Assembly: GCA_024239075.1 (NCBI GenBank)
Contig: JANBVI010000079.1
Span: forward strand, 62,001-126,000
DNA length: 64,000 nucleotides
Origin: Fischerella sp. CENA71
GTDB lineage: Bacteria; Cyanobacteriota; Cyanobacteriia; Cyanobacteriales; Nostocaceae
Direction: 5' to 3'
The notes beneath the pieces were generated by a model. The model searched no databases, was not told where the DNA came from, and saw only the letters and a program-made list of their open reading frames with translations. Below are positions 1 to 64,000 of this stretch, in pieces (position 1 is the stretch's first letter; each line of letters opens with the position of its first letter). A program made the translations under genes and the position numbers.

Positions 1-135
1 GATTTTTTGAATTATTTAGAAAATAATTCATGTTTTGTATAACGCTGTTTGAAGGTAGAGTAAGCTCTTAATAACTATTGTAGGGGCGTAGATGCAGAGC
101 AGCTTCTTCTAGAGTACAGCCATTCGCCCCTACTT

Positions 136-906
136 TTAGAAAAACAATTTAAATCGCGCCATTAGACTTTCAATTGTTGGTAGCAAAATTTTATCTAGTT
201 CTAGAGTATCTTGAAATTTTAAAATTTGTGTAGGTGGTAAATCAAAAGGAAACTCTCCTGGAAAATCAGGACGCTGCATTTGCGCTAGTAAAATTTGCTC
301 AGACCTTTTGCTGCTAATTGCATAGCCAATTTCCACACAAACGCTCGGACTAGGAATTAATTGAGCAGTTTGTTTACCTTCTATCTTGGCAATAGGCGTG
401 GTATCTGCAATGAACAACAAACTTCTACGAATTTTTCGCATCATAGTGCTTCCTAGTCGTAGAGGAGTTTCTTGAGGACGGTGAGATTCTATTAATTTTA
501 AAGGCAAACGCGATCGCAAGTTCAATTTTTCCAAACTCACCAATAATGCTTCCCGCAATGCATCCGTTGCTGGTGCATATTCTGTTTGATAACAAAAAAA
601 TATTGTCGGTTCTAATTGTGCTAAAATCTGCTGTTTGGTGAAATAAATCTCGTGACTAATCAAGTCAATATTAGCAACACAATAGCCACCACTACCTTCT
701 ATATAAAATTCAATATTTTCCCCTTCTAGATAACGACCAAACCAAGTTGATTTCCTGATATCTTCGCTGTCTTCTAAAAAATCTGCTCTTAGCCCCGATT
801 TCAGCAGACTCTTTTTGTTGAGGCGAATATCCGGTGGACGTTTTTCCAGTTCTTGTATCGGCTCGTAATTTTCAAGATACCATGCTCTCAGAGCAATTAT
901 TGACAT
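136..906 (-). CDS. TIR-like nucleotide-binding domain protein (orphan)
   Basis: I do not recognise a named gene. The 256-residue product has an unassigned N-terminal part (about 1-95) followed by a region that reads like the TIR-like nucleotide-binding fold of predicted effector proteins: a strand with FFCYQTE (103-109), an ALREALLVSLEKL helix, LLFIADTT (163-170), SVCVEIGYAI (188-197) and the closing FPFDLPP loop (219-225). The order 'strand, helix, FIAD, ExGYA, LPFDL' is what I know from TIR-like families; assignment here is by motif reading only. No signal peptide or membrane segment is seen. The ATG at 906 opens the frame. The gene stands alone, with a repeat-rich gap of about 1 kb behind its start, so neighbours give no clue. 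It could be an NAD- or nucleotide-processing protein or simply a conserved protein of unknown role. Confidence 0.6.
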   Translation of the reverse strand: MSIIALRAWYLENYEPIQELEKRPPDIRLNKKSLLKSGLRADFLEDSEDIRKSTWFGRYLEGENIEFYIEGSGGYCVANIDLISHEIYFTKQQILAQLEPTIFFCYQTEYAPATDALREALLVSLEKLNLRSRLPLKLIESHRPQETPLRLGSTMMRKIRRSLLFIADTTPIAKIEGKQTAQLIPSPSVCVEIGYAISSKRSEQILLAQMQRPDFPGEFPFDLPPTQILKFQDTLELDKILLPTIESLMARFKLFF

Positions 907-996
907 AAGGCGCTATTTCAATATTTAAAATATCTCGTGCTATTCCACTTCGTACCAGCTTACACCCAGTAGTTCAAAATGGGGAAAGGTTATACC

Positions 997-1030
997 ATTT
1001 TGGATTTTGGATTTTAGATTTTGGATTGGG
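997..1030. repeat. Short tandem heptanucleotide repeat (STRR type)
   Basis: About five degenerate copies of TTTTGGA follow one another. Heptanucleotide tandem repeats of this kind are scattered through Nostoc-like genomes and lie in several other gaps of this window. Confidence 0.6.
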
Positions 1031-1197
1031 TAACTCTTTGGTGCATAAGAGTTATGTCAGTCTATCTGTCGCATTCTTTTTTCAAATTGGTATTAAGGGT
1101 AGAAAAAAAGACTGATTAACTGTACTCTCTTACCCTTGCCCTTTTCTGAGTCAATACCAGTCTATTTTTGGGTTAATGAAATACTAGCTATATTTAA

Positions 1198-1370
1198 AAA
1201 ACAACAACACCTAAGCAACTAATAGCTGAGTTATTTCCTCTCATCGTTAATTCTAGCCGGGGATGTACTGGGTGAATCACCTTTTGACTTCACTGAAGTC
1301 AATCAGTTACAGCGCCCCCTCTTTCTCACTATGAGGAAATATCGCTTTTAGAGTTAGGTGTTGTTGTTTT
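1198..1370. other. Inverted-repeat element / candidate structured RNA
   Basis: A perfect 17-bp inverted repeat closes this 173-nt stretch: AAAACAACAACACCTAA at 1198-1214 and its reverse complement at 1354-1370. Inside it, ATTTCCTC (1233-1240) pairs with GAGGAAAT (1333-1340), and a hairpin TTGACTT-CACTG-AAGTCAA sits at 1284-1302. A long rod closed by a terminal stem, with an asymmetric internal bubble and an apical hairpin, could be a non-coding RNA or a small non-autonomous mobile element with terminal inverted repeats. No coding frame fits. I see no clear target-site duplication and no U-tract beyond the last TTTT. Confidence 0.45.
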
Positions 1371-1899
1371 ATAACGAGACAGATTGAGTTTCAACAGCGT
1401 CTTTACCTCTTTTTTTATTTACTCATCTAGCTGTTTTATCTGCCAGGGAAGCTTTGTTTGCTTCAACTATTAAATTAGCACTATTGAGAGAAGAGTGTAT
1501 TTGTTTGAAACTAAACTTTACTTTTACCAGAAAAAGTCAATAGTCAATAGAGACGCGATTAATCATGAGCTTGTTAATAGAACATCTTGATTAAAGATGA
1601 GATATACAAAATTTAGAGAAAAATACAGTTTACAAGTCTTAGTTTTTTTATATTTTATGAGTATTGACTCATAAAATATGAAGTTATAAAAACAAAACTA
1701 ATGGTAATTGGGCATTGGGCAAAAAGTTCTTTATTTTGACTTTTGAATTGATATGTCTCCCCACACTCCCTTGTCCCCAACCGGGAACCCTCGCTAGCAT
1801 AAGAACCGTCATAGTCTCAACTGTGTTTTATTCACTCTTCCCATTCGGGCAGTGCGTAGTCCAAAATGGGTTGCATGTGTTTCAAATGATTCAAATAGT
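1371..1899. other. Intergenic region with a perfect 13-bp hairpin
   Basis: No credible gene. The notable element is a hairpin at 1650-1679: ATATTTTATGAGT, loop ATTG, ACTCATAAAATAT. It is AT-rich, lies about 220 bp before the next gene, and could be a terminator, an operator or a repeat. A GACGCGATTAATCATG fragment at 1552-1567 resembles the GACGCGAT hairpin family found elsewhere in the window. Confidence 0.4.
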
Positions 1900-2148
1900 A
1901 TGCCTAGAACACCTAATGAATACGCAGTACACTTACTAATGACAAGTGGTCATCGAGAAGAGGTGCGGTTTCCAACGATTCAGGATTTTCAAAAGTGGTA
2001 TAGTGGCGAACTGATGCCAAAATCTGCTTCCGATGATTTTATAAACGTGCCGATCAAAAATATTCAAGGTGAATACATGGTTGTGCGTCCCTCGCGGATT
2101 GTGGCTATTCGTGTGGAACCACTTTTTAGCTCTAGTGTGGAAAGATAG
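1900..2148 (+). CDS. Conserved hypothetical small protein
   Basis: An 82-residue cytosolic protein beginning MPRTPNEYAVHLLMTSGHRE. I do not know a function. The frame is open upstream to 1852, but the ATG at 1900 gives the segment that reads as ordinary protein. It has an alternating strand/helix look, with a central VRFPTIQDFQKWYSGE helix and a C-terminal NIQGEYMVVRPSRIVAIRVEP strand pair. It ends 13 bp before mltA in the same direction, so the two are probably co-transcribed. I infer that it is a small cyanobacterial protein of unknown role, and that the smallness and context support expression more than any motif does. Confidence 0.6.
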   Translation: MPRTPNEYAVHLLMTSGHREEVRFPTIQDFQKWYSGELMPKSASDDFINVPIKNIQGEYMVVRPSRIVAIRVEPLFSSSVER

Positions 2149-2161
2149 ATTTACATAAATC

Positions 2162-3421
2162 ATGAGAAAAACGCTTGCTTTGGTTTCCTTGAGTTTAGGA
2201 ATTAGCTTTGTAAATCCTGTTTTCTCTGGGTTAGCTCAGGTATCTATTCCGATTAACATACCACCTTTGCCATCACCACCGACCAACTCCACCGAACCAT
2301 TACCACCACCAGAGTTATCACCGCCACTCAAACTGGTAACTTTAGGCACTGATTGTAAACCCATTCGTCAATGCTTGGGTTGGGATGAACAACTTTGGAG
2401 TGGAAAGAGCAAACAAGGCGATCGCAAAGCAATGTTGGCATCTATTGACAACAGTTTACGTTACCTGACAACAGAGAAAGCACGAGCAGCGTATCAAAAT
2501 TATCCTATTTCTGAAATTACTCTGGCTCGCGTCCGTCGTAGCTTGCTGCGTTTTCGCGAGTTGGTGGTTAGCTCTAAATCACCAGCTCAACTACAAGCTG
2601 CTGTGCGTCGAGAATTTGATTTTTATCAATCAGTTGGCAATGACGGCAATGGTACTGTCAAGTTCACTGCCTATTATGAACCAGTTTATACTGCCAGTAG
2701 AGTTCGCACTTCAGTATATAAATATCCTCTTTATCGACTACCGCCCGATATTGACACATGGATAAAACCACATCCCAAACGTCTAGATTTAGAAGGAAAA
2801 GATGGTTTATTGGGTGATAAAAGTCAATTACACGGCTTGGAATTATTTTGGTTGCGCGATCGCCTAGATGCATATCTAGTACATATCCAAGGTTCTGCAC
2901 AACTAAGATTAACAAATGGTAAAAGAACCTCTGTTGGCTACGCCGGAGGGACTGATTATCCTTGGACTAGTATCGGCAAAGAACTAGTGAAAGATGGCAA
3001 GTTACCTTTACAAGGTTTAACAATGCCTACCTTGATTACATACTTCCGCCAAAATCCTAAAGAGATGAATAGTTATCTACCACGGTGGGAACGCTTCGTC
3101 TTTTTCAAAGAAACTGGCGGTACACCTGCAACTGGCAGTATTGGCGTACCAGTGACACCAGAACGTTCCATCGCCACAGATAAATCTCTCATGCCACCGG
3201 GCGCATTAGCAATAATTAATAACTCGTTTCCTTATCCTGCTGGTAAAGGAAAACTGGTTAAACGCCAAGTCAGTCGCTTCGTTCTCGATCAAGATACAGG
3301 TAGCGCTATTCAAGGCCCAGGACGGGTAGATTATTTTATGGGAACTGGTAAATTAGCAGGCGATCGCGCCGGAATTACAGGTGGTAATGGTACTCTATAT
3401 TATTTGCTATTGAAGGAGTAA
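2162..3421 (+). CDS. mltA: Membrane-bound lytic murein transglycosylase A (MltA)
   Basis: MltA cleaves the MurNAc-GlcNAc bond of peptidoglycan and leaves 1,6-anhydro ends, acting in the cell envelope. The 419-residue product starts with a signal peptide (about 1-27, ending SGLAQ) and a Pro-rich linker (30-60). The MltA domain follows, with FTAYYEPVY (about 168-176), LYRLPPD, and GLELFWLRDRLDAYLVHIQG in the middle. The C-terminal 3D domain carries the acidic motif family members use for catalysis, here GPGRVDYFMGTG near 390-400. Length is normal for cyanobacterial MltA. The signal peptide has no lipobox cysteine, so it is probably periplasmic or membrane-tethered rather than a lipoprotein as in E. 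coli. lpxD, another envelope gene, follows in the same direction after a repeat-filled gap. Confidence 0.93.
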   Translation: MRKTLALVSLSLGISFVNPVFSGLAQVSIPINIPPLPSPPTNSTEPLPPPELSPPLKLVTLGTDCKPIRQCLGWDEQLWSGKSKQGDRKAMLASIDNSLRYLTTEKARAAYQNYPISEITLARVRRSLLRFRELVVSSKSPAQLQAAVRREFDFYQSVGNDGNGTVKFTAYYEPVYTASRVRTSVYKYPLYRLPPDIDTWIKPHPKRLDLEGKDGLLGDKSQLHGLELFWLRDRLDAYLVHIQGSAQLRLTNGKRTSVGYAGGTDYPWTSIGKELVKDGKLPLQGLTMPTLITYFRQNPKEMNSYLPRWERFVFFKETGGTPATGSIGVPVTPERSIATDKSLMPPGALAIINNSFPYPAGKGKLVKRQVSRFVLDQDTGSAIQGPGRVDYFMGTGKLAGDRAGITGGNGTLYYLLLKE

Positions 3422-3552
3422 TAGGGGATCGGGAATCGGGGAACAGGGATCGGGAAAAGGGGATTGGTTATTTTCCCTGCTCCCTTGTCTCCTGTGTCCC
3501 CCGCGTCCCCTGATCCCTGATCCCTGATCCCCAATCCCCTTTTCCCCGTTGT
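3422..3552. repeat. GGGGATCGGG / ATCCCTGATCCC palindromic repeat
   Basis: G-rich copies of GGGGATCGGGAA are followed by C-rich copies of TGATCCCTGATCCC, so the whole block can fold on itself. It fills the mltA-lpxD gap. Related blocks occur at 7.9, 29.2, 37.1, 41.9, 55.0, 56.6 and 57.0 kb of this window, two of them inside genes. It may also stop transcription after mltA. Confidence 0.7.
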
Positions 3553-3578
3553 TTTAATATGAGGATTTATTTAACACT

Positions 3579-4625
3579 ATGAAATTTAGCGATATACTGG
3601 CGAAACTTGGTGATGCTGCTGCCTGTAATAGTCTTAATTTCGACAAAGACAATAATCCAGAAATTGCTGGGATAGCAGCAGTTGAGCAAGCAACAAGCGG
3701 AACTCTTAGCTACATTGAAGGGGCAAAATTTGCCTCAATGGTAGGTAAGACTAGTGCAAGCGCTTTAATTTTGCCCCAAAGTGAAGCACTACAGACACAA
3801 GCACAAGAACGTGGTATAGCTTGGATTGCTACTCCAGAACCAAAGCTCATCTTTGCAAGAGCGCTCAAATTTTTCTATCAACCTTGGCGTCCGACTCCAG
3901 AGATTCATCCGACTGCTGTAATTAGTCCGAATGCGAAAATTGGCAATGATGTTTACATTGGCCCTCATGTTGTAGTTCATGAAGGAGTAGAAATTGGTCA
4001 TGGTGCATATATTCATGCCAATGTTGTCATTTATCCTGATGTGAAGATAGGCGATCGCACAACTTTACATGCTAACTGCACAATCCACGAACGTACTCTC
4101 ATTGGTGCAGATTGTGAAATTCACAGTGGTGCTGTCATTGGCGCGGAAGGCTTTGGCTTTGTACCAACTGCTACTGGTTGGCTGAAAGTTGAACAATCAG
4201 GTTATACGGTTTTGGAAGATGGTGTTGTTGTTGGCTGTAATAGCGCCATTGATCGTCCCGCAGTCGGCGAAACACGGGTTGGTCGCTATACAATTATTGA
4301 TAATTTAGTACAAGTTGGTCACGGTTGCCGAATTGGTGCAGGTTGTGCATTAGCAGGTCAAGCCGGGATTGCAGGAGGTGTAACCCTTGGTAACCGCGTC
4401 ATTTTGGCAGGACAATCAGGAATAGCTAACCAAGTGAAAATCGGTGATGGTGCGATCGCCTCTGCTAAAGCTGGTATTCATAGTGATGTAGCACCAGGAG
4501 AAATTGTCTCTGGACTTCCCGCCGTACCTCACAAACAGTTTATTAAAGTATCTGGGATTTTGAATCGCCTACCTGATATGTATCAAACATTCAAACAATT
4601 ACAACGCCAAATGAAACAAAAATAA
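3579..4625 (+). CDS. lpxD: UDP-3-O-acylglucosamine N-acyltransferase (LpxD)
   Basis: LpxD transfers a hydroxyacyl chain from acyl-carrier protein to the 2-amino group of UDP-3-O-acylglucosamine, the third step of lipid A synthesis in the cytosol. The 348-residue product has the N-terminal uridine-binding domain (1-95, MKFSDILAKLG start) and a long left-handed parallel beta-helix of hexapeptide repeats (about 100-310, for example IGNDVYIGPHVVVHEGVEIG). The conserved QVGHG segment (about 247-251) carries the likely catalytic His. A short C-terminal helix (320-348) ends the protein, as in known trimers. Length matches the family. The ATG lies after an A/T-rich stretch with no strong ribosome-binding site. 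Confidence 0.95.
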   Translation: MKFSDILAKLGDAAACNSLNFDKDNNPEIAGIAAVEQATSGTLSYIEGAKFASMVGKTSASALILPQSEALQTQAQERGIAWIATPEPKLIFARALKFFYQPWRPTPEIHPTAVISPNAKIGNDVYIGPHVVVHEGVEIGHGAYIHANVVIYPDVKIGDRTTLHANCTIHERTLIGADCEIHSGAVIGAEGFGFVPTATGWLKVEQSGYTVLEDGVVVGCNSAIDRPAVGETRVGRYTIIDNLVQVGHGCRIGAGCALAGQAGIAGGVTLGNRVILAGQSGIANQVKIGDGAIASAKAGIHSDVAPGEIVSGLPAVPHKQFIKVSGILNRLPDMYQTFKQLQRQMKQK

Positions 4626-5343
4626 TTAAGTCATTTGTCATTTGTTATTTGTCATTGGTTTTTCTCTTTGTTCTCCATGTCCTCCTTATCCCGCATGTTC
4701 AGTTTCAAGTGTTGTTGAAAAAACCTACACTTGTCAGGTGCTTTGATTGCTGCTGTAAATCCCCAAGTCTACCATTAGATAGATTTTTTAATTGTTGTGC
4801 TTGAAATTGAAAACAAGCCTATTTTCGCTATTCAAGATCCTGCGATTCTGAGCCAAAGAAGGCGATTTCAGCTCGGTAAAAAGGCTTAAAGTCAATGTTA
4901 GTACTATAGCCAGCAAAATTTTTTCTAGCATAGTCTTCCCCACACTTATAAAATTAATAAAATAAAATCTACTTTTAGTTGTAGCTAAGATCGATTTTTT
5001 TCTCAACTACACTAATCACAATGTTTGTAGTGAATGATTTATATTAAATAATATTGTGATAAATATCACTAAATTTGTTTAACCAGAAAACTGTTAGGTA
5101 TATTTTTTATTAATTTAGTTAGAGGTTCTTTATTAAGTAAAAGTAAAATGAACATCAAATTTATTTCGCGGTTCTTAAAAAAGAAATATATAAGCTAAGT
5201 GTTGTTCTATGCCAACATAGATTTTAGTAAGTTATAAAACATCATGTTTATTCAAAAAAATACATATGATCGCTTTTTAAAGCTAAAATAATCAGGTCTT
5301 TAAAGATATATCGTCACTTACCGCCTGCTTCCCAACAATATAT
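4626..5343. other. AT-rich intergenic region between lpxD and argS
   Basis: Very AT-rich. Apart from the small minus-strand frame listed separately, I see a short tandem of TCATTTGT just after lpxD and no convincing gene. The last 150 bases before argS (for example TATTGTGATAAATATCAC) probably hold the argS promoter, but no box is clear enough to place. Confidence 0.4.
4788..4931 (-). CDS. Possible small secreted peptide
   Basis: A 47-residue frame opening at the ATG of 4931 with a GGGGAAG purine stretch just upstream. It begins MLEKILLAIVLTLTLSLF and reaches a signal-peptidase-like SPSLAQ near residue 27, leaving a mature part of about 20 polar residues. A longer in-frame start at 5006 is less likely because the hydrophobic segment would then be internal. 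The frame may be chance. No family is recognised. Confidence 0.3.
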   Translation of the reverse strand: MLEKILLAIVLTLTLSLFTELKSPSLAQNRRILNSENRLVFNFKHNN

Positions 5344-7101
5344 ATGAACGCTACACAAGAACTATTAAAAGAAAAACTACAGCAAGCTTTAGTTGCAGCT
5401 TTTGGCGCGGAGTTAACTGGAGTAGATCCGGTGTTGGTTCCAGCAAGTAATCCGAAATTTGGTGATTATCAGGCGAATGTGGCTTTATCTTTAGCCAAGC
5501 GTTTAGGACAACAACCACGAGCGATCGCTCAAGCTATTGTAGATCAACTGGATGTAGCTGATATCTGCAAACCACCAGAAGTGGCTGGCCCTGGTTTTAT
5601 CAATCTCAAACTCACTACAGAATATCTGGAAGCGCAAATAGCTACAATGCAAGCAGATTCCAGATTAGGAGTTGCGAAGGCGAAAACACCAAAGCGCGAA
5701 ATTGTGGATTTTTCCAGTCCCAACATCGCTAAAGAAATGCACGTCGGACACTTGCGTTCCACAATTATTGGCGATAGCATTGCTCGAATTTTAGAATTTC
5801 AAGGACATGACGTACTGCGCTTGAATCACGTTGGTGATTGGGGAACGCAGTTTGGGATGTTGATTACGTATCTGCGGGAAGTTTATCCGGAAGCTTTGAC
5901 AACTGCTAATGCTTTAGAGATTGGTGATTTAGTCACTTTTTATCGACAAGCTAAAAAGCGGTTTGATGAGGATGAAGCTTTCCAAGAACAAGCACGCAAA
6001 GAAGTTGTCAGGTTACAAGCAGGCGCAGAAGATACAATTCATGCTTGGAAATTGTTGTGTGAACAATCAAGGAAAGAGTTTCAAGTTATTTACGACTTGC
6101 TAGATATTAAAGTGCAAGAACGGGGAGAGTCTTTTTATAATCCCCTATTGCCAAAAGTTGTAGAAAATTTAGAACAGACTGGATTGCTGGTAGAAGATCA
6201 AGGCGCAAAATGTGTTTTCTTGGAAGGATTCACTAACAAAGAAGGTGAACCACTACCCTTAATTGTGCAAAAATCCGATGGTGGTTACAACTACGCAACC
6301 ACAGACTTAGCCGCTGTCCGCTACCGAATTCAAGAAGATCATGCTAAACGCATAATTTATATTACAGATGCTGGACAAGCAAATCATTTTACCCAGGTGT
6401 TTCAGGTAGTCCGTAAAGCCGGGTGGGTTCCCGATGATGTCGAACTCGTTCACGTTCCTTTCGGTTTGGTTCTGGGTGAAGATGGTAAGAAATTCAAAAC
6501 TCGTTCTGGTGATACAGTACGGTTACGGGATTTATTGGATGAAGCGATCGCTCGCTCTCGTACAGATTTAGAAAATAGATTAGCAGAAGAAGGACGACAA
6601 GAAACCGAAGAGTTCAAAGCCAACGTTGCTAAAGTAGTTGGTATTAGTGCGGTGAAGTATGCAGATTTGAGCCAAAATCGTACCAGCAACTATGTCTTCA
6701 GCTATGACAAAATGCTGTCTCTCAAAGGTAACACCGCACCTTACATGCTTTATGCTTACGTCCGTACCCAAGGAATTAGCCGCGAAGGTAATGTTGATTT
6801 TGAAAAATTGGGTACAGATGCCAAAATTATGCTCAAGGAAGACACAGAATTAACTTTAGCCAAGCATTTGTTACAAATCGACGAAATTATTAGTGAAGTT
6901 GAGCAAGATTTGTTGCCAAATAGGTTATGTGAATACTTGTATCAACTCAGCGATAAGTTTAATAAGTTCTACGAAAATTGTCCGGTTCTCAAATCAGAAG
7001 AACCAATCAGGACATCACGGTTAGCACTGTGTTATTTAACAGCTAGAACTTTGAAATTGGGATTGTCTTTGTTAGGAATTCAAGTGTTAGAGCGGATGTA
7101 G
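5344..7101 (+). CDS. argS: Arginyl-tRNA synthetase
   Basis: ArgRS is a class I aminoacyl-tRNA synthetase that charges tRNA-Arg with arginine using ATP. The 585-residue product has the N-terminal Add-1 domain (about 1-110), the Rossmann catalytic core with [16 protein letters not shown] (the HIGH motif appears as HVGH, about residues 135-138), and KKFKTRSG near 378 in place of a canonical KMSKS, a variation common in ArgRS. The C-terminal DALR anticodon-binding domain starts near 460 and ends with the usual LGIQVLERM-type terminus. Length is normal. It is an independent gene; downstream lies a gap holding a Uma2 remnant. Confidence 0.97.
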
Positions 7102-7140
7102 GATATTTGGTGGAACTAAAGTTAGTTGAAGCGATCGCAT

Positions 7141-7250
7141 ATGGTACAGACACCTGCAAAAAGCATAACTTTGGAAGAGAAGAGTTTCTGAAGCTAGCAG
7201 AAACAAAATCTGTTAGTGAGTATGCTGTTAGATTGAGACCAACAGGATAA
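7141..7250 (+). pseudogene. Uma2-family endonuclease remnant (DUF820), frameshifted
   Basis: The reading MVQTPAKSITLEE (from the ATG at 7141) continues in another frame as EFLKLAETKSVSEYAV (to a stop at 7248-7250). Together they match the typical first 30 residues of the Uma2 (DUF820) putative restriction-endonuclease fold, a very expanded cyanobacterial family. The shift sits at GAAGAGAAGAG (7174-7184), where removing one AAGAG copy restores the frame, so a 5-bp tandem duplication probably killed the gene. Only the N-terminus is left; the catalytic core is absent. Confidence 0.6.
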
Positions 7251-7413
7251 TCTTATATTTAGTCAACTACTCACTAACCACCAACCACCAACAATCAACC
7301 GTAGATTTGCTAGTCTAGGGATATTGGCAAGTGCATTGCTGGCGATCGCATAAGTACGTAATCTTTATCAACTAAAGAAACTTAATATACAAACTAATAA
7401 CAGAGAAATTACT

Positions 7414-7917
7414 ATGACAGCACCAGAAGATCAACCCTCTCGTTTCTACACTCAAGAAGATATCCAGAAAATTCTACACTTGGCGATCGCCCGCCAAGCC
7501 AAAGACCAAGAAAAAGAATTTTCCTATGAACAACTCTTAGAAATTGCTGGAGAATTAGAAATTCCCCCAGAAACCCTCCAATTAGCAGAACGTGATTGGC
7601 AAGTTACCCAAGGAGAAATACAGCAAAGACAAGCTTTTAACAACTATCGTATCAGCAGATTTAAAAAACGCTTTGGCAAATTTACTATTGTCAATGGTGT
7701 GTTGCTTTTAGTTGATTTAGTAGGTGGTGCTGGTCTATCTTGGTCACTGTATGTTTTGCTATTTTGGGGACTGGGTGTAGCCCTTGATGCTTGGAACACC
7801 TTTCAAACTAAAGGCGAAGATTACGAAATGGCTTTCCAAAAATGGTATCGCCAGAATCAGGTTAAACAAACTATTAACAGAGTCGTCAATAAATTCCTGA
7901 ACGCATGGCAGAGTTAG
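7414..7917 (+). CDS. 2TM domain-containing protein
   Basis: A 167-residue protein. Residues 1-80 are charged and helical (FYTQEDIQKILHLAIARQ, then EIPPETLQLAERDW), resembling the regulatory segment that precedes 2TM domains in cyanobacteria. Residues 90-150 form the 2TM domain: a first hydrophobic helix around FTIVNGVLLLVDLVGG, a second around LYVLLFWGLGVALDAWNTF, and an amphipathic FQKWYRQ tail. Function is unknown; related domains occur beside histidine kinases and serine/threonine kinases. It is a single gene, followed by a GC-rich repeat block. Confidence 0.75.
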   Translation: MTAPEDQPSRFYTQEDIQKILHLAIARQAKDQEKEFSYEQLLEIAGELEIPPETLQLAERDWQVTQGEIQQRQAFNNYRISRFKKRFGKFTIVNGVLLLVDLVGGAGLSWSLYVLLFWGLGVALDAWNTFQTKGEDYEMAFQKWYRQNQVKQTINRVVNKFLNAWQS

Positions 7918-8070
7918 AAGAAGGGACACGGGGACACGGGGGAAAAAGGGACAAGGGAGACATGGGGACAGGTCGAATATTTTTGATTGATTCACCGCGT
8001 CTCCCTGCTCGCTGCTCCCTCTTCTCAATTTTTAATTTTTAATTTTTAATTGACAAGTCCCCAATCCCCA
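7918..8070. repeat. GGGGACACGGGG repeat block plus TTTTTAA tandem
   Basis: A G-rich half (GGGACACGGGGACACGGGGG) is followed by a C-rich half (CACCGCGTCTCCCTGCTCGC) and then three to four TTTTTAA copies. It belongs to the same palindromic family as other gaps of the window and separates two convergent genes, so it may act as a two-way terminator. Confidence 0.65.
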
Positions 8071-8074
8071 ATGA

Positions 8075-8872
8075 CTAATTAAAATCTAAAACAGGCCAAT
8101 CTACTTGGCGGTAATAATCGGTCATATCGTCAAATTTTCGCAATTCCGCACGATTAATCACAAATTCTGGTGTATTTAATAACCATTGTTGATTCAACTG
8201 TGAAAATAGAGTAGCAAGGCGATCGCGATCTAAATTTGGTGAAATTTCCCCAAAATAGCCTAAAGTTACGTGGGCAGTAAAGTGATACTGTTGTTCGATG
8301 CCTAAGCTCATAATGTTAGGATTTTGATAAATTGCCCGACGAAAGTTAATTATCTCTTCGTAAGAATTTTGATCTTGGGGTACTAAACAAACAGCTACAG
8401 CCCTTGTCATTACCATCAGTCCTAGCATTTGCCAACGGATAGGATGAACAACACGTTTTGTCAAAGATGTTTGATATTGCTGAAAAATGTCAGCAAAACA
8501 AGAACGCAATTGTTGTTCGTAGTTAGGATCTTTTTCACAAGCATCACGAAAAGTACTATCCCAAATTACATCTGCCAAAGTTAAATGGAAGCTAGCAGGT
8601 GGTACGGGTACAATCAAATCATTACCAATCGGTAACTGTAACAGTTCCTCTTGATAACTCTGCAATTGAGCGTAGAAATTAGAGTTTTGTGTCTCTTCTT
8701 GGTAGGGCGGGGTAATAACCGTATAACCTGGAAAACCCACAGCTTGTCTATTGCCATTTTGTGTCAGCTGAAATTTGGAAGATTCCAGGATATGCTGGAC
8801 TTGAGTTCCATAGGCTTCTGGTAGTGTCATCCGTGCTACCCGATTGAGGTAGGTTTGATAATTGTCGTCCAC
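8075..8872 (-). CDS. DUF1868-type 2H phosphoesterase superfamily protein
   Basis: A 265-residue protein with the two histidine motifs of the 2H phosphoesterase fold: FHLTLADVIW (His at about 115) and FTAHVTLGYFG (second HxT at about 200). Proteins of this fold open cyclic phosphodiesters or hydrolyse 2',5'-linked nucleotides; DUF1868 members have no agreed substrate. Supporting context in the sequence is VGFPGYTVITPPYQEE, an N-terminal segment typical of the DUF1868 group. There is no signal peptide, so it is cytosolic. It faces away from holA, which starts 146 bp beyond in the opposite direction. Substrate assignment would be guesswork; the family call is firm. Confidence 0.8.
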   Translation of the reverse strand: MDDNYQTYLNRVARMTLPEAYGTQVQHILESSKFQLTQNGNRQAVGFPGYTVITPPYQEETQNSNFYAQLQSYQEELLQLPIGNDLIVPVPPASFHLTLADVIWDSTFRDACEKDPNYEQQLRSCFADIFQQYQTSLTKRVVHPIRWQMLGLMVMTRAVAVCLVPQDQNSYEEIINFRRAIYQNPNIMSLGIEQQYHFTAHVTLGYFGEISPNLDRDRLATLFSQLNQQWLLNTPEFVINRAELRKFDDMTDYYRQVDWPVLDFN

Positions 8873-9018
8873 GTTTCATATCCTCGCACTCTGTCCTTGA
8901 TTTTAATTTGTTAGTGGTTGGTTGTTGTATTGTTGATTGTTGGTCAATTGTCAAGAAATAGGGGTTTAGGGGTATAGGGGAATCTTAATATTTAATGATT
9001 AACAATAGGAGGTTTCTC

Positions 9019-10008
9019 ATGCCAATTTATGTTTACTGGGGTGAGGACGATTTTGCTATTGAAAAAGCAGTTGCACTTTTACGCGATCGCATCCTTGACT
9101 CTTCATGGACAAGTTTTAACTATACTACTCTTTCGCCAGATCAAGCTGATGCTGCGATCGCTGGCTTAAATCAAGTGATGACACCACCTTTTGGTGCTGG
9201 TGGCCGTTTGGTATGGCTTGTCAATACAACTATTTGCCAACACTGTCCAGATAATGTGTTATCAGAACTAGGACGAACTTTACCAGTAATTCCCGAAGAT
9301 TCATTTTTATTATTGACTAGCCGTAATAAGCCTGATGAACGGCTCAAGTCTACGAAACTTTTAAAACAATTTGCGGCTGAATATCGTGAATTTCCGTTGA
9401 TTCCACCTTGGAAAACAGAACTATTGGTGCAATCTGTCCAAACTACTGCTCAGGCTGTTGGTGTAAAATTGACTTCTCAAGCAGCAGAAATTTTAGCGGA
9501 AGCTGTAGGCAACGATACACGACTACTGTACAATGAGTTAGAGAAAATACAGCTTTATGCTGGTGGCACAAACAAACCACAAGATATAGATGTTGTTACT
9601 CAGCTAGTTAGAAATACAAATCAGAATAGTTTACAACTAGCAGCAGCCATGAAGGCGGGAGATACAGCCAAAGCTTTAGCTATATTGGCTAATCTCATTA
9701 ATGCTTGTGAACCATCGTTACGGATCATTGCGACACTGATTGGTCAATTTCGTACCTGGTTATGGGTAAAAATCATGGTGGAAAGTGGTGAACGCGATCC
9801 ACAAGCGATCGCCAAAGCTGCTGAAGTCAGCAACCCCAAGCGTATCTATTTTTTACAGCAAGAAGTTAAATCACTTTCTGTACAGCAACTTATTAACTGT
9901 TTACCCCTATTACTAGAATTAGAAGTAAGTCTCAAACAAGGAGCAGCAGAAATGTTAGTACTCCAGACAAAAATTATCGAAATTTGTCAGGTATGTCAAA
10001 GAAAATGA
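9019..10008 (+). CDS. holA: DNA polymerase III subunit delta
   Basis: Delta is the wrench subunit of the clamp loader that opens the beta sliding clamp. The start at 9019 (MPIYVYWGEDDFAIEKAV) is chosen because AGGAGG at 9008-9013 has correct spacing to it; the frame also opens at 8995 but without a ribosome-binding site. The product of 329 residues has the Rossmann-like N-terminal domain with YWGEDDF, the segment NKPDERLKSTKLLKQF (about 100-115), the lid domain, and a C-terminal helical collar (about 210-329, LANLINACEPSLRIIATLIGQ). Length and order match bacterial HolA. Confidence 0.93.
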   Translation: MPIYVYWGEDDFAIEKAVALLRDRILDSSWTSFNYTTLSPDQADAAIAGLNQVMTPPFGAGGRLVWLVNTTICQHCPDNVLSELGRTLPVIPEDSFLLLTSRNKPDERLKSTKLLKQFAAEYREFPLIPPWKTELLVQSVQTTAQAVGVKLTSQAAEILAEAVGNDTRLLYNELEKIQLYAGGTNKPQDIDVVTQLVRNTNQNSLQLAAAMKAGDTAKALAILANLINACEPSLRIIATLIGQFRTWLWVKIMVESGERDPQAIAKAAEVSNPKRIYFLQQEVKSLSVQQLINCLPLLLELEVSLKQGAAEMLVLQTKIIEICQVCQRK

Positions 10009-10118
10009 GTAAAAATCTGAATGTAGCCGAAATTGACTTTTTTCTTGGAACTTCTCTCTCCAAAAATTATTCATTCTAATTAACATAATGATATTTGTAG
10101 TTGTTTTGAACACATCAA

Positions 10119-10595
10119 ATGAACAGACTGTATCAACTATTGTGCCGACCTAAGCTAACTCAAATGCTTTCTCAAAGTGTGTTGTTTCGCTCTTTGACTA
10201 TAGCTAGTTTTTTCTCTACGGTTTTGATATTTAGCTCAACAGTTCATGCTCAAAATTCTCCCAGCAACAATAAAGATATACTCAACTACTCTAGAGTTTT
10301 ATTACGCATTGAACCAGAACGACAGCAAGCTTTTGATCAAATTAAGAAAATTATTGGTGATCGAGAGATTCCTAAGATTGTTTGTAGTGAACCCAGTAGC
10401 TTCAACTCTCTACCATCACAGGCTAAAGATATAGCAGTCAATTACTGCAATCGTTCCCAGCAAATCGTTGAATCCAATGGTCTTAGCATTGATGAATTTA
10501 ACCAGATTACTCTCCAGCTACAAAATAATGAAGACTTAAAACGACAGATTTATAATAATTTAATTCGTTTACAAAAAAGACCTAATGATCAATAG
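10119..10595 (+). CDS. DUF4168 domain-containing secreted protein
   Basis: A 158-residue protein. A long N-terminal region ends in a hydrophobic signal segment (about 25-44, SLTIASFFSTVLIF...VHAQ) with a likely cleavage after HAQ. The mature part is helical: YSRVLLRIEPERQQAFDQIK, then FNQITLQLQNNEDLKRQI, the paired-helix arrangement of DUF4168. Two cysteines (CSEPSS and YCNRS) could form a disulphide in the periplasm, which is unusual for the family as I remember it. Function unknown. Single gene; no strong terminator is visible. Confidence 0.75.
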   Translation: MNRLYQLLCRPKLTQMLSQSVLFRSLTIASFFSTVLIFSSTVHAQNSPSNNKDILNYSRVLLRIEPERQQAFDQIKKIIGDREIPKIVCSEPSSFNSLPSQAKDIAVNYCNRSQQIVESNGLSIDEFNQITLQLQNNEDLKRQIYNNLIRLQKRPNDQ

Positions 10596-10619
10596 ATAAA
10601 AGCTACTGACATTTTATAT

Positions 10620-11243
10620 TTAGATACTATATAGAGTGCTTGTAGAAAATTGACTTTCTAAGAAGTTTTGCCGTCGTTTAGCATGAATATTCTTCATATG
10701 TTTTTTAACAGTGTTGATACTTATGTAAAGATAAGATGCAATTTCTTTATAACTATAATTAGCTCTATATAGACACCAAATATCAGTTTCTCGCTGTGTG
10801 AGATTATATTGTGCAACTTCTGCGATCGCTAAGTTTCTCATTGACTCATAACGATTTTCAATCGTAACTAAAAAACCAGAATATTTGCATTTAGTTAAAT
10901 CAAGCCATCTCACACGGACTCGAAAGATTTTTGTCTTATTAATTGAAATTTCATCAGACAAAAAAAATACTTTATTCAGGGAATGATTACGATTGACAAG
11001 TAATAACTCACAAATATGCCAAATAGCTTGTGGTAATTTGTGATATTCATAGCTATCTTGTTGCAGCTGATGAAAAATATGATGTGCTGATGCATTAGCA
11101 TAAATAAGTTCACCCGCTTCACTAATAATTAGTAATCCATCTTGCAAGCTTTCCATAACTTCTTGCAAGAAATCTGCTTGCTGACAAGAACGGTATTTAA
11201 GATTATCTTTTGAATTTAGTAGTAAATCTGTGAAAGCGGTCAT
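10620..11243 (-). CDS. PAS-LuxR family transcriptional regulator
   Basis: A 207-residue DNA-binding protein. Residues 20-130 read as a PAS sensor domain (VMESLQDGLLIISEAGELIYANASA), and residues 145-200 are a LuxR-type helix-turn-helix (LTQRETDIWCLYRANYSYKE, then SYLYISINTVKKHMKNIHAK). No receiver domain is present, so it is not a standard response regulator; it probably senses a small ligand or redox state and binds DNA directly. Convergent with the DUF4168 gene (24 bp apart). About 520 bp of gap lie behind its start, ample for autoregulation, but no operator was recognised. Target genes cannot be inferred. Confidence 0.82.
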   Translation of the reverse strand: MTAFTDLLLNSKDNLKYRSCQQADFLQEVMESLQDGLLIISEAGELIYANASAHHIFHQLQQDSYEYHKLPQAIWHICELLLVNRNHSLNKVFFLSDEISINKTKIFRVRVRWLDLTKCKYSGFLVTIENRYESMRNLAIAEVAQYNLTQRETDIWCLYRANYSYKEIASYLYISINTVKKHMKNIHAKRRQNFLESQFSTSTLYSI

Positions 11244-11764
11244 AGTAACTTAATTTATTTGAAAAATTTGATTTTGAATTAATTTGAATACAAATTCAAA
11301 ATTCGTTCATAGTCGTGCTGAAGCGCAACCACAAACCAAAAACCTGTGGTACAGATGAGATTTTATTTAAGTTCCAAAATATTTTAGAAACCTATATTGA
11401 TTGAAATTGACATAATTTAAATACAAATCTTTGATTGCTGATTTCGGATATATAGCAATCCTTATAATTTGTGATAATCGCAGAGCTTAGATCCCCGACT
11501 TCTCTTAAGAAGTCGGGGATCTTGTTTCTCACGAATGATTTAGAAATGTTATGTTACTGAGATTTTAATATTTGATTTTATACTTTATACATGATTGGTA
11601 TCAGTTGATTCCGACTCCCGATCCCTACTTTCAAGATAAGTAACATCCCGACTCATCTATGCAAATTAAAACTATATTCTTTTTTACATTTTTTTAGAGA
11701 ATCGTTAACTATAACATAAACTCCGTATGTTCGCGCCATTGAGTGCGTTACTATCCTAAATAAT
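11244..11764. other. Intergenic region with a strong 15-bp hairpin
   Basis: The stem AGATCCCCGACTTCT (11489-11503), loop CTTA and AGAAGTCGGGGATCT (11508-11522) are perfectly paired. This ATCCCCGACTTCT hairpin is a recurrent dispersed palindrome in Nostocales as I know them. It is followed by TGTTTCTC, so a terminator role is possible though the T-run is poor. The rest of the gap is AT-rich with no gene. Confidence 0.5.
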
Positions 11765-12142
11765 GTGACATTACCAGAACATATGGAGCCAGAAACTTTA
11801 CCAACCGAGGTAATTTTGACGCATCCGCGTCAATCCCTCGGTAGTGTGAAACTTGATTGGATACCGCAACCGGGAAATTATCTTGATCTAGAGGGAAAAA
11901 CGTATGCTGTTTTAGAACGTCGTCACCGTTATCAGCTTAAGTCGGGGCGTTACCGTTTGTATAAAATAGCTTTGTATGTGCAATCTGCTAAACGACCAGA
12001 AGAAAAAAGCTGGTTAAATGGACGTTGGATTGTCGGCAATGCTAATTGCCGCTACAATGCTCATTCAGAAATTATTCGCTGTGCGGTTAATCCAGAAGGT
12101 CCATGCGAATCTTGCCGCTACTATGAAATCAGTGAACAGTAA
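11765..12142 (+). CDS. DUF6464 family protein
   Basis: A small cyanobacterial protein of unknown function, up to 125 residues from the GTG at 11765 or 119 from the ATG at 11783 (MEPETLPTEV); I cannot decide between them and neither has a strong ribosome-binding site. The conserved block runs through GNYLDLEGKTYAVLERRHRY and SGRYRLYKIALYVQ, then ends in CRYNAHSEIIRCAVNP...CESCRYYE. Four cysteines there could bind a metal or form disulphides, but the spacing fits no classic zinc finger. It is convergent with fmt, 72 bp away. Confidence 0.75.
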   Translation: MTLPEHMEPETLPTEVILTHPRQSLGSVKLDWIPQPGNYLDLEGKTYAVLERRHRYQLKSGRYRLYKIALYVQSAKRPEEKSWLNGRWIVGNANCRYNAHSEIIRCAVNPEGPCESCRYYEISEQ

Positions 12143-12214
12143 TCACTTATCAGTTATCAGTTGGTAGCTGTTTGCTGGTAAATAGTAACTAGTAGCTGAA
12201 TCAGCCTTCTGGCT

Positions 12215-13222
12215 TTATCCTTGAATATTTTCAAATACTTCTCCTACTTTTAAACGCATACCATTTACAAAATCCCATCCCGACTGGGGACGTTTCCCAG
12301 CTAGCTGAACTTCTCGTAAAACTAACAAACCATCTCCTGTTTGCGCGATCGCTCCTATCCCCTTGCAAATGCTTACTACTTCCCCTGGATTACCTAATAC
12401 TGTTGACGAATTAGATTCTTCTTGGAGATATTCCTGAAGCTCCAATGGTAGTTCCTGCCAGTAAGTAGAGTCAAGGGGAGCGGTTGCAGTAATTTTTATT
12501 GGTTGGTTGCGAAAGCTAGTGATACAGTTGGGGTAAAAGCCTCTGATTTGATTGTGTAATTGGAGCGCGCTCTTTGACCAATCCAATTGGTAATCTTCCT
12601 TTTTAATCAAAGGTGCATAGGTAGCCTCAGAATTATCTTGAGGAATTGGCTCAATCTCTCCACGTTTTAAACCGAGCAAAGTTTGTACTAGTAAATCTGC
12701 ACCTGTTGTGGCTAGTTTTTCCGCTAAATCTTGAGCATTATCTAATAAGTTGATTGGTGTAGTAGCTTTTAATAGCATGGCGCCAGTATCCATACCCGCA
12801 TCCATCAACATAGTCGTGATCCCTGTTTCTTTTTCCCCGTCATACAAACACCACTGAATTGGAGCTGCACCCCGGTACTTGGGTAAAATCGAGCCATGTA
12901 CATTCACACAACCTAATTTAGGCATATCCAAAATTTCTTGAGAGAGAATTTGCCCATAGGCGATCACCACAAATACATCAGCGCCTATTTCTCTAAGTTG
13001 AGTGAGAGTTTCAGCATCTTTTTTGACTCGCTGGGGTTGCCATACTGGTAAAGTGTGAGTAGTCGCAACAGTTTTTATCGGCGAAGGTATTAGCTGATTT
13101 CCTCTACCTCGGCGCTTGTCAGGCTGGGTAACAACTGCTAATACCTCAAACTCTGGATGATTCAGCAATTTTTCCAGAGTCGGAACCGCAAATTGGGGAG
13201 TACCAAAGAATACAACTTTCAT
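12215..13222 (-). CDS. fmt: Methionyl-tRNA formyltransferase
   Basis: Fmt formylates Met-tRNA of the initiator type using 10-formyl-tetrahydrofolate, before translation starts. The 335-residue product starts [20 protein letters not shown] and carries the conserved [19 protein letters not shown] block near 105-125 (Asn/His catalytic region) and the Asp-containing [17 protein letters not shown]-terminal OB-fold domain (about 205-335) holds the acceptor-end contacts and ends with [15 protein letters not shown]. Length is normal. The ATG at 13222 is directly behind an unremarkable leader. Nothing unusual; single gene. Confidence 0.96.
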
Positions 13223-14177
13223 GGTTTGTCAATGCTCAAGGATCATTAGTAGAGATAGAGACGCGAGGAACATCGCGTCTGTACAATGGTTAATGGTCAA
13301 TGCTCAAGAGTCAATAGTACTTTGTTAGTATTTATTCTCTTTACAAGCCTTACCAATGACAAATGATAAATGACGATCCTCACCAGTTAGTTTTAATTTG
13401 TGCGGATTTAGACCAGTAGAGTTATAATATATGAACTGAGTACCCAGTCAGTATAAACTGTATCTGTTACAACCAAGCTCTACTCTTCGGCTTCGTCTAG
13501 CAGCAAGCCAACCAGCGTCTACTATAATCAACATCTATTTTTATAAATTTTTCCAAGAAGCCATCTGCTTTCGCCGAGCTTCTAGGCTAGGGTGTGTTAC
13601 CAAGATTACTATCGGCAAAAGGTTCTGTTGTTGAAGTTGTTCTCAATATAGATTTCTTTTAGCTAAACTTTAATTAGTTATGGCTTGAGTTCGTTGAATT
13701 AGAACAATACTTTACTTTTGCTAAATTCCTGAGTCTAACTGCACATAGTCCCTATCGATAAAGTTTAATCTGGTAGGAACAAAATATACAGGTTTGCTCT
13801 GCCAATTTCAACCTACTCATCTTTGATACCTCTAGTAGTCAATATCACAAATTAATTACAAATTAAGTAATGACTACAGAGTGATGCTTAGATGCTGATT
13901 AAACTGGGTTTTAGCGTCAGCAAAAATTTTGTCCGATAGTGACAAGCGTCAACTTAATGAGCAGTCAGTGTCGTGCTAGTATATTTTGCTAGCTTGTATT
14001 GGCTGGTAGTCTTTTGTAAGAATTCTTACAGGAGAGTTTGTAAAATTATGGCAAATTTTAGTGATTTATCTAGTGAATACAGTTAGTTTCCTGTTATACA
14101 TATAATCGAAAGTCTGCCCCGTAACTATAACTGGCGTCATTTCTCACACAGCAACCGCCCTCTAGTAGAGTCAACCA
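13223..14177. other. Long intergenic region with hairpin and 16-bp palindrome
   Basis: A 955-bp gap without a credible gene. It contains an AGACGCGA-GGAACA-TCGCGTCT hairpin (13259-13280), short CAATGCTCAAG direct repeats on either side of it, and a perfect 16-bp palindrome TGTAAGAATTCTTACA (14015-14030), 148 bp before the next gene. The palindrome looks like a regulator site. The remaining AT-rich stretch probably holds the promoter of the downstream gene. Confidence 0.4.
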
Positions 14178-15482
14178 ATGCTTAAACATCTTTTGCTGTC
14201 AGGATGGTTTCGCGTACAACCATTCTTCAAGTATGTTGTTGTCTTGATGCTGATCGCGCCCCTAGTGGATGCATCTAGTCACTCTTCCTCAGCGCAATCA
14301 CAAACAGCTAAAAGTACTTCGATGATGACGGAGTTAGCATCTGCTTCAACGCCAACAGATGCTAGAAATATCTCTAGTCAGACTCAAGTATCAAAACTAG
14401 CTAATATTGACTCTTTGGCAGGCAAACACCACTCCTTACAAGTGTCTACAGCTACTGAACCACAAATACTAATAGTGGATAAAGTAGAGTCTTGGGCAGG
14501 AGAAGGCGATTCTCTATCGGTGATTGAAATACCAGACAACAACTCATTGGCGGCGGTAGAACTCGCACCAGCCAAGGTGCAACCAGACTCTGTATCTGGA
14601 GAACTGTCTACTAGTCAAATCAGTTTAGTGGAAAAATTAAAGGCTGCAAAACTACAGTCTTTAAATGACGATAAGATTTATCTATCAATGGATAAGTCTG
14701 CTAGTTCATCACCTCAAGCTGCTGCGATAGTAACTCCAGAGTACAAAGAATTACCTGTAGTTGAACAATCTGAGCAAGCACAACAAGAACAGCAAGATCC
14801 GATCGCCAGTCCGCATCCAATTCCTTGGAATTGGATCATGACTACACATCAAACTGTTAGTTCTAAAAACGGTTCTGGAGTTCGCTATTATCGCAGTCTA
14901 CCTGTAGTTTCTCCAGATGGTAGATATGCTGCTTACAGCCGTGTCCAATTAGAAGTAAAACCAGAACTCTATAACAGCCGTGTCAGCAGCGTTTTGTTCT
15001 TAGAAGACAGACAAACTGGGAAATTGCGGGTAGTATCTTCCACCTCTCGCAACATGGATACTTTAATTAATGCCAAAGTTACCAATGATGCAAATGGCGA
15101 AGGGACAATTGGGGTATTAGTTCCCGTCAGTTGGTCAGAAAAAGGCGATCGCTTCCTAGCACGCAAATTTGAAGCTGTATTTAATACGTCTGACGCTACA
15201 GATAGAGCGGTAATTTGGGATCGACAAAGCGATCGCATTAACACCATCTCTCCTGCTTATGATGAGCAAGAACATGAAAAAATTGCCGTACTCTTAGGCT
15301 GGAGTAAAACCCAACCTAATAAGATTCTATTCCGTAGTGGTGAAATGGGCGAAGAAGAATGGCCTGTATTGGCAGTTTCTTACGATGGTAGTACAGCTAT
15401 AGCCACAGACACAGATAAAGCAGTAACTTTTGGTGAAAAAGTCAAAGAAGTCTGGCCTGGCCCGCAAGTAGCTTATCGTTGA
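14178..15482 (+). CDS. Conserved hypothetical secreted protein
   Basis: A 434-residue product with a signal peptide (about 15-38, KYVVVLMLIAPLVDASS) and a long low-complexity Ser/Thr/Ala/Gln-rich linker (40-210). The C-terminal half (about 215-434) is the folded part: IPWNWIMTTHQTVS, VVSPDGRYAAYSRVQLE, PVSWSEKGDRFLARKFEAVF and VLAVSYDGSTAIATDTDKAV. Segments such as SPDGRYAAYSR and YDGSTA recall WD40-like/TolB beta-propeller blades, but too few blades are visible to call a propeller. Function is unknown. It lies behind a 950-bp gap containing a 16-bp palindrome, so it may be regulated. Confidence 0.6.
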   Translation: MLKHLLLSGWFRVQPFFKYVVVLMLIAPLVDASSHSSSAQSQTAKSTSMMTELASASTPTDARNISSQTQVSKLANIDSLAGKHHSLQVSTATEPQILIVDKVESWAGEGDSLSVIEIPDNNSLAAVELAPAKVQPDSVSGELSTSQISLVEKLKAAKLQSLNDDKIYLSMDKSASSSPQAAAIVTPEYKELPVVEQSEQAQQEQQDPIASPHPIPWNWIMTTHQTVSSKNGSGVRYYRSLPVVSPDGRYAAYSRVQLEVKPELYNSRVSSVLFLEDRQTGKLRVVSSTSRNMDTLINAKVTNDANGEGTIGVLVPVSWSEKGDRFLARKFEAVFNTSDATDRAVIWDRQSDRINTISPAYDEQEHEKIAVLLGWSKTQPNKILFRSGEMGEEEWPVLAVSYDGSTAIATDTDKAVTFGEKVKEVWPGPQVAYR

Positions 15483-15748
15483 AAATTTCTCTAACCCTCC
15501 TCACCTCACAAAGGGGAGGGGAGAAAACAATTAAAAATTAAAAATTGGGAAGAGGTATAAGGAAGAAGGGATTTTATTGAGTGCAGGATTTGGGTTATTT
15601 ATTTTCTGGAGTTTTCTAAGTAAAAATTATTAATTCAATATATATTGAGAATTATTATTAATTGTAAATTTATGCGATCGCTCCAACAATGATGAATGAT
15701 GAACTATGCTTTTTCATAATTCACCATTGATAATTCATTATTTTGATC

Positions 15749-15994
15749 ATGTCTCAAGAATTTCCCATAGGTAGCAAAGTCCGCGTCATCGCCTTACCGC
15801 CCTACGTCAAAACAGCCGATCCCATGCCTATGTTACGTCCGCCTGATGTGATTCGTATTGGCGAAGAAGGTGTGGTATTGGATCGTCGTCCTGCTGGATA
15901 CTGGGGTGTCCGTTTTAGTAAAGGGGCTTTTTTAATGGAAAGCCAATATATTGAAAGTGTAGAAGCTAGCAAAGCTGAGAATAGCGACGAGTAA
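15749..15994 (+). CDS. sipA: Regulatory protein SipA
   Basis: SipA is the small beta-barrel protein that binds the histidine kinase NblS (Hik33/DspA) and modulates stress responses, as established in Synechococcus and Synechocystis. The 81-residue product carries the nearly invariant SKVRVIALPPYVKTADPMPM and GEEGVVLDRRPAGYWGVRF. Start at the ATG of 15749 (MSQEF); a TTG two codons earlier (15743) is in frame but unlikely. prxQ follows 38 bp downstream in the same direction, so they may share a transcript. DUF3148 is the family name. Confidence 0.93.
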   Translation: MSQEFPIGSKVRVIALPPYVKTADPMPMLRPPDVIRIGEEGVVLDRRPAGYWGVRFSKGAFLMESQYIESVEASKAENSDE

Positions 15995-16032
15995 TTGTAA
16001 ACTTGTGTTAAGTTGTGATTCTGGTCAGCACA

Positions 16033-16590
16033 ATGACTTCTCGCCGCCATTTTTTAACTATATTATTCGCTAGTTGTTTGACACTCATCAGTTGGTTAAA
16101 TTTTGTCCCAGTAGCTAACGCCTTGGGTGGAAAACTTCCCGCTATTAATCAACCTGCACCAGAGTTTTCTTTACCAACCAACTCTGGCGAAGGTAAAATT
16201 TCCCTTTCTGATTATCGTGGTCAATGGGTAGTTCTTTACTTTTATCCCAAAGATTTCACCCCAGGTTGTACTATAGAGGCCCGTCGGTTTCAGCAAGATT
16301 TACCCAAATATCTGGAAAAAAATGCACAAGTAATTGGTATTAGTGCGGACGATATAAATTCTCATGCCGAATTTTGTGATTCCGAAGGACTAAAATTTCC
16401 TCTGTTGGCAGATACAACAGGCGCAGTTAGCAAAGCTTACGGTTCTTGGATGAGCTTTATTTCTGTGCGTCATACATTTATCATCGATCCCCAGGGTATT
16501 GTGCGAGAGACTTTTGTCAAAGTTAATCCAGCCATTCATAGCCAAGAAGTGCTAGTCCGACTAGAGGAATTGCAACAAACCACCTCCTAG
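16033..16590 (+). CDS. prxQ: Peroxiredoxin PrxQ/Bcp, exported
   Basis: PrxQ is a thioredoxin-dependent peroxidase. The peroxidatic cysteine is in DFTPGCTIEARRF and the resolving cysteine five residues later in the family is replaced by Glu-Ala-Arg; a second cysteine in HAEFCDSEGLKF could resolve instead, so it may work as an atypical 2-Cys or a 1-Cys enzyme. The start at 16033 (MTSRRHFLTILF) is preferred over the GTG/ATT-led 16015; it gives a Tat- or Sec-like signal (RRHFLTILFASCLTLISWL) ending near ANA, so the enzyme is lumenal or periplasmic. The gene probably forms an operon with sipA. Confidence 0.88.
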   Translation: MTSRRHFLTILFASCLTLISWLNFVPVANALGGKLPAINQPAPEFSLPTNSGEGKISLSDYRGQWVVLYFYPKDFTPGCTIEARRFQQDLPKYLEKNAQVIGISADDINSHAEFCDSEGLKFPLLADTTGAVSKAYGSWMSFISVRHTFIIDPQGIVRETFVKVNPAIHSQEVLVRLEELQQTTS

Positions 16591-16890
16591 CATTCAACTA
16601 GAGTAAAGTCAGCTTTTAGCTGAGTGGTACGAACTTTTTCGGCTGTGTAGCAGACGTGTAGCAAGATCCCACAGGGTAATTTCGCGTCTCTACACAGCAA
16701 TCAATAGTTATTGATAATTAGCTTTAGACTTATTAGTAAGAGTCATTGATCATTAGTTATTGATGAGCAATCCTCTAAATTTATTTATGGTGGTTCCCTC
16801 CGCTAGTCCCCCATCTCGATAGAAGCCAAGAAGGGGGCTGATCTCACCTGTTCCCTCTTAATTTGAACTTTTACTTCTGGACTAATAACT
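16591..16890. repeat. Intergenic repeats, GTGTAGCAGACGTGTAGC type
   Basis: The gap holds an imperfect palindrome around GCTGTGTAGCAGACGTG ... CGCGTCTCTACACAGC (16641-16700) and an AGTCCCCC/GGGGGCT hairpin near 16808-16841. These belong to dispersed repeat families; no gene is evident. Confidence 0.45.
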
Positions 16891-17379
16891 ATGAATTTTA
16901 AAAGCGAAGTAAATCTTAAAGATAATACACAAAACTTAAATTTTTCTCAGCCCACTATCACCCGTAAACCATTGGAATTACTCAGAGATACTGAGGCTTT
17001 ACTACGGCGTCCAACAGTAGCAACATTAGTACCACTACTGCCACCAAAGTTAGGAGATAACTTACAAATTGCCTCTTCGGTAGCAGAAGAATCATTATAT
17101 GAATTAGCAGAAATCGACTTAGAGACGATCAGCGATTGGGAACTACGGCCTTTACGGATACGGATTGGGTTAAGTTTTGTTGGGTTTGGAGCGCTGATGA
17201 CCGTTTTGCTGCTACTTTACCTCAATACTCTGCACTCACAATTAAGTCCAATTGAGCAGATCGGAAAATATTGGCATCAATATGTTTGGTTTGTTTGCTT
17301 AGGCGTAACTGGCATGTTCATTCTAGGGCGAGAGGCAATGCGTCCGATTAACAAACCTCGAAAATCAGGTAAAAAATGA
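16891..17379 (+). CDS. Conserved hypothetical two-helix membrane protein
   Basis: A 162-residue protein. The first half is soluble and polar (RDTEALLRRPTVATLVPLLPP, then an acidic VAEESLYELAEIDLETI). The second half has two hydrophobic helices: IGLSFVGFGALMTVLLLLYL (about 93-112) and YVWFVCLGVTGMFILGREAM (about 132-151), followed by a basic tail, so both termini are predicted in the cytosol. I do not recognise a family. Unlinked to its neighbours by spacing. Confidence 0.6.
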   Translation: MNFKSEVNLKDNTQNLNFSQPTITRKPLELLRDTEALLRRPTVATLVPLLPPKLGDNLQIASSVAEESLYELAEIDLETISDWELRPLRIRIGLSFVGFGALMTVLLLLYLNTLHSQLSPIEQIGKYWHQYVWFVCLGVTGMFILGREAMRPINKPRKSGKK

Positions 17380-17677
17380 ATTCGCGTCATCCCAACTAAA
17401 CTAATTTGATTGTGAAACCAGGTTCAAGGATTTTTCTCGAACTAGCACTAAAGCATGTGTATTAGTATATTTTATCCATGCTAATAACAACATAGTTTAC
17501 ACACCTCGCTGTTACTGATATTATTTTCTCAAAGTAAAAATAACTCAAACTGAGAAATCTATAAAGTTAAGTAAAGAACATAGACAGCAGCTCTTGCAAA
17601 CCTAAAGGATGTTAGAGCAAAAAGATCGATTCAATAAACATAACCTCAACATATTGCCGTAAGGATAGGTGGCGAAT

Positions 17678-17872
17678 ATGGAGCCGAGAAGACTTGCACA
17701 ATTCCTTAACTTTTTGCAAGAAGATTTAGCAATTCCTAACGCTGACCTACAGTTAGCATTACGACACCCTGAACAGACTCCAAATTTGTTACCAATAATT
17801 CTGTGGCAATACGGACTGGTAACATTGAACCAGCTGGATCGTATTTTTGACTGGTTGCAGAGGAATGTTTGA
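17678..17872 (+). CDS. DUF2949 domain-containing protein
   Basis: A 64-residue protein from the ATG at 17678, with an in-frame GTG at 17669 as an alternative; AAGGA at 17661-17665 lies 12 bases before the ATG and 3 before the GTG, which favours neither strongly. The sequence LAQFLNFLQEDLAIPNADLQ and LPIILWQYGLVTLNQLDRIF is the typical two-helix DUF2949 signature, a cyanobacteria-only family of unknown function. Single gene. Confidence 0.8.
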   Translation: MEPRRLAQFLNFLQEDLAIPNADLQLALRHPEQTPNLLPIILWQYGLVTLNQLDRIFDWLQRNV

Positions 17873-18075
17873 GGTTAAGCCACAATGAAAACACAAAAAC
17901 GTCTTGGAATTCTGACTAAGTGGTGATGAATATTGACAAGAAATTACCAATTATGCATCTACCGATTATTGCTGTAACCTGCCATTGTGTTTTGCAAAAA
18001 CGCACCCTACTAGGAATTTGATACCATTAACAAAGTGGGCGATCGCACCTCTGGAGCAGATTTTGCAAAAACACT

Positions 18076-18654
18076 ATGGCAAAGCGTAAAAAAAGCAATC
18101 TTCAATGGATTAAAGAAACGCTTGAACTAAAACCCGATCATCATTGGGAATCTCCATCTGGCTACAAAATTTTTGTTGCAGGTAGGGGGGCTGTTCGCTT
18201 TAATGTTCCCCAAGATTGGGTTTTGGAGCCACAAGAAAAATCATTTAAGTTCCTCGATCAAAAACCGCCTAACGATGATTGTTGCTTAGAAGTATCTTTT
18301 AATCGCCTTCCACCCAATGACTGGAGTCTGTTTCCACTCAAACCCACTTTAAAGAAAGTCATAGACAACGACGAACGCAACGTTATTGAGAAGGGAGAAA
18401 TTGTTACTGTCAAGCGCCAAACAGCCAGAATTATGTGGGCAGAGATTAAGTTTATCGACACTCAGGAAGAACCACGAGAAGCTTTTTCGCGAACTTGCAT
18501 TGGTTTGGGGTCGAATGTGCAATGCTTAATTACATTTGATTATTGGGCAGATCAAGTAGAACAGCTAACACCAGTTTGGGATGAAGTGATGCGTAGTCTC
18601 ACGCTAGGGTTGTATATTCGCGATCCAAAAACTGGTTTAGCTTTCCCAGATTAA
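18076..18654 (+). CDS. Conserved hypothetical cyanobacterial protein
   Basis: A 192-residue cytosolic protein with a basic N-terminus (MAKRKKSNLQWIKETLELKP). The central part alternates strands: YKIFVAGRGAVRFNVPQDWV, KFLDQKPPNDDCCLEVSFN, VTVKRQTARIMWAEIKF, and TCIGLGSNVQCLITFDYWAD before an amphipathic WDEVMRSLTLGLYI helix. The arrangement recalls PsbP-like or Mog1-like folds, which is only a fold guess. No family name is known to me. No neighbour is close enough to suggest an operon. Confidence 0.6.
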   Translation: MAKRKKSNLQWIKETLELKPDHHWESPSGYKIFVAGRGAVRFNVPQDWVLEPQEKSFKFLDQKPPNDDCCLEVSFNRLPPNDWSLFPLKPTLKKVIDNDERNVIEKGEIVTVKRQTARIMWAEIKFIDTQEEPREAFSRTCIGLGSNVQCLITFDYWADQVEQLTPVWDEVMRSLTLGLYIRDPKTGLAFPD

Positions 18655-18689
18655 ACCATTCCTCTTAGTGTCTTTGTGAAATAATTATT

Positions 18690-18830
18690 TTTGAAACACA
18701 TAGACGCCCTAGCGGCTACTTACCCTACGGGAACCCTTTGGTGGGAACAGAAGCCACTACCTACGGAAGCCGCTCCGCGTCTTTGTGTCTACCGGAACGG
18801 TAGGCACAAAGACACTAAGAAAAACTGATC
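18690..18830. repeat. CGGCTAC/CCGCTCCGCGTC dispersed repeat
   Basis: A compact set of inverted repeats: CACATAGACGCCCTAGCGGC pairs in part with GAAGCCGCTCCGCGTCTTTG, and CTACCGGAACGGTAG is a self-contained hairpin. Similar CGCAAGCGGCTACCTTTGG repeats lie at 51.39 kb and CGGGAAGCTAACG at 61.88 kb. It sits between two convergent genes. Confidence 0.55.
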
Positions 18831-18833
18831 TTC

Positions 18834-19679
18834 CTAAATTTTGTACTTTCCTTGAAAGACTTGTTCTGCTGGGCCTGTCATATAAATTCTTTGGTCAATT
18901 TCTGACCAAGCGATTTGCAAACAACCTCCTGGTAATTCTATAGTTGCAGTGCGATCGCATCTTCCTGTTAGTACTCCAGCTACTAAAGAAGCACAAGCTC
19001 CTGTACCACAAGCTAAAGTAATTCCAGCGCCACGTTCCCAAACGCGCATTTTGAGGTAATCTGGGCGGACAACTTGAATAAATTCAGTATTTGTTCGTTG
19101 GGGAAAAACTGAATGATGTTCAAACTGCGGGCCGATATGCTCTAGGGGAATTGCAGCGACATCTTCAACAAAAGTTATGCAGTGGGGATTTCCCATGCTG
19201 ACACAGGTGACATCCCAAGTTTTTCCTGCTACTTCTAAGGGTTGGTTAATAACTTTCTCATCAGCAGGACATAAAGTAGTAGGAATCTCACCAGCAAGTA
19301 ATCTGGGAATACCCATATCAACTTTTACTTGTCCATCCGACATCAGTTCGGGTGTAATGACACCAGCAAGGGTATGAATCCGATATTGATTACTCTGACG
19401 TGAGTCACCCTCTAATTCAGCCAAAAATGCAGCTAAACAACGAATACCATTACCACACATTTCGGGTTCGGAACCATCGGAATTAAAAATCCGCATGGTG
19501 TAATCAGTATTATTATCACCGGACAATGCAAAAATTACACCATCTGCACCAATACCAAAATGGCGATCGCACAGCTGTACTGCTTGTTCAGGAGTAATTA
19601 CAGGCTCAGAATCAGAGCGATTATCTATCAAAATAAAATCGTTACCCAAACCGTGATACTTAGTAAATTCTATTGCCAT
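18834..19679 (-). CDS. dapF: Diaminopimelate epimerase
   Basis: DapF interconverts LL- and meso-diaminopimelate for lysine and peptidoglycan. The start is set at 19679 ([20 protein letters not shown]), the conserved family N-terminus; the frame is open to 19715 but the extra 12 residues look unrelated. The two catalytic cysteines appear in [12 protein letters not shown] and [10 protein letters not shown], about 140 residues apart in mirror-related domains. About 281 residues, normal length. It is divergent from hfq, 104 bp away across a heptad repeat. Confidence 0.95.
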
Positions 19680-19732
19680 TCCCAAAATCCATGAACTATA
19701 TTTGTGTTTTGTCATTGGTCATTTGTCCATCG

Positions 19733-19781
19733 TCCATAGTCATAACTCTTGACCATTGACCATTGACCATTGACTATTAAA
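19733..19781. repeat. Heptanucleotide tandem repeat in the dapF-hfq gap
   Basis: Four copies of TTGACCA (CTTGACCATTGACCATTGAC) lie between two divergent start codons; a related GTCCATCGTCCATAG precedes them. STRR-type repeat. Confidence 0.6.
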
Positions 19782-19783
19782 TT

Positions 19784-20002
19784 ATGATTACCGAATTTGA
19801 CACTTCTTTACCTAGCACTCGCCAATTACAAAACCTGATTAAGGAAGCAGTACCGACTGAGATAAAATTGCTGACAGGTGATATATTGACCGGAAGAGTA
19901 ATGTGGCAAGACCAATGCAGTATGTGTCTTGTAGATGATCATAATCAACAGGTGATTATTTGGAAACAGGCGATCGCTTATCTGAAGCCTTTGAGTAATT
20001 AG
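19784..20002 (+). CDS. hfq: Cyanobacterial Hfq
   Basis: The 72-residue protein is the divergent cyanobacterial Hfq, a Sm-fold hexamer. Its Sm motifs appear as PTEIKLLTGDILTGRVMW and QQVIIWKQAIAYLKP. Unlike enteric Hfq, the cyanobacterial protein is known to lack the normal RNA-binding residues and to bind the type IV pilus ATPase PilB, influencing motility and natural competence. The N-terminal MITEFDTSLPSTRQLQNL is characteristic. Divergence with dapF is a common cyanobacterial arrangement. There is no clear ribosome-binding site before the ATG at 19784. Confidence 0.92.
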   Translation: MITEFDTSLPSTRQLQNLIKEAVPTEIKLLTGDILTGRVMWQDQCSMCLVDDHNQQVIIWKQAIAYLKPLSN

Positions 20003-20093
20003 CAAACCGAAGTAGTTGCATATGAATTCCTGCTTGAAAGATTTCCGTGCTATATCTGAAGCTTGATTTCTACTAAATGTGACAAGAAACGCT

Positions 20094-21686
20094 ATGAATC
20101 ATCACCGCATTCCTCGACGGCGTTTCCTCAAAACTGCGGCTTTTGCTCTAGGAGGTTATGCAATTAGTAATGCTGATTTCCTTTGTTCTTTAGCCACTCG
20201 GAGTGAGCCTATAGATGCGATTGTGATTGGGAGTGGTTTTGGCGGTGCGGTTGCGGCGCTACGATTGGCACAAGCTGGAATACACACTCTTCTACTAGAA
20301 CGCGGTCGTCGTTGGATTCTGACTGAAGAACAGAACACTTTCTCCACCTTGCGTGCTCCAGATAGCCGTTCTTGGTGGCTGAACTCCTCTTCTGTTCCGA
20401 TCTTTGGTAATATCGAGCCTCTCCCGATCTACGCGCATACCGGAATAGTAGAGATTTTAGCGGAAAAAGGCATCGCAGTATTAGCAGGTGCAGGTGTGGG
20501 TGGTGGTTCTCTCGTCTACTCCGCAGCTACCTACCAACCAACACGTGCTAATTTTGATCGGGTCTTCCAAGGAGCAATCTCTTACGATGAAATGGCCCAG
20601 GTGTATTATCCCAGAGTGCGTTCCATCCTCAAGCCTAGTCCGATTCCAGCAGATATATTGGCGTCAGACTACTACCGTCTAACACGTGTCTTCCTAGAAG
20701 AAGCAGCAAATGCGGGATTACCCGGAAAGCTATTGGACATGAACCTCGACTGGGATGTAGTTCGTCAGGAGATAACTGGAGAGCGTGTTCCGTCTGCGAT
20801 CGCGGGTGAATTTTTGTATGGGAACAATAGCGGTTGCAAGAACAGCGTAGATCGCAACTATCTGCTGCAAGCAGAACAGACTGGGTTTGTTGAAATCCTA
20901 CCATTGCACATAGTCACGGATATCTATGAGATGCCTGACTCTGGCTATGCAGTAGTTTGCAAGCAAATCGACGAAGACGCCAATGTCCTGCAAAAGCTCA
21001 TTTTTACCAGTAAGCATGTTTTTTTGGCGGCTGGTTCGATGGGAACAACTAAGCTTTTAGTGAAAGCGAAAGCTAAAGGAACGCTACCAAAGCTCAATGA
21101 CACTGTAGGAAATTTCTGGGGAAATAATGGTGATACTCTTGGTCTTCAGGTCGGTCTACCACCTACTAATCCTAGTCAAGGTGGTCCATTAAGCGCTGTT
21201 GTTGAAGATCACGCCAACCCACTTGCACCGATAGCGCTTCAGCCATTTCCGGTCTGGAAGGAAACACGGCAAGATCATCTTTATCTCTTAGGATTTGGAA
21301 TTGGTTCCTCCAAGGGGAGGTTCCAGTTTAATCCACTCACCGATAGCGTGCAGTTGACCTGGCCGATACTCGACCCAGAGATAGTTCAGCTGCGTAAAGC
21401 AACCCTAAAAACATACCAAACACTTAACCAAGGCAATACAAACAGCACGTATCAACCTAAGACTGCCAAAGTATTAGATGAGGTAACATTACATCCGCTT
21501 GGTGGTGCTGTACTCGGAAAAACTTGTGACTTTTACGGCAGAGTCAAAGGCTATGAGGGTCTATATGTTGTCGATGGGGCAATGATTCCAGGCTATGCTG
21601 GATGTGTCAATCCATCCCTGACAATCGCTGCACTTGCCGAACGCTGCGTCGAGCGAATTATTGCAGAGGACAATATTGGTAAGTAA
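20094..21686 (+). CDS. Tat-exported GMC-family oxidoreductase
   Basis: A flavin enzyme of about 530 residues. Residues 5-25 carry a twin-arginine signal (PRRRFLKTAAFALGGYA), so it should fold in the cytosol and cross the membrane with FAD bound. The dinucleotide-binding motif is VIGSGFGGAVAALRLAQAG (about 45-63) and LLLERGRRW. The GMC C-terminal active-site block has LHPLGGAVLG (His) and CVNPSLTIAALAERC (Asn). Overall it resembles the cholesterol-oxidase branch, but substrate cannot be read off. The ATG at 20094 is preferred to a GTG at 20079. Single gene; coding style like that of its neighbours with one GCGATCGC. Confidence 0.85.
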   Translation: MNHHRIPRRRFLKTAAFALGGYAISNADFLCSLATRSEPIDAIVIGSGFGGAVAALRLAQAGIHTLLLERGRRWILTEEQNTFSTLRAPDSRSWWLNSSSVPIFGNIEPLPIYAHTGIVEILAEKGIAVLAGAGVGGGSLVYSAATYQPTRANFDRVFQGAISYDEMAQVYYPRVRSILKPSPIPADILASDYYRLTRVFLEEAANAGLPGKLLDMNLDWDVVRQEITGERVPSAIAGEFLYGNNSGCKNSVDRNYLLQAEQTGFVEILPLHIVTDIYEMPDSGYAVVCKQIDEDANVLQKLIFTSKHVFLAAGSMGTTKLLVKAKAKGTLPKLNDTVGNFWGNNGDTLGLQVGLPPTNPSQGGPLSAVVEDHANPLAPIALQPFPVWKETRQDHLYLLGFGIGSSKGRFQFNPLTDSVQLTWPILDPEIVQLRKATLKTYQTLNQGNTNSTYQPKTAKVLDEVTLHPLGGAVLGKTCDFYGRVKGYEGLYVVDGAMIPGYAGCVNPSLTIAALAERCVERIIAEDNIGK

Positions 21687-21865
21687 TTTGTATTAATCTC
21701 TACCAATCATCAAATAAATGACAGAATTTTCTAAGCAGGGTCACTAGCGATTTGTACACAAATACTCATCAGTCCTTGACTCAGTATCAAATTTGAACTC
21801 CGGTCTTTTGGGTGTATACAAAGTTATAAATTCGTAATATTTCTTATTTACCGTTCTCTCAACAG

Positions 21866-24037
21866 CTATTTTAAATAAATCAACAAATTCAACCCTGGAA
21901 TGGTACGAGATAAAGTCCACAACAGTAAGGTGATATAAAGTATTCCCAGGCTCCACTGATACCAAGCTAATGTGGAGATGATACCGGGGAGGTGTTTGTC
22001 TCGTAAGCGAACGTCGTTAAAGCCTAATCTCAAAAGATTGTTGAGGCTAAAGTCGTAGTAGTTCAGCCAATTCCAATGACGATCCCATAATAATGCCATG
22101 TAGCGATCGCGAAATACTTCGTATCTGGGAATCACAGGTAAGCGTCCAATTAATAATCTTAACTGTCGCATACTTCCATCTTCTGTGAAGTAGGAAGTGT
22201 CCATTAAGTCGTGATACCGTCCTTGTTGATATAGTCGCAATAATAAAATTACTGGTACGGGAACAATAATGATCACAAGACAGGCGAGTGTCAACCAGGG
22301 TTGTTCAGCACTGCGAAATATCGCAAATAGTCCCAACAGTGTTAAAACGCTAAAACTTGTCAACATCCATATACTTTCGTCGATTGTAGGAATAATGACG
22401 TTAGGATACAGACGACGCAGCCGATCTATCAGCCAAAATAATAAGCCAAAATAGGCGATCGCGATTGTTCCAACACCAAAGACTAAGCGAAAATCTGTAC
22501 CGTAACCAGAAAGCAATAGTAGTACACTCAAAATCAGCCAATTCCAAGCTAATAGTAACCATCCACCTAAAAACAATGGTTCACTAACTACTACTTGTGA
22601 ACTCAGTTTGGTGTAAGTTTCTAAATCAATATCTGCAAGAGTCAGTAATTCACTTATATTACGAAACGGTTTAGTTAATCGGCGATGTGCGATCGCTTCT
22701 GCTTGAGTTGGAGAGAAACCCAGTTTAATTAAACTTGTTTGCGAAGCATCATTAATATTAATCGTAATCAAACGACGGGTTAATTCTGCTAGTCGCAGTT
22801 GCTGTTTCGTATACTCAATTTGATTCGCATCAGCAATTTGCTGCAACTGGCGGAAATTTTGTCCTAAATTTCGCAAGACGTTTTGATTTCCTTGCAGTGT
22901 ATTTACAAATAATTTCTCACCTATTTGTCCTGAATTTCCTAAAATTTTGGCTTGATTTGAGTTAAAAGCTAGTCCAGATACATTTAAAAACGCAGTTTTC
23001 GCAAAGCTAGTATCACTAAAATCTGCTTGATTGAGAATGTTAGCACCCCGCAGATTCACAGGTTGATTAAACTGTGCTTCTCGAAAAGTGACTGCTTGTT
23101 CAAAAGTTGCTTCTGTTAAGAATAAAAACTGATGAAAAATAGTTTTGGTAAACTGTGCCGAGTTAATAAAACGTACCCCAGAAAAATCTACATTATTTTG
23201 CCACTGGACGTGATTAAATTTAGCCAATTGTTTAAAATTGGCTTGATTGAAATAAGTGATGTCCTCAAAAAAGCTTTCCTGAAAAAATGCGTTTTCTTGA
23301 AATTGCGTTTGCTTGAAATTAGCTTTATCAAAGAATATACTATTTTGCCACTGACTTTCCCGTCGAAAAGTCGCATTGTTAAAGCTAGCAGAACGACTAA
23401 AACGTGTTTCTTGCCAATTGGCTAGTTGGTTAAAAATCGCACCTTGAGCATTGACAGATTGCAAAAAAAATGTATTATTAAACTGAACTGTACCAGTAAA
23501 ATGAGTTTTTTCTAAAACCAGCGAACCACGAAAAACACTGATTTCGCTGGATGCTGTAGCTGGAGTTGCTAAGAGTGATCGACAGTCTTTGGAACTCGGT
23601 AAAGCAACAGTAAGTGATTGTAAGCAAACTTCCCGTAAGCGTTCGAGTTGTTCTTGTTCAGCAGCAGTGAAAATTGGTGCGATCGCCTGGGCGTAAAGAG
23701 GAGTTCTTAAACCCAAATCACTACCAATAAAATCTCCTTGAATCAAAGAATTACTTAAGTCTAATCCCAAAGGTTTAGAACCAGTTTTTTGTAATTCTTT
23801 TCGTAGCAGTTGATAAAAAGCATCACGAAAACCTGCGTTTTCTAGGCGCAAATCAATCACCATCTGTCGTAAATCTACTGATAAAGTACCTTCACGAACA
23901 ATTGGTGTACGCAATCTTTCCTGCAATAATTCTAAAGTTAAAGGTGTGCGTTCTGCTTGTGCAAAAGCGCTTTGGGGAAATGAAAACAGCAACAGCGTCA
24001 ACAGAATAATCAAAGCGATGCAAAATTTCTTCACCAC
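21866..24037 (-). CDS. Pentapeptide-repeat membrane protein with HhH motif
   Basis: A 723-residue protein. A signal peptide (1-26, KFCIALIILLTLLLFSF...AFAQ) precedes a helical domain, then an array of pentapeptide-like repeats (about 180-370, FNNATF, FKQTQF, FNQANF, FSGVRF) that should form a right-handed quadrilateral beta-helix. A helix-hairpin-helix follows (about 443-476, NDASQTSLIKLGFSPTQAEA). Four or more hydrophobic helices (from about 495) anchor it, ending LYITLLLWTL. The start ATG lies inside the last codons of the helicase gene (7-bp overlap), implying translational coupling. Function unknown. An HhH and a helicase partner suggest nucleic acid handling, but the signal peptide puts the repeats outside the cytosol, a genuine conflict. 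Confidence 0.7.
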   Translation of the reverse strand: MVKKFCIALIILLTLLLFSFPQSAFAQAERTPLTLELLQERLRTPIVREGTLSVDLRQMVIDLRLENAGFRDAFYQLLRKELQKTGSKPLGLDLSNSLIQGDFIGSDLGLRTPLYAQAIAPIFTAAEQEQLERLREVCLQSLTVALPSSKDCRSLLATPATASSEISVFRGSLVLEKTHFTGTVQFNNTFFLQSVNAQGAIFNQLANWQETRFSRSASFNNATFRRESQWQNSIFFDKANFKQTQFQENAFFQESFFEDITYFNQANFKQLAKFNHVQWQNNVDFSGVRFINSAQFTKTIFHQFLFLTEATFEQAVTFREAQFNQPVNLRGANILNQADFSDTSFAKTAFLNVSGLAFNSNQAKILGNSGQIGEKLFVNTLQGNQNVLRNLGQNFRQLQQIADANQIEYTKQQLRLAELTRRLITININDASQTSLIKLGFSPTQAEAIAHRRLTKPFRNISELLTLADIDLETYTKLSSQVVVSEPLFLGGWLLLAWNWLILSVLLLLSGYGTDFRLVFGVGTIAIAYFGLLFWLIDRLRRLYPNVIIPTIDESIWMLTSFSVLTLLGLFAIFRSAEQPWLTLACLVIIIVPVPVILLLRLYQQGRYHDLMDTSYFTEDGSMRQLRLLIGRLPVIPRYEVFRDRYMALLWDRHWNWLNYYDFSLNNLLRLGFNDVRLRDKHLPGIISTLAWYQWSLGILYITLLLWTLSRTIPGLNLLIYLK

Positions 24038-26289
24038 AACTCCACTTGCTGTCTCAATTCTTCCATATCTAAATGATCACTTGCAAAAGCTTTGCGTAAC
24101 AGTGGATGGGGAATAAACTTGTCATACTTTTGAATTTCTGGCGCTTCCGCATCACTCAATAAATTTTCAGCCGTAATTCTTTGCTCACATAAAGAAACAA
24201 TTTCTGGGTATAGAGACTTAACTTTTGTTTTATCTAATTTCACAATCAAATAATACGGATTCACACCACCAATATTTTTAATTCCCAGAGATTCACGACA
24301 AAACATATTCAGCAATCTTTCCAAAGTTCGGTAAGCGATCGTACCCATCCAAGGAAAAATGCAACACTTATCTTTAGCCAAAAGTAAAATATTTTTTTGA
24401 TCTAAACCAGAATTGCGTGTGAGTTCACGAACCAATCGTAAACGTTGAATTGCATTAGTTTGTAAATAAGGATATTCAATATCTTCAACTAAAACTTGCC
24501 GCATTCTTTGGAGAATCCGTGTATGAATCATACCACTACCACCCCGCCAAAAAATACTTGCTTGACCTTCAACCTGTTTGACTAAAATAATCTTCTTTTT
24601 AAAATCAACTTCTACAACTTCCCAACTTCTCCCAGCCAAAGCAAACTGATTACCAACAGGTGGCGGCATAGATATACTACCAATTTCAGTAGCTCCTTGT
24701 TTCACAGCAAATTCTTCATTATCTGGGAAAACAGCATAAAATTGAAACTTACCCACCACCCTTTCACCAATCAAACCTAAAATCAGTTTACCTTGCTCAG
24801 TCAATTGCAAATGATCGATATCAATTAAATAGCGCAATAACAACTTAAAATCATCCTTAGAGACAGCCGCAAACACAGGTAAACCCAAAACTTTTTGAGC
24901 AAGAACCGCTGGCGAAATTTCCCCAACCGCTACTAAAATACTCATAGTTTGGTGATATAACAAACTGAATGGATATCTCAAAGGCTTAATCGGTTCAATC
25001 CATTTTTCCTCTAAATAAAGTTGAATAATCGCAATACATTGCAACAATTGCCAAGGAATTTGTTCTGGTAGAGGTGCTTCTGATAATCTTTCCTCTTCAG
25101 CACAAATAAAGCGCATATCAGCAGCTTCACCTCTTCTACCTGTACGTCCCAAACGTTGTAAAAAACTCGCTACAGAAAGCGGTGCTTCCAACTGAATCAC
25201 CCTCTCAAGATAACCAATATCAACACCTAATTCTAAAGTCAAAGTTGCAGCAGTCACCGCAGGTCGATTAGCTTCCCGCATCGCACTTTCTGCAACTTGT
25301 CGCAAACTAGCAGATATACTACCATGATGTACATAATATATATCCACTTCCCCTTCCTGAGCCGCAATCTTTCGCAAACTTCCAATCACCGCTTCAGTTT
25401 CTGATTTATTATTAGCAAAAATCAAACACTTACGATTCTTACTCAAATTAAAAATATATCTCTCATAACGACTTCCTCCTACTAATTCACCTTCTTTTCT
25501 TCCTTTGTGAACTTTGCGAGCTTTGTGGTTCGTTAAATCAATAACCTCATCATCATGAGCAACCCAAAAATGCTCCAAAGCCAATCTAACCTGCCTATTT
25601 ACCCCCTCAATCCTCGGTGTAATAACTAATTTATTACTCCCAGAAGATAACCACTCCTCAGCCAGCCCATAATCACCAAGAGTAGCCGACAAGCCAATTC
25701 TTCGGGGTTGCTTTTGCGTCAAATCTTCTAACCGAGCCAATTGACAAAGAATCTGACAACCCCTTTCCGTACCCATAAAAGCATGAATTTCATCAATCAC
25801 AACAAATCGTAAATCACCAAACAAACGCATCAGGTCATGATATTTATTAATTAATAAACTTTCCAAAGATTCCGGTGTAATTTGTAAAATACCTAAAGGC
25901 TTTTTGAGAAGTTGCTTTTTATGACTCTGAGAAACATCACCGTGCCAATACCAAACCGGAATATCTGCTTCTTTGAGTAAGCCATTCAAACGTTCAAATT
26001 GATCGTTAATTAAAGCTTTAATTGGTCCAATATATAATACACCAATCGTACTCGCAGGATTTTCATGTAATAAAGTTAAAACTGGCAAAAACGCTGCTTC
26101 TGTTTTTCCAGCAGCTGTAGCAGCAGCAATTAATAAATGAGCATCCGTATCAAAAATTGCTTGACATGCTGCGATTTGAACCGGACGTAATTCTGTCCAA
26201 CTGTGATTGTAAATATATTCTTGAATAAAAGGAGCAAGCCGGGAAAATATGCGTAGATTTTGCTCATCTACGTGTATTTGCTTTGACAT
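24031..26289 (-). CDS. DEAD/DEAH-box helicase, Lhr-like
   Basis: A 752-residue superfamily 2 helicase. Motif I is AAATAAGKTEAA (about 54-65), the Walker B box reads VIDEIHAF (DEIH), motif III is LSATLGD, and motif VI is QRLGRTGRRGEA (about 378). The Q-motif-like WTELRPVQIAACQAIF precedes motif I. After the RecA pair come a winged-helix-like segment and a C-terminal domain of about 250 residues as in Lhr-type helicases, but much shorter than full Lhr. It probably unwinds RNA-DNA or DNA. It overlaps the pentapeptide membrane protein gene and is the first gene of that pair. No accessory defence gene (nuclease, methylase) is adjacent, so I do not call it a defence gene. Confidence 0.82.
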   Translation of the reverse strand: MSKQIHVDEQNLRIFSRLAPFIQEYIYNHSWTELRPVQIAACQAIFDTDAHLLIAAATAAGKTEAAFLPVLTLLHENPASTIGVLYIGPIKALINDQFERLNGLLKEADIPVWYWHGDVSQSHKKQLLKKPLGILQITPESLESLLINKYHDLMRLFGDLRFVVIDEIHAFMGTERGCQILCQLARLEDLTQKQPRRIGLSATLGDYGLAEEWLSSGSNKLVITPRIEGVNRQVRLALEHFWVAHDDEVIDLTNHKARKVHKGRKEGELVGGSRYERYIFNLSKNRKCLIFANNKSETEAVIGSLRKIAAQEGEVDIYYVHHGSISASLRQVAESAMREANRPAVTAATLTLELGVDIGYLERVIQLEAPLSVASFLQRLGRTGRRGEAADMRFICAEEERLSEAPLPEQIPWQLLQCIAIIQLYLEEKWIEPIKPLRYPFSLLYHQTMSILVAVGEISPAVLAQKVLGLPVFAAVSKDDFKLLLRYLIDIDHLQLTEQGKLILGLIGERVVGKFQFYAVFPDNEEFAVKQGATEIGSISMPPPVGNQFALAGRSWEVVEVDFKKKIILVKQVEGQASIFWRGGSGMIHTRILQRMRQVLVEDIEYPYLQTNAIQRLRLVRELTRNSGLDQKNILLLAKDKCCIFPWMGTIAYRTLERLLNMFCRESLGIKNIGGVNPYYLIVKLDKTKVKSLYPEIVSLCEQRITAENLLSDAEAPEIQKYDKFIPHPLLRKAFASDHLDMEELRQQVELW

Positions 26290-26330
26290 TGATAAAAATT
26301 TTCAGACTCCAAATTTCTATCAATAATAAT

Positions 26331-26351
26331 GGGCGGATGTTCCGTCCGCCC
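26331..26351. terminator. GC-rich hairpin between lipoprotein and helicase genes
   Basis: GGGCGGA-TGTTCCG-TCCGCCC is a perfect 7-bp stem just after the lipoprotein gene on the minus strand, followed there by an A/T-rich ATTATTATTG. It lacks a clear T-run, so a terminator is plausible but not certain. Confidence 0.45.
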
Positions 26352-26385
26352 CACTCATTAATAAAGCTTATTCAGCTTCAGACAA

Positions 26386-26793
26386 TTATCGAGGACAATT
26401 AATACTAGAATCTAGCTGTGCTTTTGCAGTTTTAACTTTTGCAGATGCTTGCTGAACAGAAGTTGCAGCAGAAGCAAGAGTTTGTCTGTTAGAAAGACGA
26501 TTAACCGTTTTGTCAAGGTTATTGTAGGCTTGGTTGAGATCGTCTATTCTGGCTTCCTTTACCCTCTTAGCTGATTCTCTAACATTTGCGATCGCTTGAT
26601 CAACTGCTCTATCAGCGGCTCTAAGTTCTCCAACTGTGGAAGCGGGAGTTAAATTTGACATTTGGTTAACAGCCTGTTCCAATTTAGCTAAATTTCCACA
26701 AAATTCAGCATTTGCATTCTGAGTAGAATTTGGCTGACAAGCTGTCAAGCTCAAAAAAGGAAAAGCCACTAAGAAAGTAATTGCTTTTTTCAT
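26386..26793 (-). CDS. Small helical lipoprotein
   Basis: A 135-residue protein with a lipoprotein signal peptide; the lipobox is SLTAC (Cys at 19). The mature part is alpha-helical and rich in Ala, Lys, Gln (LNQAYNNLDKTVNRLSN and ASVQQASAKVKTAKAQLD), likely a coiled coil. A Cys near the end (SINCPR) may pair with Cys in AEFCGN. Function unknown; no similarity is recognised. It probably sits in the outer or cytoplasmic membrane facing the periplasm. Confidence 0.65.
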   Translation of the reverse strand: MKKAITFLVAFPFLSLTACQPNSTQNANAEFCGNLAKLEQAVNQMSNLTPASTVGELRAADRAVDQAIANVRESAKRVKEARIDDLNQAYNNLDKTVNRLSNRQTLASAATSVQQASAKVKTAKAQLDSSINCPR

Positions 26794-26990
26794 GTTTAGT
26801 ATCTCATCACTTTTTGATTACCTAAATTATTCGTTTAGGTAGTTTTGATAGACATGGAATTCTGCAATTCAAAAGCGAAATAACATGATGTTACAAGGGT
26901 ATTTAATTTACCCTATGTGGAAGAAGCAATTTACCTCAATCTGGTTTGATTATCTTCAAACAATATCCTAAAAAAAATTAAATTGGTATT

Positions 26991-28010
26991 ATGAACAATC
27001 AATCATCTTCTTTGCTAGTTAAAGATATTGGCGAACAAGGACTTTTACAAATTTTGCAGCGTTTCTGTCCCGCAGAAATTATTGGGGATGATGCAGCAGT
27101 TATTGCTACTGAACCAGAGCAATCTTTGGTAGTTACTACCGATGTTTTAGTTGATAAAATTCACTTTAGTGAGATTACAACTTCCGCAGAAGATGTTGGT
27201 TGGCGCGCTGCTGCTGCTAATTTGTCGGATCTTGCAGCAATGGGTGCTTCGACCTTGGGAATTACTGTGGGATTGGGACTACCTGGTGATGTTGTTGTCA
27301 GTTGGATAGAACAAATGTATGCAGGTATGACACAATGCCTACAACAATACAATACTCCGATTGTGGGTGGTGATGTTGTGCGATCGCCAGTAATTACCGT
27401 AGCGATTACTGCTTTTGGTCAAGCTTACCCCCAGCGAATCATCCGCCGCAATCAAGCTCAAGTTGGAAACGCAATTGTTGTCACTGGTGTTCACGGAGCG
27501 TCCCAGGCTGGCTTAGAATTGCTTTTGCATCCCGAAAAGGCAAAAAACCTCAGCCAAGAGGAAACAAAGGCTTTAATCCGCGCTCACCAACGTCCAAAAC
27601 CCCGATTAGATGTCTTACCCATCCTTTGGCAAATTCTTGATTCTTCCCAATTTGCGATCGCTGGGATGGATAGTAGCGACGGTTTAGCAGATGCAGTAGT
27701 ACAAATTTGCCGTGCTAGTAAAGTTGGTGCTGTTGTAGAACGTACACAAATACCTATTCCACAAGTATTTGATTACTGGCTGACCAAAGAACAAGCTCTA
27801 CAATATAGCCTCTACGGTGGGGAAGATTTTGAATTAGTCTTGTGTTTACCCAAACAGCCAGCCGAGAAATTAGTACAAATGCTTGGTCCAGGTGCTGCTA
27901 TTATCGGAGAAATTACAGACACTTCAACCGTAATCCTACAAGACCAAAAAAAAGAATTCCCCGACCAAGTTTTGACTCTCAGTCAGGGATTTCAGCATTT
28001 TGGTCAATAG
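26991..28010 (+). CDS. thiL: Thiamine-monophosphate kinase
   Basis: ThiL phosphorylates thiamine monophosphate to the diphosphate cofactor with ATP. The 339-residue product belongs to the PurM/SelD-like ATP-grasp-related fold: IGDDAAVI (about 32-39), VVTTDVLVDKIHF, the NLSDLAAMGA segment, and PIVGGDVVRSP near 124-134. GMDSSDGLADAVVQI and YGGEDFELVL are typical. Length is normal. It is convergent with gap2; a hairpin overlapping its stop codon may terminate both. Confidence 0.95.
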   Translation: MNNQSSSLLVKDIGEQGLLQILQRFCPAEIIGDDAAVIATEPEQSLVVTTDVLVDKIHFSEITTSAEDVGWRAAAANLSDLAAMGASTLGITVGLGLPGDVVVSWIEQMYAGMTQCLQQYNTPIVGGDVVRSPVITVAITAFGQAYPQRIIRRNQAQVGNAIVVTGVHGASQAGLELLLHPEKAKNLSQEETKALIRAHQRPKPRLDVLPILWQILDSSQFAIAGMDSSDGLADAVVQICRASKVGAVVERTQIPIPQVFDYWLTKEQALQYSLYGGEDFELVLCLPKQPAEKLVQMLGPGAAIIGEITDTSTVILQDQKKEFPDQVLTLSQGFQHFGQ

Positions 28011-28035
28011 ACGCGATTAATTGCGTCTCTATTGA
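28003..28035. terminator. Bidirectional hairpin between thiL and gap2
   Basis: TCAATAGACGC ... GCGTCTCTATTGA pairs with one bulge around ATTAAT, and the thiL stop codon lies within the left arm. It sits between the convergent stops of thiL and gap2, so it may end both transcripts. It belongs to the GACGCGAT repeat family also seen at 13259. Confidence 0.55.
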
Positions 28036-28038
28036 TCA

Positions 28039-29052
28039 TTACTTCCACTTCGTAGCTACTAATTCTGCCAGGTCGAGAACGCGTTGGCTGTAACCCCATT
28101 CGTTGTCGTACCATGCCATGACTTTCACCATGTCACCGCCCATAACCAGTGTCAAGCTGGCATCAATAATGGAAGAAGCATCAGTACCTTGATAGTCAGA
28201 GGATACTAATTGTAGTTCGCTGTAGTCTAAAATGCCTTTAAGCTCATTTTCAGAAGCACTCTTGAGGGCTGCGTTGACTTCTTCAGTAATAGTTGACTTC
28301 TCAACTTGTATTACAAAATCCACCATTGAAACATTGGGGGTAGGTACACGCAATGCTACACCATTCAGCTTGCCTTTGAGAGCTGGCAGTACCAACGCGA
28401 CAGCTTTTGCTGCACCAGTGGAAGTAGGCACAATGTTAATAGCCGCAGCACGCGCACGACGTACATCACGGTGAGAAGCATCAAGTAAGCGCTGATCACC
28501 TGTGTAGCTGTGGGTGGTGGTCATTGTACCTTTGATGATGCCGAATTTCTCATGCAGCACCTTAGCGATCGGAGCCAAGCAGTTGGTGGTACAGCTGGCG
28601 TTACTGATGATGTGGTGTTTGTCGTGATCGTAATCGTGATGGTTTACGCCAACTACGAAAGTACCATCTTCGTTTTTGCCAGGGGCGGTGATTAGAACCT
28701 TTTTAGCTCCAGCATTCACATGCTTCATAGCCCCTTCTTTAGCGGTAAATACACCTGTCGCTTCGATAATTAGGTCAATTTCCCACTCTTTCCAGGGCAA
28801 GTTTTCTGGGTTGCGATCAGATACACATTTTACGGTCTTGCCGTTGGCGATAATCGAGTTATCATCAGCAGTAATGTCAGCATTTTTTAACTTCCCTAGC
28901 ATCGAGTCATACTTGAGCAGGTGAGCGTTGGTTCTAGGGTCTGAGGTGTCATTGATAGCAACCAAGTCAATATTGCTATTCTCTCTACCCAACCAACAGC
29001 GCATAAAGTTACGACCGATGCGCCCGAAACCGTTGATAGCAACTCTAATCAC
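28039..29052 (-). CDS. gap2: NADP-type glyceraldehyde-3-phosphate dehydrogenase Gap2
   Basis: Gap2 reduces 1,3-bisphosphoglycerate to glyceraldehyde 3-phosphate in the Calvin cycle and works in gluconeogenesis. The 337-residue product starts [20 protein letters not shown] (GTG start at 29052) and has the Gap2-type segment [19 protein letters not shown] rather than that of glycolytic Gap1. The catalytic Cys is in [13 protein letters not shown], the catalytic His in [11 protein letters not shown], and the C-terminus is [19 protein letters not shown]. There is no CP12-like tail, as expected in cyanobacteria. The leader AGAGGGCAAGACGCTGTG closely matches that of glpX at 53.9 kb. Confidence 0.95.
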
Positions 29053-29177
29053 AGCGTCTTGCCCTCTGTTATATATGCCTAATTAAATCTTATGGTTGAC
29101 CCCGATCATATCGCAAAGGGGGGAGTATATATAACTATAAAATGTGAGATCCCAAAAAAATTTTTAAATTTTTTTAA

Positions 29178-29350
29178 TTAGGGTTGAGGGGGATTAGGAG
29201 AAGACGCGGCGACGCGGTGAGTGGGAGACGCGGAGAGAATGCGTGGAGGGGAAGACGCGGTGGCGGAGATATTCCCCGTGTCACCGTGTCCCCGTATCCC
29301 CCTTGTCTCCCTTGTCTCCCTTGTCCCCCTTGTCCCCGATCCCCAATCCC
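29178..29350. repeat. Large GACGCGG / CCGTGTCCCC palindromic repeat
   Basis: G-rich copies (GGAGAAGACGCGGCGACGCG) run into C-rich copies (TCCCCGTGTCACCGTGTCCC, CCCTTGTCTCCCTTGTCTCC), forming a large imperfect palindrome in the gap between gap2 and nadD. Same family as the blocks inside the ABC exporter and UPF0182 genes. Confidence 0.7.
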
Positions 29351-29355
29351 CTACT

Positions 29356-29970
29356 TCAAGCATAGAGATTGTGATCAGCTATGTAACTTCGGACTGATTC
29401 CGGGACTAAATAACGAATCGATTGGCGACCGCGACACAAGTTACGAATCATACTTGATGAAATTCCAACCAAAGGGGTATGCAATAAGCGCCATTTTATG
29501 CTATAAAACTGCTTTGCCAGTTTTTGCTCCACCTCCTTGCAAATTAAATCAGTTTGAGTTATGCATTCACTACCAACAGGTCGGGGTGCAATTAACCAAT
29601 CACATAATTGCGCTAATTCCTGTCCGCGATACCACCGAGGTAACGTTTGGAAGGTATCTAGGCCAACAATCCAATACCAATGAGTATTGGGATAGAACGT
29701 GGATAAATCAATCAGAGTATTGATTGCATAAGAAGTACCAGATTGCAATTGCTCAATTGGTGAAACAGCAAATGCTGAATTGTCTGTTGTCGCTGCTTGC
29801 AGCATTGCTAAACGATGTTGAAACGAAGCCGCTTTTTTATGAGGAGGATCTGCTGATGGCACCCAAATAATCTTTTCTAGGGATATTTGATTGAGAGCAG
29901 CTTCGGCTACGATGAGATGTCCGCAATGAACAGGGTCAAATGTGCCACCAAAAATTGCGATTTGTTGCAT
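29356..29970 (-). CDS. nadD: Nicotinate-nucleotide adenylyltransferase
   Basis: NadD adenylates nicotinate mononucleotide to deamido-NAD, one step before NAD synthetase. The 204-residue product has the HxGH nucleotidyltransferase motif in FGGTFDPVHCGHLIVAE and the ISSSMIRNLCRG motif (SSTxIR type) near 165-175. Length is normal for a bacterial NadD. The ATG at 29970 is followed downstream, after the stop, by the GC-rich repeat block. Single gene. Confidence 0.94.
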   Translation of the reverse strand: MQQIAIFGGTFDPVHCGHLIVAEAALNQISLEKIIWVPSADPPHKKAASFQHRLAMLQAATTDNSAFAVSPIEQLQSGTSYAINTLIDLSTFYPNTHWYWIVGLDTFQTLPRWYRGQELAQLCDWLIAPRPVGSECITQTDLICKEVEQKLAKQFYSIKWRLLHTPLVGISSSMIRNLCRGRQSIRYLVPESVRSYIADHNLYA

Positions 29971-30310
29971 CCACTCTCTTTAATTTCTCTTGAGTCGATA
30001 TCAAAGTAATTAACCTCAGTCTATTATTATAGCCAATTCCAGGAATAAAACCAAAATTATGTGTTTGAAAATACAGTTCTATATTTCCCGAAGATGCAGA
30101 AATTTACAGAATAAACATAATATTAGTTCAGGAAGAGAAAAACCACTAACAAGGTTAAAATCATCCTAAAGTAATGTCATCTGAGCATCAAAATCAACTA
30201 ATCATGAGTATGAAATTTACACATAGGTAGTATCGATAAAAAACAAAATCCTGTTATGATACGCGTGTTATTTGTGATGATGGTGTGGTGTGGTGTTAGA
30301 GGAGTAATCG
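29971..30310. promoter_or_regulatory. Intergenic region with likely murC promoter
   Basis: AT-rich divergent gap between nadD and murC. TATGAT at 30254-30259 is a good -10 box about 55 bp before the murC ATG; an exact -35 is not clear. GTGTGGTGTGGTGTTAGAGG follows, and the AGAGGAG at 30297-30303 is a strong ribosome-binding site for murC. Confidence 0.4.
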
Positions 30311-31774
30311 ATGAAAAATTCTGTAGACTTTAGCGGTAGACCTTTTCATTTTATTGGGATTGGTGGCATAGGCATGTCTGCTTTGGCATACGTGCTAGCA
30401 AAACGACAATTGCCAGTTTCTGGTTCGGATCTTCGTCCAAATCATATAACTTGTAAATTGGAATCTATCGGCGCTCATATTTTTGCCAAGCAAGAAGCAA
30501 GCAATTTGGAATTCTTTCGTCCCCAAGAGAATGAAAATAAAGTAGTCTTAAATACTCAAAATCATGTGTCAACTGAGAAAGTGGCACAATTACCACAAGT
30601 AATTTGTTCAACAGCAATAAATACTAATAATTTGGAATATAAAGCAGCACTAGAATTAGGCTGCCCAATTTTCCATCGTTCAGATGTATTGGCAAATCTA
30701 ATTTCTGAATATGACAGCATTGCAGTTGCTGGAACTCATGGCAAAACCACCACTAGTAGCATGATTGGATATATGTTGCTGGAAGCGGGTCTTGATCCCA
30801 CAATTTTAATTGGTGGTGAAGTTAATGCTTGGGAAGGCAACGCTAGATTAGGGCAAAGTCGCTATTTAGTAGCAGAAGCAGATGAATCAGATGGTTCATT
30901 AGTCAAACATGCCCCAGAAATCGGTGTAATCACGAATATTGAACTAGACCATCCTGATCACTACGACAATTTAGAAGAAGTAGTGGAGATTTTCCATACC
31001 TTTGCTAAAAGTTGTAAGACTCTAGTGGCTAGCATTGATTGTGCAACGGTGCGCGATCGCTTTCAACCAACAATAAGTTATAGCTTATATTCAGACACAG
31101 GTGCAGATTATACCGTTACAAATATAGATTATCGTGCTGATGGCACTACCGCTTTAGTTTGGGAGCGGGGCAAAACCTTGGGTGTGTTAAAGTTACGTTT
31201 GCTCAGTCGCCACAACCTTAGCAATGCTCTGGCAGCAGTGGCCGTTGGTCGCGTTTTGGGATTAGAATTTGGTGAAATTGCCAAGGGTCTCGCAACTTTT
31301 GAAGGTGCAAGACGTCGCTTTGAGTTTCGGGGTGAAGCTCATGGTATCACATTTATTGATGACTATGCTCATCATCCCAGCGAAATCCGGGCAACTTTGG
31401 CCGCTGCGCGTCTGCAAGCAAGACCAGGACAAAGAGTAGTCGCCATCTTCCAACCTCATCGCTACAGCCGTACACTGGCATTTTTAGAAGAATTTGCCGA
31501 ATCTTTTACCCATGCTGATGTAGTTATACTCACTGACATTTACAGCGCTGGGGAAGTCAACTTAGGACAGGTAAGCGGTGAACAACTAGCACAGGAAGTT
31601 GCCAAACATCATCCGCAAGTTAAGTATCAAGCAAACCTCAGTTCTATGTGTGATTTCTTACAGCAAACACTACGTTCTGGAGACTTAGCGTTGTTTTTAG
31701 GAGCTGGAAATTTAAATCAGGTAATTCCGGAGGTAATTGCTACACTTCGTCAGCCAGCTACAGCAACATCCTAA
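30311..31774 (+). CDS. murC: UDP-N-acetylmuramate--L-alanine ligase
   Basis: MurC adds the first amino acid, L-Ala, to UDP-MurNAc in peptidoglycan synthesis, using ATP in the cytosol. The 487-residue product has the N-terminal UDP-binding FIGIGGIGMSALAYVLAKR, the Mur ligase ATP loop AGTHGKTTTSSMI (about 142-154), EADESDGSL, and the C-terminal FDDYAHHPSEI-type segment (here IDDYAHHPSEIRAT). Length is normal. Ribosome-binding site AGAGGAG at 30297-30303 is well placed. murB follows in the same direction, a classic pairing. Confidence 0.96.
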   Translation: MKNSVDFSGRPFHFIGIGGIGMSALAYVLAKRQLPVSGSDLRPNHITCKLESIGAHIFAKQEASNLEFFRPQENENKVVLNTQNHVSTEKVAQLPQVICSTAINTNNLEYKAALELGCPIFHRSDVLANLISEYDSIAVAGTHGKTTTSSMIGYMLLEAGLDPTILIGGEVNAWEGNARLGQSRYLVAEADESDGSLVKHAPEIGVITNIELDHPDHYDNLEEVVEIFHTFAKSCKTLVASIDCATVRDRFQPTISYSLYSDTGADYTVTNIDYRADGTTALVWERGKTLGVLKLRLLSRHNLSNALAAVAVGRVLGLEFGEIAKGLATFEGARRRFEFRGEAHGITFIDDYAHHPSEIRATLAAARLQARPGQRVVAIFQPHRYSRTLAFLEEFAESFTHADVVILTDIYSAGEVNLGQVSGEQLAQEVAKHHPQVKYQANLSSMCDFLQQTLRSGDLALFLGAGNLNQVIPEVIATLRQPATATS

Positions 31775-31893
31775 AAGTTTCACAAACTAGTTTTCTGGCA
31801 TAGTGTCAGTTTTGTAAATTTCTTTAATTGCATCAAAAAATAACCGTGTTCCTACGGTGGATAAACATCAAAATAAAACAGATTCTGGTAAAT

Positions 31894-32889
31894 ATGGTAA
31901 TTTCCCAGGCAGCTGTAGATGTCTGCACAAATTCTGGTGTGACTGTAAATAAACAACAAACGACAAATTCCGATATTAAGGAAATTCCCTTACTTGGTAC
32001 TGACTGCGCGATCAAACCGCAAGTTCCTCTGTCAGCATATACCTCTTACAGAGTAGGAGGACCAGCAGAATGGTATGTTGCTCCACGTAACATCGAAGCA
32101 ATGCACGCTAGTTTAAGGTATGCAAAAGAGGAAGGTTTACCAGTAACAGTACTGGGAGCAGGTTCTAACTTGCTAGTAAGCGATCGCGGAATTCCAGGCT
32201 TAGTCATTGCTACTCGTCGCCTTCGTCAAACTCATTTTGACTTAGAAACAGGTCTATTAACCGTAGCTGCTGGGGAACCTATTCCCGGTTTGGCAATGGC
32301 AGCCGCAGAGCAAGGATGGCAGGGCTTAGAATGGTCTGTAGGTATACCTGGAACCGTTGGTGGTGCGGTGGTGATGAATGCAGGAGCGCATAATAGCTGT
32401 ATTGCAGATATCTTAGTCAGCGCTCAAGTACTTTCACCTGATGGCACAGTAGAAACCCTTACCAGTGAGCAACTGGGTTATAGCTATCGTACTTCTATTT
32501 TACAAGGTAGCAATCGCATTGTTACCCAAGCCACGTTCCGAATGCAACCCGGTGCTGACCCCGCCCGCGTCATTGCAACTACCAAGCAACATAAACAACA
32601 CCGACTGACAACCCAACCCTACGACAAACCTAGTTGCGGTAGTGTTTTCCGCAACCCCAAACCCTACTCCGCAGGTTGGTTAATCGAACAAACTGGTTTA
32701 AAAGGCTTCCAAATTGGTAACGCACAGGTAGCACAACGCCACGCTAATTTTATCGTCAACTGCGGTGGTGCGAGTGCCTGGGATATTTTCAATCTCATTC
32801 GTCATGTGCAGTATCAAGTACAGGATCGCTGGTCAATTTTATTAGAACCAGAAGTTAAGATGTTGGGAGAATTCCCAGCAGTTTGTTGA
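31894..32889 (+). CDS. murB: UDP-N-acetylenolpyruvoylglucosamine reductase
   Basis: MurB reduces the enolpyruvyl ether to MurNAc with NADPH and FAD, the step before MurC. The start is placed at 31894 ([15 protein letters not shown]); the frame also opens at a TTG at 31828. The 331-residue product has the FAD-binding [17 protein letters not shown] and [17 protein letters not shown], and the catalytic region [20 protein letters not shown] near-terminal [10 protein letters not shown] holds the conserved Glu. It is a type with a tail similar to other cyanobacteria. Adjacent to murC and probably co-transcribed. Confidence 0.95.
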
Positions 32890-32947
32890 TTTAATATTTG
32901 TGATTTAGCTATGATAACGAGCGTCAGCTTCTTGCTGGCGCTTTTGG

Positions 32948-33460
32948 TTGGTAGATATTTGTACAATCAGAGCAAAGCCAGTGGTTGAGATTAGACCAAT
33001 CCAGGGACATCAAATCGAACAAGCCAAGCAAATAGTTATGGGAATTTGCTTAGAAATTTGGCAAGGTGTACTCACCGAAGCAGATTTTAGGCGAATTGAT
33101 TCCATGTCTGATATCGAGAATGTGCAGTCACACTACTTTGACAATGGCGGTACATTCTTAGTTTTGGTTGATGATGAACAAGTTGTAGGTACTGGGGCGA
33201 TTCGACGACTCGACGATGAAATCTGTGAACTCAAGCGAATGTGGTTTCTCAAAGAATATCGAGGACAGGGTTTCGGCTGGAAAATGGCTCAAATGCTCTT
33301 TGATTTTGCACGGCAAGCAGGGTATCACAAAGTCAGACTTGACCTAGCTAACGAAGAGCGACAACCACAAGCACTCAAACTTTACAGAAAACTTGGTTTT
33401 TACTCGATTGAACGGTATAATGATAGCCCGTGTACTGTGTTCATGGAAAAGATTTTATAA
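32948..33460 (+). CDS. GNAT family N-acetyltransferase
   Basis: A GNAT-fold acetyltransferase using acetyl-CoA; substrate unknown. The frame spans 170 residues from a TTG at 32948, but the GNAT domain itself only begins near KPVVEIRPIQGHQIEQA, so a GTG at 32981 is an equally good start. The acetyl-CoA loop is ELKRMWFLKEYRGQGFGWKM (RGQGFG of motif A, about 95-115), and the terminal KLYRKLGFYSIERY is typical. Downstream of murB by about 90 bp; a functional link is not evident. Confidence 0.85.
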   Translation: MVDICTIRAKPVVEIRPIQGHQIEQAKQIVMGICLEIWQGVLTEADFRRIDSMSDIENVQSHYFDNGGTFLVLVDDEQVVGTGAIRRLDDEICELKRMWFLKEYRGQGFGWKMAQMLFDFARQAGYHKVRLDLANEERQPQALKLYRKLGFYSIERYNDSPCTVFMEKIL

Positions 33461-33474
33461 ATAGATAAGTTCCC

Positions 33475-34806
33475 CTATCTATCCGCATGAACATAATTCA
33501 CAAAGTAAAATTTAGGACTAAGCCAGAATTTTAACCAAGCATAAGCAGTAAGTCCCAGTAGGGCTGTGATCACCAGCGGTAAGCCAAGCTGGACTCGAAG
33601 TGCATCGGGAAGAACAGCAACTCCAGCAACTGTAATCGCAAAGTATGCTAAAAGTGATACTTGTAAGCGTCGCACAACTTTCAGCGCACCCCGACAGCTA
33701 CTGCAATGCTGCGTGTGTTGTTTGTAACGATCCAAAACTTGCTCGCGATTTTCATTGATATTCCTGATTTTTGGAACACTTATCCCCACTTCACTCCAGG
33801 GTAACTGTCCATGACAATACTTATCAAGCCAGTTCCTATACTCAATTACTAGCCTATCTGCGCTTGCAGGAAGTTTATAGGCAGTTTTCCAACTTTGCGA
33901 TGATTCTGTCTGTTGGAGAAAATACTCTTGCTGTTGTAGAAGCACCATATCTCCATCAAGAACTTCATTACGTTCGCTAACGTGATTCCACCAACGGGGT
34001 ATGAGACGATGAGCTGTTTTGGCAAAGTTACGAGGAAACTGAGCAATAATCCGAGATTTACCAGGAGATACTGGTACACAATAAGTCACAAGTCCAATCT
34101 GCTTTCCAGCGTCGCCAAACTTGATTGCATATTCCAACCGACAAGGTGGTTCAAAAGTAATTGTTGTTTGGTATCGTCCGATAGTACCTGCTTCAATCAA
34201 ATTTGCTGTTGATTGCAGAATTTCAATGGGTATAGGTTTTGCTTGTGCGCGATCGCCCTGAACTCCATGATGAGCAAAAGGAACATGACTAGGATCTGCA
34301 ACGTTTTCAACCAGAATTTCCCAATCATATTCTAAGTCACGTACAAAAGAAGACCAAACAAAACCTTTGCTTGCATCTACTTGCGGTGACAGAGGTAAAT
34401 CTGTAGTCGCTGCGAGATCCGCTGATTTAGCATCAGGCCACACCCAAAGCAGATCCTGTGCTTGACAAACTGGTAAGGTAACTGCACACAGGTTTTCTTT
34501 ATTCTTACTCACAAGTTCTGGATTTTCTGCTTGGGGAATGTGAGTACAAATTCCTTGCTGATCAAATTGCCATCCATGATAGCTACACATCAAATTACCC
34601 GTTTTCTCGTCAATCCGTCCCTCACTTAAGGGTGCAAGCCGATGAGGACATTTATCCAAAAATACGCGATAAGTCTGTGATGAGTGGGGCTTCCAAATAA
34701 CTAAGCGCAGTCCCAAAAGTGTAACTGATGTTGGTCTTTTGGGGTCTAGGTCTTCAACGGGTGAAAGGGGATACCAGTGCTGGAAAAAGTTGAATTCTGA
34801 TTGCAT
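33475..34806 (-). CDS. Rieske 2Fe-2S oxygenase, PaO/Tic55/Ptc52-like
   Basis: A 443-residue Rieske non-heme iron oxygenase. The Rieske ligands are CPHRLAPL (52-59) and CSYHGWQF, and the mononuclear iron site is in ENVADPSHVPFAHHG near 163-177. A C-terminal CSSC (HCSSCRGALKV) followed by two hydrophobic helices is the signature of the plant and cyanobacterial PaO/Tic55/Ptc52 group. Members act on tetrapyrroles or as redox proteins; the exact substrate cannot be read. The CSSC motif is thought to allow thioredoxin regulation in this group. Anchored to a membrane at its C-terminus. Single gene. Confidence 0.85.
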   Translation of the reverse strand: MQSEFNFFQHWYPLSPVEDLDPKRPTSVTLLGLRLVIWKPHSSQTYRVFLDKCPHRLAPLSEGRIDEKTGNLMCSYHGWQFDQQGICTHIPQAENPELVSKNKENLCAVTLPVCQAQDLLWVWPDAKSADLAATTDLPLSPQVDASKGFVWSSFVRDLEYDWEILVENVADPSHVPFAHHGVQGDRAQAKPIPIEILQSTANLIEAGTIGRYQTTITFEPPCRLEYAIKFGDAGKQIGLVTYCVPVSPGKSRIIAQFPRNFAKTAHRLIPRWWNHVSERNEVLDGDMVLLQQQEYFLQQTESSQSWKTAYKLPASADRLVIEYRNWLDKYCHGQLPWSEVGISVPKIRNINENREQVLDRYKQHTQHCSSCRGALKVVRRLQVSLLAYFAITVAGVAVLPDALRVQLGLPLVITALLGLTAYAWLKFWLSPKFYFVNYVHADR

Positions 34807-34969
34807 TATGTAGTTCCAGTGATGGGTATTTCAAAAGTCTCCTTTTTGTATTTTGACCATAAATTGGAAGATGCAGCAAATAATAGCCTAGCTTTGGAAG
34901 GTAAGTGTAACTTTTGAGCTAGTAGCGTGCCTTAGCAACAGCGCAACGCACGTACAACTTTGGTTATAG

Positions 34970-37678
34970 CTAAATATTAAACTGTTGCCGTTGATACAGC
35001 GACCAATACAAACCTTTTTGCTGCAACAAATCTGTATGTGTACCGCGTTCGATCAGAACTCCTTTTTCTAACACCAAAATTAAATCAGCACGTTTTAAAG
35101 GTGCAAAGCGGTGAGCAATTAAAAACACAGTCCGTCCTTGAGAAACTGCTTGCAAGTTTTGCAGTACCTGTTGTTCGGTTTCACTATCTAGGGCGCTGGT
35201 AGCTTCATCTAATATCAAAATTGGCGCTTGGGAAAGAAATAACCGTGCTAGGGCGATGCGTTGGCGTTGTCCCCCAGATAAAGCTGTACCCCGTTCACCA
35301 ACATTGGTTTCGTAACCGTGAGGTAATTCACTGATAAAGTCATGAGCAACAGCAAGTCTAGCAGCTTCTACTACTTGTTCTGCGGTGATTTCTGGATTCC
35401 CAAGGGTGATGTTATCCAAAATCGAACCGTTGAATAAAAAGTCTTCTTGGAGAACAACGCTAATCTGTTGACGCAAGGAAGTTAAGTCAGCACTTTTAAT
35501 ATCAAAACCATCAATCAGGATGCGTCCTGATTCGATTTGATAAAGGCGTTGCAAAAGTTTAGAAAGGGTACTCTTACCAGAACCACTACGTCCGACAATA
35601 CCAACAAATTGCCCTGGCTGCACGTTAAAGGAAATACCCCGCAGCACAGGTTCAGTATTTTGGCGGTAGCGGAAAAATACTTGATCAAAAGCGACTTGTC
35701 CTTTCAGGGGTGGTAAAACTAAACCTGTGCCTGGTTCTGCTTCTGGGGAGACGTTGAGAATATCACCAATTCTGTCTACGGAAAGCAGAACTTGTTGCAG
35801 ATTTTGCCATAGTTGTACTAATCTTAACAATGGGCCAGTCACTCTACCAGAAAGCATTTGAAAAGCGACAAGTTGACCAACTGTAAGTTTGTTTTCAATG
35901 ACTAACTTAGCACCAAACCAGAGGATGAGTAGGCTAGAGAAATTAGTCAGGAAGTCACCGATATTACTGCTGATATTAGAAGTGGTGGAAGCTTTAAAAC
36001 CTGTGCGGATAAAACGAGCAAATAAACCTTCCCAGCGATCGCGTGCGACTGCTTCGGCTGCGTGGGCTTTAACTGAATGAATTCCTGTGACTGTCTCTAC
36101 CAAAAATGACTGGCTATCAGCACTGCGGTTAAAGGTTTCGTTGAGCCAGTTGCGAAGAATTGGTGTAGCTACTAGTGTCAGAATTGCAAATAAAGGTAGT
36201 ACCGCCAACGCCGTGAAGGTGAGGGGAATGCTGTAGTAGAACATCAATACCAGATACACCACAGCAAAAACACTGTCTAACACCACAGTCAAAGCCGTAC
36301 CAGTGAGAAACTGACGAATTTGTTCCAGTTCCTGCACCCGTGCAACTGTGTCTCCTACCCGGCGTGATTCAAAGTAAGCCAAAGGTAAGCGCATCAAGTG
36401 GCGAAATAGCTGGGCGGACAAACTTAAATCTAAGCGTCGGGCGGTGTGAGTAAAGACAAATAGCCGCAGAATACCAAGTGTAGCCTCAAAAATTGCCACT
36501 AAAAATAAAGCAAGGGCCATGACATCAAGAGTTGCCAAACTCTCTTGTACCATGACTTTATCGATCACAACTTGGGTAATGAGTGGCGTTGCTAACCCCA
36601 GCATTTGTAACGTCAAAGACGCGAGCAACACTTCCCCTAATAGTCCCCGATATTGCCATACAGCTGGTAAAAACCAATTAAGATTAAATTTCTCCTGCTT
36701 TTGAATTAACTCTACTTGCCACAGTTGCCCATTCCAATACTCTTCTACCAATGATTGCGACAAAACTTCACAAGTGCGATCGCCATTGAGAGGATTGGCT
36801 ATGAGTAAGCGATCGCCCCTGACAGCATAAACTACCACCCAGTTACCATCAGCTTCCGGTGATTCACCCCACTGCAATAAAGCCGGAAATGACAACTGTT
36901 GCAAATCAATCCAATTCACTTGCAATCGTCGCAGTACAAAGCCTAACTTTTCTCCTGCTTCTACAACATGTTTTGGTTGCTGTCCTCTGACTTGGCGTTG
37001 TACCCATTCCAACTTCACAGGTTGATCTAACTGTTGCGCCACCATTGTTAAACAAGCAGCAGCCGTATTCCGGCTAGCAACAAATGGGTAAACCTGCTGG
37101 GTGGAAGTGGGAGACACGGGGACACGGGGACGCGGGGACGCGGAGAATGAAGACGCGGAGATATCATGACGCGGGGACGCGGGGAATGAAGAAGATATCT
37201 CCGCGTCCCCGCGTCTCCCCGTCTCCGTGTCTTCTTCATTTCCTCCCCAAAACTCCTCAATTTGTGGTGTGGAAATTTCTGTCCATATTGTTATAGGCCA
37301 ACGTACAACTACTACATCTTTGCTAGCAGCTACAGCTTTGCATTCGAGGGGTAATTTCTGCAAGCTACCAAACCAATCACCCGCAGTTAAAGTTGCTAGT
37401 GGTTTACCAACTCCTTCTTCCCGCAGGCGGACTTTACCACTGACAATCAAAAATTGATAACCTACCCCATCTTTTGGCCAAATTTTTTTGCCTAAACCGA
37501 AGCGTAGAGTTTCTGACTTTTGTTGCAATAGGGTTTGCTGTTGTGAACTTAACCAACATAGCGGTGCTTGTGTCCAAGGTAGAGAGGCTAGCACCCTTGT
37601 ATGTGAAGACTCATCATCTATTAGGTTTAATTCACTTGCAGTTTTACCGTTAGCTTCTGAATTTTCTCTGCTAGCCAT
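34970..37678 (-). CDS. Type I secretion ABC exporter with cNMP-like and degenerate C39 domains
   Basis: A 902-residue exporter. Residues about 40-135 resemble a cyclic-nucleotide-binding barrel (GYQFLIVSGKVRLREEG, then LTAGDWFGSL). Residues 147-192 are a repeat-derived Ser/Arg/Pro-rich insert. Residues 193-330 match the C39 peptidase domain, but catalytic Cys, His and Asp are replaced (RNTAAACL, GNWVVVY, IANPLNG), so it should bind cargo rather than cut it, like the HlyB domain. The transmembrane domain and ABC ATPase follow with GRSGSGKST, LSGGQRQRI and LILDEATSALD. It overlaps the upstream parvulin gene by 52 bp. No HlyD partner is in the window. Confidence 0.88.
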   Translation of the reverse strand: MASRENSEANGKTASELNLIDDESSHTRVLASLPWTQAPLCWLSSQQQTLLQQKSETLRFGLGKKIWPKDGVGYQFLIVSGKVRLREEGVGKPLATLTAGDWFGSLQKLPLECKAVAASKDVVVVRWPITIWTEISTPQIEEFWGGNEEDTETGRRGDAEISSSFPASPRHDISASSFSASPRPRVPVSPTSTQQVYPFVASRNTAAACLTMVAQQLDQPVKLEWVQRQVRGQQPKHVVEAGEKLGFVLRRLQVNWIDLQQLSFPALLQWGESPEADGNWVVVYAVRGDRLLIANPLNGDRTCEVLSQSLVEEYWNGQLWQVELIQKQEKFNLNWFLPAVWQYRGLLGEVLLASLTLQMLGLATPLITQVVIDKVMVQESLATLDVMALALFLVAIFEATLGILRLFVFTHTARRLDLSLSAQLFRHLMRLPLAYFESRRVGDTVARVQELEQIRQFLTGTALTVVLDSVFAVVYLVLMFYYSIPLTFTALAVLPLFAILTLVATPILRNWLNETFNRSADSQSFLVETVTGIHSVKAHAAEAVARDRWEGLFARFIRTGFKASTTSNISSNIGDFLTNFSSLLILWFGAKLVIENKLTVGQLVAFQMLSGRVTGPLLRLVQLWQNLQQVLLSVDRIGDILNVSPEAEPGTGLVLPPLKGQVAFDQVFFRYRQNTEPVLRGISFNVQPGQFVGIVGRSGSGKSTLSKLLQRLYQIESGRILIDGFDIKSADLTSLRQQISVVLQEDFLFNGSILDNITLGNPEITAEQVVEAARLAVAHDFISELPHGYETNVGERGTALSGGQRQRIALARLFLSQAPILILDEATSALDSETEQQVLQNLQAVSQGRTVFLIAHRFAPLKRADLILVLEKGVLIERGTHTDLLQQKGLYWSLYQRQQFNI
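37103..37240. repeat. GACGCGG/CCGCGTC repeat inserted in frame in the ABC exporter
   Basis: A G-rich array (ACACGGGGACACGGGGACGC) and its C-rich counterpart (ATCTCCGCGTCCCCGCGTCT) fill the linker between the cNMP-like and C39-like domains. Length keeps the reading frame. Encoded on the minus strand as segments such as GRRGDAEISSS and SPRHDISASS. Confidence 0.75.
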
Positions 37679-38385
37679 TTCTCAAACAACTCATTCTGTA
37701 GTGCTTGTTTTAGTTGAGTATCTTCCAATGAAGCTGGCAAAATTTGTTCTACACGAAACAAACCATAACGTTCTTCCAGCTCAATTGGCCCTACTATTTC
37801 CATTGGGCTTGCCACATCAATTGCTGCTCTGAGTGTATCAGGCAATGTTCCTCGGCTGACTGGGCCCATCATTCCGTTGACGATTCGATCCTCTGTGAGT
37901 GAATATTCTCTAGCTAATCCTTCAAAGCTAGCTCCTTCCTCTATTTGGGCTTGTAATTCCTCGGCTAATTCTCGATTGTCTACAATAATTCGCGAAATTA
38001 CCACCCGATCCAGGAAAATTTTCCTTTCGATGAAATATTCTGGGAGTTTGGGTTCTGTGATGACTGCTTTGAGTTTTTCTAACTTGAAGCCTAGAGCAAC
38101 ACCAGAGTGGAAAGAATCATAGTCTTTGCCATTATTTTGTAGCCATTCTTGAAAAGTTTTTGGATCTGTTAATTGATTTTTGAGTCGAAAATCGATAATT
38201 GCCTGTTCAGTGAGAGCTGGGCTAATAGCTATATCTTCGCGAGTTTCTAATTCTTTTTCTATTACATATTGACGCAGAATATCCCCAATAAATTGTCCTA
38301 GTTTTCCAGAGTTTTGCAAATATTTTACTACTTGTCCAATCGAAATTTGTTGCTCATTAACAGTTAAAAAGGAAGAAGATTCCAT
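37627..38385 (-). CDS. Parvulin-type peptidylprolyl isomerase
   Basis: A 252-residue protein. The N-terminal half (1-110) is helical, of the SurA/PrsA-type chaperone arm (VVKYLQNSGKLGQFIGDILR). The rotamase domain (about 125-220) has SRIIVDNRELAEELQAQIEE, FEGLAREYS and GPVSRGTLPDTLR, then VGPIELEERYGLFRVEQ. There is no signal peptide, so it acts in the cytosol. It overlaps the ABC exporter by 52 bp (37627-37678), which indicates coupled translation; this parvulin-exporter pairing is common in cyanobacterial type I secretion clusters. Likely helps keep the cargo unfolded or matures it before export. Confidence 0.85.
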   Translation of the reverse strand: MESSSFLTVNEQQISIGQVVKYLQNSGKLGQFIGDILRQYVIEKELETREDIAISPALTEQAIIDFRLKNQLTDPKTFQEWLQNNGKDYDSFHSGVALGFKLEKLKAVITEPKLPEYFIERKIFLDRVVISRIIVDNRELAEELQAQIEEGASFEGLAREYSLTEDRIVNGMMGPVSRGTLPDTLRAAIDVASPMEIVGPIELEERYGLFRVEQILPASLEDTQLKQALQNELFEKWLAEKIQKLTVKLQVN

Positions 38386-38682
38386 AGGATAAATACGCAG
38401 AGCTACGAAGAAGAGTAATTATACATTTTCCCCTCAGAGGAAATTCGTAATTGAGTTGACATTCTCATGCCAAGTTTATATTGCCATGTTAAGACTTACA
38501 AGACAGAGTGGCAACTCTATCTTGTAAATTATTCGTAAAAATATCTACCTAGTATCGGAAAATAATTAGGATAGTCTCGCACAAACAACTAGATTGTTTT
38601 AGAAAAAATAACTACGCATTCAAAATTTCAGGAAAATGCCAAGTGATTATAATTACAAATTCATCATTTCTGCTGATTTACA
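38386..38682. other. Intergenic region, no gene seen
   Basis: AT-rich, about 300 bp, between two minus-strand genes. It contains GACTTACAAGACAGAGTGGC and GCAACTCTATCTTGTAAATT, which form an imperfect dyad around ACTCTATC; otherwise nothing recognisable. It probably includes the promoter for the parvulin gene. Confidence 0.35.
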
Positions 38683-39477
38683 TTATGCAACTGTAATTGC
38701 CCAAAACCAAGCTAAAAAAATCGCTGCGATCGCACCGATTAATGTATTTAAAATATTCACTAATTCATTAGTTAACCAAGTGTACTTTGATTGCAATGTT
38801 GCTCCAATTACGCTTTCTATATTTGTGGCAATAAAAGCAGCTACTACGCACCAAACTATACCTAAAGGTTGAACTAAACCAATAACCCAACCCAAAAAAG
38901 CGATCGCCACTGAAGCCACCACACCAGCCAAAGTTCCTTCTAAACTGACTGCTCCTTCAGTTCCACGGGGAACTGGTTGTAAGGTAGTGATCAAGAAAGT
39001 ACTCTTGCCATAAGCTTTCCCCACTTCACTTGCACAGGTATCAGACAGCTTTGTACTAAAACTTGCGACATAACCCAGAAGTAGTAGGGATTGGAGATCA
39101 GCGAGCAGGAATTGGGTAACGCCAAAGATTTTCAAGTCTAGCATCCCTACTCCCAAAGCGCACAGTGTCCCAATCAAAGCTGAACCCCAGACATTTTCTG
39201 GACCTCTTGCACCAGAACGCTTTTCAGCAATACCTTCAGCTTCCTTCTGAGCCATCCCAATACGTGTGACAAAAGAACCAACTAAAAAATAGAACATCAC
39301 AACTATGTATCCTTGCCAACCTAATGTCCCCCAAGTCAGGACACCAAGTAGCCCAGCATGGAAGTAACCAGCAGGAGTGAGCAGCTTTTTAGGAGCTATC
39401 CAAGCTACAACCAACAACATAGAATTTAATGCTGCTCCCACAACCCAGGGATTTACAGAGTTAATAAAAGAAAACAT
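38683..39477 (-). CDS. DUF92/TIGR00297 family protein (VTE6-like phytyl-phosphate kinase)
   Basis: A 264-residue integral membrane protein with six or seven hydrophobic helices. The conserved cytosolic loop has RSGARGPENVWGSALIG near 90-105 and SFSTKLSDTCASEVGKAYGK near 143-162, and PVPRGTEGAVSLEGTLAG near 175-192; these blocks define DUF92. Plant VTE6 and the Synechocystis homologue phosphorylate phytyl phosphate in tocopherol and phylloquinone synthesis, so recycling of phytol from chlorophyll is the likely role here. That transfer of function is inferred from family membership only. Single gene. Confidence 0.85.
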   Translation of the reverse strand: MFSFINSVNPWVVGAALNSMLLVVAWIAPKKLLTPAGYFHAGLLGVLTWGTLGWQGYIVVMFYFLVGSFVTRIGMAQKEAEGIAEKRSGARGPENVWGSALIGTLCALGVGMLDLKIFGVTQFLLADLQSLLLLGYVASFSTKLSDTCASEVGKAYGKSTFLITTLQPVPRGTEGAVSLEGTLAGVVASVAIAFLGWVIGLVQPLGIVWCVVAAFIATNIESVIGATLQSKYTWLTNELVNILNTLIGAIAAIFLAWFWAITVA

Positions 39478-39713
39478 TGTTTCTGCGTTTGGGTATTTTA
39501 TTCAAATCACCAACAGGATATCTAATTTCCGCTACACCCCCAAACCCCCATAGGCTTGTAATCTAGTGAAATCACGCAGTTATTTTTTGAAGTTTCAGTA
39601 AATTTTTGATGCTTATTCATTAAAGTGATGCATATTAGCATTATTTTTTCGCGAGAGAAGCAGATGATGGATGGTAAGAAAAATTTCTTGTAGTTTGAAA
39701 TACTAAGTTAAAA

Positions 39714-41825
39714 ATGTCATCAGACCTCGCAGGCAATTCCCTAGATCAAGCTAGAAGTCTTACATTTACAAATAATTCCTACACATTAAGTGATCAAGTC
39801 TCTCTTAAAGATCCAATCGATTGTTATAAATTCACACTTGAAGGCAAGAGTAGTTTTCAACTTGACTTAACTCACTTAAGTGCCAATGCCGATTTGCAGT
39901 TGATTCAAGATACGAATGGCAATGGTATATTAGACCAGGGAGAAGTTATTGCTGCTTCTAACCGTACTGGCAAAAAAGCTGAATCAATCAACACTACCTT
40001 AGAAGCTGGTACTTATTACATTCAAGTCAACTCTACAGGCAAAGCCAAAACCAAGTATGAATTGAGCGTTTCGGCAATACCGATTGACAATGCAGGTAAC
40101 ACTCTAGATACAGCTAGAGATATCGGTGAACTCTCTACCAATTCCCAAACTATTAGTTATACGGATTGGGTAGGTGAATCTGACAACTACGACTATTATA
40201 AGTTCAACATCAATAGTACTACTGATGTCAGTTTATCACTCAAAGATTTGGGTGCTGATGCAGATATGCGACTGTTAAATTGGCAGGGTGATATACTCGC
40301 TGGTTCTGCCAATATTGGTAATACTGATGAATTTATTACTAGTAGTTTGACAGCAGGAACATATTATATAGAGATTTATTCCTACAACGGTAATCAAACT
40401 TTTTACAATCTGCATTTATCATTAACATCGCCAGATTCTACAGCAGTCATTCAAAATTCAGATCAACAAAACTCGGTAAATAACAGCAACACTACAGCTA
40501 CAATACCGACAAATGCCAACAGTAATCAACAAGGTACACTCAGGGCAGATACATTTATATATACGCCAAATTCTACACAAACAGTCTTTTCTGGCAAAGG
40601 TAATATTGACTTTGGTAGTGGAGGGCGAGACACACTAGACCTCTCTGCTTTTGTGTCTACACAAGTCCTATCGTTTAACTACGCTAATAGTGTGAATGGT
40701 GGCGTCATTTACGATCCTGGTGATTCAGTAGCCCGTGTCTTTGATGCGATCGCCTTCTCTGACGGTAAGCAAATTTTATTTGAGGGTATTGACACTATTA
40801 AGTTTGCAGACACTGTCATCAATTTATCAGTAACACCAAATGATCCGCTATTTAACCAACAATGGAACTTGCACATGATGGATGTGCAGAAAGCTTGGCG
40901 GTTCACCACAGGTTCAAATCAGGTATTAGTAGGGATTGAAGATACAGGGCTAGCACTTGACATCAATGGTTATCTTCACCCAGATTTACGATTTACCAAT
41001 AGTATTAGTTCTAACTCTTTTGATGAGTATTCATCATCTTCTTCTCATGGAACTTTAGTCCAGGGAACGATCGCTGCTAGTAGTAACAACAATATTGGTA
41101 TAGCTGGTATCAACTGGAATTCTTCAGTGATGCAGATCGATGTTATTGGTGGTAATCCTGGCGACTATAGTTTAGCCGAAGCTACACAGGCATTAATCAA
41201 TTGGGCAGATAGTCAGAATAAGCCTCTAGTCATTAACCTTAGTCTGGCTGGTGGTTACTCAACAGCCTTTGAAGAACTAATTGCTAAGAACCAAAATGAC
41301 GTCTTGTTCGTCATCGCTGCTGGTAACGGTAATCAAAATACTATTTCTAGCCCTGCGGATTTAGCTAAGAAATACCAAAATGTGATCGCGGTAGGCGCTT
41401 GTTGGGGAACTCAAGACTACTACGGTAATGCGAAAACACCAGGTACAAGAGTTGATTATCCTAGTCAAGGTATACAGTGGTGGGGTTCTAATTATGGGGA
41501 TGGTTTAACTTTAGTGGCACCAACAGAGTTTACCTCTACCAGTGCTAGCCGCAACCCATCCGAACTCTTCTACAATAAATTAGACTACGCAAGCAATTTC
41601 AACGGCACTTCTGCTGCAACAGCAAATGTTACAGGAGTAGCATCGTTAGTGTGGAGTGCTAATCGAAGCTTAACAGCAACACAGATACGCTCTATTCTTT
41701 CAACCACTGCTTACGATCTTGGTACTTCCGGTTACGATACAGTCTACGGCTACGGCGTTGTCAATGCTGATGCGGCTGTACGAAACGCACTGGCCATTTC
41801 TAAGGTTCAGACTACTACGGTTTAG
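39714..41825 (+). CDS. Subtilisin-like S8 protease with N-terminal PPC domains
   Basis: A 703-residue protease. There is no signal peptide at the start (MSSDLAGNSLDQARSLTFTN). Two PPC-type beta-sandwich domains span about 5-115 and 125-240 (each closing with GTYYIQVNS or GTYYIEIYS). A low-complexity Asn/Thr linker and an RTX-like FSGKGNIDFGSGGRDTLDLS segment (about 290-320) precede the S8 catalytic domain: Asp410 in GIEDTG, His445 in SSSHGTLVQG, Ser633 in NGTSAATANVTG. The terminal YGYGVVNADAAV is normal. Absence of Sec signal plus glycine-rich RTX-like part fit export by a type I system, such as the exporter about 2 kb upstream on the other strand. Confidence 0.88.
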   Translation: MSSDLAGNSLDQARSLTFTNNSYTLSDQVSLKDPIDCYKFTLEGKSSFQLDLTHLSANADLQLIQDTNGNGILDQGEVIAASNRTGKKAESINTTLEAGTYYIQVNSTGKAKTKYELSVSAIPIDNAGNTLDTARDIGELSTNSQTISYTDWVGESDNYDYYKFNINSTTDVSLSLKDLGADADMRLLNWQGDILAGSANIGNTDEFITSSLTAGTYYIEIYSYNGNQTFYNLHLSLTSPDSTAVIQNSDQQNSVNNSNTTATIPTNANSNQQGTLRADTFIYTPNSTQTVFSGKGNIDFGSGGRDTLDLSAFVSTQVLSFNYANSVNGGVIYDPGDSVARVFDAIAFSDGKQILFEGIDTIKFADTVINLSVTPNDPLFNQQWNLHMMDVQKAWRFTTGSNQVLVGIEDTGLALDINGYLHPDLRFTNSISSNSFDEYSSSSSHGTLVQGTIAASSNNNIGIAGINWNSSVMQIDVIGGNPGDYSLAEATQALINWADSQNKPLVINLSLAGGYSTAFEELIAKNQNDVLFVIAAGNGNQNTISSPADLAKKYQNVIAVGACWGTQDYYGNAKTPGTRVDYPSQGIQWWGSNYGDGLTLVAPTEFTSTSASRNPSELFYNKLDYASNFNGTSAATANVTGVASLVWSANRSLTATQIRSILSTTAYDLGTSGYDTVYGYGVVNADAAVRNALAISKVQTTTV

Positions 41826-41837
41826 TTGGGACAACTT

Positions 41838-41965
41838 CTCAGTTATCAGTTATCAGTTATCAGTTATCAGTTATCAAATTAAACTGTTAACTGATTTATA
41901 CCCAATCCCCGATCCCTGATCCTCATTCCCCGTTCGCGAAGCGTCTCCTCTGGAGAATCCCCAAT
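41838..41965. repeat. TCAGTTA heptad array and GGGATC/CCCGATC repeat
   Basis: Five consecutive TCAGTTA copies (41838-41873) are followed by ACCCAATCCCCGATCCCTGA and CGTTCGCGAAGCGTCTCCTC, so an STRR array adjoins the GGGGATC-type repeat. No gene lies in 41826-42183; the last 100 bp hold the promoter of the next gene, with CAGGGGGAAG as its ribosome-binding site. Confidence 0.7.
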
Positions 41966-42183
41966 CCCTCCATTTCATTAATCGACAACAATCTATACAA
42001 ATCGTTGAAAAGAGTAAATAAGCTTGATGGTTGGTGATTTAATCAATATTTTAGTTACTTATCTTGATAGCAAAATCTCTTTTAGAGCTTGAGTTATATT
42101 TCATTCATTTCTAGAATTAGTAAACTGGCATACAATTCAAAATTACGCTTTGCTGTATTTGCTATTTTCAGGGGGAAGAAACC

Positions 42184-43119
42184 ATGAGCCGTCCAATTCT
42201 TCTTGGTATTGTTGGTGACAGTGCTGCTGGTAAAACTACGCTGACAAAAGGGATTGCTCAGGTACTTGGCCCAGAAAATGTCACGATCATCTGTACAGAT
42301 GATTACCACAAGTACGATCGCAAGCAACGTGCAGAAATTGGGATTACGGCTCTCCATCCTGACTGCAACTATCTGGATATTATGCAGCAGCATCTCTCGT
42401 TGTTACGGACTGGCCAACCTATTCTCAAGCCAGTTTACAGTCACAAAAGTGGTACTTTTGAAGCTCCAGTATATATCAAACCCAACAAATTTGTAATTGT
42501 AGAAGGATTACTTGGCTATTCTACCCGTAATGCTCGTGATTGTTATGATGTGAGAGTTTATCTTGCACCTCCCGAATCTATACGCGCTACTTGGAAAGTC
42601 AAGCGAGATACGCAAAAGCGCGGATATACAGAAGAACAAGTATTAGCAGAGTTAGAAAAACGAGAACCAGACTCAGAACAGTTTATCCGACCGCAACGGC
42701 AATGGTCAGATATCGTGGTGAGTTTCTACCCGCCCAGCGATGATACTAATAATACCAACGGACATCTAAACGTGCGTTTGGTATTGCGTCCTACAATTCC
42801 TCACCCAGATTTAACTCAAATTCTCGATATTGGTGATAGTACCATGTCTGCCATTCGTCTAGGGCTAGATCGGGATATGGGAAAACCAGTCGATGTGTTA
42901 GAAGTTGATGGTCATACAACTCTAGAACAAGTTAACAAATTAGAACATTTGATTTGTTCTGATATGCCTCATTTAAAGAACATATGCGATCGCGAAAGTA
43001 ATCCAGAAATAGGCAAAGTCGCTGGTACAACTGGCGAAACAATCCAGAGTTATCCCCTCGCAATCACTCAGCTACTCACAACTTATCATATGCTTAAAGC
43101 AACACAGATGTATCAATAA
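42184..43119 (+). CDS. Phosphoribulokinase-family paralogue
   Basis: A 311-residue P-loop kinase. It has ILLGIVGDSAAGKTTLTKG (Walker A), TDDYHKYDRKQRAEIGITAL and PVYSHKSGTF, all strongly like phosphoribulokinase. The canonical light-regulated cyanobacterial enzyme has a Cys in the P-loop (GDSGCGKS) and a second pair CGRKLTC near the C-terminus; here the P-loop Cys is Ala and the C-terminal pair is absent, although the Cys before TDDYH remains. So thioredoxin/CP12-type disulphide control is unlikely. It may be a second ribulose-5-phosphate kinase or use another nucleoside/sugar. A good ribosome-binding site, GGGGGAAG, precedes the ATG. Confidence 0.8.
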   Translation: MSRPILLGIVGDSAAGKTTLTKGIAQVLGPENVTIICTDDYHKYDRKQRAEIGITALHPDCNYLDIMQQHLSLLRTGQPILKPVYSHKSGTFEAPVYIKPNKFVIVEGLLGYSTRNARDCYDVRVYLAPPESIRATWKVKRDTQKRGYTEEQVLAELEKREPDSEQFIRPQRQWSDIVVSFYPPSDDTNNTNGHLNVRLVLRPTIPHPDLTQILDIGDSTMSAIRLGLDRDMGKPVDVLEVDGHTTLEQVNKLEHLICSDMPHLKNICDRESNPEIGKVAGTTGETIQSYPLAITQLLTTYHMLKATQMYQ

Positions 43120-43202
43120 TGGTTGGTTATTCCAAATAAACAACAAAATTTGGAAAATTTTAGCAAATAGACATAGATTTTGAGGGCACACAAGGGATTA
43201 CT

Positions 43203-43218
43203 AGAGTATATATACTCT
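43203..43218. promoter_or_regulatory. 16-bp perfect palindrome upstream of radC
   Basis: AGAGTATATATACTCT is a perfect 16-bp palindrome ending 21 bp before the radC ATG. It could be a regulator operator at or over the promoter; the central TATATATA could also serve as a -10 region. It does not match the SOS boxes I know. Confidence 0.4.
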
Positions 43219-43239
43219 TTTGTTATTATTCCTTGATCT

Positions 43240-43971
43240 ATGACCTATAGCCTCAGAATTGCTGATATGCCAGAGACAGAGCGTCCACGGGAACGCTTGA
43301 TGGCTCATGGTGCCAAAATTTTATCTACTGCTGAGTTATTAGCAATTTTGCTCGGCACTGGTCAAGGGCCAGGGAAACTTTCGGCTGTGGGTTTGGGACA
43401 ATATATTTTGCATGAATTGAGTAAATGCGATCGCGAACCCTTAGCTGTGCTGCGAGACATCAGCGCTGCTGAACTCATGCGAATACCTGGTATTGGCCCA
43501 GCTAAAGCAACAACGATCTTAGCTGCTATTGAATTAGGCAAACGTGCCTTTCAATCTCGCCCTGCGGATCGTACAGTTATAGATAGCCCAGCAGCAGCTG
43601 CTGCTGCTTTGAGTCAAGATTTGATGTGGCAAAATCAAGAACGTTTTGCAGTTGTCCTATTAGATATCAAAAATCGTTTGTTAGGAACACAGGTAATCAC
43701 AATTGGAACTGCTACCGAAACCCTTGCACCTCCTGGTGAGATTTTTCGAGAAGTGATTCGCCAAGGTGCAACGCGCTTGATAGTAGCACACAATCATCCT
43801 TCCGGTAATCTTGAACCCAGTAGTGAAGATATCGAACTCACTCGCCAGTTGTTAGCAGGAGCAAAATTTTTAGCTATTCCCTTACTTGATCATGTGATTT
43901 TAGGTAATGGCAATTATCAGAGTTTACGGGAAATTACAACTTTGTGGGATGAGTGTCCCCAAGGAGAGTAA
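43240..43971 (+). CDS. radC: DNA repair protein RadC (JAB/MPN domain)
   Basis: A 243-residue RadC-family protein. An N-terminal helix-hairpin-helix ([20 protein letters not shown]) precedes the JAMM metallopeptidase-like domain with the metal ligands in [20 protein letters not shown], the classic HxH...SxxD motif. Despite the name, RadC is not proven to act in repair; the MPN domain suggests a zinc-dependent hydrolase linked to DNA. Length is normal. A perfect palindrome lies just upstream. The neighbouring membrane protein overlaps in no way, but starts about 70 bp after the stop. Confidence 0.93.
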
Positions 43972-44043
43972 TTTAACAGATGAAGCGCTCTTTGCTTAAT
44001 TCTAGCTAGTATATAGTTGAAAGTTAAGAATTGTAATGAAGCC

Positions 44044-44610
44044 GTGACAGCAAACTTAGTGAATACCTCGCCTGCAATTTTTCGCCTCTCTCCTCTAATT
44101 CGGATTACACTTTTAAGCTTATATCTAGCACTAACCCTACCTTTACCTTTTTTAGCTGAAGTCACAAATGCGCCGATTCCATCAACGTTATTTTGGCTAG
44201 GAATAAGTATTGGTTTTATTGGCTTGTATGCAGTTTTAACAGAACGTGTAATTTTAGATGAGCAAGGAATTCAAGTAAGTTATCCAAATTGGGTTCCACG
44301 TTTTTTTCGTAAAGGCTGGTCGTTACCTTGGTCAGAGGTAAAACAGTTAAAACCCCGCACTACTGGACAGGGAGGACTAGTTTATTATTTTCTTAGTAAA
44401 GACGGAAAAGCTTATTTATTGCCGATGCGTGTAGCGGGTTTTGCTCAAATGGTAAAACTGGTACAAGAAAAAACAGGTATTGATACCAATGATGTTTATC
44501 CTTTAGCCCAGCCATGGATGTATTTGATTTTATTTGGTTTTACGTTATTACTTTTCTTGGTAGATGGTTGGACAATTGCTACCGCCATAACACAAGGTAA
44601 TTTCAGTTAA
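44044..44610 (+). CDS. Hypothetical membrane protein (PH-like domain)
   Basis: A 188-residue product from the GTG at 44044; a TTG at 44017 is in frame but looks less likely because the extra nine residues are unrelated. Hydrophobic helices at about 20-40 (LIRITLLSLYLALTLPLPF) and 52-70, and one near the C-terminus (MYLILFGFTLLLFLVDGWTI), flank a soluble domain with ILDEQGIQVSYPNWVPRFF and LPWSEVKQLKPRTTGQGG that looks like a bacterial PH domain. Function unknown. Confidence 0.6.
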   Translation: MTANLVNTSPAIFRLSPLIRITLLSLYLALTLPLPFLAEVTNAPIPSTLFWLGISIGFIGLYAVLTERVILDEQGIQVSYPNWVPRFFRKGWSLPWSEVKQLKPRTTGQGGLVYYFLSKDGKAYLLPMRVAGFAQMVKLVQEKTGIDTNDVYPLAQPWMYLILFGFTLLLFLVDGWTIATAITQGNFS

Positions 44611-44741
44611 GGTTTTATGTAGAAAAAAATAATTTAGGAGCTAGTGATTAGTTAAGTACTATGAATTATGAATGTTGAAAGTCAGACTTTTCATTATTCA
44701 TAATTCATCATTCATCATTAATAATTAACTAAAGGTTGAAA

Positions 44742-45509
44742 TTGGAAAATTTGCCAAAAGCAAAACTCAGACTGGAAAAAGTTAATTTATACACAACTTT
44801 ACAAGGTCAACAGCAAGGATACCCGATTTTACAGGATATTTCCTTTGAGGTATTTGAGGGCGATCGTGTTGCGATTGTTGGTGCATCTGGTGCTGGAAAA
44901 AGTTATTTATTACGCCTCCTCAACCGTTTGAGTGAACCTACTAGCGGCAAAATTTATTTAGATAATCAAGAATACATTCAAATACCAGTTTTACAGCTAC
45001 GCGCTTGTGTCACACTTGTACAGCAAGAGTCAAAACTGTTAGGAATGACTGTTAAAGATGCTTTAGCATATCCTTTGGTTTTGCGTGGTTTGCCTAAACA
45101 GACTATTCAGCAAAGACTGAGTCACTGGATTGAACAGCTGCACATACCCGATGACTGGCTAGGAAAAACGGAAGTGCAACTTTCTGGTGGACAACGCCAA
45201 TTAATTGCGATCGCACGAGCATTAATCATTGAACCACAAATTTTGTTATTAGATGAGCCTACTTCTGCCTTAGATGTAGGTACTGCTTCCCGTGTGATGG
45301 CAATTCTGACTCAATTAGCCCAAAGTCGTCAAACTACAGTTTTAATGGTCAATCATCAGCTAGAAATGGCTGAAATTTTTTGCGATCGGCTGTTGCACTT
45401 ACAACAGGGACGGCTAATAGCAAATCAAAGTGCGACTGATACAGACTGGGCTAAATTACGAGAAAGCTTGATACAGGCACAAACACAAATTGCTGAAGAA
45501 TGGAGTTAG
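44742..45509 (+). CDS. ABC transporter ATP-binding protein
   Basis: A stand-alone nucleotide-binding domain of about 255 residues. Walker A is VGASGAGKSYLLRLL, the ABC signature LSGGQRQLIAIARAL, and Walker B LLLDEPTSALD, with the H-loop as VNHQLEMAE. The TTG at 44742 is preferred, as AAAGG (44731-44735) is 6 bases before it; a TTG at 44736 would lie too close. Order of motifs is most like the FetA/YbbL and STAR1-type ATPases, but no permease is adjacent, so the partner and substrate are unknown. It is convergent with a response regulator gene, 63 bp away across a CTAACAA heptad repeat. Confidence 0.82.
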   Translation: MENLPKAKLRLEKVNLYTTLQGQQQGYPILQDISFEVFEGDRVAIVGASGAGKSYLLRLLNRLSEPTSGKIYLDNQEYIQIPVLQLRACVTLVQQESKLLGMTVKDALAYPLVLRGLPKQTIQQRLSHWIEQLHIPDDWLGKTEVQLSGGQRQLIAIARALIIEPQILLLDEPTSALDVGTASRVMAILTQLAQSRQTTVLMVNHQLEMAEIFCDRLLHLQQGRLIANQSATDTDWAKLRESLIQAQTQIAEEWS

Positions 45510-45572
45510 TTATTTGTTAGTTAGTGGATAGTAGTAAAGAACTAACAACTAACAACTAACAACTAACTATTA

Positions 45573-46340
45573 TTACCTTTGACTACTGATTGTTGAATGT
45601 TGATTGTTGAATTTTTCTGCCGTTAACTTTGTCAGTGATTGTGGCAAATTGATATTCAAAATCTCCATATTAAACCGATATCCTACGTTACGGATGGTTT
45701 GAATTAAGCTAGGTTGTCGCGGATCAAGTTCTACTTTTTTCCGCAGCGATAAAACGTGAGTATCAATGGTACGAGGATTATCGATCGCATCAGGCCAAGC
45801 ACGCCGCAGCAATTCTGACCTACTCAAAGGTACTCCTCCTGCTTGTGCTAAAACATATAACAAACTAAATTCCTGCGGTGTTAAATCTATAAATTCTCCT
45901 TGAAAACGGACACGGCGCTGCACTAAATCAATTTGCAAAGTTCCATAATCCAAATAAGCTGGGGCTACAGGTGTACGGTTGCGGCGTATTAGCGCCTCTA
46001 CTCGTGCTAAAAATTCCTGCATTCCAAATGGCTTAGTCAGGTAATCATCCGCCCCCGCTTTCAAGCCGGCAACAATATCAGCTTCATTACTGCGCGCAGA
46101 TAACATTAAGATTAATGGCTGCTGCTGACGATGCAACCATCGGCAAAACTCAATGCCATCTCCATCAGGCAAATCCGCATCTAAAATAACTAGTGTTGGA
46201 TGGTGAGTTAAAAAAACTTCCCTGGCCTGATAAATGCTTGCAGCTTGATGCACCCGATAGTCCAGCTGTTGCAAGTGCCAGCCAAGCAACGACCTCAGAT
46301 GGGGATTTCCCTCTACGATTTCAATACAAACCGAACCCAC
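45573..46340 (-). CDS. OmpR/PhoB-family response regulator, atypical receiver
   Basis: A 255-residue two-domain regulator from a GTG at 46340. Receiver domain: VILDADLPDGDG keeps the phosphoacceptor Asp, SAR and LTKPF supply the Thr/Ser and Lys, but the Mg-binding pair is IVEGNPH rather than DD, so one acidic residue is lost. The C-terminal winged helix runs from about 125 (YGTLQIDLVQRRVRF) to RNVGYRFNMEI; DPRQPSLIQTIRNVGYR is typical of the PhoB/OmpR class. No kinase gene is next to it. Phosphorylation may be weak or absent, as in known atypical regulators such as NblR, but this is not NblR by sequence. Confidence 0.87.
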   Translation of the reverse strand: MGSVCIEIVEGNPHLRSLLGWHLQQLDYRVHQAASIYQAREVFLTHHPTLVILDADLPDGDGIEFCRWLHRQQQPLILMLSARSNEADIVAGLKAGADDYLTKPFGMQEFLARVEALIRRNRTPVAPAYLDYGTLQIDLVQRRVRFQGEFIDLTPQEFSLLYVLAQAGGVPLSRSELLRRAWPDAIDNPRTIDTHVLSLRKKVELDPRQPSLIQTIRNVGYRFNMEILNINLPQSLTKLTAEKFNNQHSTISSQR

Positions 46341-46901
46341 GGTGGCAAGACCCCTTAGCGTGCATGAATTTCAAAGTAACAAAGCCTATGTCTTAGGTTT
46401 TGTAACCCTTGTTACTTCAATTGCTAATAATTTTTAATTTACTCATGCACAGTCTGGCAATAAATTTTATCAAAAGCCTTATTCAGAAAGGAATTAGCAA
46501 GATTATTAAATTTTTGTTATAATTGCTAAATCTTTTTTTAGTCAAGTCTTCCGTTCCAAATATAGATTGTTATTTACCAAAAAAGCAATTGTGGTAACTT
46601 GTTGATAGCCAATGACAATCCGATCTGTTTGAGCAAAACAGATACTGTCAGGCACAAATAACCACCAAATGCGTCAACAAATGTGAAGACGACGTTGTTA
46701 TGAGGGTCAAATATAACAATAACTTACCAACCCTTCAAAATCATGTTTTTCTGGAATAGGATCAGTTTAGGTTGTAGCTCATGCAAGACTACTCCCTATA
46801 GCAGAAGATAGGGATTTTAAATAGGTGTCAAACTGAAATGTACTTCACATTTCAGCTTGAATAATTTACAATTCTCATTCCAAAGAGATTTTTACAGCAG
46901 T
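46341..46901. promoter_or_regulatory. Intergenic region with nested dyads
   Basis: GTGCATGA (46360-46367) and TCATGCAC (46443-46450) form an outer dyad, and AAGTAACAA (46374-46382) and TTGTTACTT (46409-46417) form an inner one, about 20 to 110 bp upstream of the response regulator start. A further hairpin ATCTGTTT...AAACAGAT sits at 46623-46642. These look like regulator sites for the divergent genes. No gene is seen; a purine-poor leader precedes the next ATG. Confidence 0.4.
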
Positions 46902-47153
46902 ATGCTCCAAGACACACAAACCATCCGCTATTACCAAAGACTAACCGACGCCTTCGTCGAGTTATGGAATCGCGGTTATCGTACTGATGATATGCGGATG
47001 TATTTGGATGGTTATCTAGCCGCGCTGCGACATGGTAACGCCATTGAGCCATATTTGATCCATCGCTTAGAGGAGGAAGCTACCCGCTATTTATACGATG
47101 TATCGAATTTTACCATGACACTACCAGAACCAGAGCCAGATTACTACAGGTGA
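46902..47153 (+). CDS. DUF6761 family protein
   Basis: An 83-residue cyanobacteria-specific protein of unknown function. The start at 46902 (MLQDTQTIRYYQRLTDAFVELW) is chosen because the conserved part begins there; the frame is open to 46857. The sequence is largely helical, with GYRTDDMRMYLDGYLAALRH and RLEEEATRYLYD. No signal peptide. Single gene on the plus strand facing the glutaredoxin gene. Confidence 0.82.
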   Translation: MLQDTQTIRYYQRLTDAFVELWNRGYRTDDMRMYLDGYLAALRHGNAIEPYLIHRLEEEATRYLYDVSNFTMTLPEPEPDYYR

Positions 47154-47329
47154 CTTTCGATGAGTCACAAGATGCTCACTCCTGATTGACGCAGACAATT
47201 ATAGCACGTTGTCTATCCCCGTCAATGATGGTGGTGGTGGAAATTTTGGAGATTTTTAATTTTTTTTAGTGATCAATCCCCCCTGTGACGTTTTAGCTTT
47301 TCGATAGGGGGGATTTTTGGTAATTTTGT

Positions 47330-47415
47330 CCTTGGTCATTAGTCATTAGTCATTAGTCAGTCATTAGTGATTACGGAGAACAAAGGACAAAGGACAAAGG
47401 CCAAATGACTAATGA
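47330..47415. repeat. TCATTAG tandem and inverted repeat
   Basis: Five TCATTAG copies (CATTAGTCATTAGTCATTAG, 47338-47369) and the reverse CAAATGACTAATGACTAA (47402-47419) form an inverted array across a convergent gap. STRR type. Confidence 0.65.
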
Positions 47416-47739
47416 CTAAGAAGCTAAAGCAACTTCAACCTTTTGCTGTAATTCACCTTTTTGATAAAGTTCGATCAAGATGTCTGAACCACCAACAAAT
47501 TCCCCATTGATATAAACTTGGGGAATTGTTGGCCAATTTGAATATTCTTTTATCCCTTGGCGAAGTTCGTAGTCGTCCAAAATATTAACAGTCTCAAAGG
47601 GAACTCCTAATGTGTTCAAAATTTGCACAACATTGTTGGAAAAGCCACACATGGGCATTAATTTGGTTCCCTTCATAAAAACCAAAATTTTGTTTTCTTT
47701 GACTAAATTGTCAATACGTTCTTTAAGTTCAGGTGTCAT
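47416..47739 (-). CDS. grxD: Monothiol glutaredoxin, Grx4 family
   Basis: A 107-residue CGFS-type glutaredoxin. The active site is [13 protein letters not shown] with a single cysteine, after KLMPM, and KGTKLMP and [20 protein letters not shown] are the glutathione-binding blocks. Members bind [2Fe-2S] and transfer or sense Fe-S clusters, usually with a BolA partner. The bolA-like gene lies directly upstream on the same strand (87 bp), so they are likely a functional pair. Between them lie heptad repeats. Distinct from the dithiol GrxC at 53.2 kb. Confidence 0.94.
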
Positions 47740-47825
47740 AATTTTTGTGTTCCTACTCTTTAGTTGTTATTGGTCATTAGTCATTAGTCATTTACTTAGA
47801 ACAAATGACTAATGACTAATGACTA

Positions 47826-48077
47826 TTAACTATTACTAGCAAATGCTTCGGGAGTATATGTTTTTAGTGCTAAAGCATGGATTGCTTCACTGGACATAGC
47901 CTGTCCTAAAGCCCTATAAATTAACTGGTGTTGCTGCACCAACCCTTTACCTGCGAACTGCGATGAAACTACTGTCACCTGGTAGTGATCACCACCACCA
48001 GTCAAGTCTTGTACTTGAACTTGGGCATCGGGCAGTTCCGCCTTGATCATTTCTTCAATCTGTTGCGGACTAATCAT
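47826..48077 (-). CDS. BolA-family protein
   Basis: An 83-residue BolA-fold protein. Typical features: [45 protein letters not shown], with conserved His/Gly region and the helix [21 protein letters not shown] near the end. BolA proteins form heterodimers with CGFS glutaredoxins and share an Fe-S cluster, so pairing with grxD next to it is expected. It is upstream of grxD and transcribed in the same direction. The role in iron regulation is inferred from the family. Confidence 0.92.
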
Positions 48078-48277
48078 CGCGATTCCTAATCAAACTTCTT
48101 TATATATTATTATCAACAATGAGACTAAGACATTGCCAATCTGCGAGTTTGGGAGGCTAAGTATAAATACTTTTTACAAACCCAGACATTCTATCATTTA
48201 AACATTTACATTCAAAAATCCGCTCACCTGATGGCGGCGGTATATTGGATGAACTTATGGTAGATATTATTTTTGGA

Positions 48278-48889
48278 TTATTTTTTTGGCTGGGACGAAG
48301 AAGAGGTGTTGCTTCCTCCTGCTGAGAAAGGCGCATTGACAAAACCCAACTCCAACAGTTGCTGGTAAGCTTTCTTACCTAAATCTCGTGTGGGATTTTG
48401 ACTCTTGATGATTTGAACTAGTAAAGGAACTGCTAATTCCGGTTTATTTTGCGCTCGATGGACTAATGCTAGTTGATAAGTGGCTTCATCACGTAATTGT
48501 GCAGTTTCTAGCGCCAATTTACGCTGGGAATCAGCAACTCTATTGTCAATTCCAGAAAAGCTGGAGTTGAGTTCTTGATAAAAATTCGATAGCTGATTAA
48601 AAACTAATCTTGCTTCCTGAAGTTTTTTCGCTGCTGCATCATAGTTTTGGGAATTGACAGCTTGACTTGCATCTGACATTAACCGCTTGCCACCATCAAC
48701 GCTTAAAATGCTATTATTCTGGGCTGTTGGACGCAAGTTATTAGGATTATTGGGGTCAATAGGTTGTGCTTGGTTAGGGATATTTATAATCTGTGCTTTC
48801 CCTGCCTGAATAGGTAACAGCAGACTCAAGGCTGTTATGACTGATAAAGAAGTGAAGCGAATTAAGGGAACATTAGCTAAAGACTTCAT
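48278..48889 (-). CDS. Secreted TPR-like helical protein
   Basis: A 203-residue product with a signal peptide (about 1-33, ending AGKAQ). The mature part has a Pro/Asn-rich N-terminus (IDPNNPNNLRPTAQNN) and a helical region (SQAVNSQNYDAAAKKLQEAR, then YQLALVHRAQNKPELAVPLL) that looks like two to three TPR units. The C-terminal SAGGSNTSSSSQPKK is Ser-rich. I infer a periplasmic scaffold; no partner known. The short frame on the opposite strand of its end is not used. Confidence 0.65.
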   Translation of the reverse strand: MKSLANVPLIRFTSLSVITALSLLLPIQAGKAQIINIPNQAQPIDPNNPNNLRPTAQNNSILSVDGGKRLMSDASQAVNSQNYDAAAKKLQEARLVFNQLSNFYQELNSSFSGIDNRVADSQRKLALETAQLRDEATYQLALVHRAQNKPELAVPLLVQIIKSQNPTRDLGKKAYQQLLELGFVNAPFSAGGSNTSSSSQPKK

Positions 48890-49241
48890 GGGATAAATTT
48901 ATGCAACAACTCAACAAAAAAGGATAGAAACTTCGGATATCTTAACTTTGTTTTGGACTTTAACAAAACAAAGCTAAATAATAAACTGCTTACAGAAATG
49001 AGGAAAGAAGGGTAAGGAGGAACTGAGGATCTTGACTCCTTCAAAAGATGAGAATCAAGGATAGAGTTATTTTTTTCAAAAAGAAAATTTAAAAACTCTT
49101 TTTTCCTTTAACTCTTTAGCTTTTTCCACATATTGCAAAAGGTACGATGGTCACGAGACCGAATATAGTTTCTCCGATCTAAAACGAAAATCGGTGAAAT
49201 CATGTTCCCATTGCTTTCTTACAGTAGCTTAAATCACTGCT
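48890..49241. promoter_or_regulatory. Divergent gap upstream of the PrcA-like gene
   Basis: A 352-bp divergent gap. CCGAT-CTAAAACGAAA-ATCGG at 49174-49194 forms a small dyad about 48 bp before the plus-strand ATG. Otherwise AT-rich; promoters for both neighbours should lie here but I cannot place them. Confidence 0.35.
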
Positions 49242-51344
49242 ATGAACGATCGCCTAAATTCCTCTGATTATCCTCCCACAGAAATAGCTGCAAGTAGCCA
49301 GGGATTTATCTTACAACGTGGTGGTGAAGAATTAATCTTAGAAAAGGTGAGCGATCGCTTCACCGTTCGTCCTCATGATGATCTCTCACCCCAAACATTA
49401 TCTCAGGCAAATTGGGGCAATTGGCGTCACAATATTCCCAAAGCACAGCTAGCCTTATTTACTGTTCCACCTTCCCAGTTAGAAGGGGCGATGTCTGTAG
49501 CGCGGAACTCTAACTATGTGGCGTTTGCCAGTCATGTTTATCAAATCAAAGATAGTCCTAGCACCAAAGTTTATCTGAGTGATCTGATCACCATTCAATT
49601 TGCGGCTTGGGTAGATAGTGCCACAATTAATGCGATCGCCACCAAATTTGGCTTAGTCCTACAAAAATCGGTTCCCAGTCTTCCCAATACTTTTGTTTTC
49701 ATTGTTGGTGAACAAGCACAGGCAAATCCGATTAAAATTTCTAATCAATTAATTGCATTACCAGAAGTTGTAGTTGCTGAACCCAACATCATCACCGAGC
49801 AGCAACCCCATTATCAACCCCGTGACCCACTCTACCCGCAGCAATGGTATCTTAACCACAACGGCGGTAATCAATTAGCTAATGGTTCTCATATTGCTGT
49901 GGAACAAGCCTGGGATATCACTCGCGGTATTCGTTCGGTTGTCGTGGCGGTGGTAGATGATTCTTTTGATTTAAATCATCCAGATTTTCAAGGTAGTGGC
50001 AAAATTGTCGCCCCTAGAGATTTAAAAGAAAACGATTTTTTACCTTTACCAAATGAAAAACAAGCCAGTCACGGTACAGCTTGTGCAGGCATAATCATAG
50101 CAGAAGAAAATGGTACGGGTATTGCTGGGGTTGCTCCTGGTTGTGCTTTTATGCCAATTCGGAGTCCAGGGTTTTTAGATGATCAGTCAATCGAAGAAAT
50201 TTTTAATTGGGCGATTGATAAGGGAGCAAGTATAATTTCTTGCAGTTGGGGGGCATCAGCTGTTTACTTTCCCCTCTCCTTACGCCAACGCGCTGCTATT
50301 ACCCGCGCCGCCACTCAAGGACGTAATGGTAAAGGTTGTGTAATTTTCTTTTCCGCAGGTAATGCCAATCGTCCGGTAAGTGGTACTGTCAATGAGCAGG
50401 GATGGCAGAAAGATTTAGTTAAAGGTAGTACTAAGTGGTTAAGTGGATTTGCGGTACATCCTGATGTAATTACAGTATCCGCTTCTACAAGTTTAAATAA
50501 AAAAGCCGCTTATAGTAATTGGGGAACTAATATTTCTGTGTGTGCGCCTAGTAACAACGCTTTACCAGGAATGTGGTTTCAAGACCAAGGTTATGTGTAC
50601 ACCCAACCAAGCATCGCCACTGCATTGTCTGGACGAGGAATATTAACAACAGATCAAGTAGGGGCTGCTGGCTACAACCCAGGTGATTTTACTAGCAATT
50701 TTGGTGGAACTTCCAGCGCGACCCCGGTAGTTGCAGGCGTAGCAGCATTGGTTTTGTCAGTGAATCCAGACTTAAGCGCCCAAGAAGTCAAACGTATTTT
50801 AGAAGAAACCGCCGATAAAATTGTTGATCTCGAACCAGACCCCCAATTGAAGATGAGTTATGGCACTTATGATGAGAATGGCCATTCGCAATGGTTTGGT
50901 TATGGAAAAGTGAATGCTTTACGGGCGGTACAAGTAGCCCAAAAACTTCGTACAGCCACATTAACTACTACTGGGCTTGTCAGAGGAGAGAATAACAACA
51001 AAGTCGCGATTCCAGACAATGACAAACAGGGAATTAGAAGTGCGATCGCGATTTCTGATTCTAGCCTAGTCAAAGATATTCAAATCAATGTCAACATTAC
51101 CCATGATTTTTTAGGTGATTTAGAAATTTACTTAATAGCTCCTAATAATCACCTAGTATTATTGCAAAGTCGCACCTTAGGTCGTCGCAGTCAACTGCAA
51201 GCAACTTACACCGTGCGATCGCATCCAATCCTCAGACAGCTATTATCTTTACCAGCCAAAGGAAGTTGGCAATTATGGATAATTGACTACGCACTACAAG
51301 ATATAGGGAAACTCAATAGTTGGGAATTAATTTTGGGAATTTAA
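49242..51344 (+). CDS. PrcA-like calcium-dependent S8 protease with P domain
   Basis: A 700-residue protease. The N-terminal 180 residues are a prodomain-like alpha/beta part. The S8 domain has catalytic Asp239 (AVVDDSFDLNHPDF, where the usual DTG is DDS), His277 (ASHGTACAGI) and Ser491 (GGTSSATPVVAG). The C-terminal 115 residues are a P (Homo B) domain, ending WQLWIIDYALQDIGKLNSWEL, as in proprotein convertases. The best match I know is the calcium-dependent protease PrcA of Anabaena, active in heterocyst development and cell turnover; I do not put the symbol because length and domain order alone cannot settle orthology. No signal peptide, so it is cytosolic or exported otherwise. Confidence 0.85.
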   Translation: MNDRLNSSDYPPTEIAASSQGFILQRGGEELILEKVSDRFTVRPHDDLSPQTLSQANWGNWRHNIPKAQLALFTVPPSQLEGAMSVARNSNYVAFASHVYQIKDSPSTKVYLSDLITIQFAAWVDSATINAIATKFGLVLQKSVPSLPNTFVFIVGEQAQANPIKISNQLIALPEVVVAEPNIITEQQPHYQPRDPLYPQQWYLNHNGGNQLANGSHIAVEQAWDITRGIRSVVVAVVDDSFDLNHPDFQGSGKIVAPRDLKENDFLPLPNEKQASHGTACAGIIIAEENGTGIAGVAPGCAFMPIRSPGFLDDQSIEEIFNWAIDKGASIISCSWGASAVYFPLSLRQRAAITRAATQGRNGKGCVIFFSAGNANRPVSGTVNEQGWQKDLVKGSTKWLSGFAVHPDVITVSASTSLNKKAAYSNWGTNISVCAPSNNALPGMWFQDQGYVYTQPSIATALSGRGILTTDQVGAAGYNPGDFTSNFGGTSSATPVVAGVAALVLSVNPDLSAQEVKRILEETADKIVDLEPDPQLKMSYGTYDENGHSQWFGYGKVNALRAVQVAQKLRTATLTTTGLVRGENNNKVAIPDNDKQGIRSAIAISDSSLVKDIQINVNITHDFLGDLEIYLIAPNNHLVLLQSRTLGRRSQLQATYTVRSHPILRQLLSLPAKGSWQLWIIDYALQDIGKLNSWELILGI

Positions 51345-51349
51345 TTATT

Positions 51350-51468
51350 GGTCATTGGTCATTGGTTGATTGCAAATGACAAATGACATAGACGCGCAAG
51401 CGGCTACCTTTGGAAGCCACTCCGTGTCTACCCGCAGGGTAGGAAAAAGGACAAAGGACAAATAACAA
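51350..51468. repeat. STRR and CGGCTACC/GGAAGCC dispersed repeat
   Basis: TTGGTCATTGGTCATTGG opens the stretch; a CGCAAGCGGCTACCTTTGG block and GTGTCTACCCGCAGGGTAG follow, both similar to those near 18.7 and 61.9 kb. It fills the convergent gap before plsC. Confidence 0.55.
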
Positions 51469-51469
51469 A

Positions 51470-52243
51470 TTACGAATTTGCCATTTCTGCAAACGCATGA
51501 GTATTAATTGTTGATTCTTGATGACTTAATTGTTCAAGTGCATTTGCTAAATCAACAGTCAAACATTTAGCATCTTTTTTTACAGAATCCTTAATATAAT
51601 CAGCTACTTTAATGACAGATCCGATATGAATGCTAACATCAGTTCCCCAATCAGGATAAGGTTGACTATAGTTGATACCAACTGGCAAAATTTTGACTCC
51701 TAAATCTGGGTGACTAGATTCAGCAGTTAAAGCTAAACGAGCAATTCCAGACTTGAGAGGATGAAGTTCACCATCACGAAAAATGTTGCCTTCAGGATAA
51801 ATAACTAACATTTCTCCACGCTGAAGTAATTCCATTGTATGGCGAAGAGTAGCGATCGATGGGCGTTGAGGATCTACAGGAAAACCTCCTAAGCGCCGTA
51901 CAAACCAACCCTGCAAACCTTGACATTCATCAATAGTCACCATAAATCGCAAGTCTCTACCTGTGACATAACGACCACTGGCGTAGGGTAACAGTAATGA
52001 ATCCCAACGAGCGCGATGGGTAGGGGCAAGAATCACAGGGCCTGTTGCAGGGATATTTTCTTGTCCGGTAATTCTAATCTGTCCAAAAAATAAAGGTAGA
52101 AGCTGACCTCCCAACAAATACGCCAGAGGGGTTAACCAAGGAGATAACCATGAGGTATTAGTAGAAATCGCTGTCTCAGCATTAACTGAAGTCTGGGCTA
52201 GTTTTCCGTGGCAGATTTGATCGTCGTAAGAGTGAAGTTCCAT
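51470..52243 (-). CDS. 1-acyl-sn-glycerol-3-phosphate acyltransferase (PlsC-like)
   Basis: A 257-residue acyltransferase. The catalytic HxxxxD is in TRARWDS-type context, here THRARWDSLLLP (about 75-86), and the second block is IYPEGNIFRDGELHPLKSG, equivalent to EGTRS. A hydrophobic segment near 37-50 suggests membrane association. It makes phosphatidic acid in the membrane lipid pathway. Upstream, the tadA gene lies on the same strand; not obviously an operon. I leave the symbol empty because cyanobacteria have several PlsC paralogues. Confidence 0.85.
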   Translation of the reverse strand: MELHSYDDQICHGKLAQTSVNAETAISTNTSWLSPWLTPLAYLLGGQLLPLFFGQIRITGQENIPATGPVILAPTHRARWDSLLLPYASGRYVTGRDLRFMVTIDECQGLQGWFVRRLGGFPVDPQRPSIATLRHTMELLQRGEMLVIYPEGNIFRDGELHPLKSGIARLALTAESSHPDLGVKILPVGINYSQPYPDWGTDVSIHIGSVIKVADYIKDSVKKDAKCLTVDLANALEQLSHQESTINTHAFAEMANS

Positions 52244-52358
52244 GATGACGGGGCAACTGACTGTAGGTTAGAAAAGTAATAAAAAGAGGAATTAGATACA
52301 CCGTAGATTTTCTTCCTAGAGTTGTGTTGCACCAGCTGGACAGTTTTAGCTCTGTCCG

Positions 52359-52844
52359 TTATTCGGTGCGGTGTCGCCGATTTGCAAACCACATTTGTAA
52401 CTGCTGACGACAAGCAGTTTCCAAAATGCCTCCAATGACACGCAGACGGTGATTAGAAGCCGCACTATCGGGGATATTAATAACAGTACGAATGGCACCA
52501 GTTTTTGGGTCGTCCACGCCATAGACAAGAAGTCCAACACGGGCTTGGACAATTGCACCCGCACACATCGGACAAGGTTCGAGAGTAACATAGAGAGTAC
52601 ATTGGTTCAAACGCCAAGTTTGTAACTTGTTAGCTGCTGCTTTCAGGGCAATTATTTCTGCATGGGCTGTTGGGTTTTGGTCGCGTTCTTTACGATTTTC
52701 CCCTTCAGCAAGCAAGTTGCCTGATGAATCAATAATAACAGCACCTACAGGGACTTCACCTGCATTCCCTGCTTTTTTTGCTAATTTTAGGGCGTTATCC
52801 ATCCACTGGCGATGTATAAGATATTCCGAGTATGTGTGTGACAT
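52359..52844 (-). CDS. tadA: tRNA adenosine(34) deaminase TadA
   Basis: TadA deaminates A34 of tRNA-Arg(ACG) to inosine. The 161-residue product has the zinc ligands in TAHAEIIALKAA (His, with catalytic Glu) and PCPMCAGAIVQARV (two Cys). The N-terminus MSHTYSEYLIHRQWMDNALK and DPKTGAI loop are normal. Length matches. It lies on the same strand as plsC, 115 bp apart. Confidence 0.94.
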   Translation of the reverse strand: MSHTYSEYLIHRQWMDNALKLAKKAGNAGEVPVGAVIIDSSGNLLAEGENRKERDQNPTAHAEIIALKAAANKLQTWRLNQCTLYVTLEPCPMCAGAIVQARVGLLVYGVDDPKTGAIRTVINIPDSAASNHRLRVIGGILETACRQQLQMWFANRRHRTE

Positions 52845-52897
52845 ATGCTCACCAAAATTGAATCACCTCAGACTAGAAGTCTAGGATTACAAAACAA

Positions 52898-52963
52898 AGC
52901 CCGTCTACACGGGCTAATGACCAAAAAGATGGGATACAAGCCCCGTCCTAAAGGAGCGGCTTT
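52898..52963. repeat. Two GC-rich hairpins, one IS605-end-like
   Basis: AGCCCGT-CTAC-ACGGGCT (52898-52915) is a known-type Nostocales palindrome. Then AAGCCCCGTCC-TAAA-GGAGCGGCTT (52938-52962, one mismatch pair) with TTTTT resembles the right-end hairpin of IS200/IS605-type elements that carry tnpB. No transposase remains. Confidence 0.5.
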
Positions 52964-53088
52964 TTATTGATTTTCAGTTTTCTAATCAAATCTCTAAGCA
53001 CATCAGATTTCGTTCTCCCAGTTGCTTGGCAGTAATTTTCAAGATGTGCTAACTCTTCCTCAGTTAACCGGAAAAATAAAGTTTGTAG
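52948..53088 (-). pseudogene. Truncated ribbon-helix-helix (CopG-like) protein remnant
   Basis: On the minus strand the frame reads LFFRLTEEELAHLENYCQAT, then GRTKSDVLRDLIRKLKI up to a TAG at 52948-52950. This is a typical CopG/RHH DNA-binding motif, 46 codons in all. No start codon is present: the 5' end runs straight into the GTTTGTAGTAA palindrome at 53079, with an in-frame stop just upstream. Such short RHH proteins often occur with mobile elements or as antitoxins. Stop codon overlaps the IS605-like hairpin. Confidence 0.55.
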
Positions 53089-53140
53089 TAATGACTTTAG
53101 TCTTCAAATAATCAAGCACTAAAGTCCTTACTACAAACTT
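53079..53140. repeat. GTTTGTAGTAA-GACTTTAGT palindromic repeat
   Basis: AAGTTTGTAGTAATGACTTT and its near-perfect inverse AGTCCTTACTACAAACTT (arms 53079-53101 and 53118-53140, one mismatch) enclose CTTCAAATAATCAAGC. This is a dispersed palindrome of Nostocales genomes. It sits exactly at the start of the RHH remnant. Confidence 0.65.
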
Positions 53141-53157
53141 ATCAAAACACTTTTAGA

Positions 53158-53472
53158 CTAAAGCGCTGGTTGGGCTAAAAGAGTGTCGAGTTGAGCTTTT
53201 GTATCTAATTCGTAGAGGTCATCACAGCCGCCAATGTGTTGATTATTAATGAAAATTTGTGGTACAGTGCGGCGTCCATTGGCACGTTCTGCCATTTTTG
53301 CTCTAGCTGTTTCGTCACCATCGATTTTATATTCAGTGAAATTAACGCCTTTCCACCACAACAACATTTTGGCACGAATGCAGTAAGGGCAAGTTTGCCA
53401 AGTATATATCTCTACATTGGCTTTCACATTTTCTGGGTTGCGGTTTAAAAGAGAGTTGATGAAGTTGAACAT
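53158..53472 (-). CDS. grxC: Dithiol glutaredoxin 3
   Basis: A 104-residue glutaredoxin. The active site is TWQTCPYCIRAKMLL (CPYC), then KGVNFTEYKIDGDET and RTVPQIFINNQHIGGCDDL provide the glutathione contacts. It reduces disulphides and glutathionylated proteins with glutathione. A basic extension (NSLLNRNPENVKAN) precedes the fold. Length is slightly above minimal. Its start faces a 450-bp gap before glpX. Confidence 0.93.
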   Translation of the reverse strand: MFNFINSLLNRNPENVKANVEIYTWQTCPYCIRAKMLLWWKGVNFTEYKIDGDETARAKMAERANGRRTVPQIFINNQHIGGCDDLYELDTKAQLDTLLAQPAL

Positions 53473-53823
53473 AATTTGACGTTTAAAGAGATTTGTAATT
53501 AATCTCTAGTTTAAACATTATTTCTCAATTGTTTTTTGTCATTGGTCATTTGTCCTTTGTCATTGGTAGAGGTTTTAGGCATGTTTACTTTTCGTAACTG
53601 GCATTATGTTTCATTTTAATTAGTTGTATTTTTTAGTGCTTTAAAAGCAATACATAATCTAAGTGTCAAAATGGAATTTGAAGATGAGAAAATTTTATTT
53701 TTAGTTAGATACTTCAACTTTTAGTTTTACTAATCTACACACTAGCAATATTTAAGTGTTAATTAGGAGCAATGATACTACTTTTTATACACAAATTACA
53801 AAAATTAACAAATGCTGCGTCAG
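53473..53823. other. Intergenic region between grxC and glpX leader
   Basis: AT-rich. A TCATTGGTCATTTGTCCTTT heptad array lies at 53539-53565. Nothing else is evident except probable promoters. The glpX leader hairpin begins at 53824 and is listed separately. Confidence 0.35.
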
Positions 53824-53934
53824 AGAGTATTTTCCACGGGTATCCGCCCTTTGGTAGACTGTAAAACTGAAATCACCTGATGAAAAGTCGCAAAATCAAG
53901 CTATCGAGAGGGCAGACTCTGTGGAAAATACTCT
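53824..53934 (+). promoter_or_regulatory. glpX leader: stem that pairs with the start codon
   Basis: AGAGTATTTTCCAC (53824-53837) is the perfect reverse complement of GTGGAAAATACTCT (53921-53934), the first 14 bases of the glpX coding sequence, GTG start included. Inside, GCCCT (53846-53850) pairs with AGGGC (53909-53913), which overlaps the likely ribosome-binding site GAGAGGG. If the RNA begins upstream of 53824, translation could be shut off by this fold. DNA-level palindrome (operator) is the alternative. Confidence 0.55.
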
Positions 53935-54958
53935 TGGGTTAGAGATTATTGAGGTAGTTGAGCAAGCCGCGATCGCTTCTGCTCGTTGGATGGGTAAGGG
54001 CGAAAAGAATATTGCTGACCAAGTGGCTGTAGAAGCCATGCGGGAGCGGATGAATAAAATCTACATGCGCGGTCGTATTGTAATTGGGGAAGGCGAACGC
54101 GATGATGCTCCCATGCTTTACATTGGAGAAGAAGTCGGTATCTGTAGCCGTCCAGATGCTAAAGATTTTTGTAACCCAGATGAATTAATTGAAATTGACA
54201 TCGCTGTTGACCCTTGTGAAGGTACTAACCTTGTGGCTTATGGTCAACCAGGCTCAATGGCAGTATTGGCAATTTCCCAAAAAGGTGGTTTGTTTGCGGC
54301 TCCTGACTTCTACATGAAGAAGCTAGCTGCTCCCCCAGCTGCTAAGGGCAAAGTGGACATAAATAAGTCTGCCACTGAAAATTTAAAAATCCTATCTGAA
54401 TGTTTAGATAGATCCATTGAAGAACTTGTTGTAGTGGTAATGAAGCGTGAACGCCACAACGACCTGATCAAAGAAATCCGAGAAGCAGGAGCGAGAGTCC
54501 AACTCATTTCTGATGGTGATGTGGGTGCAGCCTTATCCTGTGGTTTTGCTGGAACCAATATTCATGCTCTGATGGGCATTGGTGCGGCTCCTGAAGGTGT
54601 GATTTCTGCTGCGGCTATGCGCGCCTTGGGTGGACACTTCCAAGGTCAGCTCATCTATGATCCGGAAATAGTCAAGACTGGTTTGATTGGCGAAAGCAAA
54701 GAAGCTAACATCGAACGGTTGAAGTCTATGAATATTAACGACCCTGACAAGGTCTATGATGCTCATGAACTAGCATCCGGTGAAACCGTTTTGTTCGCAG
54801 CTTGTGGTATTACTTCTGGTAATCTCATGCAAGGCGTCCGCTTCTTCAACGGAGGTGCAAGAACCCAAAGCTTGGTAATTTCCAACCAGTCGAAAACAGC
54901 TCGCTTTGTGGACACCATCCACATGTTTGAAGAACCCAAGACATTGCAGTTGTACTAA
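53921..54958 (+). CDS. glpX: Class II fructose-1,6-/sedoheptulose-1,7-bisphosphatase
   Basis: The dual-function F/SBPase of cyanobacteria removes the C1 phosphate of FBP and SBP in the Calvin cycle. The 345-residue product begins [20 protein letters not shown] (GTG start at 53921). Metal-binding motifs are [18 protein letters not shown] (about 57-74) and [14 protein letters not shown] (Asp/Glu near 97-104), and a conserved GDVGAALS follows. Length is normal. The start is fixed by family comparison and GAGAGGG just upstream. hemA comes 330 bp downstream across repeats. Leader structure suggests post-transcriptional control; also see gap2. Confidence 0.95.
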
Positions 54959-54960
54959 AT

Positions 54961-55256
54961 TTTAGGGATCGGGGATAGGGAAGCAGGGATCGGGCGTTGG
55001 GCATTGGGTATTGGGCATTGGGCATTGGACATGAAGCATGAGGCATTGGGAAAAGACTTGTTAAATAATTCTCTTTTGTCTGCCTTGTCCTCCTTGTCTG
55101 CCTTGTCCCTCTTGTCCTCCTTGTCCCCATTACCCCTTCGCCCCTAATCCCCACTCCCTTGGGGGAGTGGGGGCCCCGAGTTCCCCAGAGGGGGCCCCAC
55201 CTGCCCCTTATCCCCAAAGGGGACCCCTACCTTCCCCAATCCCCGATCCCCTATCT
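54961..55256. repeat. GGGGATCGGGG, GGGCATTGG and CCTTGTCTG repeat block
   Basis: G-rich arrays (GGGCATTGGGTATTGGGCAT) run into C-rich ones (CCTTGTCTGCCTTGTCCTCC, CCGATCCCCT). A GGGGGCCCCGAG palindrome lies at about 55170. Fills the glpX-hemA gap. Confidence 0.7.
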
Positions 55257-55288
55257 CTTATTCCCAATTAGTAAATACGATTTAGCAA

Positions 55289-56575
55289 ATGAATATAGCA
55301 GTAGTGGGGTTAAGCCATAAAACGGCCCCAGTTGAAGTCCGGGAAAAGCTGAGTATTCCAGAACCACAAACCGAAAGTGCGATCGCGCAACTACTTAGCT
55401 ATCCTCATATTGATGAAGTTACCATCCTCAGCACTTGTAACCGTTTAGAAATTTACATTGTCACTGAAGAAAGTGAGCAGGGTGTTCGAGAAGTCACACA
55501 ATTTCTCTCGGAACACAGCAAAATAGCTGTAACATCTCTACGCCAACACCTATTTGTTTTACTTCATCAAGATGCTGTGATGCATTTGATGCGGGTTGCT
55601 GCTGGTTTAGATAGCTTGGTACTTGGTGAAGGTCAAATTCTCGCGCAGGTAAAAAATACTCATAAGCTAGGACAGCAATACAACGGTATAAAAACTATTT
55701 TGAATCGATTATTCAAACAAGCGATTACGGCTGGTAAACGGGTACGTACTGAAACTAGTATTGGTACTGGTGCCGTTTCTATTAGTTCTGCGGCTGTAGA
55801 ATTAGCGCAGATGAAGATAGAAAATCTCGCAGCTTGTCGAGTGGCTATACTAGGTGCTGGCAAAATGTCGCGCTTGTTGGTGCAACACCTAGTTTCTAAA
55901 GGTGCCAGCAAAATTTGTATTTTAAATCGCTCTGTTAGTAGAGCAGAAGAATTAGCGAAAACTTTCGCCGAACATAATATCCAAACTCATCCACTTTCAA
56001 AAATGATGTCAGTAATTTGTGAAAGTGATTTAGTATTTACAAGTACGTCTGCCACTGAGCCAATTTTGGATCGTGCCAAGTTAGAAATTGTGTTAGAAGC
56101 CAGTCGGGCGCTGATGTTAATTGATATTTCTGTGCCGCGCAACGTTCATGCAGACGTTAACGAACTCGCAAACGTCAAAGCGTTTAACGTCGATGATTTG
56201 AAAGCGGTGGTAGCCCAAAACCATGAAAGCCGTCGTAAGATGGCTCAAGAAGCCGAAGGACTTTTAGAAGAAGAAGTAGAAGCTTTTGATGTTTGGTGGC
56301 GATCGCTCGAAACAGTAACTACAATTAGTTGTCTACGCAATAAAATCGAAACTATTCGAGAACAAGAACTAGAAAAAGCTTTATCCCGTTTGGGTTCAGA
56401 ATTTGGCGAAAAACACCAAGAAGTAATCGAGGCTTTAACACGAGGGATTGTTAACAAAATTTTACATGACCCGATGGTACAACTGCGAGCGCAGCAAGAT
56501 GTTGATGCCAGACGCCGTTGTATGCAATCCCTACAAATGTTGTTTAACCTGGATGTAGGAGAGCAATTTAGTTAG
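55289..56575 (+). CDS. hemA: Glutamyl-tRNA reductase
   Basis: HemA reduces glutamyl-tRNA to glutamate-1-semialdehyde with NADPH, the first committed step to chlorophyll, heme and phycobilins. The 428-residue product has [20 protein letters not shown], the catalytic Cys in [10 protein letters not shown] (about 50), [17 protein letters not shown], and the NADPH motif [11 protein letters not shown] (about 190). A C-terminal dimerisation spine ends the protein. Length is normal. Next to glpX as in many cyanobacteria. Confidence 0.97.
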
Positions 56576-56577
56576 GA

Positions 56578-56717
56578 ATTGGGGATCGGGGATCAGGGAC
56601 AAGGAGACACGTGGACACGGGGACACGGGGATGTAATTAAGAATCTCTCCGCGTCTTCCACTCACCGCGTCACTGCGTCACTACGTCTCTTCCTGATCCC
56701 CGATCCCCGATCCCTGT
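56578..56717. repeat. GGGGATCGGGG / CTCCGCGTCTTCC palindromic repeat
   Basis: G-rich (GGGGATCGGGGATCAGGGAC) then C-rich (CTCACCGCGTCACTGCGTCA, CCCCGATCCCCGATCC) arrays between hemA and UPF0182. Same family as the insert in the UPF0182 gene itself. Confidence 0.7.
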
Positions 56718-59700
56718 ATGAACCGCCTTTTTCGAGTCATTGCACTGTTATTTGGTTTGTGGCTATTGTTGGAATTAGCCTCACGTCTGGTTGCGGAAAT
56801 TCTTTGGTTTGATGAAGTTGGATATTTACAAGAATTTCTGTTGCGTTTACAGACACAAGCGGGTTTGTGGGTGATCGCTTTTTTGATCTCAATCAGTTTT
56901 TTACTAGGGAATTTAGTTATAGCCAATCGTCTCAAGTACCACTTTGGGAAGATAGGGACGCAGGGACGCGGGGATGGGGGGATGGGGGGAGATGAGGACG
57001 CGGGGAGATGGGGACGCGGGGACGCTGGGAGTATAAATGAAAGATTCTCCGTGTCACCGCGTCAGAATATCTCCGTGTCTTCTCAAGCGTCACCGCGTCA
57101 GAATATCTCCGCGTCTTCTGAAAGCGCGTCTTCTCATCTGAAGCTACACCTACTCTTCCCAACAGTTCTAGGACTGAGTGCGTTAGCAGGATTTATTCTG
57201 ATTTATTACACTCAAACGGCTTTTGATTTGTGGTTTGGCAATATCAAACTCTTCACTTTATCTTGGCAACTACCACCCGCATTACAGTTATTTTTACAAC
57301 TTTTTAACACCGCAGAAATACGTTTACCGATTGTCAATACAGGTTTGCTGGTGGTTTTGGTGATCGCAATTTTGATTAATCATCAGTTTTTTTTAAAAGC
57401 GATCGCCCTATTGATTAGCTTGCTATTAGCGTTTTTACTATCAGCACGTTGGGTGCTGGTTTTGCAGTATTTCCAACCTACAAGTTTTAACAGTACAGAC
57501 CCTCTTTTTCACAAAGATATTAGTTTTTATATATTCTCTCTACCAATTTGGGAGCTATTAAAATTTTGGTTGCTAGGACTTTTTTTATACAGTCTAGTCT
57601 CTGTAACATTAATTTATTTGCGTTCGTCTAATAGCTTGAGTGAGGGTTGGTTTCCAGGCTTTTCTGTACGGCAGCGACTCCATTTAAACGCCTTAACAAG
57701 TTTGCTGATGCTGGTAATCGGCTGGCATTATTGGTTGTTGCGCTACGAACTTTTATATTCTAAGCGTGGCTTTAATTTTGGTGCTAGCTACACAGAAGTC
57801 AAGGTACAGTTACCAATTTATACTGGACTGAGTTTATTGGCGGTAGCGATCGCATTTTACTTACTGTGGCGAATATATATTTTATCTAGACGGAAAAAAG
57901 TCAGATTAAGACCAATTCCCTTCCCCCGCCAACTAGTCTACTTGCTCGTATTGTACCTAGTAGTAGCAGGGGTTTCTGGCGAAATCTTGCCCACAATTGT
58001 ACAGCGCTTTTTTGTCCAACCCAATGAATTAGCCCAGGAAAGACCTTATATTGCTCGTACAATTGCTTTCACCCGCAAAGCATTTAAATTAGATGCGATC
58101 GACGCGGAAACTTTTGATCCACGAGGTCAATTGACAGCAGCTGACTTAAAGGAAAATCAGCAAACAATTGGTAATATCCGTTTGTGGGATACCCGTCCTT
58201 TGTTAGAAACTAATCGTCAGTTGCAACAAATTCGACCGTATTATAAGTTTCCTGGTGCTGATATTGACCGCTATACTTTATTGCGAAACCTTCAAAATAA
58301 AACAACAGAATATCAACAAACCATTATTGCAGCAAGGGAACTAGATTATGGTGATGTTCCGCAGCAGGCGCAAACTTGGATAAACCAACATTTAGTTTAC
58401 ACTCACGGTTACGGTTTTACACTTAGTCCAGTAAATCTTGTTGGCCCCGGTGGATTACCCTATTACTACGTTAAAGATATTGGTGTTGAAGATACACCTA
58501 GTCAAGGAGCTTTACAAATTACCACAGAAGAAATTCGTGTCAGTGTTCCCATTACCCAACCACGCATTTATTACGGGGAAATTACTGACACTTACGTGAT
58601 GACTGGAACAAGAACCCAAGAATTAGATTATCCCAGTGGTAACGAGAATGTCTATAACGTCTACGATGGGGGGGGCGGAATTTCTATTGGTGCGATGTGG
58701 CGGCGGTTGCTGTTTGCTCAATATCTCAAAGATTGGCAAATGCTACTGACGCGCAACTTTAATTCTCAAACCAGATTATTATTTCGTCGCAACATTCGAG
58801 AAAGGGTACAAGCGATCGCGCCTTTTTTACATTTTGACAGTGATCCCTACTTAGTTGCTGCGGATGGGGGAGGGACAACTCTTACAGGTAAATCAACAGA
58901 CCTTTACTGGATAATTGATGCTTACACCACAAGCGATCGCTATCCCTACTCTGATGCTGGGAAAAATCCATTTAATTACATTCGTAATTCCGTCAAAGTT
59001 GTTGTTGATGCCTACAATGGCACAGTAGATTTCTATATTGCTGATCCCACAGATCCAGTCATCACAACTCTGGGGAACATTTTTCCTCAGATGCTCAAAC
59101 CTCTGGAAGCTATGCCAGCTGCACTGCGTAGTCATATTCGTTACCCAGGAGATTTTTTTAGCATTCAATCAGAACGCCTGCTGACATATCACATGATCGA
59201 TCCACAGGTGTTTTATAATCGGGAAGATTTATGGGAAATACCGACAGAAATTTATGGGAGCGAACAGCAATCGGTAGAACCATACTACCTAATCATGAAA
59301 TTGCCACAAGCACAAACAGAAGAGTTTATTTTACTGTTACCTTTTAAGCCCAACCAACGTGCAAATTTAATTGCTTGGTTAGCAGCACGTTCTGATGGCG
59401 ATAACTACGGCAAATTGTTACTATATGAATTTCCTAAACAATTATTAGTCTACGGAACTCAACAAATTGAAGCATTAATAAACCAAGATCCGGTAATTTC
59501 TCAACAGATTACTCTCTGGAACCGTGAAGGTTCAAAAGTAGTTCAAGGAAATCTTTTAGTTATTCCTATTGAGCAATCTCTTTTATATGTTGAACCCTTA
59601 TATTTGGAAGCAGAACAAAATAGTTTGCCAACATTTGTCGCAGTCATTGTTGCCTACGAAAATAAAATTGTGATGGCAGAAACTTTAGAACAAGCATTTG

Positions 59701-59759
59701 CTGCTATCTTTCAGCCAGAGAAACCAGCTTCACCGACAATTATACGACCTGTGGAGTGA
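56718..59759 (+). CDS. UPF0182 family membrane protein
   Basis: A 1013-residue protein of a family with unknown function. The N-terminal 400 residues contain seven or so hydrophobic helices (for example [20 protein letters not shown] and [17 protein letters not shown]). The soluble part from about 430 has the family blocks [18 protein letters not shown] and [17 protein letters not shown], then [20 protein letters not shown]. Residues about 79-140 are a Ser/Arg/Gly-rich insertion made of repeat sequence, not seen in the normal family as I know it; it lies in the loop after the second helix. Single gene; starts only 142 bp after hemA across repeats. Confidence 0.88.
56950..57140. repeat. GACGCGG/CCGCGTC repeat inserted in frame in UPF0182
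   Basis: G-rich copies (GACGCAGGGACGCGGGGATG) are followed by C-rich copies (CTCCGTGTCACCGCGTCAGA). The frame is kept. Peptides such as RGDAGSI and [10 protein letters not shown] resemble those in the ABC exporter insert. Confidence 0.75.
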
Positions 59760-60112
59760 GGGCAGGAAGCAGAAAGATGTGTATGCCTGTGGCGCTTGTT
59801 TCCTCTGAGAAAAAGAGAGCGATCGCTTTTGATAATACAAATATACTATAAATCTTAAGTAAACATCCACAAAGGATTGCAAAGATATTTGACTCATTCG
59901 TAAGTATTACTAACAATTTTTTTTAGAATATATAGAGAATATTCTCAAGATTTAATAACTCTGAATCTCAGCCATTAAAACACTAACTGGTACCAGAATT
60001 TGCCAATACGAAATATACAGATTTAACTGCACAAAAAAACTGGAATATTGCGTGTTTAACTCATTTTCAAAAATTAATTAAGTACATTCTCTTTTCAGAG
60101 GAGGCATAAACG
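59760..60112. promoter_or_regulatory. Upstream region of the divergent psbA
   Basis: Contains GAGAATATTCTC (59935-59946), a perfect 12-bp palindrome about 170 bp before the ATG, next to AGAATAT (59925-59931). A GAGGAGG ribosome-binding site lies at 60099-60105, with 7 bases to the ATG. Otherwise AT-rich. Confidence 0.45.
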
Positions 60113-61183
60113 ATGACGACAATCATTCAACGTCGAAAAGAATTTGATTTTTCCAATCTATGGGATCGATTTTGCGCGTGGATTACCAGCACTAACAATC
60201 GGGTTTACATTGGCTGGTTTGGGGTGCTGATGATTCCTACTTTGCTTGCTGCTACTATTTGTTTCATTCTCGCTTTTATTGTTGCCCCTGGTGTAGATAT
60301 GGAAGGTATTAGAGAGCCAATTAAAGGTTCTTTGATAGATGGCAACAATTTGATTAGCGCTGGTGTTGTGCCAACTTCTGCTGCGGTTGGCTTGCATTTT
60401 TATCCTATTTGGGAAGCTGCTTCCTTAGATGAATGGCTTTATAACGGCGGTCCCTATCAGTTGATCGTACTGCACTTTTTAATTGGTATTTGGTGCTATT
60501 TGGGAAGACTTTGGGAACTAAGCTATCGCCTTGGTATGCGTCCTTGGATTGCCGTTGCTTTTTCTGCAAATGCCGCCGCCGCAACAGCTGTTTTGCTAGT
60601 TTACCCCATTGGTCAAGGTAGCTTTGCTGACGGTTTACCTTTGGGAATTGCAGGGACATTCCACTTTATGATGGCTGTGCAAGCAAATCATAATATCCTG
60701 ATGCATCCGTTTCATATGTTGGGGGTTGCTGGAGTCTTTGGTGGCGCATTTTTAAGTGCCTTGCATGGTTCTTTAGTCACCTCAACCCTGATTCGCAATA
60801 CCGACGAAAATGAATCTATCAACGCTGGGTATCAACTTGGTCAACAGCAAAGGACTCACAGCTACTTGGCAGGGCATTATGGTTTTTTAGGTCGCCTGCT
60901 CATTCCCCCTTTTGCTAGTCGAAATCACCGCAGTTTTTATTTCCTGCTAGCTGCCTTGCCAACAATAGGTATTTGGTTTGCTGCATTAGGTCTTTGTTCT
61001 GTAGCTTTTAACTTAAATGGCTTTAACTTCAATCACTCTATCTTGGATAGTGGGGGTGCAGTGATTCCCACAAATGCTGATATCCTCAATCGAGCTAATC
61101 TTGGCATACAAGCAATGCACGCTCCTAATACCCATCATTTCCCACTGATTCTGTCTAGCGGTACACCAATTTCAGTAAGTTGA
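60113..61183 (+). CDS. psbA: Divergent ('rogue') photosystem II D1 protein
   Basis: A D1 paralogue of 356 residues with the full five-helix core. Query residue = canonical + 3 up to helix D. Retained: TyrZ (Tyr164), Asp170 (173), His190 (193), chlorophyll His198 (201), iron His215 (218), His332 (336) and His337 (341). Changed: Asp61 to Glu, Glu/Gln130 to Leu, Asn181 to His, Glu189 to Asn, Glu333 to Ala, Asp342 to Ile, Ala344 to Ser, and iron ligand His272 to Tyr (276). So the oxygen-evolving cluster cannot form normally. This matches the rogue/sentinel D1 group. It is not the chlorophyll f synthase group, which has a Gln-Asp pair at 130-131; here it is Leu-Trp. Probable role: inactive photosystem II under special light or low-oxygen states. 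Confidence 0.9.
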
Positions 61184-61206
61184 AAAATTGAAAGTTTCCT
61201 TGTAAT

Positions 61207-61247
61207 CCGTCCTTTGCTTAGATTTTACAGGGGCGGTTTTTTTAAGT
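61207..61247 (+). terminator. psbA terminator candidate
   Basis: CCGTCCT ... AGGGGCGG followed by TTTTTTT. Imperfect stem with a long loop, then seven T. Lies 24 bases after the psbA stop. Confidence 0.5.
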
Positions 61248-61315
61248 TAAGCTAAAACCTGCTTTTTTGGTTTCCGATGCAAGTGCAACCCACCAGTATA
61301 ATTTGTATAAAAGAT

Positions 61316-61355
61316 AAAACCCCAAAGCATAAGCACTTTGAGGGTTAGATTTTAT
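61316..61355 (+). terminator. Second hairpin with T-rich tail
   Basis: AACCCCAAAG and CTTTGAGGGTT pair with one bulge around CATAAGCA, then AGATTTTATTTTA. About 130 bp after psbA; could be a second psbA terminator or belong to a small RNA. Confidence 0.45.
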
Positions 61356-61521
61356 TTTATATTCAAGGTCTTTATATAAGCTGACCTCGTTTTGTTACAA
61401 AAAGTAAACTGCTATTTAGATTCTCATCAAATTAGTTAAATTTTGTAATCTTTAATATTTTCTTAAGCTTTTAAATTTAATATTTTCTTTAGATTGTTCA
61501 CGATAACCGACACAAATGAAA

Positions 61522-61545
61522 CCCCGGTTGTAAACCGGGGCTTTT
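61522..61545 (+). terminator. Strong GC-rich hairpin
   Basis: CCCCGGTT-GTA-AACCGGGG followed by CTTTTG. A perfect 8-bp stem; the ACCCCGGTTGTAAACCGGGG form also occurs as a dispersed palindrome in Nostocales. Would end a transcript from 61.3 kb. Confidence 0.5.
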
Positions 61546-61599
61546 GTCAATGTCAGCTATTGTAATTTTGCTGTAAGCTGTCGCAATGGGGTAAGTGCT

Positions 61600-61821
61600 G
61601 TGAACGCATCAACATTACGTCAACTTTGGTCTTTAATAGAAGACACTCAGACCAATATTCTTTTAGAAGTCAACGACGCGGAACTAATTCAACAGTTGCT
61701 AAGGCGACTGGAAAACCAAAAACTACTCAGTAGTGAAGAGATGAAAGTCATCCGTGCCTATATTAGCTCTAGACTCCCGTTAATTAGGGATTTGGCGATG
61801 GTGAGAAGAGGTTGTACTTGA
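61600..61821 (+). CDS. Conserved hypothetical small helical protein
   Basis: A 73-residue protein from a GTG at 61600. Entirely helical pattern with LRQLWSLIEDTQTNILLEVN and LIQQLLRRLENQKLLSSEEM, ending LPLIRDLAMVRRGCT. No family recalled. No signal peptide. Separate promoter likely, as it follows a hairpin. Confidence 0.6.
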   Translation: MNASTLRQLWSLIEDTQTNILLEVNDAELIQQLLRRLENQKLLSSEEMKVIRAYISSRLPLIRDLAMVRRGCT

Positions 61822-62121
61822 GTTGTTGGTTGTTGGTATAAATAAATCTGCGAGAAACCCTATCCTTTGGGAATGTCTACCCTGCGGGAAGCTAACGCAA
61901 CAACGAACGAGTTCGCCTGGTGCTTTATGGTAAGTACCCGTCCACTGCACTGGCTCACCGCTAGCGCGTATACGCGAACGCAGTTGCACCCAAACGGCGT
62001 CTACATGGGGATCTCATATCAATTTATCAATTCTTCAAAAGACGGCTACAGATGATGACGCAAAGACGCGGAGATTGATCTGTTGCGAGATTATAGAGAA
62101 TTGGTATCACAACACTACAAT
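61822..62121. repeat. CGGGAAGC / GCTAGCGCG dispersed repeat region
   Basis: Contains CTACCCTGCGGGAAGCTAAC, ACGAACGAGTTCGCC, GCGCGTATACGCG and GTTGCACCCAAACGGCGTC, all short palindromes of the dispersed GCGG/CCGC family also seen at 18.7 and 51.4 kb. No credible gene; short frames here are repeat-derived. Confidence 0.5.
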
Positions 62122-63393
62122 TTATTTTGTTTGTGGTTCAGAGTTTTCGATAGTGAGCCTTTTGATATGCTGGTCTAAACTTTGCAACAGGTTATTGAGA
62201 GCGTTAAAAGTCTCTAGCTGACTAGAGTTAACATTGCGGTTAACTAAAATTCTCTCTTGTAACTCATGCAATTTATAGCTGAGTTGTTGAGATATACTTA
62301 AGGCATCACGACTAAGACGGGTTAACTGTTGTTGTTGATAAAACTTTAATGCTGCTCCTCGCAGTACTTGAAGGGTAGCTTCTTCACCGTACATACCTGG
62401 CATAACTCGCAAGCGCAATAATAAACGGTCTTGCTGATGTAGACATTCTCTTTCCACTTGTTTAGGTTCTGCAAGTGTGCTTATAGGGAGCGAACCAAAT
62501 CTTTTCAACTCATTCATGACTCCCTGAAAGACTGAGAGAGGTACTTTCTCTAATACAGATTGCAAAACTCCATTTTCACTCCACAAAATTCTGCCTGTGT
62601 AAGGTAGTCTTTCTAAATACAACCGACCAATTCCTCCTGCTAAAACCCTACCTAATAATTCTTCTAATAATTTTTTTGGTGGTAAGGTTAACAGTATTTC
62701 TACAGGAGAGAATTCTGCTGTTATTGGTACTGATAAAATCGGCAAGTTACCACTGGTTAGAACATGAGAATTATTTTGTTCTGTTTGTTGTGCTTCTGTT
62801 GTATTGGGATTTGTAATAACTACAGGATGCAACTGAAGAGTATTTTTACTTGTACTATTTGCTTCTGAGTTAGGTAAAGAATTTAATTGCAGGTTGTTAT
62901 TTTCGGTATAAGTCGGGTTTGAATTTGTTGATGATTGCTGAGTGGATATTGATTGCTGTTCAGGCTGTTCTTGAGTTGCTGAGTGAGATGTATTTTTATA
63001 GTTTAGGTAAGATGAAAGTATTTTGCGGTGAATATCGCCTGTAATCGTTTCAGGTACTAATGTACAGTTGATGTAAGACAAGATGCGATGAATGTAATCT
63101 AATGCCGCACTATCTTCTTGATTAACCATACCTAACAACAAGCTGTTATCTTCCATTTTCAATGGCACAACTTGGTGGTATAAGCAAGCTTCAAAGGACA
63201 GAAAACTCTCGATCAGCTGGAATACTTGCTCGCGTTCTATTCCTTGCTTCCATAGTATTTTTGTATCAGATGACACTTGTTGTTGTTCAGTAAACTCAGT
63301 ATCGGTTGATTTGCCCTTTGAAGACAACATAGGCTTAGATTGCTTGGTATTTCTATATCCTATTCTGCCCCTAAACGTTTTGGCAGTAAACAA
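62122..63393 (-). CDS. PilB/GspE-like protein without ATPase core
   Basis: A 423-residue protein. Residues about 45-130 match the MshEN/T2SSE N-terminal domain (SFLSFEACLYHQVVPLKMED, then ALDYIHRILSYINCTLVP). A Gln/Asn/Thr-rich linker (135-225) follows. Residues 235-345 resemble the next PilB/GspE domain (LLEELLGRVLAGGIGRLYLE, RILWSENGVLQSVLE and LLLRLRVMPGMYGEEATLQ), with EATLQVLRGAALKFYQQQQL. The protein then ends in a coiled coil (LSRDALSISQQLSYKLHELQ). No Walker A or B is present, so it cannot be an ATPase. Likely a regulatory or structural partner of type IV pili or secretion. Confidence 0.7.
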   Translation of the reverse strand: MFTAKTFRGRIGYRNTKQSKPMLSSKGKSTDTEFTEQQQVSSDTKILWKQGIEREQVFQLIESFLSFEACLYHQVVPLKMEDNSLLLGMVNQEDSAALDYIHRILSYINCTLVPETITGDIHRKILSSYLNYKNTSHSATQEQPEQQSISTQQSSTNSNPTYTENNNLQLNSLPNSEANSTSKNTLQLHPVVITNPNTTEAQQTEQNNSHVLTSGNLPILSVPITAEFSPVEILLTLPPKKLLEELLGRVLAGGIGRLYLERLPYTGRILWSENGVLQSVLEKVPLSVFQGVMNELKRFGSLPISTLAEPKQVERECLHQQDRLLLRLRVMPGMYGEEATLQVLRGAALKFYQQQQLTRLSRDALSISQQLSYKLHELQERILVNRNVNSSQLETFNALNNLLQSLDQHIKRLTIENSEPQTK

Positions 63394-63598
63394 ATCATAA
63401 TATTTAGATAAATAAAAGTTAAATTAGCTACAAATCAGCCAAAACTTAATCTGGATTCAACATCGAAAACACTTAACTGTATAAATGGCTAGCAGTTGGT
63501 AGTCTTTCTTGCTTATCGTTGGGAGTAACTAACTCTACAGTTGTGTAGTAGTGGGAAACTCCCTATTGTGCAATTAACAACCAACAATCATGCATATT
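63394..63598. other. Intergenic region, no gene seen
   Basis: About 205 bp on the 3' side of the HTH gene, AT-rich, with CAACCAACAATCATGC just before the stop of that gene. It could include the promoter of the PilB-like gene. Confidence 0.3.
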
Positions 63599-64000
63599 CT
63601 AATCTTCGCTTCTCAAGGTCTGAGCTATCAAGTAGACTTTAGTCCATTCACCCATTGCTTGATGGGTTTTGAGTTTTAATTTTTTCGCTATCTCTTCTAT
63701 ACTGTTGCCTGCTCGTCGTAGTTCTAGAACCTGTCGCTGAGTTGGGGTCAATTTTTCATGCAATTGCTGAAGTTGAGTTGGTGTCAGTCCCAGATTATGC
63801 TCTTTTAATGATGTTTGTAGCCAAGATTCGACTAGTTCTGGTTTGTCTTTGAGAGCAAACACACGCACTGCGTGGTAGCTAACTTTTTCTCGTAACCGAT
63901 AAATTACATTGATTGGCTTACCTAATTTTCTGGCGATCGCATCTTGGGATTGACCTTGTAAGTATAGCCGTAACCAATCTACTGCTTCTTGTCCAAGGTT
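63599..64000 (-). CDS. HTH-rich protein, 5' part outside the window
   Basis: The frame is open to the window edge; 133 residues are visible, starting NLGQEAVDWLRLYLQGQSQD. Two HTH-like units appear: AIARKLGKPINVIYRLREKV (about 20-40) and LTPTQRQVLELRRAGNSIEE-IAKKLKLK (about 88-115). The second looks like a sigma-4/LuxR-type recognition helix. An internal GTG at 63868 is not the real start because the frame continues upstream with sensible codons. Function unknown; it is probably a DNA-binding regulator. It lies upstream of the PilB-like gene on the same strand (206 bp). Confidence 0.6.
   Translation of the reverse strand, partial: NLGQEAVDWLRLYLQGQSQDAIARKLGKPINVIYRLREKVSYHAVRVFALKDKPELVESWLQTSLKEHNLGLTPTQLQQLHEKLTPTQRQVLELRRAGNSIEEIAKKLKLKTHQAMGEWTKVYLIAQTLRSED

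What the first reader, a model, noticed from the sequence alone, without database searches (positions are those of the whole stretch)
60113..61183. Rogue D1 with lost Mn ligands and lost iron ligand His272
Seen: alignment by eye to canonical D1 shows Asp61Glu, Glu130Leu, Asn181His, Glu189Asn, Glu333Ala, Asp342Ile and Ala344Ser, with Tyr161, Asp170, His190, His332 and His337 kept. In addition RSFYF stands where canonical RSLHF carries His272, a ligand of the non-haem iron. Known: rogue/sentinel D1 proteins lack part of the Mn ligand set. The His272Tyr change would also disturb the acceptor side, and I do not know whether it is general in the rogue group. A D1 altered at both the donor and the acceptor side would suggest a role other than water oxidation.
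Basis: partly seen in the sequence, partly recalled or inferred. Interest (0 to 1): 0.72.

Follow-up and report, generated by a model that had tools for sequence, protein, structure and literature searches.

The report
Rogue D1 missing an iron ligand
A relative of the branching, nitrogen-fixing cyanobacteria carries a spare, probably non-oxygen-making copy of a core photosynthesis protein that has lost one of its grips on the iron atom between the two quinones, a change shared by several close relatives and echoed in a few other branches of the same protein group.

Summary
ORF 60113-61183 (+, 356 aa) is an intact group-2 "rogue/sentinel" D1. It is not a read error: 7 distinct proteins of an 11-member clade, which includes Westiellopsis and Fischerella, carry Tyr272; one carries Asn; three keep His. 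In a capped sample H272 is kept in 128 of 139 distinct rogue proteins and 62 of 62 standard D1. The other D1 iron ligand, H215, is lost in 4 further rogues, so 15 of 139 lack one D1 iron ligand, in at least five tree lineages. The gene is under purifying selection (dN/dS about 0.09). The window protein also has Y246H (bicarbonate site; 1 of 201), E244R, F255L, S264A, F265S and S268H. The Tyr-Z pair, R269 and T245 are kept; eight ChlF-type proteins all keep H272. Best reading: a placeholder D1 that disables photosystem II at both ends. QB-site changes in rogues were already published; I saw no report of iron-ligand loss in what I searched. Structure and expression were not testable.

The parts
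60113..61183 (+). psbA gene for a group-2 (rogue/sentinel) D1 protein, 356 aa
   Evidence: (PF00124, 272.9 bits, over cut-off), tree
60938..60940 (+). codon TAT, D1 position 272: Tyr in place of the iron ligand His
60857..60859 (+). codon CAC, D1 position 246: His in place of the bicarbonate-site Tyr (only one among 201 distinct D1)
60764..60766 (+). codon CAT, D1 position 215: the other D1 iron ligand, His kept
60914..60919 (+). codons GCT AGT, D1 positions 264-265: S264A and F265S in the QB pocket
60926..60928 (+). codon CAC, D1 position 268: Ser to His, four residues before 272
60602..60604 (+). codon TAC, D1 Tyr161 (Tyr-Z), kept in 139 of 139 rogues
60689..60691 (+). codon CAT, D1 His190 (partner of Tyr-Z), kept in 139 of 139 rogues
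59855..60112 (+). upstream stretch conserved together with the gene in 7 of the 10 other clade members, with an abrupt left edge; presumed promoter and leader
   Evidence: no Rfam match; promoter-like hits no more than in shuffles

Best explanation
A working group-2 rogue/sentinel D1. Shown: intact gene, purifying selection, place among rogue D1, loss of several Mn4Ca ligands (E189, E333, D342), an altered QB pocket (F255L, S264A, F265S), an altered bicarbonate site (E244R, Y246H, S268H) and loss of one of the four histidine ligands of the non-haem iron (H272Y), with chlorophyll ligands H118 and H198, the Tyr-Z pair and R269 and T245 kept. Inferred: it replaces standard D1 next to the ordinary D2 in photosystem II, probably in darkness or under nitrogen-fixing or low-oxygen conditions, giving a centre that cannot assemble the Mn cluster and passes electrons from QA to QB poorly or not at all, because iron and bicarbonate are lost or badly held. 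In this clade the iron ligand has become dispensable, so the protein acts as a placeholder that keeps the complex assembled but disarmed at both ends.
For: 139 rogues and 12 standard D1 are parted by a branch with SH-aLRT 100. In a second tree with ChlF and D2 added, standard D1 and ChlF each form one side of a branch (98, 96) and the 43 sampled rogues need two label changes, as expected of a group lying between them. Kept in rogues: D342 0 of 139, E333 6, E189 22, F255 9, S264 9; F255L with S264A/G in 116 of 139 rogues and 0 of 62 standard D1. H272 lost in 11 of 139 and H215 in 4 of 139 rogues, 0 of 62 standard. LDLA in 62 of 62 standard, 0 of 139 rogues. Pairwise dN/dS median 0.085 in the clade, 0.120 in 22 H272-bearing rogues, 0.066 in 19 standard D1; IQ-TREE omega 0.084 for the clade. 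R269 and T245 139 of 139; D1-R269 touches the H272 ligand and T245 touches D2-R265 (PMC13272216, passages). Two ordinary full-length psbD copies in each of two same-genus genomes; no divergent psbD seen in 5 genomes, though in three of them psbD is only in pieces. F265S slows QA to QB transfer in Chlamydomonas (PMC11645544, abstract); D1-Y246 mutants grow poorly and E244A shifts the QA potential (PMC9490181, passages). Rogue D1 is transcribed at night in three unicellular N2 fixers and in dark heterotrophic growth of Anabaena variabilis (PMC4582080, section); placeholder role proposed for PsbA4 (PMC9640542, passages).
Against: A pure placeholder needs no Tyr-Z, yet Y161, H190 and Q165 are kept in 139 of 139 rogues, as is H337. 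Proteomics in Cyanothece found little PsbA4 against much functional photosystem II (PMC9640542, passages), and a rogue psbA is induced in the light by an inhibitor in a non-diazotroph, Acaryochloris (PMC4582080, section), which fits a dark N2-fixation role badly. F265S mutants of Chlamydomonas still grow autotrophically. H272 is kept in 3 of 11 clade members and 128 of 139 rogues. No expression, protein or spectroscopic data exist here for this gene, and no experiment on an H272 mutant was found.
Confidence: 0.58

Rival explanations
1. Photochemically active variant: the rogue centre still uses Tyr-Z to oxidise a substrate other than water (for example free Mn or a pigment), with electrons returned by recombination or passed to an acceptor other than QB, so the iron and QB site may be lost without cost.
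For: Y161, H190, Q165, H118, H337 kept in 139 of 139 rogues and H198 in 132 of 139, while acceptor-side positions F255, S264, F265, E244 are mostly replaced and iron ligands lost in at least five lineages. ChlF is a D1 paralogue with a photochemical job (PMC10535343, passages).
Against: 62 of 333 positions are fully invariant in the rogues anyway, so invariance of Tyr-Z alone is weak evidence. The ChlF-type rows here keep H215, H272, S264 and F265 in 8 of 8, so that active atypical D1 did not give up its iron ligands. 7 of 139 rogues lack even H198. No substrate or partner gene is known.
Confidence: 0.21
2. Substituted ligand: Tyr272 (as tyrosinate), or His268 or His246 nearby, takes over the vacant place, so iron stays bound in a changed coordination and quinone transfer is tuned rather than lost.
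For: His to Tyr occurs at both D1 iron ligands: H272Y in 7 proteins of one clade and H215Y in 3 proteins of another. His at 268 is four residues away and present in 67 of 139 rogues; the window adds His246.
Against: Asn, Ser and Gly at 272 and Gln at 215 also occur. L161 and L171 have Tyr272 with Pro268 and Tyr246, so neither His is required. His to Tyr is a single C to T change, so its recurrence may be mutational.
Confidence: 0.13
3. Relaxed constraint on the way to loss: the gene is a drifting leftover and position 272 changes because nothing needs it.
For: 272 toggles among H, Y and N inside the clade (7 changes in all on the tree); one other rogue has an in-frame stop (L035); the C-terminus is replaced in Westiellopsis prolifica (L039).
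Against: Open frames of 355, 356 or 372 aa in 11 of 11 clade members and dN/dS near 0.09, no higher than in H272-bearing rogues. The upstream block is conserved with the gene.
Confidence: 0.07
4. Sequencing or alignment artefact at codon 272.
For: One-base change CAT to TAT.
Against: Same TAT in 7 distinct proteins from 7 assemblies; alignment anchored by R269 and a gap-free stretch.
Confidence: 0.01

Closest known systems
Group-2 D1 (rogue D1 of Murray 2012; sentinel D1, PsbA4, of Wegener 2015)
   Same: Sequence group, loss of E333, D342 and the C-terminal LDLA motif, changed QB pocket, D1 fold with chlorophyll ligands and Tyr-Z kept.
   Different: Iron ligand H272 replaced by Tyr and bicarbonate-site Tyr246 by His; 128 of 139 distinct rogues keep H272 and 138 of 139 keep Y246.
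ChlF (super-rogue, group 1 D1, chlorophyll f synthase)
   Same: Atypical D1 with lost Mn ligands and a modified QB region.
   Different: Window protein has L127 G128 instead of the Q127 D128 motif and keeps H252; ChlF-type rows keep H272 and S264 in 8 of 8; no match to the QD-motif DNA pattern in the window genome or the 4 same-genus genomes.
Standard and low-oxygen D1 (groups 4 and 3)
   Same: Fold, H215, H118, H198, Y161, H190; 65-67% identity to the genome's own four.
   Different: E189, E333, D342, A344 and H272 present in 62 of 62.

Membership tests
Group-2 rogue/sentinel D1 | D1-type reaction-centre protein (PF00124) of full length | tested here: met
   272.9 bits over a cut-off of 27; 356 aa
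Group-2 rogue/sentinel D1 | Lacks part of the Mn4CaO5 ligands | tested here: met
   E189N, E333A, D342I, A344S; D170, H332, H337 kept
Group-2 rogue/sentinel D1 | Falls with rogue, not standard D1 or ChlF, in a tree | tested here: met
   SH-aLRT 100 between 139 rogues and 12 standard D1; ChlF one side of a branch, 96. Rogues were defined here by residues 264 and 342, not by named reference proteins; the dataset includes Crocosphaera watsonii WH 8501 (L058), whose rogue psbA is named in PMC4582080
Group-2 rogue/sentinel D1 | Lost LDLA C-terminal processing motif | tested here: met
   reads LILS; LDLA 62 of 62 standard, 0 of 139 rogues
Group-2 rogue/sentinel D1 | Modified QB site | tested here: met
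   F255L, S264A, F265S
Group-2 rogue/sentinel D1 | Expressed in darkness or at night | not testable with these tools
   no expression data; literature on other species only
Sentinel D1 function | Forms an assembled but inactive photosystem II | not testable with these tools
   Wegener 2015 not held; known second-hand
ChlF | Q127 D128 motif | tested here: not met
   L127 G128
ChlF | H252Q typical | tested here: not met
   H252 kept; one of the 8 QD-motif rows (L272) also keeps H252
Standard D1 (groups 3 and 4) | Full Mn ligand set and LDLA processing site | tested here: not met
Photosystem II D1 in general | Two histidine ligands to the non-haem iron (H215 and H272) | tested here: not met
   H215 kept, H272Y

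The most novel reading that the evidence does not exclude
Within rogue D1 the histidine set of the quinone-iron-bicarbonate acceptor complex, which I take to be fixed in type II reaction centres, has been broken repeatedly (H272 to Y, N, S or G; H215 to Y or Q) while the Tyr-Z donor pair stays untouched, making natural photosystem II variants without a normal non-haem iron site: either a natural iron-free centre or one with a tyrosinate iron ligand.
Probability: 0.25. Interest if true: 0.75.

Novelty: new variant of a known kind. Interest (0 to 1): 0.48.

Why it matters
The four histidines around the non-haem iron are treated as fixed in type II reaction centres (general knowledge; PMC4582080, passages). 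A natural, selectively maintained set of D1 proteins without one of them, in organisms that also carry normal copies, gives ready-made test material for what iron and bicarbonate do between QA and QB, and narrows what rogue D1 can be for: a function that needs Tyr-Z but not a normal acceptor side, or only assembly.

Tried and rejected
Artefact at codon 272: rejected, seven distinct proteins share TAT. Shifted alignment with H268 standing for H272: rejected. ChlF identity: rejected. Pseudogene: disfavoured by dN/dS and open frames. A divergent D2 partner: none seen; the four full-length D2 copies of two same-genus genomes keep H214, Y244, K264 and H268, read from the printed sequence because my script's position labels were off by one; in the window genome and two others of the genus psbD is present only in pieces. 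Known RNA element near the gene: none at E 0.5. Promoter and terminator scans: no excess over shuffles. Terminal repeats that could explain the moving gene: none; only a 21-nt imperfect palindrome inside the upstream block and short chance-like repeats inside the gene. A weak psbA hit in PCC 9431 thought to be ChlF was a gapped standard psbA. Structure modelling: tool off.

From loci L001-L238, 238 protein rows gave 201 distinct ones; dropped before counting: L006, L007, L008 (fragments) and L035 (in-frame TAA; its pieces were scored apart and fell under the score limit). L148 is partial and L136 ends in unknown residues; both were counted. Rogue was defined as not having both D342 and S264. 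The trees are quick trees, 53 of 148 inner branches in the first are weak, and the trait columns were not removed. In one search the subject set was only part of the loci fetched (L039, L040, L160 and L247-L262), so 'no shared flank' for one standard psbA (L003) may be a gap in that set. Papers not held: Wegener 2015, Sheridan 2020, Murray 2012. A study of 48 Fischerella genomes found group-2 psbA and has D1 alignments in its supplement (PMC9740203, passages), which I could not view; Tyr272 may be visible there. 'Not seen in print' rests on searches and on the passages and sections named in this report.

Full report
What is there. The window lies in contig C79 of a 7.47 Mb genome. Two of its four same-genus genomes match, by contig position, the named records Westiellopsis prolifica IICB1 and Fischerella sp. 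PCC 9431, so the organism is probably a true-branching heterocystous cyanobacterium or close kin (inference). The genome has four full-length standard-type psbA genes besides the window's (L001-L004) and three psbA fragments (L006-L008).

How general is the change. I collected D1 from 218 genomes of the family, 388 of the order and 388 of the class (overlapping sets) and 80 loci from named species genomes, all ranked by likeness to the window protein or a rogue profile and capped. 201 distinct proteins resulted: 139 rogue-type and 62 standard. H272: 128 of 139 rogue (others Tyr 7, Asn 2, Ser 1, Gly 1), 62 of 62 standard. H215: 135 of 139 rogue (Tyr 3, Gln 1), 62 of 62 standard. No sequence has lost both, so 15 of 139 rogues lack one D1 iron ligand. 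On the tree these fall in at least five places: L126 and L031, in a group of three with the H272-bearing L027; L132; the window clade; L060, L135 and L136 (H215Y with H252F); and L058, Crocosphaera watsonii WH 8501 (H215Q). Position 272 needs 7 changes and 215 needs 2. The window clade (11 proteins, SH-aLRT 98) has Tyr in L005, L039, L160, L161, L171, L172, L181; Asn in L040; His in L010, L011, L164. Either Tyr arose once with later returns to His, or several times; recombination is possible, since Asn150 (codon AAT against CCA or other Pro codons) is also scattered among L005, L040, L010 and L171.

Selection. Median pairwise dN/dS is 0.085 in the clade (55 of 55 pairs), 0.120 in 22 rogues that keep H272 (230 of 231 pairs with usable dS) and 0.066 in 19 standard D1 (136 of 171 pairs); IQ-TREE omega for the clade is 0.084. 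Eight pairs involving other iron-ligand losers give 0.06 to 0.22, three of them with near-saturated dS. The protein is maintained although the ligand is not.

Anatomy of the acceptor side. In the literature the iron is held by D1-H215, D1-H272, D2-H214, D2-H268 and bicarbonate; D1-E244 and D1-Y246 lie at the bicarbonate; D1-S268 borders a proton path (PMC9490181, passages). D1-R269 touches H272 and D1-T245 touches D2-R265 (PMC13272216, passages). QB is hydrogen-bonded by H215, S264 and F265 (PMC10535343, passages). D1-Y246 is called strictly conserved (PMC6492235, passages). The window protein has R244, H246, L255, A264, S265, H268 and Y272, with H215, H252, T245 and R269 kept. E244, F255, S264 and F265 are replaced in 126, 130, 130 and 115 of 139 rogues, in line with the published remark that rogues are altered at the QB site (Murray 2012, via PMC4582080, section). 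A 2025 modelling paper calls the QB region with H252, S264 and F265 structurally well conserved across D1 groups (PMC12096807, section 3.1); at sequence level S264 and F265 are mostly not conserved in these rogues. Y246H is found only in the window among 201. Positions 130 and 147, which hydrogen-bond pheophytin in standard D1, are Leu and Phe in all 11 clade members.

What is kept. Y161, Q165, H190, H118 and H337 are kept in 139 of 139 rogues; H198 in 132; R269 and T245 in 139. 62 of 333 positions are fully invariant in the rogues, so this is suggestive, not proof, of retained donor-side chemistry. D2 in two same-genus genomes is standard, two copies each; no divergent psbD was seen in 5 genomes, in three of which psbD is only in pieces. 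A QD-motif DNA pattern for ChlF matched 20 of 212 family genomes (0 for the reversed control pattern) and none of the 5 genomes of the window's genus; the 8 proteins read from these matches keep H215 and H272.

Mechanism. The simplest account is a sentinel D1: it enters photosystem II beside normal D2, cannot build the Mn cluster, and in this clade also holds iron and bicarbonate poorly, so QA to QB transfer is slow or fails. The step from sequence to failed transfer is inferred; no experiment on an H272 mutant turned up. F265S slows the transfer in Chlamydomonas, though the mutant still grows autotrophically (PMC11645544, abstract). Against the account: Tyr-Z and its partner never vary, PsbA4 protein is scarce in Cyanothece (PMC9640542, passages), and rogue psbA also occurs and is induced in a non-diazotroph in the light (PMC4582080). 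These leave room for a photochemical role. On rechecking I lowered the main reading from 0.60 to 0.58 because of the last two facts.

Genomic setting. The gene and about 250 bp upstream (window about 59855 to between 61169 and 61245) form a block 86-93% alike in seven clade members, while the window's flanks match those of its three same-genus counterparts (L039, L040 with 5 kb, L160 with 1.5 kb each side) nowhere except one 36-nt stretch in L039. Three of the genome's four standard psbA loci do share flanks with fetched same-genus loci; the fourth did not. Within two sister genera the rogue flanks are fully (L010, L161, L171) or partly (L011, L172, L181) shared. In G505 the neighbourhood lacks the gene: homology stops at window 59761 and resumes at 61317 (L265). 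In Westiellopsis the break lies inside the last codons (L039). So in this genus the rogue gene has changed place repeatedly, by an unknown route; transposases near some standard psbA copies of mesophilic Fischerella have been reported (PMC9740203, passages).

Noticed in passing
window 59855-61207; L039, L040, L160, L265: The rogue psbA with its upstream block sits at a different place in each of four same-genus genomes, with abrupt edges, while three of four standard psbA loci share flanks within the genus; no terminal repeats found.
   Followed up: partly
L072, L212, L216, L217, L219, L224, L227: Rogue D1 with H198, the P680 chlorophyll ligand, replaced by Ser (6 distinct proteins, one clade, including Synechococcus sp. 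M44_DOE_062) or Gln (L227).
   Followed up: no
L060, L135, L136: A rogue lineage with H215Y (iron and QB ligand), H252F and E189G together, H272 kept.
   Followed up: partly
L005, L010, L040, L171, D1 position 150: Codon AAT (Asn) against a Pro codon at an otherwise fixed position is scattered over the clade, hinting at recombination between rogue alleles.
   Followed up: partly
L154, L155, L196-L200: A separate rogue subgroup with Lys268, present in G505, a same-genus genome in which no window-type rogue was listed.
   Followed up: no
G000 contigs C78, C20, C50 (psbD) and C9, C4, C64 (psbA): psbD and three further psbA copies are present only as end pieces in the assembly; cause not established, perhaps collapsed repeats.
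   Followed up: partly
L268: A standard psbA in the genome matching Fischerella PCC 9431 holds runs of N and a doubled 3' part, probably a scaffolding fault.
   Followed up: yes
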